Assembly (NCBI GenBank): GCA_913062975.1
Contig: CAJXZO010000008.1
Span: 1 to 41,273 of the forward strand
Reading direction: 5' to 3'
Length of the DNA: 41,273 nt
From: an uncultured Micrococcales bacterium
GTDB lineage: Bacteria; Actinomycetota; Actinomycetes; Actinomycetales; Microbacteriaceae
Shown here in pieces: positions 1 through 41,273 of this stretch. The position numbers were made by a program, and so were the translations under genes. How positions within the stretch are numbered: position 1 is the first letter of the stretch; the number at the start of each line of letters is the position of its first letter. The notes beneath the pieces are model-generated. The model was given only the letters and a program-made list of their open reading frames with translations, searched no databases and was not told where the DNA came from.

Positions 1-61
1 CCCCGAAGGCTACGCCGGCTGATTTACAGTCAGATCCCTTTGGCCGCTTGGGTAACTTGCC
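1..61 (-). tRNA. tRNA-Tyr (anticodon GTA), 3' part outside the window
   Basis: Read on the minus strand from 61, this gives an acceptor 5' strand GGCAAGT, U8-A9, a D-stem CCC/GGG with loop AAGCGGCCAAA, and an anticodon arm CTGACTGTAAATCAG (19-33) with anticodon GTA at 27-25. This is followed by the start of a long variable arm, as expected for the class II tRNA-Tyr. The T arm and acceptor 3' strand lie beyond base 1. Its promoter must lie in the 60 bp shared with the divergent LacI-type gene; a TATGAT-like -10 reads on the minus strand near 83-88. Confidence 0.93.
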
Positions 62-102
62 ATTGCGCTATGCGCGATTGCCTATCATAGCCGAAAAAGT
101 TA

Positions 103-120
103 ACTGTAATCATTTACAGT
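103..120. promoter_or_regulatory. Inverted repeat, probable LacI-family operator
   Basis: ACTGTAA-TCAT-TTACAGT is a perfect 7-bp inverted repeat ending two bases before the ATG at 122. It covers a -10-like TACAGT (115-120). LacI-family repressors bind palindromes of about this size and commonly repress themselves, so autoregulation is inferred. Because the tRNA-Tyr gene is divergent, the site may also lie near its promoter. No target sugar gene is adjacent. Confidence 0.5.
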
Positions 121-121
121 A

Positions 122-1150
122 ATGTCCATGGTTGGAATTGAAGAAGTTGCTGCCCGAGCGGGTGTATCGACTGCAACCGTTTCCAGGGCGCTGAACGATA
201 AAAGCCACGTTTCCAAAACAGCTAGAAAAAAGGTTTTTGAGGCCGCGGAGGAATTGGGCTATGTTCCATCCTCATCTGCTTACACTCTCGCCACTGGAAA
301 AACCCGAACCGTTGGGGTTGTGGTGCCATTCGTAGATCGCTGGTTTTTCTCGGTTGTTTTACAAGGAATTAGCACTGCCCTAAATGACAGGGGACTGAAC
401 ATAGCCTTTTACTCCCTGAAGGGAGACCTTGATCAGAGAGCCCGGGTTTTCAATGATCTGCTGTTGCGAAAAAACGTGGATGGAGTTCTGACGGTTGCCG
501 TAAAGCTGGCTTCACATGAATTGGAGAAGTTATCTAGTTTGCGGAAATCAATTGTTGGAGTTGGTGGGCCGATTACGGGGGCAAGATCATTGGGAATCGA
601 TGATGAAGGAGCCGGCAGGCTTGCAACCCAGCATTTGCTTTCCCTCGGTCACACTAAAATAGGGATTATCACTGGTGGTCCTTCAACCGAGTTGGAATTT
701 CACCAGCCCTATTTGCGCCAAACTGGATATAGGGAAGCACTCATGGATGCTGGCTTGGATTTTCAAAAAAACTGGTTCGCAGAGGCAGACTTCACAATGC
801 CCGGTGCTTATCACGCGGCCAAGCAAATTCTTGGCGACCCAAGATCAGCACCAACTGCAATATTTTGTGCAAGTGATGAGATGGCCTTTGGAGCAATCCA
901 GGCGGCCAAGGATCTGGGGTATTCAGTGCCTGATGACATAAGCGTGATTGGCATGGATAACCATGACCTCAGTGGGTTTTATAACCTCACCACCATCAAT
1001 CAAAAACCTGCTGACCAGGGTGCTGCGGCGGCGAATATGCTTGTGAATTTATTTGATCAGGACCTTGAGGACAAAAAACTAAACATCCAAGAGTTTCACG
1101 AATGGCCAATCGAGCTTCTAATCAGAGGCTCAACCGCGAGACGAAGATAG
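122..1150 (+). CDS. LacI-family transcriptional regulator
   Basis: A 342-residue one-domain-plus-HTH repressor. The N-terminal helix-turn-helix (about residues 5-26, EVAARAGVSTATVSRALN) and hinge helix are followed by a periplasmic-binding-protein-like sensor domain (GVVVPFVDRWFFS..., ASDEMAFGAIQAAKDLGY, SVIGMDNHDLS). Such proteins respond to sugars or nucleosides; the effector cannot be read from sequence. There is no Shine-Dalgarno sequence. ATG 122 and ATG 128 are both possible, and TACAGT at 115-120 would favour a leaderless start at or near 128. The stop TAG (1148-1150) forms part of the -10-like element of the next gene. No sugar catabolic operon lies beside it; manA is the nearest carbohydrate gene, but it is convergent. 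Confidence 0.92.
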   Translation: MSMVGIEEVAARAGVSTATVSRALNDKSHVSKTARKKVFEAAEELGYVPSSSAYTLATGKTRTVGVVVPFVDRWFFSVVLQGISTALNDRGLNIAFYSLKGDLDQRARVFNDLLLRKNVDGVLTVAVKLASHELEKLSSLRKSIVGVGGPITGARSLGIDDEGAGRLATQHLLSLGHTKIGIITGGPSTELEFHQPYLRQTGYREALMDAGLDFQKNWFAEADFTMPGAYHAAKQILGDPRSAPTAIFCASDEMAFGAIQAAKDLGYSVPDDISVIGMDNHDLSGFYNLTTINQKPADQGAAAANMLVNLFDQDLEDKKLNIQEFHEWPIELLIRGSTARRR

Positions 1151-1153
1151 GGT
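1148..1153 (+). promoter_or_regulatory. -10 element TAGGGT of yajQ, containing the lacI-type stop codon
   Basis: TAGGGT is followed by exactly 6 nt and then ATG 1160. Its first three bases are the stop codon of the LacI-type gene. Position and spacing match the leaderless promoters seen elsewhere in this window. GGGT could alternatively act as a weak ribosome-binding site, so the promoter reading is inference. Confidence 0.45.
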
Positions 1154-1159
1154 AATCAC

Positions 1160-1648
1160 ATGGCAGACAGTTCATTTGACATAGTAAGCAAGGTTGACGA
1201 GCAAGAGACAGACAACGCCTTGAATCAAGCTAAGAAGGAAATCCTGCAGAGGTATGACTTCAAAGGTGTCGATGCAGACATCTCTTGGAGTGGTGAGAAA
1301 ATCATCCTGAAAGCAAACAGCGAAGACCGCGTGAAGGCTGTTTTAGATGTCTTCGGTTCCAAACTCATTAAGCGAGGAATCTCACTCAAAAGTTTTGATC
1401 ACTCTGATCCGCAGGCTTCTGGCAAGGAATACCGCATCGAGGGTTCCATGAAGCAGGGAATCGATCAGGAGAATGCGAAAAAGATTAACAAGATGATTCG
1501 CGATGAAGGACCTAAGGGTGCAAAGACTCAAATCCAAGGTGATGAAATAAGAGTTAGCTCCAAATCAAGGGATGATCTGCAAGAAATTATTGCTTTGCTG
1601 AAATCAAAAGATTTGGAGCTAGATCTTCAGTTTGTTAATTACCGGTAG
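1160..1648 (+). CDS. yajQ: YajQ family nucleotide-binding protein (UPF0234)
   Basis: 162 residues, the usual length for YajQ. The start [13 protein letters not shown] and the internal QRYDFKG are characteristic of the family, which folds as two RRM-like domains. YajQ members bind nucleic acid or nucleotides, and some proteobacterial members bind cyclic di-GMP; the role in actinobacteria is not settled. The gene begins 9 bp after the LacI-type stop. Its 3' end overlaps the convergent manA end by 14 bp (1635-1648). Confidence 0.93.
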
Positions 1649-2711
1649 CCAGATAGCCGGTGCCAGCTCCTGAGAAACTAATAAGCCTTGCGTCATTGGA
1701 GATGTAACAGGCTTCGCCTTTTTTGAGATGAAGCTTTTCATCCAGTGAGTTTGAAACCACAAGCTCCCCTGAAACACAAACCAGAATGCCTGGTTCAGGC
1801 AAGTTAATGTCAGCAATCAACTGAGAACCACTGGGCTCGATACGATAGACGCGGAAATCATCAACTGAAACTTCATATTCATCTAATCCTTGCTGCAGTG
1901 ACTTAGGTCCAAGCTTTGGATTCAAAGAATCAAATACCGTTATCTCTCTAAGCAGTTCTATGTCCACGTTTTTGGATGTCAGTCCACCGCGAATCACATT
2001 GTCACTGCTTGCCATCACCTCAACACCCAGACCCTGCAGATAAGCATGTAGGTTTCCAGCTGGCAAAAACACCGCTTCCCCCGGGGCTAAGAAAATCTCA
2101 TTGAGCAAAAACGCAATCCCAAGGCCTGGGTCTTTTGGATAAAACTCACTCAAAAACTCAACCAGCTCTGATTGCGCAGCCAATGAATCCAACAATCCTG
2201 GGTCTAATTCATTGAAGACAAAATCAAAGTGCTGGCTGAGGGTTTTCTCTCCTGCTGCCCAGGATTCGAAATTTGAGTCTTTGGAAGCAATCTCTTTGAG
2301 TTCTTGATTGATTTCAGAAATTGGCCTGAAGCCACTTAGTACCCTGAAGGGGCTGATTGCAATCAATAGCTCTGGCTTGTGATTGGCATCTTTGAAGTTT
2401 CGAGAATAATCATCAATTGGTATCTCGCCGGACTGCTCCTTTTCAAACCCCGCCCTTGCCTGCTCAAGGTTTGGGTGAGACTGAATGGATAAAGGACTGG
2501 CAGCAGATAAAAACTTCACCAAAAACCCAAGTTCACCAGCGAGGTCTCTCAGGGGCTCACCCGTGTCAACTAGCGAGGGTGATGCTGGATGGGTTCCAAA
2601 CCAGAGCTCGGAAATTGGGGCATCAGTTTCTTTGCTACCAATGAGATCTGGGATCAAGTGAGTGGAACCCCAGGGGTAGCTCAGGGGAATGTTGGAAATT
2701 TTTCTAATCAT
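1635..2711 (-). CDS. manA: Mannose-6-phosphate isomerase, class I
   Basis: Interconverts mannose-6-phosphate and fructose-6-phosphate with a bound zinc ion. The type I zinc-site motifs are visible: Q-S-H near residues 77-79 ([13 protein letters not shown]), a Glu in HKPELLIAI near 114, and the [21 protein letters not shown] segment near 235 with the catalytic Arg. I choose ATG 2711, which has AAGG 9 nt upstream and overlaps the kinase stop by 8 bp; a TTG at 2720 in frame would put that site directly against the start. It is the last gene of the minus-strand operon and feeds GDP-mannose synthesis or mannose use. Confidence 0.93.
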
Positions 2712-4332
2712 CAGTTCCAACCTTAGGAACTAATGCCCTCAAAGTGCTTCCTTCACCAGATTTTGATCTCTGAAAAGTCCAATTTCCTGCGGTGACCGAT
2801 TCCACCATCTGTAATCCAAAGCCACCCTTGCCAGACCTTGGACCAATGCCATCATCGGTGATTTCAACTAGAAGATGGTTTCCGTTGTCTTGAATAAGGG
2901 CTTCAATTTTCTCCGCATAGCCATGTTTATAAGCATTTGATATTCCCTCGGAGACTATCTCCTCCACCACCCGATTGCCCTCGAGGCCTTTGTCAAGGTT
3001 CAATTGGACATCTGCCAATCCCCGCCACTGGTCAGCAATCGACGCCAAGGAATCCTGCAAGCTTTCGCTGAACTCAGGCTGGTATTCGGCCAATGGGTTG
3101 GCGATCAGGGAACTCACCAGTCCTCTGATCCTGCTTGCCTCCAAATTGTTTTTCTCCTCGTTCGCCTGTTCCAGCTGCAGACTGTATGCCATGAGTTTTG
3201 ACTGCACGGTGCCGTGGATGAATTTCGCTAAATCACCAGCACCTTTTTGGCTTACCTGTTTTTGCAATTGAGAAAGTCTTTCGCCAGCTCTCAGGTTTTC
3301 TTCCAATTCCTCAAGAATCTCTTTCTGGGTTTTTACTGACTGGGAAACACCACCTGCAAACAACAATGAGGTGAAAAGCCATACGGTTAGCACTATCCAG
3401 CCCCCAATCAGTTGCTCGAGTCCCAGTTCGGCTCGAACAACTGATCTCTCTAAAAAGATCAAACTGGATGCAATTGGTGGAAACAACAAAACCCTGAAAA
3501 GTGATTGTTTTTGAAAGAGCTTTTTATAAATAACCAATGCACCAACAAAAACCAAAGTGTCTAAAAAGACATAGGCCAATGCGGTGACGAGACCAAACTG
3601 TCCAACAGCTGCTATCAGCACCAACCACAGAGCTAGCAGTGAATAAAGTGCTACCGGCATTTCGTTTTTACTAAGCGATAGACCGATTAGACCAAACAGG
3701 GGAAACCGAGATTTCCGCTTCACCTCGCTGATCCACAACTTATGGCTCATGGGTCTAACCTCTTGCTCGGTGAAATCTCTAATCTTCGTAGCCAGCCTTT
3801 GATAGCCATCGCTATCAATGCTTTGATTGGCAGTCAAAAGCTCTCTGAGTTCTTCATCTATCTCAAAAGCCAAATTGGGTGTATCTGTATTTGTCAGTGA
3901 CCAAACCATTTCATCCCGAGTTTTGATGAACCTATTGAGCTTATTCATCACATAGCCAACCAGCGGAACACCAATCCCCCAAACCAACACTGTTGGTGTC
4001 AGCAGCGTCTCATCGGGTCCGTATTCATCCAAACCGAAAAATGATGCGTAGATGTTTATCGATTGGGAAAGCACGAGACCTGCCAGAGCGGCAATTGGGA
4101 AGATCAACCACCAATAGACACTTCCTTTTCGATAAAAAACAAACCAACTAAGACCGAGCCAAGCCAAAAGCGTTAGATAGCCAAGGAAGCTAGCCAGGGT
4201 GAAGACCAGGAAATCATCGAGCGGAACGGATTGGACAACTGGCTCAACCAGAACCGTGATTGGCAAAAGCAAAAGATAGGGTGCCCAGTGAATGCTCCAG
4301 CTACCCGAAAGATTTGCTTTGAGATCATTCAA
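2704..4332 (-). CDS. Multi-pass membrane sensor histidine kinase
   Basis: 542 residues with two hydrophobic blocks: about residues 15-130 (four likely segments) and 210-330 (about four), with a hydrophilic stretch 135-210 between them. A short coiled-coil leads to the likely phospho-acceptor H373 in FIHGTVQSKL, a HisKA_3-like variant. The C-terminal HATPase has an N box (SEGISNAYKHG, N466), a G1 box (DDGIG, 493-497) and a G2 box (GGFGLQMV, 503-510). There is no periplasmic sensor domain, so the membrane part probably senses. It starts at TTG 4332, overlapping the response-regulator stop as TTGA, so translation is probably coupled. Its partner is the gene immediately upstream. Confidence 0.9.
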   Translation of the reverse strand: MNDLKANLSGSWSIHWAPYLLLLPITVLVEPVVQSVPLDDFLVFTLASFLGYLTLLAWLGLSWFVFYRKGSVYWWLIFPIAALAGLVLSQSINIYASFFGLDEYGPDETLLTPTVLVWGIGVPLVGYVMNKLNRFIKTRDEMVWSLTNTDTPNLAFEIDEELRELLTANQSIDSDGYQRLATKIRDFTEQEVRPMSHKLWISEVKRKSRFPLFGLIGLSLSKNEMPVALYSLLALWLVLIAAVGQFGLVTALAYVFLDTLVFVGALVIYKKLFQKQSLFRVLLFPPIASSLIFLERSVVRAELGLEQLIGGWIVLTVWLFTSLLFAGGVSQSVKTQKEILEELEENLRAGERLSQLQKQVSQKGAGDLAKFIHGTVQSKLMAYSLQLEQANEEKNNLEASRIRGLVSSLIANPLAEYQPEFSESLQDSLASIADQWRGLADVQLNLDKGLEGNRVVEEIVSEGISNAYKHGYAEKIEALIQDNGNHLLVEITDDGIGPRSGKGGFGLQMVESVTAGNWTFQRSKSGEGSTLRALVPKVGTDD

Positions 4333-4955
4333 TCCACTAACCCCAACATTCGGTAGTAAATCCTTGCCAAATTCACCCGATTATTAACCTTGTCCGAAGC
4401 TGGCAGGGAGAACTTCTTCGAAATTAGAGCGATTGTTTGCTCAACGGACTTCACTGACACATCTCTTCGCTTGGCAATTTCAGCGTTGCTCAGGCCCCGG
4501 CCAATTAAACGCAGAGTTTCCAATTGCACCGGGCTTAGATTTGCAAACTCGGCTGGCAGTTCCTCTGCTTTTCCCTCGGCTGCTGCGTTTCTGATGGAGG
4601 CTTTCAGCGCCAAGATCAGCTGTTGAGTCTCAAAAATTTGCCGCTTCACCAGGTAACTGCTGGCCCTTGGCAATGACTTGGCATCCTTATCCAGCAGTCT
4701 TGGGTCTTCAAAGCTCGTTAGAAAAACAAGTCCGATCTTGGGATTTTTCTCTCTGAGCTTGCGAGCAACATCAATTCCGGTTGGACCTTTGCCCAAGTGA
4801 AGATCTATAAGTGCGCAATCATTTACCGCGGCATCTATTGCCTCGGAGGCATTGGATGCAGAGGTCACCTCAAGACCTGCTGCCCTCAAGGCGTCAGCGA
4901 CGCTTGAGCGGGTAAGGCCATCATCCTCTAAAAATAAGACGCTGAATTTCTCCAC
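4329..4955 (-). CDS. NarL/LuxR-type response regulator
   Basis: 208 residues. The receiver domain has the acidic triad start LEDD (10-12), phospho-acceptor D51 (ALIDLHLG), T80/S81 (VFLTSFED) and K104 (YLVKRQ). The linker leads to a LuxR-type HTH (LSPVQLETLRLIGRGLSNAEIAKRRDVSVKSV..., about 141-205). It is cotranscribed with the kinase behind it. The start is GTG 4955, 9 bp after the fprA stop. The TAG of fprA is the first half of TAGCAT, which sits 6 nt before this GTG, so the pair probably has its own internal leaderless promoter. The signal and targets are unknown. Confidence 0.93.
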   Translation of the reverse strand: MEKFSVLFLEDDGLTRSSVADALRAAGLEVTSASNASEAIDAAVNDCALIDLHLGKGPTGIDVARKLREKNPKIGLVFLTSFEDPRLLDKDAKSLPRASSYLVKRQIFETQQLILALKASIRNAAAEGKAEELPAEFANLSPVQLETLRLIGRGLSNAEIAKRRDVSVKSVEQTIALISKKFSLPASDKVNNRVNLARIYYRMLGLVD

Positions 4956-4961
4956 AACTAA

Positions 4962-4967
4962 ATGCTA
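4962..4967 (-). promoter_or_regulatory. -10 element TAGCAT of the response regulator, containing the fprA stop codon
   Basis: On the minus strand TAGCAT (4967-4962), 6 nt (TTAGTT), then GTG 4955. TAG is the fprA stop codon. No Shine-Dalgarno sequence precedes the GTG. The arrangement is identical in spacing to the sites at menG, menA, arsR and yajQ. Confidence 0.5.
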
Positions 4968-6311
4968 GCTGTTTGCAATGTTGACCATCTCTTCGCGATC
5001 GAAAAGCTTTTCTCGCTCCCTTCCAGAAAGCTCTCCGCGACGAAGTTCTTCTGAGTTTTCCTTAAGCCATCCATCCCAGCTGACAAATTGAACGGATTTG
5101 GAATTCAAAAACTCAACAATATCCTCTTCAGCTGGTTTTTCCGGATTCCACCAAAGCGCTTTGTCCTCAATTAGGTGAGCAATGGTCTCGATTGCATCGG
5201 CTTTGGTGTGTCCGATAAGTCCGATTGGACCGCGCTTGATCCAACCCGTTGCATAAACTCCCGGAACCTGGTTCCCCTGCTCATCAACAACACGACCCTC
5301 TTCGTTATTGATAACACCTGATTTTGAATTGAACGGAATCTCTGGAAGTTCTGAACCAAAATAACCAACCGCTCTATAAACAGCCTGCACCTGATACTCG
5401 ATCACTTCATCAGTTGCAACTGCTCCACCATTGCCATCTAGTTGATTGCGCCTGACTCTAATCCCAGTTACGTGGTCATCGCCGAGGATTTCTTCAGGAG
5501 TTGAAAGGAAGTGAAGATGCAGTCTCCTGGAAGCTTTCGGTTGAGGCTCTGCTCGCAAAGCCTCCAGGGTCTTCACCACCACTCTGGTTTGGTTGCTTGA
5601 CTCGAGTTGTTTCTCGCTACCTTCGTCATAAACAAAATCTTCGTCATAAACAATTGATTGAACACCTTCGATTGCCAGTGCTTCACGAAGCTCCAATGGG
5701 CTGAATTTCACCTGGGCTGGGCCCCTGCGACCAAACACGTGAACATCGGTGATGTTGGAATTTCTCAATCCTGCTTCCACATGCGGAGGAATTTCAGTTG
5801 ATGCCAAATCATCTGGGTGCTTGACCAGCATCCGCGAAACATCCAGGGCCACATTTCCGTTTCCAATCACCGCCACCTGCTTGGCATCCAATGGCCACTC
5901 CCTCGGAAAATCAGGGTGAGCGTCATACCAGTTCACGAAATCAGCAGCCCCAAAGCTTCCCGCAAGCTCTGCTCCTGGGATTTTTAGCTCAGCATCTTTG
6001 ATGGCACCTGTTGCAAAAATCACCGCGTTGTAATGGGTTTTTAGATCATCCAAAGTTAGGTCTTTGCCAAATTCAACGTTTCCGAAAAATCGAATGTCGC
6101 CTGCGTCCAAGACATCAAACAGGGCATTCACAATGCCTTTAATTCTTGGGTGATCGGGTGCGACACCGTAGCGAACCAAACCGTAGGGTGTTGGGAGCAT
6201 GTCAAACAGGTCAATCGAGACCTCGAAATCGCGCTCCGCCTTCAGAATTAAATCTGATGCATAAATACCCGCGGGCCCGGCGCCAACAACCGCCAAACGT
6301 AGCTTTTCCAA
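4965..6311 (-). CDS. fprA: Ferredoxin/adrenodoxin-type NADP+ reductase
   Basis: A 448-residue FAD enzyme of the adrenodoxin-reductase (FprA) family, exchanging electrons between NADPH and ferredoxin. The FAD dinucleotide fold is at the N-terminus (VVGAGPAGIYAS, residues 8-19), an NADPH-binding GNGNVALDVSRML lies near 170, and the C-terminal GWIKRGPIGLIGHTKADA is typical of the family. The start is TTG 6311, supported by AAGGAAAG a few bases upstream and the absence of another start near the FAD motif. It lies between the polyprenyl synthase and the two-component genes. No ferredoxin gene is adjacent. Confidence 0.94.
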   Translation of the reverse strand: MEKLRLAVVGAGPAGIYASDLILKAERDFEVSIDLFDMLPTPYGLVRYGVAPDHPRIKGIVNALFDVLDAGDIRFFGNVEFGKDLTLDDLKTHYNAVIFATGAIKDAELKIPGAELAGSFGAADFVNWYDAHPDFPREWPLDAKQVAVIGNGNVALDVSRMLVKHPDDLASTEIPPHVEAGLRNSNITDVHVFGRRGPAQVKFSPLELREALAIEGVQSIVYDEDFVYDEGSEKQLESSNQTRVVVKTLEALRAEPQPKASRRLHLHFLSTPEEILGDDHVTGIRVRRNQLDGNGGAVATDEVIEYQVQAVYRAVGYFGSELPEIPFNSKSGVINNEEGRVVDEQGNQVPGVYATGWIKRGPIGLIGHTKADAIETIAHLIEDKALWWNPEKPAEEDIVEFLNSKSVQFVSWDGWLKENSEELRRGELSGREREKLFDREEMVNIANS

Positions 6312-6325
6312 ATAGCTTTCCTTTG

Positions 6326-7318
6326 CTACCCCTTGCGCTCAACAACGGCATCCGCAAATGCCTCAAGCGCTTTTTTAACACTTCCATCCGGGAGTGGTGA
6401 TAAAGCCTTCTTGGCCTTTTCGGCCCAGGCAACCGCCTCCAAAACTGTTTCTTCCATGACCTCGTGCCGTCTAAGGCTATTGACAGCTTCAGCCAAATCC
6501 TCATCGGAATCTAATCCAGATGAAATCAGTTCAACCAGTTCAATAGATTTCACATCGATTTTCTTCCGAAGCAAGATTACTGGAAGAGTCGGAACTCCTG
6601 CTCGCAAATCAGTCCCCGGGGTTTTTCCCGAATCATCATCATCGCTGTTGATGTCAATCACATCATCCATCAATTGAAACGCAACCCCAACTGCCTCGCC
6701 GTATTCACCCAGTGGTTCCAGATAGTCATCAGTTGCTCCGGAGAGCATAGAACCCAGCTGTGCCGAGAGGGCAATCAATGAGCCTGTTTTATTTTTCAAA
6801 ACCTGGACATAGAAATCCATCTCGTCTTGCTCTTGATGACCAACGGTCTCATGCAACTGACCGAGAACTAGCCTTTCAAAGACCTCCGCCTGCATTCTCA
6901 AAGCACGCTCTCCCAAACCGCTTACAACTTGGCTAGCTCGAGCAAATAAAACATCACCGGTCAAAATCGCAACACTATTGCCCCAAACAGCGTGCGCTGT
7001 TGGAACACCGCGTCTCAGGTCAGCCTCATCCATCACATCGTCGTGATACAAAGTTCCAAGGTGGGTAAGCTCAATCACTGCCGCGGCTTTCAACACATCT
7101 TTGTTTTCACTATCTCCCAGATGCGAGCAGAGAAGAGTTAGCACCGGACGGATGCGCTTGCCACCGGCATTCACCAGGTGGTTTGAAGTTTCGTCTAACA
7201 ACTGATCGGTGTTGGCAATTGATTCAGAAATCAACACCTCAACCTCTTCAAGCTTTCTCTCTAAATCCTTGACCAGTGCTCGGTCAGCAATGTTTCTCAT
7301 TTGAATGGGTAGGCTCAT
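6326..7318 (-). CDS. Polyprenyl (probably long-chain) diphosphate synthase
   Basis: 330 residues, trans-isoprenyl diphosphate synthase. Visible motifs are GGKRIRP (52-58), the first aspartate-rich motif DDVMD (93-97) with downstream RRG, and the second DDVID (218-222) with GKTPGTDLRAGVPTLP. The length and position between menG and menA-pathway genes suggest that it makes the menaquinone side chain; product chain length cannot be read reliably from sequence. Its ATG overlaps the menG stop as ATGA, indicating translational coupling. Best guess is a HepT/IspB-type enzyme. Confidence 0.92.
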   Translation of the reverse strand: MSLPIQMRNIADRALVKDLERKLEEVEVLISESIANTDQLLDETSNHLVNAGGKRIRPVLTLLCSHLGDSENKDVLKAAAVIELTHLGTLYHDDVMDEADLRRGVPTAHAVWGNSVAILTGDVLFARASQVVSGLGERALRMQAEVFERLVLGQLHETVGHQEQDEMDFYVQVLKNKTGSLIALSAQLGSMLSGATDDYLEPLGEYGEAVGVAFQLMDDVIDINSDDDDSGKTPGTDLRAGVPTLPVILLRKKIDVKSIELVELISSGLDSDEDLAEAVNSLRRHEVMEETVLEAVAWAEKAKKALSPLPDGSVKKALEAFADAVVERKG

Positions 7319-8004
7319 GGCGTCTCCCCGTAGTGAACGGCAACGATGCCAAGTGAGAGGTTTTTATAACCCACATTTTCAAAACCAGCGGCTTCAATCT
7401 GGGTTGCAAAGTCGACCTGTTTTGGCCAAGCCTCAATTGACTCACCCAAATAGCTGTAGGCCTCTGGGTTTTTAGCAACCAACTTGGCAACAAATGGCAT
7501 AAACCTCTTTAGATAAAACTTGTATAGAGACCCAAACAGACCCTTTGGGTGACTGAATTCACAAATCACCAATTTGCCTCCAGGTTTAGTAACTCTGAGC
7601 ATCTCGGAGAGGGCTTTATCAACATCTTCAACATTCCTAATGCCAAAAGATATCGTCACCGCATCAAACTCTTTGTCCTTGAAGGGAAGCTTGGTCGCAT
7701 CGGCGAAGGCAAATTCGAGTTCTGGATGTCTTTTCTTGCCAACCTCCAGCATTCCCTTGGAGAAATCTGCTGCCACCACCTGCACACCTTCAGCCAATAA
7801 AGCCATTGAAGAGGTTCCAGTGCCAGCGGCTAAGTCTAAAATTCTCTGTTTGGGCTCTGGGTTAATTAGATTGCGAACTGATTTTCTCCAAAGTTTGGAT
7901 TGGCCCAGGCTCAGAATGTCATTGGTGCGGTCATAGGTTTCCGCCACCTCGTCGAACATGCGCGAGACGTCTTCGGGCCTTTTCTGCATATCCGCTTTAC
8001 TCAC
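7315..8004 (-). CDS. menG: Demethylmenaquinone methyltransferase
   Basis: 229 residues, class I SAM methyltransferase of the UbiE/MenG family, performing the last step of menaquinone synthesis. Signature features are VSRMFDEVAETYDRTNDILSLG near the N-terminus, the SAM loop DLAAGTGT (57-64), ADATKLPF near 100, and SFGIRNVEDVDKAL near 115. The start is GTG 8004, with TAGACT 6 nt upstream on the minus strand and no Shine-Dalgarno sequence, consistent with a leaderless mRNA. ATG 7989 is the alternative. It heads the run menG-polyprenyl synthase-fprA-RR-HK-manA. Confidence 0.94.
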   Translation of the reverse strand: MSKADMQKRPEDVSRMFDEVAETYDRTNDILSLGQSKLWRKSVRNLINPEPKQRILDLAAGTGTSSMALLAEGVQVVAADFSKGMLEVGKKRHPELEFAFADATKLPFKDKEFDAVTISFGIRNVEDVDKALSEMLRVTKPGGKLVICEFSHPKGLFGSLYKFYLKRFMPFVAKLVAKNPEAYSYLGESIEAWPKQVDFATQIEAAGFENVGYKNLSLGIVAVHYGETP

Positions 8005-8010
8005 TAGAAA

Positions 8011-8016
8011 AGTCTA
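8011..8016 (-). promoter_or_regulatory. -10 element TAGACT of menG, containing the upstream stop codon
   Basis: Minus-strand TAGACT (8016-8011), then TTTCTA, then GTG 8004. TAG at 8016-8014 is the stop of the 102-residue membrane protein. No convincing -35 sequence is seen 17 bp upstream, so the element would rely mainly on the -10. Confidence 0.55.
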
Positions 8017-8322
8017 ACCATCCTGCGGCGGATGTATTTCATCAACCGCTTTGGACCAAGTCCAAATGGCCAACCAAACAACAATTGCCACCAAAACCAG
8101 AAATATTGGTCCCATAACCGAGGCAAGCTCATCGGTGGGAGTTGCATCTGTGATCACCACATCCGATTTATCAATTGGTTCTGCCTCCATCGGGTCAATC
8201 ATTGACTCCGGAGTCACCTGAATCGAGGGAATCTCCCTGTGGTTGTCATCCTCATCAGCAAAAGCCAGGCTCGAGGAAAGTCCCCAAAGAATGGCAATCG
8301 GAACCGCAATAAGAAATTTCAT
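8014..8322 (-). CDS. Small exported or membrane protein of unknown function
   Basis: 102 residues. The N-terminus MKFLIAVPIAILWGLSSSLAFA looks like a cleavable signal peptide. An acidic, proline-containing middle (about 24-65) follows, then a strong transmembrane segment (about 69-90, PIFLVLVAIVVWLAIW) and a short polar tail. This predicts an extracytoplasmic acidic domain anchored by one C-terminal helix. I do not recognise the family. I start it at ATG 8322 rather than at upstream codons, because extension would run into menF and add a non-signal-like N-terminus. TATTCT lies 8 nt upstream of the ATG. Placement just before menG suggests, but does not prove, a link with the respiratory membrane. 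Confidence 0.7.
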   Translation of the reverse strand: MKFLIAVPIAILWGLSSSLAFADEDDNHREIPSIQVTPESMIDPMEAEPIDKSDVVITDATPTDELASVMGPIFLVLVAIVVWLAIWTWSKAVDEIHPPQDG

Positions 8323-8374
8323 AGAAAATAAGAATAAGTCACGAGGGCTGTTTGTTGAATAGCCTGTTACAGCT
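8323..8374. promoter_or_regulatory. Divergent promoter region between the 102-residue protein and menF
   Basis: 52 bp separate the two divergent starts. On the minus strand TATTCT stands 8 nt before ATG 8322. On the plus strand TAGCCT (8360-8365) stands 9 nt before menF ATG 8375. Both imply very short or absent leaders. Neither start has a Shine-Dalgarno sequence. Confidence 0.4.
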
Positions 8375-9586
8375 ATGCAGGAATTATCAGGAAGCGAAGA
8401 CTTGCAATATTTCATAACCGAGGTTGACCCAGAGGGGTTTGAAATACCCGAAAATGCCACAATCTTTGCCCGTGGCAACAACCTGATGGTTGGCATCGGG
8501 GAGCAGGCACGGTTTGAAGCAACTGGTGCCGAGCGCTTTCAGCAACTTGCCAAACAGTTTTCAGAATTTAGCAAAGAGATTCAAATCATCGGCTCGGTTG
8601 ACTCATCAGCAAGTTCAATCAATGCCATGGTAGCAATCAGCTTCAGCCCTCAAAGTGAATATAGCTCGGTTCTGATTGTCCCCAAAACACTTTTGGTAAA
8701 GCGCCAGGAAAAAGCCTGGGTTGCAAGCTTTGAAAAGGATTTCAGCTGGCCTGAAGTTGAACAACCAACTGACACCAAGTTGGAATTCAAACAGGCCTCA
8801 CAAACCCAGGCTGGGTTTATTGATTCAGTTGAAAAGGCATTAGAGCAGATCGATGATGGTGAGATTTCGAAGGTTGTCCTAGCAAGAGACCTAGTGGCTG
8901 AGATTCCAGCAGATTTTGACATCCGTCCAGCCATTGAAAAACTCAGGGAGAGATTCCCCTCCTGTTGGGTATATTCGATCAATGGGAACTTCGGGGCTTC
9001 TCCTGAGCTACTAATCCGTTCATCAAATGGTGAGGCCTCTGCGAGAGTGCTCGCCGGCACTGCTGGACGAGGAACAGACCCTGATGTTGACAGGGCAATT
9101 GCTGAGGGTTTGAGTCACTCCGCCAAAAACCTGCATGAGCACAATTTTGCTGTTGATTCAATCACCCGAGCCATGGAGCCATTCACCGACTCAGTTGAAG
9201 CAGACAACACTCCATTCAGTTTGCAGCTTCCCGATGTTTGGCACCTCGCCACAGACATTCACGCCAAGCTAAGCTCCGATGCATCAATTCTGGAGGTTGC
9301 CTCTGCGCTTCACCCGACAGCTGCAGTTGCCGGAACCCCGCGGCTTTCAGCTCAAAAGCTGATTGAGAAGCTAGAGCCATTTGACCGAGGTGTTTATGCA
9401 GGCCCAGTTGGCTGGATTGGATCAAATGGCAGTGGTGAACTTGCCATAGCACTCAGGGGTGGACGGATTGAAAATGATCAAGTCAGAGCATTTGCTGGCT
9501 GTGGGATTGTCAGTGGCAGTGAGCCAGAGGCAGAACTCAGTGAGACAAAGCTGAAATTCAAAGCTGTCAAAAACGCCTTTGACTAA
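8375..9586 (+). CDS. menF: Isochorismate synthase
   Basis: 403 residues, chorismate-binding enzyme converting chorismate to isochorismate, the entry step of menaquinone synthesis. The C-terminal two-thirds carries the family motifs: SKVVLARDL (K166 matches the general-base Lys), FGASPELLI near 209, LAGTAGRG (226-232), HPTAAVAGTP (near 308) and the GCGIVSGSEPEAELSET tail. MenF rather than salicylate or siderophore synthase is inferred from the men genes around it. It ends in a 4-bp stop overlap (CTAA) with convergent menD. Confidence 0.93.
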   Translation: MQELSGSEDLQYFITEVDPEGFEIPENATIFARGNNLMVGIGEQARFEATGAERFQQLAKQFSEFSKEIQIIGSVDSSASSINAMVAISFSPQSEYSSVLIVPKTLLVKRQEKAWVASFEKDFSWPEVEQPTDTKLEFKQASQTQAGFIDSVEKALEQIDDGEISKVVLARDLVAEIPADFDIRPAIEKLRERFPSCWVYSINGNFGASPELLIRSSNGEASARVLAGTAGRGTDPDVDRAIAEGLSHSAKNLHEHNFAVDSITRAMEPFTDSVEADNTPFSLQLPDVWHLATDIHAKLSSDASILEVASALHPTAAVAGTPRLSAQKLIEKLEPFDRGVYAGPVGWIGSNGSGELAIALRGGRIENDQVRAFAGCGIVSGSEPEAELSETKLKFKAVKNAFD

Positions 9587-11049
9587 AGCCTGATCTCGAA
9601 AATCACTGGACCATTGGCGGCAATCGCCGAGTCCAACTGATTGCTGTTTTCAATGAGTTGATAGCCCCAGCCAAAAGCGTTGGCAACTAGAGCAAGGTCA
9701 AACTGTTGTGGAGTTTGAAAATACTTTTTGTAAACACCGTCATCGATTTGTTGTTTGATTTCCAGTTGTTCAAAAATCTTTCCGCCCGAATCATTCACAA
9801 CCCATAACTGCAGGTTGGGCTTCGGTATCGAACTTAGATTCAATCCACCCACATCATGAAGTACCGTCAGATCCCCAATTATTGCTCTGGTGATGCCAGG
9901 TGTGTTTAGCGAAATGCCAATGGCTGTTGAGTTGGAACCATCAATCCCAGCCAAGCCTCGATTGCTATAAACAGAAACCTCCCTGGCGGGGGCGACGTTG
10001 TTGGCAACCCTAATCATTTTTGAGGCGCCCAAAAAGACGCTGTCACTTGCCTCGGTTGCTTCCCAGATTTTCTGAACTAGCTGCTCTCTGCCAAATTCAT
10101 AATCCTGAGGCTCAGATTTCCATTTTTCGAGCCATCTGGAGATTGGGTTTTTAGCTTCTAATCTCTCTGCCTGAATGGCATTTTCTGCAATGTCAAACAC
10201 CCCATAAGCCGAGCTGACTGATGTTATCTGATGCTGATTGCTAATCAGTTGGTTCACCACTCGGGTCAAAGTCGGCTTTCCAAAAACCACCACAGCCTCA
10301 ATTTCTGCTGCGAGGTCTGTTTTCAGAAGGCTTTCATAATTCAAAATGGCACTGTTGCCAGCTCTGGAACCCGAAGATGGTTCTGCTAATAAAGGCCAGT
10401 TCGCACTCTCCGCAAACTCTCTAGCTTGTTCTCCACCGGCCCCTGCAATCACCACCCCACGAACACTGCAGTCAATTTCAGTTGGTGTTTTTACTGGCTT
10501 TTGCAACTCAATTTTCTTTAGAAAATCCGTAACCGAGCTGTCACCACTGAGTGGTTCATCAAAACAAACATTTAGCTGGATTGGTTGAGATGATGCCAAG
10601 GAAGCCATTAGCTTTTCTTGGGCTGGGGTCAGGTCTTGCTCCGATTCGATGTCAACATACTCAATCAGCTCACCAAATATCCCTGGCTGCAGGGTGGTTT
10701 GATTTGCCCCTTTTCCCCTGAGTCTCTTGGGTCTGTCTGCTGTAATGGCAATCAGCGGGATGCCTGCGTGATGAGCCTCCAGCATTGCTGGGTACAAATT
10801 GGCAACCGCAGTTCCGCTTGTAACAATCATGGCCGATGGTTTATCGCTTGCAACACTATTCCCCAGCGCCATGAAAGACATTGAGCGTTCATCGATGCGA
10901 ACATAGCTCTCGGCAAATTTTTTCTGGGTAAGTTTTTCGACTGCAACAACTAGTGCTTGGCTTCTAGAGCCAGGGGATAGAAAAAATCTCTCAACACCAA
11001 CTGAGCTTGCTAAACCAATGACCCGATCAGCCAATGATTGGCTGATCAT
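9583..11049 (-). CDS. menD: SEPHCHC synthase (ThDP-dependent)
   Basis: 488 residues. Combines isochorismate with 2-oxoglutarate to give 2-succinyl-5-enolpyruvyl-6-hydroxy-3-cyclohexene-1-carboxylate. The N-terminal pyrimidine-binding domain shows SPGSRSQALV, DERSMSFMALG and TSGTAVANLYPA followed by TADRPKRLRGKGANQT. The C-terminal pyrophosphate domain shows SNRGLAGIDGS and GDLTVLHDVGGLNL with the Mg-binding Asp. It is shorter than many MenD proteins (about 550) but retains both ends. Its ATG overlaps the stop of the upstream small membrane gene (ATGA). Confidence 0.94.
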   Translation of the reverse strand: MISQSLADRVIGLASSVGVERFFLSPGSRSQALVVAVEKLTQKKFAESYVRIDERSMSFMALGNSVASDKPSAMIVTSGTAVANLYPAMLEAHHAGIPLIAITADRPKRLRGKGANQTTLQPGIFGELIEYVDIESEQDLTPAQEKLMASLASSQPIQLNVCFDEPLSGDSSVTDFLKKIELQKPVKTPTEIDCSVRGVVIAGAGGEQAREFAESANWPLLAEPSSGSRAGNSAILNYESLLKTDLAAEIEAVVVFGKPTLTRVVNQLISNQHQITSVSSAYGVFDIAENAIQAERLEAKNPISRWLEKWKSEPQDYEFGREQLVQKIWEATEASDSVFLGASKMIRVANNVAPAREVSVYSNRGLAGIDGSNSTAIGISLNTPGITRAIIGDLTVLHDVGGLNLSSIPKPNLQLWVVNDSGGKIFEQLEIKQQIDDGVYKKYFQTPQQFDLALVANAFGWGYQLIENSNQLDSAIAANGPVIFEIRL

Positions 11050-11372
11050 TTTTTGTCGTCTTCGTCGTTTTTCTTACGACGCTTTTTGTTTTGATCACGC
11101 ATGCGCTTTTGCATGTCCCTTAGAAACCTCGGGTCGTCATCGGGAGCGGTTGGCTTTTTCCGAGGTGTGCTTCCCCCGCCACCTTCACGTAGAGGTCTTC
11201 CCAGCCATAGATAAAGGGCCCCACCAACTATTGGCACCAATAAACAAAGGGCAACCCATGCCCACTTGGGCAGTGTTCGCACCTTGGTTTTTTCGGCGGT
11301 TGCGGAATAGACGGTTGTGAAAACAGTGAACGCAACCACACCTACCGCAAGAACAATTAGCAATCGAGCCAT
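11046..11372 (-). CDS. PLDc_N-type two-helix membrane protein
   Basis: 108 residues. A first transmembrane segment (about 3-23) is followed by a short loop with KVRTLPKWAWVALCLLVPIVGGALYLWLG, the two-helix hairpin of the phospholipase D N-terminal (PLDc_N) family, then a glycine/basic cytosolic tail rich in K and R. Function is unknown; many actinobacteria carry it beside men genes. TAGAGT lies exactly 6 nt before ATG 11372, and no Shine-Dalgarno sequence is present. It is coupled to menD by a 4-bp ATGA overlap. Confidence 0.8.
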   Translation of the reverse strand: MARLLIVLAVGVVAFTVFTTVYSATAEKTKVRTLPKWAWVALCLLVPIVGGALYLWLGRPLREGGGGSTPRKKPTAPDDDPRFLRDMQKRMRDQNKKRRKKNDEDDKK

Positions 11373-11378
11373 GTCTTA

Positions 11379-11403
11379 ACTCTAGCCTCCTCCGAATTAG
11401 ACT
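11379..11403. promoter_or_regulatory. Divergent -10 elements of PLDc_N gene and DUF4229 gene
   Basis: Minus strand: TAGAGT (11384-11379), 6 nt, ATG 11372. Plus strand: TAGACT (11398-11403), 8 nt, ATG 11412. Both promoters fit in a 39-bp gap. Confidence 0.5.
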
Positions 11404-11411
11404 TAGAGCAA

Positions 11412-11708
11412 ATGAGAAATCCTTGGATTATTTACACAGTAAGCCGATTCGCTTTGTTCTTCGGCGTATTCATTGCTCTAGACCTTATTGGCTTCAACCC
11501 GTTTTTCGCCGCATTTATTGCAGCCGTCAGCTCATTTGCGATATCGCTGGTATTTCTTGATGGCCAAAGAAGAGCAATGAGTGAAAAAATGCACAACACC
11601 TTTTCTTCAAAAAAAGATGATGACAGCGATTATGAAAACCAATTACTGGACGAATCAGAAACTGATGAAGCTGATTCCGATGGACATGGAGACAGCCCAC
11701 GCAACTGA
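11412..11708 (+). CDS. DUF4229 family small membrane protein
   Basis: 98 residues. Two transmembrane segments (about 6-28 and 30-50) carry the DUF4229 pattern YTVSRFALFFG and ends with LDGQRRAMSEKM, followed by a strongly acidic tail of about 40 residues. Function is unknown; the family is typical of actinobacteria and often sits near menaquinone genes. The last 54 bp overlap the 3' end of convergent menA, so its acidic tail is encoded antisense to the last MenA helix. Confidence 0.82.
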   Translation: MRNPWIIYTVSRFALFFGVFIALDLIGFNPFFAAFIAAVSSFAISLVFLDGQRRAMSEKMHNTFSSKKDDDSDYENQLLDESETDEADSDGHGDSPRN

Positions 11709-12533
11709 TGCATAACTTGTTAGTTTCAAACCAGTTATCAACTCTTTGGCGGTTTTTGCAGTAGGAACCAAAAGACTCAAAGGAATCACCAGCAACAAGA
11801 CCAACCAAGCCAAGATGGTTGCGGGGTATGCCAAAACATAGGGCAGAGTGATGATCATCGGAAGCCAGATTAAGAACAAATAAAGTGACTTGCTGGCCTT
11901 TGACCCCATCATCACCGCAAGCGTTCGCTTTTTGGCCTGCCTATCAGTTTCAATGTCTCTGATGTTGTTGGCAACCAAAACCGCAGCTGCAAAAGAGCCC
12001 AGTCCTATGCCGCCTATTAATGCATCATCTTGGAAACTGAGTGTCTGCACATAAGAGGTTCCCAAGGTCGCAACTGGTCCAAAAAAGATAAAAACACTTA
12101 GCTCACCCAGTCCCGCGTAACCATATGGGTTGCGGCCTCCCGTGTAATACCAGGCGGCCAGAATGGCCAGTAATCCAACAATCACCAACCACCACTGCTG
12201 GGTAACAACAATGATGGCTGCTCCAGATGCGGCTGCGAGTGCAAAAAACACAACTGCGACCCGCAAAACCTTCGGTGGCTCAACAGTTCCGGAACCAGTC
12301 AGTCGAGCAGGACCAACTCGGAATTCGTCTGTGCCACGAACACCATCGGAGTAATCATTTGAATAATTCACTCCCAACTGCAAAAACAAACTGACCATCA
12401 ACGCCAAAAAAGCAATTGCGAGGTTTAGTTGGTCAACATTGTTGGCAACCGCGGTTCCTAAAACAACTGGGGATACTGCTAGTGGGAGGGTGCGCACTCT
12501 GGCACCCGAGACCCACTGCGAGATTGAAGCCAT
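11655..12533 (-). CDS. menA: 1,4-dihydroxy-2-naphthoate polyprenyltransferase
   Basis: 292 residues, UbiA-superfamily integral membrane enzyme that attaches the polyprenyl chain to DHNA. The two metal-binding motifs are NDYSDGVRGTD (59-69) and NNIRDIETDRQAKKRTLAV (near 190). Eight or nine hydrophobic helices are visible. The gene starts 9 bp after menE: TAG of menE forms TAGCAT, 6 nt before ATG 12533. The 3' end overlaps the convergent DUF4229 gene by 54 bp. Confidence 0.95.
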   Translation of the reverse strand: MASISQWVSGARVRTLPLAVSPVVLGTAVANNVDQLNLAIAFLALMVSLFLQLGVNYSNDYSDGVRGTDEFRVGPARLTGSGTVEPPKVLRVAVVFFALAAASGAAIIVVTQQWWLVIVGLLAILAAWYYTGGRNPYGYAGLGELSVFIFFGPVATLGTSYVQTLSFQDDALIGGIGLGSFAAAVLVANNIRDIETDRQAKKRTLAVMMGSKASKSLYLFLIWLPMIITLPYVLAYPATILAWLVLLLVIPLSLLVPTAKTAKELITGLKLTSYASVAWAVSMSIGISFISF

Positions 12534-12539
12534 GGCCCA

Positions 12540-12545
12540 ATGCTA
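12540..12545 (-). promoter_or_regulatory. -10 element TAGCAT of menA, containing the menE stop codon
   Basis: Minus-strand TAGCAT (12545-12540), 6 nt (TGGGCC), ATG 12533. TAG is the stop codon of menE. GGG in the spacer is too close to the ATG for a normal ribosome-binding site. This could give menA a supply of transcript independent of menB-menE. Confidence 0.48.
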
Positions 12546-13634
12546 CTCAGACAAAATGCTTTGAATCTTTTGCAAGTCCAATTTTTGTGATGAAAGTCTT
12601 GGCAAATCTCTAAACTGCTGAATCTTTTTCGGCTTCGCCTCGCGTCCAATGATTTCAACCAGGTGTTCAGAAATCGCCTCACTGACCTCTGGCGTACCCT
12701 CGAAACCAACTGCCACCCTTTGGCCAAACTCAGCGTCATCAATTGCCACCGCGGCAATCTCCACCACACCCGCAATCTCCCGTGAAATCTCCTCAACCCG
12801 GTCCAATGAAACCTTTAGCCCACCAGAGTTGATGACTCGATCGGCTCTACCCATGATTTCCAATTTGCCGTCATCTGCAAATCGAGCCAAGTCGTTAGTC
12901 GGCAGCCACTCACTGTCGATGTTTGCCAAAACCGAGCCAGAAACCTCTAGCAGGCCATCATTGATTCTTAGCTTGGTATCCCCAATTGGTTCCCCGTCAT
13001 AAACACAACCCCCGCAGGTCTCGGTCATGCCGTAGGTGGAGATCAGATTGATGCCCATGGATTTCAATTTCTGCATCACTGCAAAATCACTGCGTTGGCC
13101 ACCAACCAAAATTGCCTCAAATTTCCGCAGAGAGGAAAACACCATTGGATCATCATCAACTGCTTCCGCTAGTCGGGACAGCTGGGTTGGAACCACTGAC
13201 AAAAACCTTTTCCCCTCAGCCATCAAACTTGCCCCTCTGACGAACGCCTCTGGGGTGAAAGGCAGTTGAGTGTTCATCAAAACCGGTTGTTGATCAGAAA
13301 CAATGGACCTTACCAAAACCATCAATCCAGCAACATAATTCACTGGCAGAGCCAAAAGCCATTGGCCTTGACCGATTTTGTCTTCTGTTGCCTTGGCTGA
13401 AGCCAAAATTGCCGTGTGTGAAAGCTCAATTAGTTTCGGTCTACCAGTTGAACCGCTTGATCTAACAACAACGGCGGTTTCGTCGCTAACCTCTCTGGGC
13501 AGATCCTCAACCTCGGCAATGCCATTCACCTCGGGCTTTCCAACAAAAACTGCATCCCCGCCCTCAAGAGCTTGATTTAGGGCAAGCAAAACCTCAAAGG
13601 TTTGATTTGCTGGAATCTGAATCAGTTTTTTCAT
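12543..13634 (-). CDS. menE: o-Succinylbenzoate-CoA ligase
   Basis: 363 residues, a short actinobacterial member of the acyl-CoA synthetase (ANL) family. Visible motifs are the P-loop VVRSSGSTGRPKLIELSH (near 58), STYGMTETCGG (near 199), the DLARFADDGKLEIMGRADRVINSGG region (near 247) and the C-terminal lysine in LSSQKLDLQ (near 352). The usual N-terminal part of ANL enzymes is reduced, as in other actinobacterial MenE. ATG 13634 shares a base with the menB stop (TGATG), so it is coupled to menB. Confidence 0.93.
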   Translation of the reverse strand: MKKLIQIPANQTFEVLLALNQALEGGDAVFVGKPEVNGIAEVEDLPREVSDETAVVVRSSGSTGRPKLIELSHTAILASAKATEDKIGQGQWLLALPVNYVAGLMVLVRSIVSDQQPVLMNTQLPFTPEAFVRGASLMAEGKRFLSVVPTQLSRLAEAVDDDPMVFSSLRKFEAILVGGQRSDFAVMQKLKSMGINLISTYGMTETCGGCVYDGEPIGDTKLRINDGLLEVSGSVLANIDSEWLPTNDLARFADDGKLEIMGRADRVINSGGLKVSLDRVEEISREIAGVVEIAAVAIDDAEFGQRVAVGFEGTPEVSEAISEHLVEIIGREAKPKKIQQFRDLPRLSSQKLDLQKIQSILSE

Positions 13635-14515
13635 CAGAAGTGCCAGGGAAAACCTGACCAGTCAGGCTTGCGTTTTTCCAAAAAGGCATCCTTGCCCTCT
13701 TTTGCCTCTTCCGATGCATATGCCAGCCTGGTCGCCTCACCTGCAAACAACTGCTGACCCACCATTCCGTCATCGGTCATGTTCATTGCATATTTCAACA
13801 TGCGAACAGCAGTTGGTGATTTAGCCAAAATCTGTTCGGCAAACTCAATACCTGTTTTTTCTAAGTCCTGATGGGCAACAACCCTGTTTACCAAACCAAT
13901 CTCATAGGCCCTCTGAGCTGAATACTCCTCGGCTAAAAAGAAAATCTCCCTGGCTGTTTTCTGGCCAACCTGCTTGGCAAGATAAGCACTCCCGTAACCT
14001 GCATCAAAAGATCCAACATCGGCATCGGTTTGTTTGAACCTGGCATGCTCAGCACTGGCAATTGATAAATCGCTAATCACGTTCAAGCTATGCCCACCAC
14101 CTGCAGCCCAACCACTAACCAAGCTGATAACCACCTTTGGCATAAACCTAATCAGTCTCTGAACTTCTAAGATGTGAAGTCTGCCTGCTCCATCTGGCTG
14201 GTATTGATAACCAGAATCACCTCTGACTCTTTGATCCCCGCCTGAGCAATAAGCCCAGCCACCGTCTTTCGGACTTGGTCCATTGCCGGTAAGCAGCACC
14301 ACTCCCACATCAGCACTAACCCTTGCGTGTTCCAAAACAGCATGCAGTTCATCCACCGTTTCAGGCCTAAAGGCGTTTCTGATCTCTGGTCTGTTGATTG
14401 CCACCCTGACAACACCAAGAGTCACATGGCGGTGATAAGTGACATCACTTAGCTCAAAACCCTCTACCTGTTTCCAGATAGTCTCATCAAAAATCTCTGA
14501 AACCTGATTCACCAT
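13634..14515 (-). CDS. menB: 1,4-dihydroxy-2-naphthoyl-CoA synthase
   Basis: 293 residues, crotonase family. The MenB-specific motifs are present: YCSGGDQRVRGDSGYQ near 88, SGWAAGGGHSLNVISDLSIAS near 140 and ADVGSFDAGYGSAYLA near 173, with the C-terminal KRKPDWSGFPWHF. It converts o-succinylbenzoyl-CoA to DHNA-CoA. It is the first gene of menB-menE-menA. Only 17 bp separate its ATG from the divergent menC start; TAGTCT lies 6 nt upstream, and there is no Shine-Dalgarno sequence. Confidence 0.96.
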   Translation of the reverse strand: MVNQVSEIFDETIWKQVEGFELSDVTYHRHVTLGVVRVAINRPEIRNAFRPETVDELHAVLEHARVSADVGVVLLTGNGPSPKDGGWAYCSGGDQRVRGDSGYQYQPDGAGRLHILEVQRLIRFMPKVVISLVSGWAAGGGHSLNVISDLSIASAEHARFKQTDADVGSFDAGYGSAYLAKQVGQKTAREIFFLAEEYSAQRAYEIGLVNRVVAHQDLEKTGIEFAEQILAKSPTAVRMLKYAMNMTDDGMVGQQLFAGEATRLAYASEEAKEGKDAFLEKRKPDWSGFPWHF

Positions 14516-14520
14516 TTCTC

Positions 14521-14527
14521 TAGACTA
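14521..14527. promoter_or_regulatory. Shared bidirectional -10 element TAGACTA between menB and menC
   Basis: On the plus strand TAGACT (14521-14526) is followed by 6 nt and GTG 14533 (menC). On the minus strand TAGTCT (14527-14522) is followed by 6 nt and ATG 14515 (menB). The two hexamers overlap by five bases and the spacing is identical on both sides. Each -35 would lie inside the opposite gene. Confidence 0.6.
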
Positions 14528-14532
14528 ATTCA

Positions 14533-15504
14533 GTGATCGAGCTAAAAGAACTTCTAGCCAACTCAACTGTGCTCTCAATGCCTTTGAAAACACCTTTTCG
14601 AGGCCTCAATCACAGAGAAGTAATGATCTTTGAATCAGAAAACGGATTTAGCGAATGGTCACCATTTTTGGAATACTCCACCATCGAATCAGCCAGGTGG
14701 CTGAAGGCAAGCCTCAATTGGTTAGAAAACACAAGGCCAAAGACAAAAACAGATTCAATAACCCCTAACGCAACCCTGCCTGCAATCGATGCCTCAGAGG
14801 TTGGAAGTGTTCTAAAAAAATATAAACACCTAAACACCGTCAAAATAAAAATCGCCGAACCGGGACAACCTCGTCAGGCTGATCTGCAAAGAATTCAAGC
14901 GGCAATCAATTTTGCCCCAGAGGCAAACATCAGATTGGATGCCAATGGCGGACTGGACATTGAGCAAAGCCTTGAGCTGATCTATTGGCTAAAACATGAG
15001 TCAGTAAATCTGCAATACCTAGAGCAGCCGGTGAAGACCATCGAAGAGATGTCAAAGCTCAAATCAGAGATTGAATCTCAGCAACTTGAGGTGCTGATTG
15101 CAGCCGATGAATCGATTAGGAAAAACACTGATCCCTTCGAAGTTGACAGCGAGCAAGCTGCAGATCTGATGGTTGTTAAGTGGCAACCCCTGGGTGGCAT
15201 TCAAGAAATTTTGGAAATCAATCACAAAGTCAACACCCCGCTGGTGGTTTCTTCTGCTTTGGAATCTGCCATTGGACTAAACGCTGGCATCTGGCTTGCC
15301 TGCAGCTTGGATTCAGGTTTTGACCCAGGCCTTGGAACATCTTCTCTGTTCGTTAGAGACATCGTCGATGAACTGCCCATGGAGGCCGTTGAGATAAGCC
15401 CCAACCGAGACACCATGAAATCTCTAGAGGCAGATGCTGAAACAACCTCTCGTTGGCAGCAAAGGCTCACAGATTGCTACAGACAGCTTTATAGCCCTGA
15501 GTAA
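14533..15504 (+). CDS. menC: o-Succinylbenzoate synthase
   Basis: 323 residues, enolase superfamily. Active-site residues can be placed: KIK (K104, K106), D136 in LDANGG, E164 in LEQPV, D192 in AADES and K216 in VVKWQPLGG, the full metal and base set. It dehydrates SHCHC to o-succinylbenzoate. The start is GTG 14533, with TAGACT 6 nt upstream, suggesting a leaderless transcript. The 3' end overlaps the convergent ccsA end by 16 bp. Confidence 0.94.
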   Translation: MIELKELLANSTVLSMPLKTPFRGLNHREVMIFESENGFSEWSPFLEYSTIESARWLKASLNWLENTRPKTKTDSITPNATLPAIDASEVGSVLKKYKHLNTVKIKIAEPGQPRQADLQRIQAAINFAPEANIRLDANGGLDIEQSLELIYWLKHESVNLQYLEQPVKTIEEMSKLKSEIESQQLEVLIAADESIRKNTDPFEVDSEQAADLMVVKWQPLGGIQEILEINHKVNTPLVVSSALESAIGLNAGIWLACSLDSGFDPGLGTSSLFVRDIVDELPMEAVEISPNRDTMKSLEADAETTSRWQQRLTDCYRQLYSPE

Positions 15505-16424
15505 ACGTGGAGACCTTCGAAAAATAAATTCACAATCGTGAAGTTAAACAAAACCGCAGCAAAGCCCACCAAACCGAGATAGGCGGCACGGGTCCCGGTC
15601 CAACCTCTGGTGGCCTTTGCGTGCAGGTAACCTGCATACAAAACCCAAATGATGAATGTCCAAACCTCTTTGGTGTCCCAACCCCAGTAACGGTTCCAGG
15701 CACGCTCTGCCCAGATGGCACCAGCAATCAAGGTGAATGACCACAGCACAAAGCCAACGATTATGAAGCGGTATGCAAAGCGGTCCAAGGTGTCAGCGGA
15801 GGGGAAGTGACTGAAGATTCTTTGAAAGGCGTTGCTGTCACCCTGTGACCAGCTGGCCTTGCGAACCAAGTAGGTGATGTGTAGTGCTGCTCCGATGTAG
15901 AAAAAGCTGGTTGCCAGCACCGCAACAATCACGTGAATCACCAACCAGTAGCTCTGCAACGCGGGCATTATGGTTGAGACCTCAACATAGAAAAGGCTGG
16001 TTGCAGCACCCAAAGAAATCAGTGAAAAACCACTCACCAGCGGTGCTATGAAGTGAACCTCTTTCAGATAGAGACTCATTAGATAAATCATCAGAATCAC
16101 CAGGGTTGAGCTGATGGCAAACTCATACATATTCGCCCATGGCACTCGCTGCGCCGCAATCCCTCGCATGGTCACGGCTATGCCCAACAAAACTGTGGCA
16201 ACACCCATCACCCACAAACTTGCCGTGGACATGAGCTTTGATTCGGTCTTGGTCCTCACCAAAACATCACCCTCGGCCTGTTCAGATTCCGATTCAGTTT
16301 TGGCTGAGGCGGTTTGCGCCATGTGCAGGGTGGAAAGCAGGAAGGAAACCGCCAACAGCGCCATTGATGCATAAACAATCAGAAGGGAATACTGACTGAG
16401 TTGCTCGTTTAGATTAATTTCCAA
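15489..16424 (-). CDS. ccsA: Cytochrome c synthase subunit CcsA/ResC
   Basis: 311 residues with about eight transmembrane helices. The tryptophan-rich haem-handling motif is WNRYWGWDTKEVWTFIIW near 240, and conserved His residues flank it. With ResB it forms the System II haem lyase that attaches haem to apocytochrome c outside the membrane. The start is TTG 16424, with GGGAGGA upstream, overlapping the resB 3' end by 11 bp. Confidence 0.95.
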   Translation of the reverse strand: MEINLNEQLSQYSLLIVYASMALLAVSFLLSTLHMAQTASAKTESESEQAEGDVLVRTKTESKLMSTASLWVMGVATVLLGIAVTMRGIAAQRVPWANMYEFAISSTLVILMIYLMSLYLKEVHFIAPLVSGFSLISLGAATSLFYVEVSTIMPALQSYWLVIHVIVAVLATSFFYIGAALHITYLVRKASWSQGDSNAFQRIFSHFPSADTLDRFAYRFIIVGFVLWSFTLIAGAIWAERAWNRYWGWDTKEVWTFIIWVLYAGYLHAKATRGWTGTRAAYLGLVGFAAVLFNFTIVNLFFEGLHVYSGL

Positions 16425-17985
16425 CTTTTCCTCCCTCTAATCTCTTTCCCAAGTCTGAGACCACATCTTCAAGCCTTGGGTCATCTCCCCTGGCCAAAGC
16501 CGCAATCTCGATTTTCTCATCTGCAACTGCTTTCACCCAAACTCGCCTTCTCGGAATCAACAGAGACGCGATTAAGCCAGCCAAGGCAATCATGGATGAA
16601 AGCAAAATCCAGAACCCGCCAGGGTTATGAGCAATGTCAAAGGCTGCATACCGAGTCAGTCCATCAAAACTCACAGAACCGTAGCCTCCAGGAATTTCCG
16701 CAGACTCCCCTGGCCTTAATTCCAACCCCGGGTTGTCTGCATCTCTTCCGGCAACCTCGGTCAAATCGGTGACATCAAGAGCGTAAACATTTCTGGGAAC
16801 CCCGTCATCCAAACCAAGATCACCAACATAAGCATTCATGGTCAGCAGAGGATCAAACGCGTCTGGGTAAATCGAGGTATAAGCACCAGAGGGCAGTTGC
16901 TCAGCGGTTGGGTAGAAAAAGCTAATCAGCCCAATCTGACTTGGATTTGCATCAGGGGCCTTGATGACACCAAGCGAGGTCAGGTTGCCATCCTGAGGCA
17001 AAAACACAACAGGTCCCGAGAAAGCGACCCTGCCATCACCATCACGAACAGTGATGATTGGTGCAAAACCATTACCCATCAGATAGACCCCTGTTCCAGG
17101 AAGCTCGAGCGGCTGATTCACCTTCACCTCACCCTGGCTCTCACCGTTTTCATCAAACACCGTGACACTGGCCTTAAAATCAATCGGGGCTCCAACATTG
17201 GCAGGGTTTTGCAGGTCATAGGTGACCTGGAAATCATCAAGCCTCATGCTGAATGGGTAGAGGTTGTTCTCGTCATAGAAAGTTCCTGGTGAGAAACTGT
17301 CATAGCTAGCCAGGTTGTTCACAAACATGTCGCCCTCGACCAGAACTCTCTGGCCGATGTAGCTGTTTCCTCCGCCAACACCAACTGCAATCAACACTGC
17401 AATCAATGCATAGTGAAAAAGCAGGTTTCCAGTTTCTTTTAGGTAGCCCTTTTCAGCACTGACTGAATCTTCTCGAAGATCAACGCGATAACCCTGCTTT
17501 TTTAGGATCCTGGCAGCCTGCTCAAGCTCTTGCTTCCCTCCTCGCTGAGTCTCATAAGCACTCATGCGCTTCAAATTGGGTGGTGTCTTCACAGGCTTTG
17601 ACATCATTGCGCGCCAGTGAACCTGGGTTCTTGGAACCACACAGCCAATCAAAGAAATAAACAGCAAAATATAAATGGCACTAAACCAGACGGATGTGTA
17701 GACATCGAATAATTGCAAGGTGTCCAAAACTTCAGCAAGCTCTGGGTTTTCTTCAAATTGCAACCTAACACCGTTGGGGTCAGCGCTTCGCTGAGGGTAA
17801 ACAGAACCAGGAACCGAGGCAACAGCTAATAGCAGCAATAAAATCAATGCTGTTCGCATGCTGGTGAGCTGTCGCCACATCCAGCGAAGCCAGCCCTGAA
17901 AACCAAACTTGGTCCGCTTAGGGGCTTGCTCTAACTCGCGCTCTTCACGAGTGAGCTCATAATCAGATGGCCGGTACGAAGTCAC
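16414..17985 (-). CDS. resB: Cytochrome c biogenesis protein ResB
   Basis: 523 residues. The N-terminal region has transmembrane segments (near 40-60, 95-115, 180-200) and PGSVYPQRSADPN, characteristic of ResB. A large extracytoplasmic domain (about 210-455) is followed by a last helix (about 458-478) and a cytosolic tail. It is the System II partner of CcsA. The start is GTG 17985, with GGAG 8 nt upstream, and overlaps the ccdA end by 23 bp. Confidence 0.94.
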   Translation of the reverse strand: MTSYRPSDYELTREERELEQAPKRTKFGFQGWLRWMWRQLTSMRTALILLLLLAVASVPGSVYPQRSADPNGVRLQFEENPELAEVLDTLQLFDVYTSVWFSAIYILLFISLIGCVVPRTQVHWRAMMSKPVKTPPNLKRMSAYETQRGGKQELEQAARILKKQGYRVDLREDSVSAEKGYLKETGNLLFHYALIAVLIAVGVGGGNSYIGQRVLVEGDMFVNNLASYDSFSPGTFYDENNLYPFSMRLDDFQVTYDLQNPANVGAPIDFKASVTVFDENGESQGEVKVNQPLELPGTGVYLMGNGFAPIITVRDGDGRVAFSGPVVFLPQDGNLTSLGVIKAPDANPSQIGLISFFYPTAEQLPSGAYTSIYPDAFDPLLTMNAYVGDLGLDDGVPRNVYALDVTDLTEVAGRDADNPGLELRPGESAEIPGGYGSVSFDGLTRYAAFDIAHNPGGFWILLSSMIALAGLIASLLIPRRRVWVKAVADEKIEIAALARGDDPRLEDVVSDLGKRLEGGKVGN

Positions 17986-18685
17986 TTATCCACTCCTGCA
18001 TCCAATTGACGATTTGATCCCAAATACCAGTGGCAATCAACAACCCCAGCAGCACTAGCATCAGCCCGCCGAAGATGTTGATAACCCTGATGTTTTTCTT
18101 AATTATTTCAACCGAACGAGTAGCCCAAGAAAATCCTGCCGCCAGCAAAATAAATGGAATTCCCAAACCCAGCGCATAACTAAAAGCCAAAAGCCCACCT
18201 CTTTCTGCAGAACCTGACTGTCCGGCAAGAGTCAAAACCGCAGCCAGTGTTGGCCCTATGCATGGCGACCAGCCAACTGCAAACACCATGCCCAACAGCG
18301 GCGCTCCCGCCAGTCCAACCTTTGGTCTAAAAGAAGGTTTGATGGTTTTTTGGAAAAAACCAAAATTTCCCATCAGTGCCAAACCCAAAACAATCACTAA
18401 TGTTCCCGCGATTAGATTCAACCAAACATTGCCACTTGCTAAAAACGCACCTGCTACCCCAAAAAAACTTCCAAAGCCAACAAACACGACGGCAAAACCC
18501 ACAACAAACAAAACAGAGCCTGTGACCATGCGCGACTTAGTAGCACTCATGCCACCGACATAACCCAAATAGCCCGGTACCAAAGGCAACACACAGGGTG
18601 ATGCAAACGAGACCAGACCCGCTAGCAGTGCCAGTGGAATTGCAGTTATCAGCGCACCGTTGAGAACAATCTCAGCAATGCTCAT
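17963..18685 (-). CDS. ccdA: Thiol-disulfide transporter CcdA
   Basis: 240 residues, six-helix DsbD-beta-like protein passing reducing electrons across the membrane to ResA. The two membrane cysteines lie in SFASPCVLPLVPGYLGY (near 27-43) and VGWSPCIGPTLAAV (near 135). Its ATG overlaps the resA stop as ATGA. Confidence 0.95.
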   Translation of the reverse strand: MSIAEIVLNGALITAIPLALLAGLVSFASPCVLPLVPGYLGYVGGMSATKSRMVTGSVLFVVGFAVVFVGFGSFFGVAGAFLASGNVWLNLIAGTLVIVLGLALMGNFGFFQKTIKPSFRPKVGLAGAPLLGMVFAVGWSPCIGPTLAAVLTLAGQSGSAERGGLLAFSYALGLGIPFILLAAGFSWATRSVEIIKKNIRVINIFGGLMLVLLGLLIATGIWDQIVNWMQEWISDFVPAI

Positions 18686-19293
18686 TGCTCAATCGCCGTT
18701 TCAATCAATTCACCCAAAATTGATGGGTCAATTCTTCCCAAAATCTTTGATGAAACTTTTCCGTCAGCATCTATCACCAGCGTTGTTGGAACTGCCTGCG
18801 GGGTGACAACACCGGTAAAAGCCAGTGAAACAGCACCAGTTCTGGCATCCATTATTGATGGGTAGTTGACACCAAAGTTCCGAGCGAAAGCTAGCGCTGT
18901 GTCAGGGGTGTCTCTGACATTGACTCCGATGAACTGAACACCCTCTGGTTCATATTCCTCAGCTAAAGCAACCAGATCAGGCGCTTCATCACGGCATGGT
19001 GCGCAAGCGGCATACCACCAGTTCATGACTGTCACCACGCCATCCAGCTGAACTGAGTCCAGTCGCTCACCGCTTTCGGTGAACCCACCCCAGGGTTGTG
19101 CTTCTGGACGATTTTCCTCTGAATACTCTGTTACGGTTCCATCACCCGCGATGTAGTTTTTGTTGCCACCCTCGCGGAACTGGTCGGCCAGAGGGTCATT
19201 TGTCGAGCACCCAGCCAAGACCAATACGAAGCTTGCAACCATCATTATCGCGATTGAAATGGCAACCAAGCGCGTGAACGGCCCGGGCCTCAA
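18682..19293 (-). CDS. resA: ResA-like thioredoxin-fold lipoprotein
   Basis: About 203 residues from the TTG at 19293. A basic N-terminus and hydrophobic stretch end in the lipobox VLAGC, so the protein is probably lipid-anchored outside the membrane. The thioredoxin domain holds the redox motif CAPC in NWWYAACAPCRDE, and the cis-proline region is TPQAVPTT. It reduces apocytochrome c thiols before haem attachment. I prefer TTG 19293, which overlaps the upstream stop as TTGA and has AGGGG upstream, over an upstream GTG at 19317 lying inside the previous gene. Confidence 0.9.
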   Translation of the reverse strand: MRPGPFTRLVAISIAIMMVASFVLVLAGCSTNDPLADQFREGGNKNYIAGDGTVTEYSEENRPEAQPWGGFTESGERLDSVQLDGVVTVMNWWYAACAPCRDEAPDLVALAEEYEPEGVQFIGVNVRDTPDTALAFARNFGVNYPSIMDARTGAVSLAFTGVVTPQAVPTTLVIDADGKVSSKILGRIDPSILGELIETAIEQ

Positions 19294-19907
19294 AGTGTGA
19301 CCCCTGCATCCATCCACGGAACCGAGTAATTGGTCATTTTCAATTCCCCGTCAACAAATTCAAAGCTGGAAATACTCGATAGCTCACACTCACGCTTCCT
19401 GGGGTCGTGCGATAAACCAAGACCTTGGGCGGTTCGTTGCAACATCACAATTGGGAGCTGATGGCTGACAATCACAACATCACCGCTTTCTGTGGTTTCC
19501 CATAAATGTTTTGCAGCCTTTATCATTCGAGCCTGAATTTCTTGATAGGGCTCCGCCCAACTGGGCTTCGATGGGTTGTGAAAGTGTCTGAATAGCCAGG
19601 GCTTTTTCAGAAAAGTCCTCATGCCTGGCTTTAGTCCTCTAAGTTTGTTCCAGTTTTCAATAACCCTTGGCTCTACTTCGAGTTCTAATCCAGTGTGATC
19701 AATCCACGGCTTCACTGACTCTCGAGCTCTTTGCAAAGGAGAGCTGACAACCCTCGTGATGTTCAGGTCCGTTGACCTCTCAGCCGCCAATGTGGCGATT
19801 CTCCAGCCCTTATCGCTAAGCCCAAATCCTTCGATGCGCTCGTAAATAACGCCTTCTGGATTGAACACCTGGCCATGTCGAACGAAGTGCAGGCGAGTGG
19901 CGGTCAT
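19290..19907 (-). CDS. Histidine phosphatase / phosphoglycerate mutase family protein
   Basis: 205 residues. The phosphohistidine motif is LHFVRHGQVFNP at the N-terminus, SSPLQRARES near 56, and the second catalytic His is VIVSHQLPI near 152. The substrate is not predictable; family members act on phosphosugars, nucleotides and others. It heads the cytochrome c maturation operon, and actinobacterial genomes often have this gene there. TAAACT stands 6 nt before ATG 19907. Confidence 0.9.
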   Translation of the reverse strand: MTATRLHFVRHGQVFNPEGVIYERIEGFGLSDKGWRIATLAAERSTDLNITRVVSSPLQRARESVKPWIDHTGLELEVEPRVIENWNKLRGLKPGMRTFLKKPWLFRHFHNPSKPSWAEPYQEIQARMIKAAKHLWETTESGDVVIVSHQLPIVMLQRTAQGLGLSHDPRKRECELSSISSFEFVDGELKMTNYSVPWMDAGVTL

Positions 19908-19912
19908 ATTCC

Positions 19913-19933
19913 AAGTTTACCCAAGCTAAACTT
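19913..19933. promoter_or_regulatory. Inverted -10 pair between the PGM-like gene and aspS
   Basis: AAGTTTA-N7-TAAACTT is a perfect inverted repeat with a 7-bp spacer. The minus-strand TAAACT (19919-19914) is 6 nt from ATG 19907. The plus-strand TAAACT (19927-19932) would give aspS a leader of about 25 nt with ATAGGG 7 nt before ATG 19964. It can be read as two facing -10 elements or as a protein-binding palindrome. Confidence 0.45.
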
Positions 19934-19963
19934 GATATTTGCTGAAACAGATAGGGCCGGTCA

Positions 19964-21274
19964 ATGCAAAACACTTCAAAAATTTCATCCCTCCCTTCAA
20001 TGCAGGACGGTCAGGTAAATATTTCAGGGTGGTTGGAGACCCTAAGAGATCAAAAAAGAATTCAATTTCTCATCATCAGAGATGATTCCGGTTCTGTTCA
20101 GGTCACCTATCCAAAGGCCTCTGAGGATGATGAGCTGGCAGCTTTGGTGTCAACCATCACCGATGGAAGCTTCGTTCGCATCACCGGTCAACTGAAACAC
20201 GATGAGCGAGTGAAGCTCAATGGCATTGAGATACTGCTGGAATCACTAGAAATCCAGTCGCTTTCAATCCCAGAATCCCCAATTGCCGATGACACCAGCA
20301 TTGACAAAAGACTTGACTGGAGATTTTTAGATTACAGGCGACCAGAGATGCGCCTGATGACAAAGGTTCAAACCGAGCTGGAGGCAAGCTGGAGAAAATA
20401 CTGGCTAGAAAACGACTTCACTGAAATCCACACACCGAAACTCATGAGTTCGCCCAGTGAGTCACATGCAGAACTATTCAAACTTGAATACTTCGAAACC
20501 CATGCCTATCTAGCTCAATCACCACAGTTTTATAAGCAAATGGCCATGGCCAGCGGTCTTGGCAGAGTGTTTGAGATTGGACCTGTTTTTCGAGCAGACC
20601 CAAGCTTCACGGCGAGGCACGCAACAGAGTTTGTCTCGGTGGACATGGAGGTTAGCAATATCGACTCCCACCACGACATCATGGAAATTCAAGAGCAGTT
20701 ACTTATTGACGCAATCAGCTCCGTCAAAGAAAAATATGGGGAACAGGTGAAAGAACTTCTGGATGTTGAAATCACCGTCCCAACTGCACCATTTCCAAGA
20801 ATCTCACTAACCGAGGCTCACGAAATTCTCAAAAAGCGTGGCTATGAAGTTCCTCGGGCCGATGGTGATTTAGACCCCGAGGGCGAGAGGCAGATTTCCG
20901 ACCACGTCAAGGAAGAGTTTGGCCACGAATTTTTGTTCCTAACTGATTACCACAGCCAGATCAGACCCTTTTATCACATGCGTCACGAGGGCAACCCAAA
21001 TTTGACCAAGAGCTATGACCTGCTATGGAAGGGGACTGAGATCACCACCGGTGCCCAGCGTGAACACAGGGTTGATGTCCTAATTGAGCAAATCAAGGAA
21101 AAGGGCTTGGAGCCAGAGGGACTGGATAACTACCTGAACTTCTTCCGCTATGGAGTTCCAAGCCACGGAGGTTTCGGAATGGGGCTGACCAGAGTTTTGA
21201 TGTTGCTTTTGGATCTGCCGAACATCCGTGAAGCAAGCTTCCTATTCCGCGGTCCTAACCGTCTGGAGCCCTAA
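19964..21274 (+). CDS. aspS: Aspartyl-tRNA synthetase, archaeal/non-discriminating type
   Basis: 436 residues, well short of the about 590 of bacterial-type AspRS because the bacterial insertion (GAD) domain is absent. An N-terminal OB-fold (ISGWLETLRDQKRIQFLIIRD) is followed by class II catalytic motifs: motif 2 GPVFRADPSFTARHATEF near 205 and motif 3 GGFGMGLTRVLMLLL near 403. This pattern belongs to the archaeal-type enzymes, which often charge both tRNA-Asp and tRNA-Asn. The stop overlaps the next convergent gene by 4 bp. Non-discriminating specificity is inferred, and no gatCAB is visible here. Confidence 0.92.
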   Translation: MQNTSKISSLPSMQDGQVNISGWLETLRDQKRIQFLIIRDDSGSVQVTYPKASEDDELAALVSTITDGSFVRITGQLKHDERVKLNGIEILLESLEIQSLSIPESPIADDTSIDKRLDWRFLDYRRPEMRLMTKVQTELEASWRKYWLENDFTEIHTPKLMSSPSESHAELFKLEYFETHAYLAQSPQFYKQMAMASGLGRVFEIGPVFRADPSFTARHATEFVSVDMEVSNIDSHHDIMEIQEQLLIDAISSVKEKYGEQVKELLDVEITVPTAPFPRISLTEAHEILKKRGYEVPRADGDLDPEGERQISDHVKEEFGHEFLFLTDYHSQIRPFYHMRHEGNPNLTKSYDLLWKGTEITTGAQREHRVDVLIEQIKEKGLEPEGLDNYLNFFRYGVPSHGGFGMGLTRVLMLLLDLPNIREASFLFRGPNRLEP

Positions 21275-21708
21275 GCAACAGCCAAAGCTGTCAAGACACC
21301 AATGATGGTTCCCGCAATAACCATTCCGGCATTGATTGCCATGGCTGATTTGAAAGCACTCACCCCAAGGGCGACACTCAAAGCTGCTGCAATCTGACTT
21401 CCAATTAGTAACGGACCGACCACGGCCATGCCCCAAATGCCATAACGATCAAAAGCTCTGTGGGCACGTGACATGTTTTTGCCCTCAGACTTTCCACGCT
21501 TTGCAACTCTCTGCATCACCGCCTTAGACGAATAGGCGAAGGCAAATGTGGTGATGGCATTACCACTGAAGGCCAAGGTGATTGTCCAAAACGGATCCAG
21601 GCCAAACAGGATACCGACTGGGATAACCCCCACTGCCTCCAGCCAGGGAATGGCGCCAGCAATGAATACCCCGAGCAGGCCAAGTTGTTGCAATATATCT
21701 TCTGCCAT
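21271..21708 (-). CDS. Small multidrug export-like membrane protein
   Basis: 145 residues with about four transmembrane helices. IPWLEAVGVIPVGILFGLDP near 20 and FDRYGIWGMAVVGPLLIG near 86 match the putative small multi-drug export family (PF06695). That name is historical, and true transport activity is poorly tested. The gene is coupled to the upstream membrane protein by TAATG. Confidence 0.75.
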   Translation of the reverse strand: MAEDILQQLGLLGVFIAGAIPWLEAVGVIPVGILFGLDPFWTITLAFSGNAITTFAFAYSSKAVMQRVAKRGKSEGKNMSRAHRAFDRYGIWGMAVVGPLLIGSQIAAALSVALGVSAFKSAMAINAGMVIAGTIIGVLTALAVA

Positions 21709-22556
21709 TAGTCCACCATGTCGTGTTTGAGTTTATAGCTGGCTAGAGCCATCGAGGGAAGAGCGAAGGTATAACCCGCGATTAGCCAAAATAAGGCGTT
21801 GATCTGACCCCAACTTATCTCAACTGTGTAAAACCATCGGTCTTCTGTTGTGCTTAAATTCACCCAAACTGCCCAGATCAGCACACTCGTTGCAACCAAA
21901 TATGCAATTGCAGCTAGCCACATGTAAGCCCAGAGATAACTTCTGTTTCTAAGCTCTAGTAGGCGTTCATCCAGTGCCTCCTCAGGGGCATCTGCAACCA
22001 ATCGAACCGATTTTCTAAGTAAGAACCAAAAGACAAAAATCAGCAGAACATGGATCGGAAGATAAAAAACAGCCGGAGATTCAGGGATGGTGGAGAGTAA
22101 AACTGTTCCCCCTAACAGTGTTACGTTGCTGCCCCAAATCAAAAACCTCAGAGCTCCTTTGGTCCTCAAACCAGTCCACTTATCCTCAGAAAGTGATTTC
22201 TCAACATTTTTTGCCGATGCAGTCCATCCGTACTGATTAGAAGAGTTGGAGCTAAAAATTGCTTTGTATTCTGGCCAGAGTCCTCTGGCTTTTACGTACA
22301 AAATAAAAACCGGTATCTCAATTACGACGTAGGCGAGTATTGAATAGAAAAACCAATTCAGCTCAAGTCCAAAAAAACTAAAAACAGGATCCGACTGCCA
22401 GAACAACAAAGCCGCCACCCCAGCAGGGATGAAGGTTGCGCCAATGTCCAGATATGACATCAACGTTACGTTTCGACCCGCATAGGTGGGATAGACCCAG
22501 AGGTATGCCAGGGACAGGGTGGCAAGCACAACCGCTACAACAATCAGCTCATTCAT
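21708..22556 (-). CDS. Multi-pass membrane protein of unknown function
   Basis: 282 residues from ATG 22556, chosen because GGAGGAG lies just upstream and the ATG overlaps the Xre stop. About seven hydrophobic segments are visible: 3-22, 32-52, 60-84, 140-160, 165-187, 210-238 and 250-272. A polar cytosolic loop lies about 85-138. I do not recognise the family. The arrangement of a small Xre regulator immediately followed by a multi-pass membrane protein is a recurrent pairing in bacteria. Confidence 0.7.
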   Translation of the reverse strand: MNELIVVAVVLATLSLAYLWVYPTYAGRNVTLMSYLDIGATFIPAGVAALLFWQSDPVFSFFGLELNWFFYSILAYVVIEIPVFILYVKARGLWPEYKAIFSSNSSNQYGWTASAKNVEKSLSEDKWTGLRTKGALRFLIWGSNVTLLGGTVLLSTIPESPAVFYLPIHVLLIFVFWFLLRKSVRLVADAPEEALDERLLELRNRSYLWAYMWLAAIAYLVATSVLIWAVWVNLSTTEDRWFYTVEISWGQINALFWLIAGYTFALPSMALASYKLKHDMVD

Positions 22557-22786
22557 TGATTCTCCTCCAGCCAAAATAATTGCTCCACCTCAACCTCAAG
22601 GGCCTTGGCGAGCCTTAACGCAAGAACCAAAGAGGGGGCATACTCGCCACGTTCGATGTAACCAATCGTTTGATAGTGAACGTTCACCAGGTCGGCCAGT
22701 TCCTTCCTGCCTAATCCGGACCTTTCCCTGAAAAACTCAACGGCAATGCCGACTTTTTCAAGTTGCTCCTTGGGCTTGCGGCTCAT
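22553..22786 (-). CDS. Small Xre-family (Cro/CI) regulator
   Basis: 77 residues from ATG 22786. Almost the whole protein is one HTH_3 domain: VEFFRERSGLGRKELADLVNVHYQTIGYIERGEYAPSLVLALRLAKAL (about 14-61), of the YozG-like type that accompanies membrane proteins. TATGCT lies 6 nt upstream of the ATG, with TTGCAT 17 bp before it, so the start is probably leaderless. Two tandem palindromes TAGCAT-AA-ATGCTA overlie this promoter, indicating autoregulation. An upstream start at 22813 would translate through these sites and is less likely. Confidence 0.85.
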   Translation of the reverse strand: MSRKPKEQLEKVGIAVEFFRERSGLGRKELADLVNVHYQTIGYIERGEYAPSLVLALRLAKALEVEVEQLFWLEENQ

Positions 22787-22791
22787 GAAAA

Positions 22792-22830
22792 TAGCATAAA
22801 TGCTATGTAGCATAAATGCAACATTATGCT
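22792..22830. promoter_or_regulatory. Tandem operators and promoter of the Xre gene
   Basis: TAGCAT-AA-ATGCTA (22792-22805) and TAGCAT-AA-ATGCAA (22808-22821) repeat at 16-bp intervals; a third partial copy TTATGCT follows at 22824-22830, overlapping the stop codon of the glutaredoxin-like gene. On the minus strand they coincide with -35 TTGCAT, a 17-bp spacer and -10 TATGCT (22798-22793). The Xre protein is the obvious binder. Confidence 0.65.
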
Positions 22831-23063
22831 AATGCGGAGCGTAGCCTTTCCTCATCCACTCGCCAAAAACTATGCTGCCTACCGTCAATTAGCACCACTG
22901 GAATTTCCTCAGAATAGAGATTCACAAGCTTTTGGTCATCAAGCATGTTTTTTTCCTGAAATTGGACATCTGGGAAATCTCTTAGCACCACATCGATTAC
23001 CTCTCTTGCCTCATCACACAAATGACAGCCAGGTTTGGAAATTAGGGTCAATAGTTTGCTCAC
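22824..23063 (-). CDS. Glutaredoxin-like protein (DUF836)
   Basis: 79 residues. A thioredoxin-fold protein with redox motif KPGCHLCDEA (C13, C16) and IPVVLIDG (cis-Pro) near 54. This matches the compact glutaredoxin-like DUF836 family, of unknown partner. The start is GTG 23063. TAGTTT is exactly 6 nt upstream; GGAGGG lies directly against the GTG, too close for normal Shine-Dalgarno use. Confidence 0.87.
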   Translation of the reverse strand: MSKLLTLISKPGCHLCDEAREVIDVVLRDFPDVQFQEKNMLDDQKLVNLYSEEIPVVLIDGRQHSFWRVDEERLRSALA

Positions 23064-23069
23064 CCCTCC

Positions 23070-23086
23070 AAACTACCTCCTAGACT
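23070..23086. promoter_or_regulatory. Divergent -10 elements of the glutaredoxin-like and HAD genes
   Basis: Minus strand: TAGTTT (23075-23070), 6 nt, GTG 23063. Plus strand: TAGACT (23081-23086), 6 nt, GTG 23093. The intergenic gap is only 29 bp. Confidence 0.55.
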
Positions 23087-23092
23087 GAGCGG

Positions 23093-23803
23093 GTGATCGA
23101 AGACAAAGCGAAAAAGCAGCCTGCGGCCTTTTTTGACGTTGATAACACCCTGGTTCGGGGTTCAACTGCTTTTTTATATGCAAAGGTCGCCATCGAAATT
23201 GGTGTTTTCAAACGCAGCGATGTTTGGCGCATGGGCTTTGAGCACCTGAGGTTTATCTGGCGAGGCGAGAATAATGACCGAATGGCAGCCATCAAAGATC
23301 AAGCTCTTAGCCTGATTGCAGGTGCCAGCCGCGAGGAAATGAACAGCCTGATGCAAAAGGTTTGGGACAAAGAAATCAAGCGCAAGGTCTATCCAGGGAT
23401 GGTGGAGATTGTTCAGGAGCACCTGAATTCGGGCAGGGAGGTCTGGCTAATAACCGCCTCACCACAGGAGCTTGGGGATTTGATTGCAGAAAACATCGGA
23501 GCAACTGGTGCCTTGGGAACTCAGGTCGAACATAAAGATGGCGTGATGACTGGTCGTTTGGTTGGTCACCCACTACACGGCATTGAAAAGGCAAAGGCTG
23601 CCAAGAAGTTAGCCAAGAAAAGAAACCTAAGCCTCAGAAGATCTTGGGCCTATTCAGACAGCCGCAATGATTTGCCACTGTTGACCCTTGTAAAACATCC
23701 GGTGGCAGTGAATCCAGATAAATTGCTGAAACGTCATGCCAGGGCGGCTAACTGGAAAATTTTGAATTTCTCGAAAAAGGATTTGCGAAGTAAGAGCCAG
23801 TAG
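23093..23803 (+). CDS. HAD-IB family phosphatase (SerB-like)
   Basis: 236 residues. HAD motif I is FFDVDNTLVRGS (near 13), motif II is WLITASPQEL (near 119) and motif IV is WAYSDSRNDLPLL (near 182). The cap sequence resembles the actinobacterial HAD-IB hydrolase subfamily related to phosphoserine phosphatase; a lysophosphatidate or glycerophosphate substrate is also possible. The start is GTG 23093 with TAGACT 6 nt upstream. It is a single-gene unit. Confidence 0.88.
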   Translation: MIEDKAKKQPAAFFDVDNTLVRGSTAFLYAKVAIEIGVFKRSDVWRMGFEHLRFIWRGENNDRMAAIKDQALSLIAGASREEMNSLMQKVWDKEIKRKVYPGMVEIVQEHLNSGREVWLITASPQELGDLIAENIGATGALGTQVEHKDGVMTGRLVGHPLHGIEKAKAAKKLAKKRNLSLRRSWAYSDSRNDLPLLTLVKHPVAVNPDKLLKRHARAANWKILNFSKKDLRSKSQ

Positions 23804-23810
23804 TTGGCTA

Positions 23811-23909
23811 TTACTTCTTGTTGCGACGCTGGTGACGAGTCTTGCGCAAAAGCTTACGGTGCTTTTTCTTACTCATCCTCTTGCGACGCTTCTTAATTAC
23901 TGAACCCAC
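23811..23909 (-). CDS. Small ribosomal protein bS22 (AURKAIP1/COX24 domain)
   Basis: A 32-residue, almost wholly basic protein encoded on the minus strand from GTG 23909: it begins MGSVIKKRRKRMSKKKHRK and ends with LLRKTRHQRRNKK. This matches the actinobacterial AURKAIP1/COX24-domain protein found as bS22 in mycobacterial 30S subunits. AGAGG lies 5 nt before GTG. A promoter with TTGAGC, 17 bp, TAGACT lies upstream. Such genes are easily missed because of their size. Confidence 0.93.
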   Translation of the reverse strand: MGSVIKKRRKRMSKKKHRKLLRKTRHQRRNKK

Positions 23910-23948
23910 AAAAACCTCTGTTTCCAATTGCTCTTAGGCAACTGACTA

Positions 23949-23977
23949 AGTCTATTGTTTATTCACTGCCAGCTCAA
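23949..23977 (-). promoter_or_regulatory. Promoter of the bS22 gene
   Basis: On the minus strand -35 TTGAGC (23977-23972), 17-bp spacer, -10 TAGACT (23954-23949). The predicted start near 23942 leaves a leader of about 33 nt with a Shine-Dalgarno AGAGG. It is one of the best -35/-10 pairs in the window. Confidence 0.6.
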
Positions 23978-23995
23978 CCCCGTTTGGGTCAAGGA

Positions 23996-24274
23996 TTACT
24001 TCTTGAGTCTCTTGATTTCGTTTTCCACGTCTTCATCAGTGATTGGACGTTCAAACCCTTTTCCGTAAGCCTCATAGCCGGTCACCAAAACCGCAATGCC
24101 GATACCAAAGGCTGGCCATACAGGCCAAAAGTAAGTTCCGGGCATGACTATGAAGTAAATGGCGGTAGTCAATGCAAAAACAAAAATCCAAACAAAAACT
24201 AGGCTTCTAAAATCCTGTTTTGCCTTCAGTTTCTTTTTGGCGAACTTTCTTAGTTCCTCATCACTTGTTGCCAC
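23996..24274 (-). CDS. 2TM-domain membrane protein
   Basis: 92 residues. A basic N-terminal helix precedes two transmembrane segments (about 24-44 and 50-69), then an amphipathic charged tail. It resembles the 2TM family, of unknown function. GTG 24274 has AGAGGG 6 nt upstream and overlaps the end of the upstream regulator gene by 14 bp, so the pair is coupled. Confidence 0.78.
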   Translation of the reverse strand: MATSDEELRKFAKKKLKAKQDFRSLVFVWIFVFALTTAIYFIVMPGTYFWPVWPAFGIGIAVLVTGYEAYGKGFERPITDEDVENEIKRLKK

Positions 24275-24857
24275 GGTTAACCCTCTTCTTCACTTCTTCA
24301 GAAAGGTGGTCAACTTCGTCTTTCACGCTCTTGGAGACCTCGTCAACCTTGGTCTTTGCCTGCTGTTCTAATTCCTTAGCCTGCTTCTCGGCTTCGCTTT
24401 TGCCCTCGGCGATTCTGCGACCAAGGTCTTTACCAGCCTGCTTTGGGTCAAAATCGATGTTTACTCGATCTTGAACCTTGTCTCTTAGCCAGCCTGCGCT
24501 TTTGGTCAACCACTGACCTAACTGCTCGCCGGCTTCACCCAGTCGTTCACTGAGAATCTCCTCAGCGTCGACCTCATAATCCATGCTCAAAAACGTAACT
24601 ACCCAATCCTCAACCTGCTCGAGCGCCTCTGGGGTGACACTGTAAAAGCGCTTCTGCCCATCCTCACGCGCGCTGACTAGATCTGCCTCGCGCAAAACCT
24701 TTAGGTGCTTAGAAACTGTCGGCTGTCCCATCTGGGTGTGCTCAACCAGCTCGCTTACGGTCATTTCACCTTCGCCACCAGACAGCTTGCTCTGCAATAA
24801 AGCGTCCAGCATGTGCCTGCGGTTTGGATCTGCAATTGCTTCGTATATATCCGCCAT
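24261..24857 (-). CDS. ArsR-type winged-helix regulator with long charged tail
   Basis: 198 residues. The N-terminal 90 residues are an ArsR/SmtB-like winged helix (ADPNRRHMLDALL, TVSELVEHTQMGQPTVSKHLKVLREADLV, GQKRFYSVTPEAL). There is no visible cysteine metal site. The C-terminal half (about 100-198) is long, charged and coiled-coil-like, which is unusual for this family. TAGACT is 6 nt before ATG 24857, and its TAG is the proC stop. The signal is unknown; the neighbouring 2TM protein is a plausible partner. Confidence 0.87.
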   Translation of the reverse strand: MADIYEAIADPNRRHMLDALLQSKLSGGEGEMTVSELVEHTQMGQPTVSKHLKVLREADLVSAREDGQKRFYSVTPEALEQVEDWVVTFLSMDYEVDAEEILSERLGEAGEQLGQWLTKSAGWLRDKVQDRVNIDFDPKQAGKDLGRRIAEGKSEAEKQAKELEQQAKTKVDEVSKSVKDEVDHLSEEVKKRVNRGNK

Positions 24858-24863
24858 GGAATA

Positions 24864-24869
24864 AGTCTA
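24864..24869 (-). promoter_or_regulatory. -10 element TAGACT of the ArsR-type gene, containing the proC stop codon
   Basis: Minus-strand TAGACT (24869-24864), 6 nt (TATTCC), ATG 24857. TAG is the proC stop codon. No Shine-Dalgarno sequence precedes the ATG. Confidence 0.55.
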
Positions 24870-25685
24870 TCCCTCGAGGCCCGCAATTTGTCTAGCCCTT
24901 TTTAGGGCTGACTGTGTTGCCTCACTAAAAATCTTGTGAACATCAGAGTTTTCAAACACCTCAATGGCTTTCTCGGTTGTGCCATTTGGACTTGTTACTC
25001 TCTTTCGAAGCTCCTCGGGTGAGCTTCCCGCTTGAACCACCAATTCACTTGCACCCAAGAAAGTCTGTCTGACCATAACTGCTGCCTGCTGAGGGGAGAA
25101 ACCGTATTCAATAGCTAGTTTTTCAAACTGCTCAATGAAGTAAAAAACATATGCTGGCCCACTGCCACTAATTGTGCTGAGCGCATCAATTTGAGATTCC
25201 TCACATTGAATCACCTCACCAACTGATTCCATCAGGTCAACCACCTGCTTGATGTGTTGCTGATCACAGTGCTTGCCTGCGGCAACCCCTGAGACACCAA
25301 TCCCAATCATTGAGGGTGTGTTTGGCATCACTCTGAAAACTGGTTTGCCTGGAAGCCTTTCCTGCATAGCCTCGATTGTGATTCCAGCGGCAACTGAAAC
25401 AACAATCGTGCCACTTTGCAGTGAGTCTAAAATCTCATCAATTGAGTCCAATATTTGATAGGGCTTCACCCCCAAAACCACCATCTTTGCCCCGGCAACG
25501 GCTTTCACATTCGCATTGGGGTCTGTTTCCAAACTAAAAGAGTTAATCCCAAGCTCTGTTGAGAGCTGAACTGATGACTCTCTTGACTTGGTGGTGGCAG
25601 TTATCTGCTTCGCATCGTAACCGTTATTGACAGCGCCGCGAATAATCGCAGACCCCATCGATCCCGCTCCGATAAAACTAATCAT
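24867..25685 (-). CDS. proC: Pyrroline-5-carboxylate reductase
   Basis: 272 residues; final step of proline synthesis. The NAD(P)-binding start is ISFIGAGSMGSAIIRG, and VLGVKPYQI lies near 72. The C-terminal signature ISGSGPAYVFYFIEQF (near 168) and the SPNGTTEKAIEVF segment (near 234) are typical. The ATG shares one base with the upstream stop (TAATG). Confidence 0.95.
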   Translation of the reverse strand: MISFIGAGSMGSAIIRGAVNNGYDAKQITATTKSRESSVQLSTELGINSFSLETDPNANVKAVAGAKMVVLGVKPYQILDSIDEILDSLQSGTIVVSVAAGITIEAMQERLPGKPVFRVMPNTPSMIGIGVSGVAAGKHCDQQHIKQVVDLMESVGEVIQCEESQIDALSTISGSGPAYVFYFIEQFEKLAIEYGFSPQQAAVMVRQTFLGASELVVQAGSSPEELRKRVTSPNGTTEKAIEVFENSDVHKIFSEATQSALKRARQIAGLEG

Positions 25686-26320
25686 TAGTAAAGCAAGAAC
25701 TGTGGGTCGGAATCGTCTGGCTCAGTTGCATCGGGCTTAGACAAAACCCCATTGAGCTCAACGCTTAGGAAATAACTAGCTCCGCCAGTAATGACATCTC
25801 TTTGCCCAGCCCCGCAACCGGTATCCGAGGAGCGAACCTTCTCCCATGGCACGGGTGGGCTGGCAAGGGTCTCACCAGCTGGTAAGACGCCAACCTTGTT
25901 TTCGTCCATGCTTCGATCACAGTCGCGACTAGACCAAATCAATTCACTTCCAGAGGTGATTTCAAAAAAAGTGACGGCACTACCAACATTGAAATTACAG
26001 TCAATCCCTGAGTTGTTTGTCACCGTATACCACATGTGGGGAAGCTCGGTTGGGTTGAAATCTAGATCAACCTCGCCATCGGCATCACCAATCTCGGCTG
26101 TCACTGACACCGTACCCGGCAGACAGTCATCAATCTCTGGTTGTTCTTCTTCGGTGGCTTGTTCAATCTCTGGAGTCTCCTCAACTGCAGTTGACTCTGC
26201 CTGGCCAGCGGAACCGATTAGGGCACTCAGGCCAAACCCAATCAGACCCAAAATCAGCAGGGCTACTACCAAGACAACAGCTCTTCTAATCCAGAAAACT
26301 GTTTGTTGGTTATCACTCAT
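25685..26320 (-). CDS. Membrane-anchored extracytoplasmic protein of unknown function
   Basis: 211 residues. One transmembrane segment (about 13-35) is followed by a Glu/Thr-rich linker (36-65) and a folded extracytoplasmic domain with several cysteines (near 66, 109, 134, 169). YTVTNNSGIDCNFNVGS suggests a beta-sandwich. I do not recognise it with certainty; its layout resembles secreted actinobacterial proteins of the DUF4232 kind. TAGATT lies 6 nt upstream of ATG 26320. Confidence 0.75.
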   Translation of the reverse strand: MSDNQQTVFWIRRAVVLVVALLILGLIGFGLSALIGSAGQAESTAVEETPEIEQATEEEQPEIDDCLPGTVSVTAEIGDADGEVDLDFNPTELPHMWYTVTNNSGIDCNFNVGSAVTFFEITSGSELIWSSRDCDRSMDENKVGVLPAGETLASPPVPWEKVRSSDTGCGAGQRDVITGGASYFLSVELNGVLSKPDATEPDDSDPQFLLY

Positions 26321-26326
26321 GGATTC

Positions 26327-26332
26327 AATCTA
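26327..26332 (-). promoter_or_regulatory. -10 element TAGATT of the membrane-anchored protein gene
   Basis: Minus-strand TAGATT (26332-26327), 6 nt (GAATCC), ATG 26320. It starts one base after the TAA stop of the GNAT gene. Confidence 0.5.
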
Positions 26333-26333
26333 G

Positions 26334-26831
26334 TTACAGAACCTTCAACATTCGAGTGTTTCCGAGCGTGTTCTGCTTAACTCGAGCCAAATCCAAAAAC
26401 TCGGCCACACCCTCATCGTGAGACCTGACCATCTCTTCATAAACCTCTGGCTCAACCGGTGAATCGGTGATTGTTTGAAACCCGTGCTTGCCAAAAAAAT
26501 CAACCTCGAAGGTCAGACAGAACACTCTCTCAACACCCAACTTCTTGGCCTTATCTAAAAGCAAGTCCAAAATCTTGGAGCCAACTCCAGATCTGCAGTG
26601 ATCCGGGTGAACCACCAAGGTCCTCACCTCGGCTAAGTCCTCCCACATAACGTGCAGCGCCCCTGATCCAATCAGCTGTTCACCCTCATAGCAAACAACG
26701 AACTCTTGCACTGATTCATATAGCTCAACCAGTTCTTTGCCCAGCAATACACCTTCGTCAACTAGTGGTTGGCAAAGCTGCCTGATTTTTTCAATATCGG
26801 CTGTGTTGGCGGGTCTAATCTCTAAAGGCAT
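26334..26831 (-). CDS. GNAT N-acetyltransferase, ArgA/NAGS-like
   Basis: 165 residues, one GNAT domain. The acetyl-CoA motif is VVHPDHCRSGVGSKILDLLL near 77, preceded by VRTLVV, and followed by VFCLTFEVDFFGKHGF, a pattern typical of short N-acetylglutamate synthases in actinobacteria. Assignment to arginine synthesis is probable but not secure, since no arg gene is adjacent. The gene starts 7 bp after the SOUL-gene stop, with GATAAT 6 nt before the ATG. Confidence 0.8.
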   Translation of the reverse strand: MPLEIRPANTADIEKIRQLCQPLVDEGVLLGKELVELYESVQEFVVCYEGEQLIGSGALHVMWEDLAEVRTLVVHPDHCRSGVGSKILDLLLDKAKKLGVERVFCLTFEVDFFGKHGFQTITDSPVEPEVYEEMVRSHDEGVAEFLDLARVKQNTLGNTRMLKVL

Positions 26832-26838
26832 CGCTCAA

Positions 26839-27333
26839 TTATCCACCAAGGTCAACCAATACCTCGTTCCTTCTCAAAAACCCTGGCTTCATTGGTCCGT
26901 CATAGCGAGCATAAATTGCGCTATCTTTCATGTCTCGATTGACCAAAGATCTCAATTTCTTTTCTTGCTCAACAAACTTTTTTTCACTCACGCTGCCGCT
27001 GAACTTGATTGCAGCTCGCATCACGGGCTCCACACCGATTATCTGCAAATCGGGTGAGACTGGAAGTGGCGGGAAATCAGCTCCCTCGGGCATCACAAAG
27101 CTGAGCCAGTAGCCGTTTTGTTGTTTGGATTGCAAAACAGGAGCCGTCATCGGAATTGATTGACGGTCCTGGTTTGCTCCTGAGATATATCCAAACAGTT
27201 GACCAAAGCCTGAGTTACCACTGTCTCTCATGTCGCCTTCAACCCACACGCTCACCAAGAAGTGAGCGGGGTAAGAGCGAATTTCATACCCAGCCCCGTC
27301 TTCAACTACCCGATAGGGCTGAATTTCGGTCAT
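26839..27333 (-). CDS. SOUL/HBP family haem-binding-like protein
   Basis: 164 residues. Begins YRVVEDGAGYEIRSYPAHFLV and contains SIPMTAPVLQ near 97, both characteristic of the SOUL haem-binding family. The role in bacteria is unknown. Its ATG overlaps the clpC stop as ATGA, so it is translated with clpC. Confidence 0.88.
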   Translation of the reverse strand: MTEIQPYRVVEDGAGYEIRSYPAHFLVSVWVEGDMRDSGNSGFGQLFGYISGANQDRQSIPMTAPVLQSKQQNGYWLSFVMPEGADFPPLPVSPDLQIIGVEPVMRAAIKFSGSVSEKKFVEQEKKLRSLVNRDMKDSAIYARYDGPMKPGFLRRNEVLVDLGG

Positions 27334-29792
27334 GACTGGACTGGTTGCTCGTCCCGCTGGTTCACGGTGAAGATGAATTCACCATTCACGAAGTCCACCA
27401 GGATGTCGCTTGAGTAGGTGACCTCGCCGCTTAGGATGCGCTCTGAGATCTGATCCTCAATCTCACGCTGAACAACCCGGCGCAGAGGTCTTGCTCCCAA
27501 TGATGGCTCGTAGCCCTCATCGATTAGCTTCTCCTTGGCAGCTGTGGTCAGAGTGAGCTTCAGGTCTCTGTCATCCAAACGCTCATCCAACCTAGCGGTG
27601 AACATATCGACGATGGAGATTAGCTCCTCACGGGTTAGCTGTGGGAAGACAATGACTTCATCAACACGGTTTAGGAACTCTGGCCTGAAGTTTTTCTTCA
27701 GCTCCTCGTTCACGCGTGATTTCATCTGCTGGTAGTCGTTTTGAACATCACCCTCGATTGTGAAGCCCAGGGCGCCACGGTTAATCTCTCTTGATCCGAG
27801 GTTGGTGGTCATGATGATGATGGTGTTTTTGAAATCAACCACTCTTCCCTGACCATCTGTCAATCTTCCCTCTTCCAGAATCTGCAATAGGGAGTTGAAG
27901 ATGTCTGGGTGAGCTTTTTCAATCTCATCAAACAAAACAACACTAAATGGACGACGACGAACCTTTTCGGTTAGCTGTCCACCCTCGTCGTAACCCACGA
28001 ATCCTGGAGGAGCACCGAATAGTCTGCTGACGGTATGCTTCTCGCCATACTCACTCATGTCAAGTGAAATCAATGCGTCTTCGTCTTCAAACAGGAATTC
28101 CGCCAATCCCTTGGCTAGCTCTGTCTTCCCAACTCCGGTGGGACCTGCAAAGATAAAGCTTCCGCTTGGACGCTTGGGGTCTTTCAGTCCGGCACGCTGA
28201 CGGCGGATGGTCTTGGACAGAGCGCTGATGGCCTGCTCCTGACCAATGACTCGCTGGTGAAGCTCCTGCTCCATGTAGACAAGCTTGGCACCCTCTTCTT
28301 CGGTGAGCTTGAACACTGGAATTCCAGTTGCTTGGGCCAAAACCTCAGCAATCATGCCCTCGTCAACAACGCCTTCGATGTCAACATTGCCAGATCGGAA
28401 CTCTTGCTCCTTCTGCTTCAGTTCAGCGTTGAGTTTTTTCTCCTCATCGCGCTTCTGAGCGGCTAGCTCAAAGTCCTGATCAGCTATCGCCTGCTCCTTG
28501 GCAACCTTTGCATCCTCGACCGCCTTCTGAGCCTCTTTGAGCTCTGGTGGCGCTGACAGGAAGCTCAGTTTCAATCTGGCTCCCGCCTCATCAAGTAGGT
28601 CAATGGCCTTATCCGGCAACTGCTTGTCTGTGATGTAGCGATCAGACATGGAAACTGCAGCAACAACTGCCTCATCGGTGATGGTCACCTTGTGGTGTTT
28701 TTCATACCTATCGCGCAAACCCTTCAGGATGTTGATCGCTAAGGCAGGTGACGGCTCGTTGACCATAACTGTCTGGAATCTTCTAACAAGGGCTGCATCT
28801 TTTTCGAAGTGCTTACGGAATTCATCGAGAGTTGTTGCACCAATTGTCTGCAACTCTCCCCTTGCCAACATTGGCTTCAGGATGCTGGCAGCATCTATTG
28901 CACCCTCAGCAGCACCCGCACCAACCAGGGTGTGGATTTCATCAATAAAGGTGATGATGTCGCCACGGGTTCTGATTTCCTTGGTGACTTTCTTGAGCCT
29001 TTCTTCGAAATCTCCACGGTAGCGAGAACCAGCAATCAGAGAACCCATGTCTAGGGTGTAAAGCTGTTTTCCCCTCAAAATCTCGGGGACGTTCCCAGCC
29101 ACAATTGCCTGTGCCAAACCTTCGGCAATGGCAGTCTTTCCAACGCCGGGCTCACCAATCAAAATTGGGTTGTTCTTGGTCCTGCGAGCAAGAATCTGCA
29201 TCACTCGCTCAACCTCGCGCTCGCGACCGACCACTGGATCCAACTTTCCCTCGGCTGCTGCCTGGGTCAGGTTCTTTCCATACTGATCCAAAATCTGGCT
29301 TCCCTTCTGCTGGGGCGGAGGACTCTCAGCACCAACGGATACGGCCTCGTTGCCCTGGTAGCCACTGAGAAGCTGAATCACCTGCTGGCGAACCTTGTTG
29401 GTGTCGGCACCCAACTTGGTCAACACCTGAGCGGCAACTCCCTCACCCTCACGAATCAGACCTAGCAGCAGGTGCTCGGTTCCGATGTAGCTGTGGCCCA
29501 ACTGCAAAGCTTCTCTCAACGAAAGCTCCAAAACTTTTTTCGCCCTGGGGGTAAATGGAATGTGACCACTGGGAGCCTGCTGGCCCTGACCAATGATTTC
29601 CTGAACCTGCTCGCGAACTTGTTCCAACGAGATGTTCAGTGACTCCATTGCCTTGGCGGCAACTCCCTCACCCTCGTGGATTAATCCCAACAGGATGTGC
29701 TCAGTGCCAATGTAGTTGTGGTTGAGAAGCTTCGCCTCTTCCTGGGCGAGCACCACGACCCTTCGGGCCTTATCCGTAAACTTTTCAAACAT
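27330..29792 (-). CDS. clpC: ATP-dependent protease ATPase subunit ClpC
   Basis: 820 residues. Two N-terminal Clp repeats (about 4-65 and 78-140), first AAA+ domain with Walker A GEPGVGKT (213-220), a UVR-type middle segment (about 435-460), and second AAA+ domain with Walker A GPTGVGKT (550-557), Walker B VVLFDE (618-623) and the ClpP-binding loop LGF (675-677). It unfolds substrates for ClpP. The start has a strong GGAGGTG 7 nt upstream. A promoter (TTGTTT-16 bp-TAGCAT) lies further upstream. Confidence 0.97.
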
Positions 29793-29823
29793 TTCTGAAC
29801 ACCTCCGCTACTTAGATACTGAG

Positions 29824-29851
29824 ATGCTAAACCGATGAGGGGGTCAAACAA
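29824..29851 (-). promoter_or_regulatory. Probable clpC promoter
   Basis: Minus strand -35 TTGTTT (29851-29846), 16-bp spacer, -10 TAGCAT (29829-29824), giving a leader of about 25 nt with GGAGGTG (29806-29800). An imperfect palindrome TTCGCC-GATG-GGTGAA (29860-29875), reminiscent of ClgR sites, lies just upstream. Confidence 0.42.
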
Positions 29852-29881
29852 TACCCGTGTTCGCCGATGGGTGAATAGCGT

Positions 29882-30046
29882 TTACTGACGCTTATCGCGT
29901 TCTTCGGCTTCAATTTTGTTGTATTCGTCTCTCTCACCGCGATCAGCACGAATGATGGAACGCATAACAACATAAAACAACAACCCGACCAAAGCGGGTG
30001 GGACTAGCGAGAGCATCGCATCGCCTAGAATTTGCCAACCATTCAT
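29882..30046 (-). CDS. Small one-helix membrane protein
   Basis: 54 residues, from ATG 30046 to TAA 29882. The protein starts MNGWQILGDAMLSLVPPALV, continues as a transmembrane helix (about 11-29) and ends in a charged tail (RADRGERDEYNKIEAEERDKRQ region). It lies 12 bp after lysS. TAATGT, overlapping the lysS stop, stands 9 nt before the ATG. Small membrane ORFs occur at this position in related actinobacteria. Function is unknown. Confidence 0.7.
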   Translation of the reverse strand: MNGWQILGDAMLSLVPPALVGLLFYVVMRSIIRADRGERDEYNKIEAEERDKRQ

Positions 30047-30058
30047 ATCTTGCACACA

Positions 30059-31540
30059 TTACTTAACCAAAGGAAACAGAATTGTTTCCCGAATTCCCAA
30101 ACCAGTTAGTGACATTAATAATCTGTCAATGCCCATTCCAACTCCACCACTTGGTGGCATGCCGTATTCCAGGGCCTTGAGAAAATCTTCATCAACCCGC
30201 ATGGCCTCTGGGTCTCCGCCCGCAGCAAGGGCGGCTTGAGCAACAAAGCGCTCGCGCTGAATCACTGGATCAATCAATTCTGAATAGCCTGTTGCCTGCT
30301 CATAGCCTCGGATGTAGAGGTCCCATTTTTCAACCACACCTGGTTTCGATCTGTGGTCTCTGGTCAAAGGTGATGTGTCAACTGGGAAGTCAATGACGAA
30401 AAATGGCTCTTGGCGATCTGCTTTGTAGAAATGCTCCCAAAGCTCTTCAATGTATTTTCCGTGAATTGGGTGGGCGACTTCAATGTCTGCCTTGGCGGCA
30501 ATTTTTTCCAATGTTGCCAAATCAGTCTCTGGAGTTATCTCTTCACCCAAGGACTCACTGAGGGATTCATACATCGGAACTTTTTTCCACTCACCGCCCA
30601 AGTCATACTGACTTCCATCGTCCAAGGTCACCTCAGTAGTCCCAAAAACATCCTGGGCTGCATTTTGAATCAGTGCTTTTGTAAGCTCTGCAACATCGTT
30701 GTAATCGGCATAGGCCTGATAGGCCTCCATCATGGCAAACTCAGGTGAGTGAGAGCTGTCGGCTCCTTCATTTCTGAAGTTACGATTGATTTCAAACACT
30801 CGCTCTAGACCACCAACTACCGCTCTTTTCAAAAATAGCTCTGGGGCGATCCGCAGATAAAGCTCCATGTCATAAGCATTCATGTGGGTTTTGAATGGTC
30901 TTGCCGAAGCTCCTCCGTGCATCACCTGCAACATTGGGGTTTCAACTTCTGTGAACTCATGCTCATCAAATGTTTTTCTCAGCGAGCGCATCACAGCACT
31001 TCTGATTTTGACAACCTCGCGTGCTTTGTCTCTAACAATCAGGTCTAGGTAGCGGTTTCTGACTCTGACCTCTTCAGAGAGCTCTGAGTGCAGATTAGGA
31101 AGTGGTCTGATTGTCTTTGCAGCCATTTGCCAGCTATCAGCTAATACACTCAGCTCACCTCTTTTGGAGGTAATCACCTCACCTGAAACAAATACGTGAT
31201 CGCCCAGGTCAACTAACTCTTTCCATGAGTCCAAGTTTTCTTGACCGACTTTATCGAGGCTGATCATTGCCTGAATTCGCTCACCCGTTCCTGACTGCAG
31301 GGCAGCGAAGCAAAGCTTTCCGGTGTTTCTCAAAAACATAATTCGACCGCTGACACCGACTATGTCTCCAGTGGCAACATCAACATCCAAATCTGGATAA
31401 TTGGCTTTCACCTCATCGATTTTGTGGGTGATGGGGACACTTACCGGGTAGGCCTCACCGTCTGCAATCAGTGCTGCCCGCTTTTCTAAGCGGAAGCCCA
31501 TCTGCTCGGGAGTGTCTTCACCTAAAAGCTCTTGATCCAA
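30059..31540 (-). CDS. lysS: Lysyl-tRNA synthetase, class II
   Basis: 493 residues. The OB-fold anticodon domain occupies about 50-150. Class II motif 2 is [26 protein letters not shown] near 245, and motif 3 is [13 protein letters not shown] near 470. The start is TTG 31540, immediately after the panC stop (TAATTG), with AAAGGA as Shine-Dalgarno. It is the penultimate gene of the long fol/pan operon. Confidence 0.96.
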
Positions 31541-32401
31541 TTAGCGTCCTTTTATTGAGATTTCGCGATTATCAATCAGCCGAACCTGGCCAACATAACC
31601 AGCAAATAAGGCTATCGCAGAACCTTCATAATCCCCAGAAACGGGCTGAAAAGTGGCGGGTTCAACAATTTCCAGATAATCAAGCTTGATTTCATCCGAA
31701 AGCATCGACTTAGCGGTCTCTATTGCTGATTCAGCATCGGCCTTTCCATCACAAGCGCCAAGGGCAACATTGATGGTTCTGGCTATTTCCAGCTGTTCTG
31801 GATTTAATCTGGCATTGCGGCTAGAAAGAGCTAGGCCATGATCATCTCGAACCGTTTCACCCTCAATAATCTTCAATGGCATTCTTCTGCCTGTTGCTAA
31901 CTGGTGACTGACCAAAGACTTAATCAGCGCTAGCTGCTGAGCATCTTTTTTACCAAAAACCGCTATGTCGGGGGTAATCAAGTCAAACAACCTGGAAACC
32001 ACTGTCAGCACACCGCTGAAGTGACCAGGCCTGTATTCACCCTCAAGGCCCAACGAGACATTGCTTTCAATGTCCTCGGGGGTAATCAAATTTGGCTTCT
32101 CTGGATAGATGGCTTCCGGTTCAGGCAAAAACAAAAGATCAACACCGCGATCACTTAGCAACCTGGCATCAACACCCAGGGATTGTGGGTAGTTCTCATA
32201 GTCACTGGGGTCATTGAATTGCAATGGGTTGACAAAAATGCTGGCAATTACAAAGTTGTCATCGTTCCGAACCTGGTCAACCAGCGACAAGTGTCCAGCG
32301 TGCAGTGCACCCATGGTGGGAACAAAGGCAATCCGCTTGCCAGCTGCACGCGCCTGAGCAATCTCTTGCTTCAGCTGAGCCACCTGCGAGACCTGTTTCA
32401 A
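31541..32401 (-). CDS. panC: Pantothenate synthetase
   Basis: 286 residues. The nucleotidyl-transferase motifs are PTMGALHAGHLSLV (near 28-41), FVNPLQFN near 57, FGKKDAQQLALIKSL near 149 and SSRNARL near 189. It joins pantoate and beta-alanine. The start is TTG 32401, overlapping the upstream stop as TTGA. panB and panD are not in the window. Confidence 0.95.
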   Translation of the reverse strand: MKQVSQVAQLKQEIAQARAAGKRIAFVPTMGALHAGHLSLVDQVRNDDNFVIASIFVNPLQFNDPSDYENYPQSLGVDARLLSDRGVDLLFLPEPEAIYPEKPNLITPEDIESNVSLGLEGEYRPGHFSGVLTVVSRLFDLITPDIAVFGKKDAQQLALIKSLVSHQLATGRRMPLKIIEGETVRDDHGLALSSRNARLNPEQLEIARTINVALGACDGKADAESAIETAKSMLSDEIKLDYLEIVEPATFQPVSGDYEGSAIALFAGYVGQVRLIDNREISIKGR

Positions 32402-33111
32402 CTCTTGAAATCCTCCGGAGTAGGCCCAATGCCACCCTCCCGCAATGCTCGCTCCACTGCTGATCTGGCCATTGGTGCTATCAAGTCAACCACCCTTGGC
32501 ACCTCTTCCGCTTCCAATTCGTTCATTGCTTGGCTAACAATCATTTTTGGGAAACTGTTTAGAGAGCTATACGCCTCTGCATAGGCAGGTCTCTGATACT
32601 CAGCAACAACAATCGGGTCAGTTCCAATCTCCAAAGCCAACCCCTGCGCAATCGGCAGAACGGAATCGGGAGCAGTGACCGCTGAGACCGAATCCTGCAG
32701 GGTCAATAAGTCCAGGCTGGTGCCGGTGAAATCAACCACCGGGTGCATCGCAATCGGGATTGCTCCAGCCCTTGCGGCACTTGCCAAAATCGCATACCCC
32801 CGCTCAGGTGAGCAGTGAATGACTATTTTCCCTGGGGAAAAGTAGCCAAGCTGGGCAAGACCCGTGACGGCCTCCTCTGTCTGCTCTGCGGGCATGGCCA
32901 TGATGATCAGATCGCAGCGCTCAATCACTTCCTGCATGCTGACAATGTCAACCTGCGGCAGCAAAGAATCCGCCCGTTCAACCGCAGCCTCGGCCTGCAG
33001 GTGAATCGCCTCAGCGGTGTGGCCGGCACCCGCCAGTGCCTTCACCAAAACAATTCCTTCAAGACCATCGCCAATACTGCCAATTTTCATTCGCCCCGGT
33101 TTATTCGTCAT
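32398..33111 (-). CDS. Rossmann-fold / DUF2520 protein (ketopantoate-reductase-like)
   Basis: 237 residues. An N-terminal dinucleotide-binding fold MKIGSIGDGLEGIVLVKAL and RCDLIIMAMPAEQTEEAV is followed by a helical DUF2520-type C-terminal domain (PVVDFTGT..., AEAYSSLNSFPKMIVSQAM). Neighbour panC, coupled through TTGA, suggests it supplies pantoate in place of panE; this is inferred. ATG 33111 directly follows the DUF3180 stop TAG; the internal ATG at 33090 is an alternative. Confidence 0.8.
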   Translation of the reverse strand: MTNKPGRMKIGSIGDGLEGIVLVKALAGAGHTAEAIHLQAEAAVERADSLLPQVDIVSMQEVIERCDLIIMAMPAEQTEEAVTGLAQLGYFSPGKIVIHCSPERGYAILASAARAGAIPIAMHPVVDFTGTSLDLLTLQDSVSAVTAPDSVLPIAQGLALEIGTDPIVVAEYQRPAYAEAYSSLNSFPKMIVSQAMNELEAEEVPRVVDLIAPMARSAVERALREGGIGPTPEDFKS

Positions 33112-33591
33112 CTAGTGGTCCCACCCTTCCATATCGTCTGGAGTGCGAAGATTTCTCTCTCCAACAATGCCAGCAGCTACAGTCATTATTGAGCTCAAAG
33201 AGCCAATAATGGCGATAGCTGGGAATAACTGGTTCGGTGTGTTCAAAACCAAAAAAATCAAAGCCCCCAAGTGCCACCCTAGAAAACCACTCCCGACATA
33301 CGCCACTGCCTTTGTCAAAACCAATAATCGGAAGGACCAAATTGGATCTGGTCTTGCCGGCCTATTGGCAATTTTTCCTTCAGAGAATTCTGCCAACTTT
33401 CTCTGGTAGCTTCTGATTCTGAGTGTCAGTAAATAAACCACTAGACCGGTTATGAACAAATTTACTGCCAGCAGTGGATTGCTATAAAGCAGTTGAAACC
33501 CGCTGGTTAGCAACCATTGCATATAAAAATAGGCAAGTGCGGACCAAACAATCGCAATTGCAGCCAATTGCGAGATTTGCAGAGTTTTCAA
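33112..33591 (-). CDS. DUF3180 family membrane protein
   Basis: 159 residues with four transmembrane helices (about 8-27, 39-58, 92-113, 120-145). The LTKAVAYVGSGFLGWHLGAL region is typical of DUF3180, which follows folK in many actinobacteria. Function is unknown. The start is TTG 33591, directly after the folK TAG stop, with GGGTGG upstream. Confidence 0.85.
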   Translation of the reverse strand: MKTLQISQLAAIAIVWSALAYFYMQWLLTSGFQLLYSNPLLAVNLFITGLVVYLLTLRIRSYQRKLAEFSEGKIANRPARPDPIWSFRLLVLTKAVAYVGSGFLGWHLGALIFLVLNTPNQLFPAIAIIGSLSSIMTVAAGIVGERNLRTPDDMEGWDH

Positions 33592-34080
33592 CTAAACCAC
33601 CCGGACCTGAGACTGAAATCGCGCAGCCAGTTTAGAAACTGGTCCATGACCGGGCAATACGGCATCTGTGCTGATCTCTGCCCAGGGAATCAACACAAAA
33701 CCCCGCTGATGCGCCCTTGGGTGGGGAATCTGCAAAGACTTGGTTTGTATAAATTCTTTTCCATAAACCACGATGTCGATATCCAGAGTCCTAGCTCCCC
33801 AACGCTGAAGCCTGATTCGACCGTGGTTATTTTCAATTTCAAAAAGTTCACCAAGTAGTTTTTTGGGCTTCAAAGATGTTTCAATTTCCACCGCGCAGTT
33901 GAGAAATTTAGGTTCGGATTCATCCTCGCCAGCCAAAGTCACCGCCACTGACTCATAAAAAGAGCTGATCTTCACAAGCTCCACGCCCTCTATTTTGGCA
34001 ATTTCTCGAATAGCACTATTCAGGGTGGATTCACGATCCCCTAGATTTCCACCAAGCGAGAGAATTGCCTCAGTCATCAT
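33592..34080 (-). CDS. folK: 6-hydroxymethyl-7,8-dihydropterin pyrophosphokinase
   Basis: 162 residues. Family motifs are ILSLGGNLGDRESTLNSAI at the N-terminus and RWGARTLDIDIVVYG near 90 with IPHPRAHQRGFVLIPW near 118. It phosphorylates the pterin before FolP. The start ATG overlaps the folB stop (TAATG). Confidence 0.95.
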   Translation of the reverse strand: MMTEAILSLGGNLGDRESTLNSAIREIAKIEGVELVKISSFYESVAVTLAGEDESEPKFLNCAVEIETSLKPKKLLGELFEIENNHGRIRLQRWGARTLDIDIVVYGKEFIQTKSLQIPHPRAHQRGFVLIPWAEISTDAVLPGHGPVSKLAARFQSQVRVV

Positions 34081-34445
34081 TACTCCGATGTAAGCAGTGC
34101 TGTCACAGAAACGTCGGTAAAAGGAACCTGAATTGGAGCACTCGGCTTATGAACGGTCACCTCAACAGACCTGACCAGTAAGAACTTATGAAGAATGCTG
34201 GTAGCAATTCGATTTGCCAACACCTCTATTAGATTCACAGGCTCCCCTCGAATCTCAGAGTGTATAAGTTCGGCAACCGCTCCGTAATCAACGGCATCTT
34301 CGATGTTGTCTCTCAAAACGGCTTGAATTGCATCGACCTCCAGCTCGCAGTCAACAATGAAGGTTTGACCGACTTTGCGCTCATCGGGCAACACCCCGTG
34401 ATAACCGAAAGCCTCGATGCCGGTTAGCTTGATTATCTGGTTCAT
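34080..34445 (-). CDS. folB: Dihydroneopterin aldolase
   Basis: 121 residues, the usual length. GIEAFGYHGVLPDERKVGQTF (near 9-29), DYGAVAELIHSEI and SVEVTVHKPSAPIQVPFTDVSV near 95 are typical. Its ATG overlaps the folP stop as ATGA. Confidence 0.95.
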   Translation of the reverse strand: MNQIIKLTGIEAFGYHGVLPDERKVGQTFIVDCELEVDAIQAVLRDNIEDAVDYGAVAELIHSEIRGEPVNLIEVLANRIATSILHKFLLVRSVEVTVHKPSAPIQVPFTDVSVTALLTSE

Positions 34446-35248
34446 TGAAATTTACCCAACTGTTCGACCAGGTTGATTGCATCCTGCGATGCTTGGACGT
34501 TATGAACTCTAATCCCCCAGAGACTGTGTTGCATCAATAATGCAGTCAGCACAGCTGTCGCTAAATCTCTTCGCTGGTTGTCCATCTCGGTCATTTCAGG
34601 GTCCAGCGCACTTGATAAAAACCTTTTTCTGGAGTGCCCAACCAAGATTGGCATCTGCAGTTTTTTCAGCTCATCCAGCCTTGCAACCAACTCCCAGTTC
34701 TGACCCATATCTTTGTTAAACCCAAGACCTGGATCGACGATGATTTTGTCTTTGGAGATTCCAGCACCGATGGCTCGATCCAGTTGTTTGGAAATCTCAG
34801 CAACAACCTCTTGGGCAACGTTTTTGTAATCAGCCTCTGAATACATCTCTTTTGAGTGACCGCGCCAGTGGCTGAGGATGTAGTGGGCATCGTTTGCCGC
34901 CACCACCTTGTGCATATCACTGTCCGCCAACCCTCCACTGACATCGTTGATATACCTAGCACCCATGCTCAATGCAATCTCAGCGGTTGAGGCATTCATG
35001 GTGTCAACGCTTAGGTCAACAACCTCCGCTAAATCATTCAACACAGGTAATAATCTGCGCTGCTCTTCAGCGCTGTCAATTCGTTCAGAACCGGGCTTAG
35101 TTGACTCGGCACCAACATCAATAATCTCCGCCCCCTGCAAGTGCATAAGCTGCGCTTGAGCATAAGCAGCCTGCGGGTCATTGAACATGCCACCATCGCT
35201 GAAGCTATCGGGGGTTAGGTTCAAAACTCCCATTAGTTTTGGTCTCAT
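34442..35248 (-). CDS. folP: Dihydropteroate synthase
   Basis: 268 residues. Signature MGVLNLTPDSFSDGG near 6-20, AEIIDVGAESTKPGS near 40, INDVSGG near 98 and VGHSRKRFL near 200. It condenses pterin pyrophosphate with p-aminobenzoate and is the sulfonamide target. Its ATG overlaps the folE stop (ATGA). Confidence 0.96.
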   Translation of the reverse strand: MRPKLMGVLNLTPDSFSDGGMFNDPQAAYAQAQLMHLQGAEIIDVGAESTKPGSERIDSAEEQRRLLPVLNDLAEVVDLSVDTMNASTAEIALSMGARYINDVSGGLADSDMHKVVAANDAHYILSHWRGHSKEMYSEADYKNVAQEVVAEISKQLDRAIGAGISKDKIIVDPGLGFNKDMGQNWELVARLDELKKLQMPILVGHSRKRFLSSALDPEMTEMDNQRRDLATAVLTALLMQHSLWGIRVHNVQASQDAINLVEQLGKFQ

Positions 35249-35796
35249 TTTGAAATAAGCCCCATCGCCTCCTGGCGATGCTCAATCTGTTGCATCACTC
35301 CGCGAGCAGAACTGGTGACAGTTTCGACCTCGGGCTGTCTGGCACCCCTGCTTGCCACACACTGGTGCTTTGCCTCTAGGACAACCAAAACACCCTTTGG
35401 GGAAAGGCCCGCTTCAATTGCATCGGCAATTTCATTGCCCAAGTTTTCTTGCAACTGCGGTCTGGCCGCCAGGGTTTCAACCACCTTGGCGATTCGACCA
35501 AGACCAATGATTTTTCCACCTGGCAGATAAGCCACGTGAGCAACACCGGTGAAAGGAAGCAGGTGGTGCTCACATATCGAAACAAGCTCGATGTCTTTCA
35601 ACATCACCAAATCTGTTGATTCTGCAGGAAAGGTTTCGTCTAAAAATTGAACAGGGTCAACACCGATGCCCTTGAAAAACTCGTGATAGCTCTCACTAAC
35701 AAAACCCGGTGTCTGCTGAAACTGCTCATGATCTGGGTCTTCACCAATTGATAAAAGCAGTTCCCGAACCGCCTTTTTGATCCGCTCGGCGTCCAT
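35245..35796 (-). CDS. folE: GTP cyclohydrolase I
   Basis: 183 residues, first enzyme of folate synthesis. Zinc and active-site motifs are SICEHHLLPFTGVAHVAYLPG (near 72) and AKHQCVASRGARQP near 142. The ATG shares a base with the ftsH stop (TAATG). Confidence 0.96.
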   Translation of the reverse strand: MDAERIKKAVRELLLSIGEDPDHEQFQQTPGFVSESYHEFFKGIGVDPVQFLDETFPAESTDLVMLKDIELVSICEHHLLPFTGVAHVAYLPGGKIIGLGRIAKVVETLAARPQLQENLGNEIADAIEAGLSPKGVLVVLEAKHQCVASRGARQPEVETVTSSARGVMQQIEHRQEAMGLISK

Positions 35797-37835
35797 TAGC
35801 TTTTATCGTCGGCTTTGGTGGATGCGGACTTGGAAGCTGTTTTTGTAGCTGTCTTAGGGGAGGCCTTAGCCTTGGCCTTGGCAGCGGGCTTCTTAGGCTC
35901 AACCTTCTTCCGCTCAGGTACCTCTACTGGCCCTTTTTTGGAGTGGGGACGGGTTTCGCTAGAGTGCCAGACCTTACGCTGAGGCAGTTTCTTCACTGGC
36001 TCAAAAATGGTCTCGATGTCCTCTTGATTTAGAGTCTCTCGCTCCAAAAGCTGCTCAGCCAATGAATCCAATACTGCGCGGTTTTTGGTCAGTGCCTGGT
36101 GAGCTTCGTTTAGGGCACTATCCAGAATTTTCTGAACCTCCTCATCAACCAGCTCCGCTAAACGGTCTGAGTAATCTTTTGAACTTCCAAGATCTCTTCC
36201 CAGGAATGGCTCGCTGGAACCACTTCCCAAAGAAATAGAGCCAACCTCGGAACTCATTCCATATTTGGTGACCATCATGCGAGCGGTTGATGTTGCTTTC
36301 TCGAAATCATTACTTGCACCCGTGGTTGGATCGTGGAAAACAATTTCCTCAGCAACACGTCCACCCATCGCATAGGCAATCTGATCCAATAATTGATTTC
36401 TAGAAACCGAGTAGCGATCTTCCATCGGAAGCACCATGGTGTAACCAAGGGCTCTGCCTCTGGGCAAGATGGTGACCTTAGTCACCGGGTCACTGTTGTT
36501 TAGTGAGGCAGCAACTAGCGCGTGACCTGCTTCGTGGTAGGCGGTAATCAGCCTCTCGTTATCTTTCATCAACGAGTTTTTCTTTTGAGGGCCACCGATA
36601 ACTCGGTCAATCGCCTCATCCAAAACTCCATCATCAATCTTCTTTTTGCCTAGCCTTGCGGCAAGCAATGCGGCCTCATTCAAAACGTTTGCAAGATCTG
36701 CACCGGTAAACCCAGGTGTTCTACGAGCAATGGTGGCTAGGTCAACATCTTTAGCCATGGGCTTGTTTTTGGAGTGAACCTTCAAAATCTTTTCGCGACC
36801 CACTAAATCAGGAGCTCCAACACCAACTTGACGATCAAATCGACCCGGACGCAACAAAGCAGGGTCCAAAACATCAGGACGGTTAGTGGCTGCAATCAAA
36901 ATAACGTTGGTGTTGGTGTCAAAACCATCCATCTCAACAAGCAGCTGGTTCAGCGTCTGCTCACGCTCATCGTTTCCACCACCGACACCTGTTCCACGGT
37001 GACGACCAACGGCATCAATTTCATCAACAAAGATAATCGCTGGAGCGCTCTGCTTGGCCTGCTCAAAAAGATCTCTAACCCTAGAGGCACCAACACCCAC
37101 AAACATCTCAACAAAATCACTACCGGAAATTGAGAAGAAAGGAACTCCCGCCTCACCAGCTACCGCCTTGGCAACAAGCGTTTTTCCAGTTCCAGGGGGG
37201 CCATAGAGCAAAACACCGCGAGGAATCTTTGCTCCTAGGTCTCTAAATTTCTTGGGCTCCTGCAAAAACTCTTTGAGCTCATGCAGTTCTTCCATGGCCT
37301 CTTCAACACCAGCAACATCTTTGAAGGTGATGTCAGATGATTCCTTGCTCACCACCTTGGCTTTTGACTTACCAAACTGCATTACTCGGTTGTTTCCACC
37401 CAGAGCACCACTCATGATGAACCAGAAGATCAAACCAATCAAAATAAATGGAAGCAGTGTTCCCAACAGAGAAAGAATCCAAGGGGTGTTTGGAACCTCG
37501 TCGGTCCAACCATCAGGGGGTTGTGCTGACTGCACCAATTCAGCAATGAATTGGTCTCTGCCGGTTACGAAGTAAAACTGAACTTCATTACCCAGCGAAC
37601 CATCGGGGCTAGTGAGGGTAAGGTCAACTCGTTGCTCGCCATCAAAGACGACCGCCCTTTCAACATTTCCGCTCTGCAGATATTCAATCCCCTGCTGAGT
37701 GTCAACTTTTTGGAACCCTCCGCCGGTTAGCAGAGAGGAGCCAATCAGCAGGACACCGACCGCTACCGCAATCCAGATCCACGGTCCGCTGAGGATTCTT
37801 TTAGCTAATGGCTTCTTCTTTTTGTCTTCGCTCAC
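35796..37835 (-). CDS. ftsH: ATP-dependent zinc metalloprotease FtsH
   Basis: 679 residues. Transmembrane segments near 19-38 and 120-142; AAA+ Walker A GPPGTGKT (212-219), Walker B IIFVDEID (267-274); metalloprotease HEAGH (434-438). The last 60 residues are Lys/Ala/Pro-rich and disordered, as in other actinobacterial FtsH. GTG 37835 overlaps the hpt stop as GTGA, with AGGAAA just upstream. Confidence 0.97.
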
Positions 37836-38383
37836 TTTTTCCTATAAATCTTTGGGTCCAATATCCCCACACCCTTCAAAGAACGGTAGTGCTCGTTGTA
37901 ATCCAACCCGTATCCGACAACAAATTCATTTGGAATGTCAAACCCAACCCACTTGACATCAATTTCCACCTTGTTGGCATCGGGCTTTCTCAAAAGGGTC
38001 ACTACCTCCACAGATTTTGCCCCACGAGCCTTCAGGTTTGCTGTGAGCCAGGACAGAGTTAGTCCTGTGTCAACGATGTCCTCAACAATCAAAACATCTC
38101 TACCCAAAACATCTGTGTCTAAGTCTTTCAAGATTCGAACAACGCCACTGCTGGTTGTTCCAGAACCATAGGAGCTAACCGCCATCCAATCCATCCCCAC
38201 CGGCTCACCCATTTCCCGGAGCAAGTCGGCCATGAACATCACCGCTCCCTTGAGCACGCCAACGCATAAAACATTGCCACCTTTGTAGTGGTTGTCTATT
38301 TCAGCAGCAAGCTCAACAACTTTTTGTTGAATCTGCTCAGGGGACACTAAAACTTCAGAGATATCTGGGTGGTTCAGCTGCAC
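37832..38383 (-). CDS. hpt: Hypoxanthine phosphoribosyltransferase
   Basis: 183 residues. The PRPP-binding loop is VLIVEDIVDTGLTLSWL near 95-111, with GVLKGAVMFMADLLR near 42 and the C-terminal KWVGFDIPNEFVVGYGLDY. It is a purine-salvage enzyme. The start is GTG 38383, with AGGAG 5 nt upstream. Confidence 0.95.
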   Translation of the reverse strand: MQLNHPDISEVLVSPEQIQQKVVELAAEIDNHYKGGNVLCVGVLKGAVMFMADLLREMGEPVGMDWMAVSSYGSGTTSSGVVRILKDLDTDVLGRDVLIVEDIVDTGLTLSWLTANLKARGAKSVEVVTLLRKPDANKVEIDVKWVGFDIPNEFVVGYGLDYNEHYRSLKGVGILDPKIYRKK

Positions 38384-38391
38384 AGCCGCTC

Positions 38392-39351
38392 CTAATCGAG
38401 ATGGAGATTGTTACCGACCCTCTCTACTGTAATGCCTGGAACAGACAGTGGTCCCTGCCCGTGCCAATTGGTTACCAGCTTCTCTATTTCCAAAACGTGC
38501 ACTCGGCTCAATTCAACCCCGTTTAGCTGTCCCAATTTATGAATGATTCTTCTTCTCAACGAATTGTCTACAAATTGCAGGTATTCAACGGAAACAACCT
38601 TGGGGTTTCCCAACTGCTCGATGTGATTTTCAACAATGGGTTGGATGATTTCCTCCGCCTCCCGCATCTGATCGGCAGTTCTTGCTAACCCTGAAACCAC
38701 GCCCGAGGAACCCGAAGCTTCAAGTTGAGCCAAGATTTTTCTGATCTCAACCCTGGCAAACTTGGAATCCTCATTTTGTGGGTCATCCCAAAACTCAATC
38801 CCCTGATCAGCACAAGCCTGTCTGAGACTTGCTCGTGATAATTGCAAAAAAGGCCTGAGGTAATTTCCACTCACCTGCTGCATGCCAGCAATTGATCTCG
38901 GACCACTGCCTCGCATAAGTCCCAACAAAACACTCTCGGCCTGATCGTTTTGGTTGTGACCTAAAACTAGATAGTCAGCATCAAATTCAGTGAGCGCATT
39001 TTCGAAAGCCTCATACCTTGCATCCCTTGCGGCATTTTCCATGCCCCCCTGTTTGCCCACTGTCACTTTTTTGATTACCGCTTTCACTCCAAGGCCTTCA
39101 GCGGTCTTTTTGGCATTTTCAGCAACCTCAGCACTGTTTGATTGCAGAGAGTGATTGATGATGATGGCAATTGGTTCAATGCTCAGCTTTTCTGCCTCAA
39201 AGCCAATTGCCGCAGTTAGTGAGAGTGAATCAGCACCGCCGCTGAGCCCAATCAAAAGCCTTTGGTTATTAATTCCAAGGCTTTCCAATAACTCCCGAAT
39301 TGCTCTTCTGCTGTCAGCAACCTCGGGGGTCAATCTTGGTCGGTCAGGCAA
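38392..39351 (-). CDS. tilS: tRNA(Ile)-lysidine synthetase
   Basis: 319 residues. The PP-loop motif SGGADS is at 37-42; GHNQNDQAESVLLGLMRGSG lies near 137. It modifies the CAU anticodon of tRNA-Ile2. The start TTG 39351 gives an N-terminus MPDRPRLTPEVADSRRAIR typical of actinobacterial TilS; no in-frame ATG is close. It heads the long minus-strand operon, 50 bp from divergent ppa. Confidence 0.94.
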   Translation of the reverse strand: MPDRPRLTPEVADSRRAIRELLESLGINNQRLLIGLSGGADSLSLTAAIGFEAEKLSIEPIAIIINHSLQSNSAEVAENAKKTAEGLGVKAVIKKVTVGKQGGMENAARDARYEAFENALTEFDADYLVLGHNQNDQAESVLLGLMRGSGPRSIAGMQQVSGNYLRPFLQLSRASLRQACADQGIEFWDDPQNEDSKFARVEIRKILAQLEASGSSGVVSGLARTADQMREAEEIIQPIVENHIEQLGNPKVVSVEYLQFVDNSLRRRIIHKLGQLNGVELSRVHVLEIEKLVTNWHGQGPLSVPGITVERVGNNLHLD

Positions 39352-39401
39352 AGGCTCAATCCATTCGCTAATCTTTACTTACAACAACTTTAGGAGGGCA
39401 A

Positions 39402-39881
39402 TTGGGCTACGAGGTAGTTATTGAGATTCCAAGGGGATCCAGAAACAAATACGAGGTCGATCACGAGACCGGAAAAGTGATGCTGGACCGCGTTTTATTC
39501 ACCCCCTTCGTATACCCGGTTGACTATGGATTTTTTGAACACACCCTCGGAGGCGACGGTGACCCACTAGACGCCCTAGTACTTTTGGAGTTCCCGGTTT
39601 TCCCAGGTGTTGGCATGAGTGTGAGACCAGTTGGCATGCTGCTGATGGAAGATGACGGTGGTCTGGATGAAAAGGTCATTTGCGTTTTGGATGGTGACCC
39701 TCGCTGGGATCACATTCAAGACATCGACGATGTCCCACAGCAGACTCGCAATGAAATCCAGCACTTCTTTGAGCACTACAAAGACCTAGAGCCAGGCAAG
39801 TGGGTGAAGCTACAGGGTTGGAAAAACCTAAGCGAAACTCAAAAGGTGATTGATAAAGCCTATGAGGATTACAAGGGCTAG
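39402..39881 (+). CDS. ppa: Inorganic pyrophosphatase
   Basis: 159 residues, family [19 protein letters not shown] at the N-terminus, [22 protein letters not shown] near 47 with the metal-binding aspartates, and [12 protein letters not shown] near 129. The start is TTG 39402, with AGGAGGG 5 nt upstream, an exceptionally clear ribosome-binding site that decides it. The stop overlaps the convergent hydrolase stop (CTAG). Confidence 0.95.
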
Positions 39882-41089
39882 TTCATAGTTGAACTGGCTG
39901 TTGGCCTGCCAGCGTATGGCCAAAGCTCACCGTATCTAACCGGAACAATTCGAACGGTTCTTGCAGGGTTGGGAGCTTCCAGCATCATGCCATCGCCAAG
40001 ATAAATCGCCACGTGGTACTTATCGCCGTTGAATGCAGTTGATCTGCTCCACCAAATGAGATCTCCACGCTGCGCATCTTGGAACGGAACTAGTTTTTGC
40101 TGCTTGGCCATGATGTTGTATTGGGCGGTGGCTGAGTGCCAACCGATATAAACACCCGCTGCAGCATATGCCTTCATGGTGATTCCACTGCAGTCCCAAA
40201 CATTTGGTCCAGCGCCACCAAGCACGTAGCGCTCACCGAGCTGTTCTCTTGCAAAATCAATTGCCTGCTCGACCAATAATTCATTTGGTCCTGAAACGCT
40301 GTAAAGATTTGGGGCTGTTGGGGCGGTGCCAACAGCTCTCTGCCTTGCCTCGGCTGCCAAGCCCTCGGCTCTTTGGCGCTCAAGTTCTTCGGCTGTGTCT
40401 CTCAGTGATGCCAACTGGCGAACCATTTCTGAGTTCAATGCTTCGTTTTCATCAACCTTGGCTTGAACTTCTGCCGCAGCATCCTGAGCTTCAATCAAGG
40501 CTTGTTCGGCAATCTGTCTTTTCTCTTCTAATTCTTCCTCAGCAGAGGAAAGCTCCTGGGCCAATGATTCGGCATTGGCTTGCTTGTTTAGGCTCTGCTG
40601 GTAAATCGTGTCAGTTCTAGAGGCAATGATTTCTTGAGTTCCCAATTGATAAAGAAGATCATCGGCACTCTCTGGATTGAAAAACAATTCCATTGAAGAG
40701 TTTCCGCTGGTGCCCTCACGGAACATCCTGGCAGCCATCCTTCCTAGCTGCAGCTTCACAGCCTCGGCTTCCTCGGTTGCTTCCTTCACCTGAGTTTTCA
40801 AGCTGTCCACCCTGGCACTGATGATTCCGACTTCTTCAACGGCCTGGTTGTATTCCTCGTTTTTGATCAGAGCGATGGCGTTTAGCTCATCAAGTTCTGC
40901 ACCGAGTTCTGCTAAATAACCCTCAAGCTCTTCAATCAGTGCTTCTTTTTCCTCAACGCTGTCCTTGGCATCTTCCACCTCTTGCCAGCTCGGGTAATCC
41001 GGAACAGCGAAAGCCGGGCCCAGAACCGCCCCACTTGCACCCATTGCCAACGCAATGGCTACGGCAATTAGCTTTCCGCGCAGAGTCAT
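39878..41089 (-). CDS. NlpC/P60 peptidoglycan endopeptidase with coiled coil (RipA-like)
   Basis: About 403 residues from ATG 41089, which has AAAGG 5 nt upstream; GTG 41095 is less likely. A signal peptide (about 1-28, ending near AFA) is followed by a long coiled coil (about 35-245) and a C-terminal NlpC/P60 domain with catalytic C300 ([13 protein letters not shown]) and H359 ([12 protein letters not shown]). It cuts peptide stems in peptidoglycan, and the coiled coil probably regulates it, as in RipA/CwlO-type enzymes. Confidence 0.94.
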
Positions 41090-41230
41090 TAGCACCTTTC
41101 GACAGCAGAAGTTCTCAATTTGAAAATAACATAAACCCTCAAGTAATAGCTTAAGGTAGCCAGCTTGTTGCCTAAATGCTCTAAAACTGAGTAGGATTAT
41201 GCGTCGGTGCTCTCAATCGCTTGATAGAGA
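41090..41230. promoter_or_regulatory. Promoter region between the NlpC/P60 gene and tRNA-Glu
   Basis: The 141-bp gap holds the upstream sequences of both divergent genes. For tRNA-Glu, TTGCCT (41168-41173), 18 bp, TAGGAT (41192-41197) is a possible -35/-10 pair. For the hydrolase, TATGTT on the minus strand is a possible -10. No riboswitch-like conserved core was recognised. Confidence 0.35.
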
Positions 41231-41273
41231 GGCCCCATCGTTTAGCGGCCTAGGACGCCGCCCTTTCACGGCG
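41231..41273 (+). tRNA. tRNA-Glu (anticodon TTC), 3' part outside the window
   Basis: Begins GGCCCCA, U8, C9, then D arm GTTTAGCGGCCTAGGAC and anticodon stem CCGCC with loop CTTTCAC and anticodon TTC at 41265-41267. The 3' half is beyond the window. The sequence closely follows actinobacterial tRNA-Glu. Confidence 0.95.

Follow-up and report, generated by a model that had tools for sequence, protein, structure and literature searches.

In the 41,273-nucleotide stretch of an uncultured Micrococcales (Microbacteriaceae) genome analyzed here, contig CAJXZO010000008.1 (the window), the stop codon at five same-strand gene junctions forms the first half of a hexamer that we read as the predicted -10 element of the following gene. 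We assign a probability of about 0.8 to the interpretation that such junctions are in-operon leaderless promoters, in which a TAnnnT -10 box would lie 12 nucleotides (less often 13) upstream of the start codon and in frame with the upstream gene. The motif, its spacing and enrichment, the start-codon and Shine-Dalgarno (SD) profile of the genes that carry it, and the conservation of the box at a few junctions are features of the sequence itself. The proposal that a single hexamer would serve as both stop codon and predicted -10 fits the sequence tests described below, which concern the sixth-base T, spacing, the box before intergenic genes, TTG starts, SD sequences, base context and relatives.

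Table 1. Fused junctions of the window, their genes and an unfused box. Positions are those of the window.
Feature	Positions	Strand	Sequence or context
Fused stop/-10 TAGGGT	1148..1153	+	then AATCAC ATG; LacI-type gene to yajQ
Fused stop/-10 TAGCAT	4962..4967	-	then TTAGTT GTG; oxidoreductase gene (fprA) to response regulator; oxidoreductase stop at 4965-4967 within TAGCAT, response-regulator GTG at 4955
Fused stop/-10 TAGACT	8011..8016	-	then TTTCTA GTG; 102-aa gene to menG
Fused stop/-10 TAGCAT	12540..12545	-	then TGGGCC ATG; menE-like gene to menA
Fused stop/-10 TAGACT	24864..24869	-	then TATTCC ATG; proC to ArsR-family gene
yajQ	1160..1648	+	NF003819 above cut-off
Histidine kinase	2704..4332	-	HATPase_c; TTG start would give 4-nt overlap with regulator
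Response regulator, predicted leaderless	4329..4955	-	receiver PF00072 and GerE PF00196
Pyridine-nucleotide oxidoreductase (fprA of the earlier note)	4965..6311	-	Pfam PF07992 (Pyr_redox_2)
menG	7315..8004	-	TIGR01934 above cut-off
menA	11655..12533	-	NF004751 and TIGR00751 above cut-off
ArsR-family regulator	24261..24857	-	NF033788 above cut-off
Unfused TAGATT box	26327..26332	-	-12 of gene; upstream stop ends 13 bp before start

As shown in Table 1, all five junctions named in an earlier note on this DNA were found where it had placed them. Each reads TAGnnT-N6-ATG/GTG: the stop is TAG, the sixth base is T and 9 bp separate the two genes. In 5/5 cases TAnnnT lies 12 nucleotides upstream of the start codon. 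No SD core was flagged at any of the five, which indicates that they are not stop/SD fusions. Among the 44 listed starts of the window, 11 have the box at -12 and one (22813) has it at -13. Starts that have an unfused box at -12 include 11372, 19907, 23093 and 26320.

Several gene names given in the earlier note were upheld: yajQ, menG, menA, proC and the ArsR family all pass their NCBIfam cut-offs. The lacI and menE names had NCBIfam matches below cut-off only, and the gene called fprA could be assigned to Pyr_redox_2 and no further. Profile alignments agree with the called starts, which begin with residue 2 at profile position 2 for the YajQ and ArsR proteins, residue 1 at position 1 for MenG, and residue 1 at position 7 for MenA. 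The closest named record to the response regulator, at 83% identity, is from an uncultured Micrococcales MAG. The histidine kinase start was placed at 4272 by our custom gene caller. Because the regulator and kinase frames can overlap by 4 nucleotides, the promoter would probably drive the two-component pair apart from the oxidoreductase gene; the suggestion that the pair is driven separately would hold in that sense, and not in the sense of driving one partner apart from the other.

Junctions were counted in the source genome (G000, a MAG of 1,136,117 bases in 32 contigs, 78.84% complete) over 827,546 bases (73%) containing 546 same-strand pairs, and in 348-400 kb from each of five members of the family (G002, G008, G012, G015 and G032). 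Genes were called by a custom script that scores codons alone and takes no account of what lies upstream of the start; a second start rule was also applied in G000. The Escherichia coli control consisted of 200 kb with 102 pairs. From an other-lineage sample of 79 loci, 7 were dropped as other phyla by their titles and another 7 excluded for their lower GC, leaving a high-GC sample of 65 loci and 149 pairs.

The earlier note had proposed counting the pattern genome-wide, and both of its elements proved to be in excess. A gap of 9 bp separates 20 of the 546 pairs in G000, as against 2, 6, 3, 4, 6, 7 and 6 pairs at gaps of 5, 6, 7, 8, 10, 11 and 12, and 8, 6, 6 and 4 pairs at the same-phase gaps of 3, 6, 12 and 15; other frequent spacings are 0 (20 pairs), -4 (86) and -1 (46). 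At TAG/TAA stops the sixth base is T in 16/18 cases at gap 9 and in 57/210 at other gaps of at least 6 (Fisher p = 3.0e-7). The box stands at -12 in 16/20 gap-9 pairs, and the two TGA sites lack its TA. Use of TAG as the stop, which describes the five window junctions, does not extend to the genome as a whole, where gap-9 stops comprise 13 TAG, 5 TAA and 2 TGA. Under the second start rule gap 9 occurs in 23 pairs, with T in 19/22. When offsets of 0-24 after a TAG/TAA stop were scanned for ATG/GTG in the frame of the next gene, offset 9 gave 19 sites with T and 4 without, and each of the other offsets gave at most 4 with T.

Pooling the six genomes yielded 47 gap-9 pairs, whereas gaps 5-8 and 11-13 average 14.7 pairs. 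Set against 148/764 at other gaps of at least 3, T is the sixth base in 29 of the 45 TAG/TAA stops at gap 9 (p = 2.6e-10) and in 13 of 24 at gap 10 (26 pairs; p = 2.1e-4). The stop/-10 pattern is statistically real. Its fused gap-9 form is commoner in G000 (16/546 pairs) than in the five relatives (13/1224; p = 0.007). Among gap-9 pairs the box is at -12 in 3/5 (G012), 1/4 (G015), 2/6 (G032) and 4/4 (G008), with identical counts for the sixth-base T at their TAG/TAA stops, and the eight gap-9 pairs of G002, all TAG/TAA, divide into three with T, four that are SD-like and one that is neither; taken singly, the relatives give weak evidence for the sixth-base T. In tallies over every position of whole genomes, TAGnnT-N6-ATG is more frequent than its reversed control in 52/59 and TAGnnA-N6-ATG in 7/59, the tallies for G000 being 106 to 51 and 94 to 64. 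Counting against the promoter reading, TAGnnT is not above control in 7/59 genomes, and the source genus is among the seven in which TAGnnA is above control.

The box also precedes intergenic genes. In G000, TAnnnT lies 12 nucleotides upstream of 67/402 such genes and 13 nucleotides upstream of 28/402 (background 6.35 per position), and at 12 it was found in 51/229 (G012), 31/203 (G015), 35/234 (G032) and 24/244 (G008). The third base of the G000 intergenic box is G in 40 cases, A in 17, T in 6 and C in 4; thus 57/67 read TAG or TAA. Since the box in this family is usually TAGnnT or TAAnnT, one that falls in frame supplies, with its first half, the stop codon of the upstream gene. RNA polymerase would then begin at the first base of the downstream ATG or GTG to give a leaderless mRNA. 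Read-through mRNA from upstream would mostly lack an SD sequence for the downstream gene, so that its translation would need reinitiation after the stop; we infer both the transcription start at fused boxes and this fate of read-through mRNA.

Start codons and SD sequences of the box genes were compared with those of other genes. Across five genomes, 273 genes carry the box at -12 and none of them starts with TTG, compared with 214/2212 genes overall; TTG starts at two gap-10 fused sites in relatives count against the leaderless reading. In G000, an SD core was found in 4/68 box genes whose upstream neighbor either has the opposite orientation or is separated from them by 25 bp or more (3/46 and 1/22), in 106/414 comparable genes overall, and in 2/16 fused gap-9 box genes. 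The 158 box genes with gaps of at least 40 bp favor C at -8, T/G at -6 and C at -1, and fused sites have the same context bases. Scored at positions -9, -8 and -6 to -1, 26 fused gap-9 sites were nearer to intergenic box genes than were 112 control stops that share the T (p = 3.6e-5; G000 fused sites alone, p = 7.7e-4).

Column frequencies and k-mers in the same 158 genes revealed neither an enriched column nor a TTGA/TTGC peak near -35; the -35 hexamer of a sigma-70 type two-hexamer promoter was looked for in these box genes and not found. In the 65 high-GC loci of other lineages the box occurs at 12, 13 and 14 before 6, 4 and 6 of 168 intergenic genes (background 0.15); their 149 pairs include one gap-9 pair (TGA) and one gap-10 pair (TAACGT), too few to judge. 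Gaps downstream of fused genes, which were examined for fused genes heading tightly packed sub-operons, were mixed.

Box, spacing, ATG/GTG starts, scarce SD sequences, the lack of a visible -35 and C at -1 together resemble actinobacterial leaderless promoters. They match leaderless transcription measured in Corynebacterium and Mycobacterium (PMC3890552, PMC6448022, PMC4633059; these and all other sources are cited from excerpts). Excerpts of the M. smegmatis study describe measured promoters with ANNNT, two dominant spacings and more abundant C at -1, and report no consensus detected in the -35 region; the NNN of that box is given as without base bias, unlike the box described here, which is biased at its third base, with a further bias at -8 (PMC6448022). 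Leaderless mRNAs of C. glutamicum begin with AUG or GUG only (PMC3890552), and in a reporter only ATG and GTG initiate at the leaderless position (PMC4633059). That no -35 element was found here counts against the promoter reading, although the one noted for S. lividans is weakly conserved (PMC8079986). There is also a likeness to the published stop/SD overlap, where the stop doubles as an initiation signal, spacers are short and stop choice is adapted; unlike that overlap, the second signal here would be a transcription signal on DNA and not a ribosome-binding site on RNA (PMC2784483). PMC6319747 was considered as a precedent for its words 'overlaps the stop codon' and set aside, as the excerpt concerns an overlapping start codon and not a promoter. 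In the leaderless-related, mostly open-access literature, as far as its excerpts extend, no description of stop/-10 fusion as a recurrent architecture was found, and our literature search found no paper on leaderless transcripts with mapped starts in Microbacteriaceae.

Relatives were compared junction by junction, using part of each genome; most fused junctions are without a syntenic copy in this material. The sixth T, whose conservation the earlier note had wished to see checked, is kept in the few junctions of a first group. Between the oxidoreductase gene and the response regulator, TAGCAT and the 9 bp gap are the same in two loci, L003 and L152, and the flanking codons differ; the letters of the two loci are identical, and they are perhaps one genome. 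TAGCAT also stands in a third locus (L004), where the contig edge lies too near for the upstream gene to be called. A further two gap-9 junctions of G000 have a syntenic copy in G002 and retain stop, sixth T and gap, with different bases following: the first reads TAGGAT followed by GAAGTC in G000 and GTCAAT in G002, and the second reads TAAGGT TCGGCT in G000 and TAAGAT TTCAGT in G002. One gap-10 junction is nearly identical between G000 and its syntenic G002 copy.

In other cases the box is kept and the stop is not. Upstream of yajQ in G012, TAAACT stands at the same distance as the box here, but 35 bp separate the upstream stop from the start codon (the upstream gene was matched by best hit within a paralog-rich family). 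One gap-10 site of G000 corresponds to a gap-4 site of G012, in which TAGGCT is kept and the stop has moved to the last base of the box. This gap-4 form, where the T of the stop is the sixth base of the box (TAGnnTAG), accounts for 3/6 gap-4 pairs in G000 and 2/4 in G012. A gap-9 site in G015 has as its counterpart a fused gap-10 site in G032 and, in G000, a 99 bp gap with no box at -12. Elsewhere the junction is of another kind: the menA ortholog of G012 has a 4 bp overlap and an SD-like GAGGA instead of the fused box, and menA and two other fused G000 junctions are overlapping or zero-gap in relatives, mostly with an SD-like sequence. Retention of the box while the stop moves, and SD junctions in relatives, show that box and stop are separable and that the fused state is one of several.

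We hold it as a tentative possibility, somewhat short of even odds, that the fused layout is a rule in this actinobacterial family, with fused in-operon promoters preferentially kept and buried out-of-frame boxes removed. Its rival, passive capture of the stop, accepts the promoter reading and disputes only selection: boxes would fall in random phase, and one that lies in frame would happen to end the upstream gene, with no selection for fusion. The composition of the intergenic box, which mostly reads TAG or TAA already, favors passive capture, as do the yajQ gap of 35 bp in G012 versus 9 here with the box in the same place, and the equal numbers of fused and buried boxes in G008 (4 and 4). 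Random phase, however, predicts about two buried out-of-frame boxes for each fused one. In G000, TARnnT at -12 is fused in 16 cases and buried in 4 (p = 2.5e-5), or buried in 7 with three gap-4 boxes included (p = 4.2e-4); the sum over four relatives is 10 fused and 7 buried (p = 0.027, gap 4 left out). Buried boxes may have been purged or fused ones favored, the evidence outside G000 being weak, and we consider passive capture less likely than not. If the fused layout is a rule, operons would be split into units with starts of their own while spending hardly any spacer DNA, and fused junctions would be interchangeable over evolution with SD-led junctions.

Alternatively, the 9 bp gap might be set by ribosomes that stop and restart nearby, in which case the hexamer would be no promoter. 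Reinitiation is generally favored by close stop and start codons (PMC4633059), and gap 9 is relatively common in the E. coli sample too (5/102 pairs), so that the diagnostic feature is T together with the box and not the gap alone. In that sample T follows 1/4 TAG/TAA stops at gap 9 and the box at -12 is not enriched (1/105 intergenic starts; background 2.25). Reinitiation spacing leaves unexplained the sixth-base T, the 9/10 positions, the intergenic box and the absence of TTG starts; we regard it as very improbable and reject it as the general cause on the T, the intergenic box and the TTG starts.

A stop fused to an SD sequence (TAGGAG, TAAGGA) is a more remote candidate still for the general cause of the spacing. 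Overlap of this kind is already published (PMC2784483), and across the six genomes an SD core is present at 10/16 non-T TAG/TAA stops at gap 9 and 6/11 at gap 10; the two gap-9 TAG/TAA stops of G000 without the sixth T both read TAGGAG. Such fusion covers a minority class only, and the T class of G000, with its 2/16 SD cores, refutes it as the general cause and leaves it valid for its own subset. Gaps 9 and 10 thus host two alternative fusions, stop/-10 and stop/SD, in G000, G002 and relatives. Chance combined with a gene-calling artefact, which a 78.84% complete MAG, a custom gene caller and five hand-picked cases might invite, is the least credible reading of all, as the genome-wide counts, two start rules, six pooled genomes and whole-genome pattern tallies speak against it.

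If the promoter reading is correct, a TARnnT stop followed by 6-7 nucleotides and ATG/GTG is a rule that marks in-operon promoters and gene starts, usable in streamlined actinobacteria without expression data. It would also run counter to the published view, as excerpted, in which a gene of a polycistronic transcript can be leaderless only if it comes first (PMC3160421). Fusion of stop and -10 would tie stop-codon choice to promoter grammar.

A further arrangement of the box was seen at a divergent gene pair in the window (14515-14533), where a 17 bp gap contains the symmetric sequence TAGACTA and the start codons are 18 bp apart. TAGACT is at -12 of the plus-strand gene and TAGTCT at -12 of the minus-strand gene. 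The distance between the start codons is like that in published bidirectional promoters, whose start sites are also spaced by 18 bp; unlike those promoters, both start codons here would be the promoter's own +1 (PMC10268837, from excerpts). Among divergent pairs of the six genomes, gap 17 occurs five times and any other gap in the range 8 to 24 no more than twice, and symmetric TAnnnTA was found in 2/5 of the gap-17 pairs.
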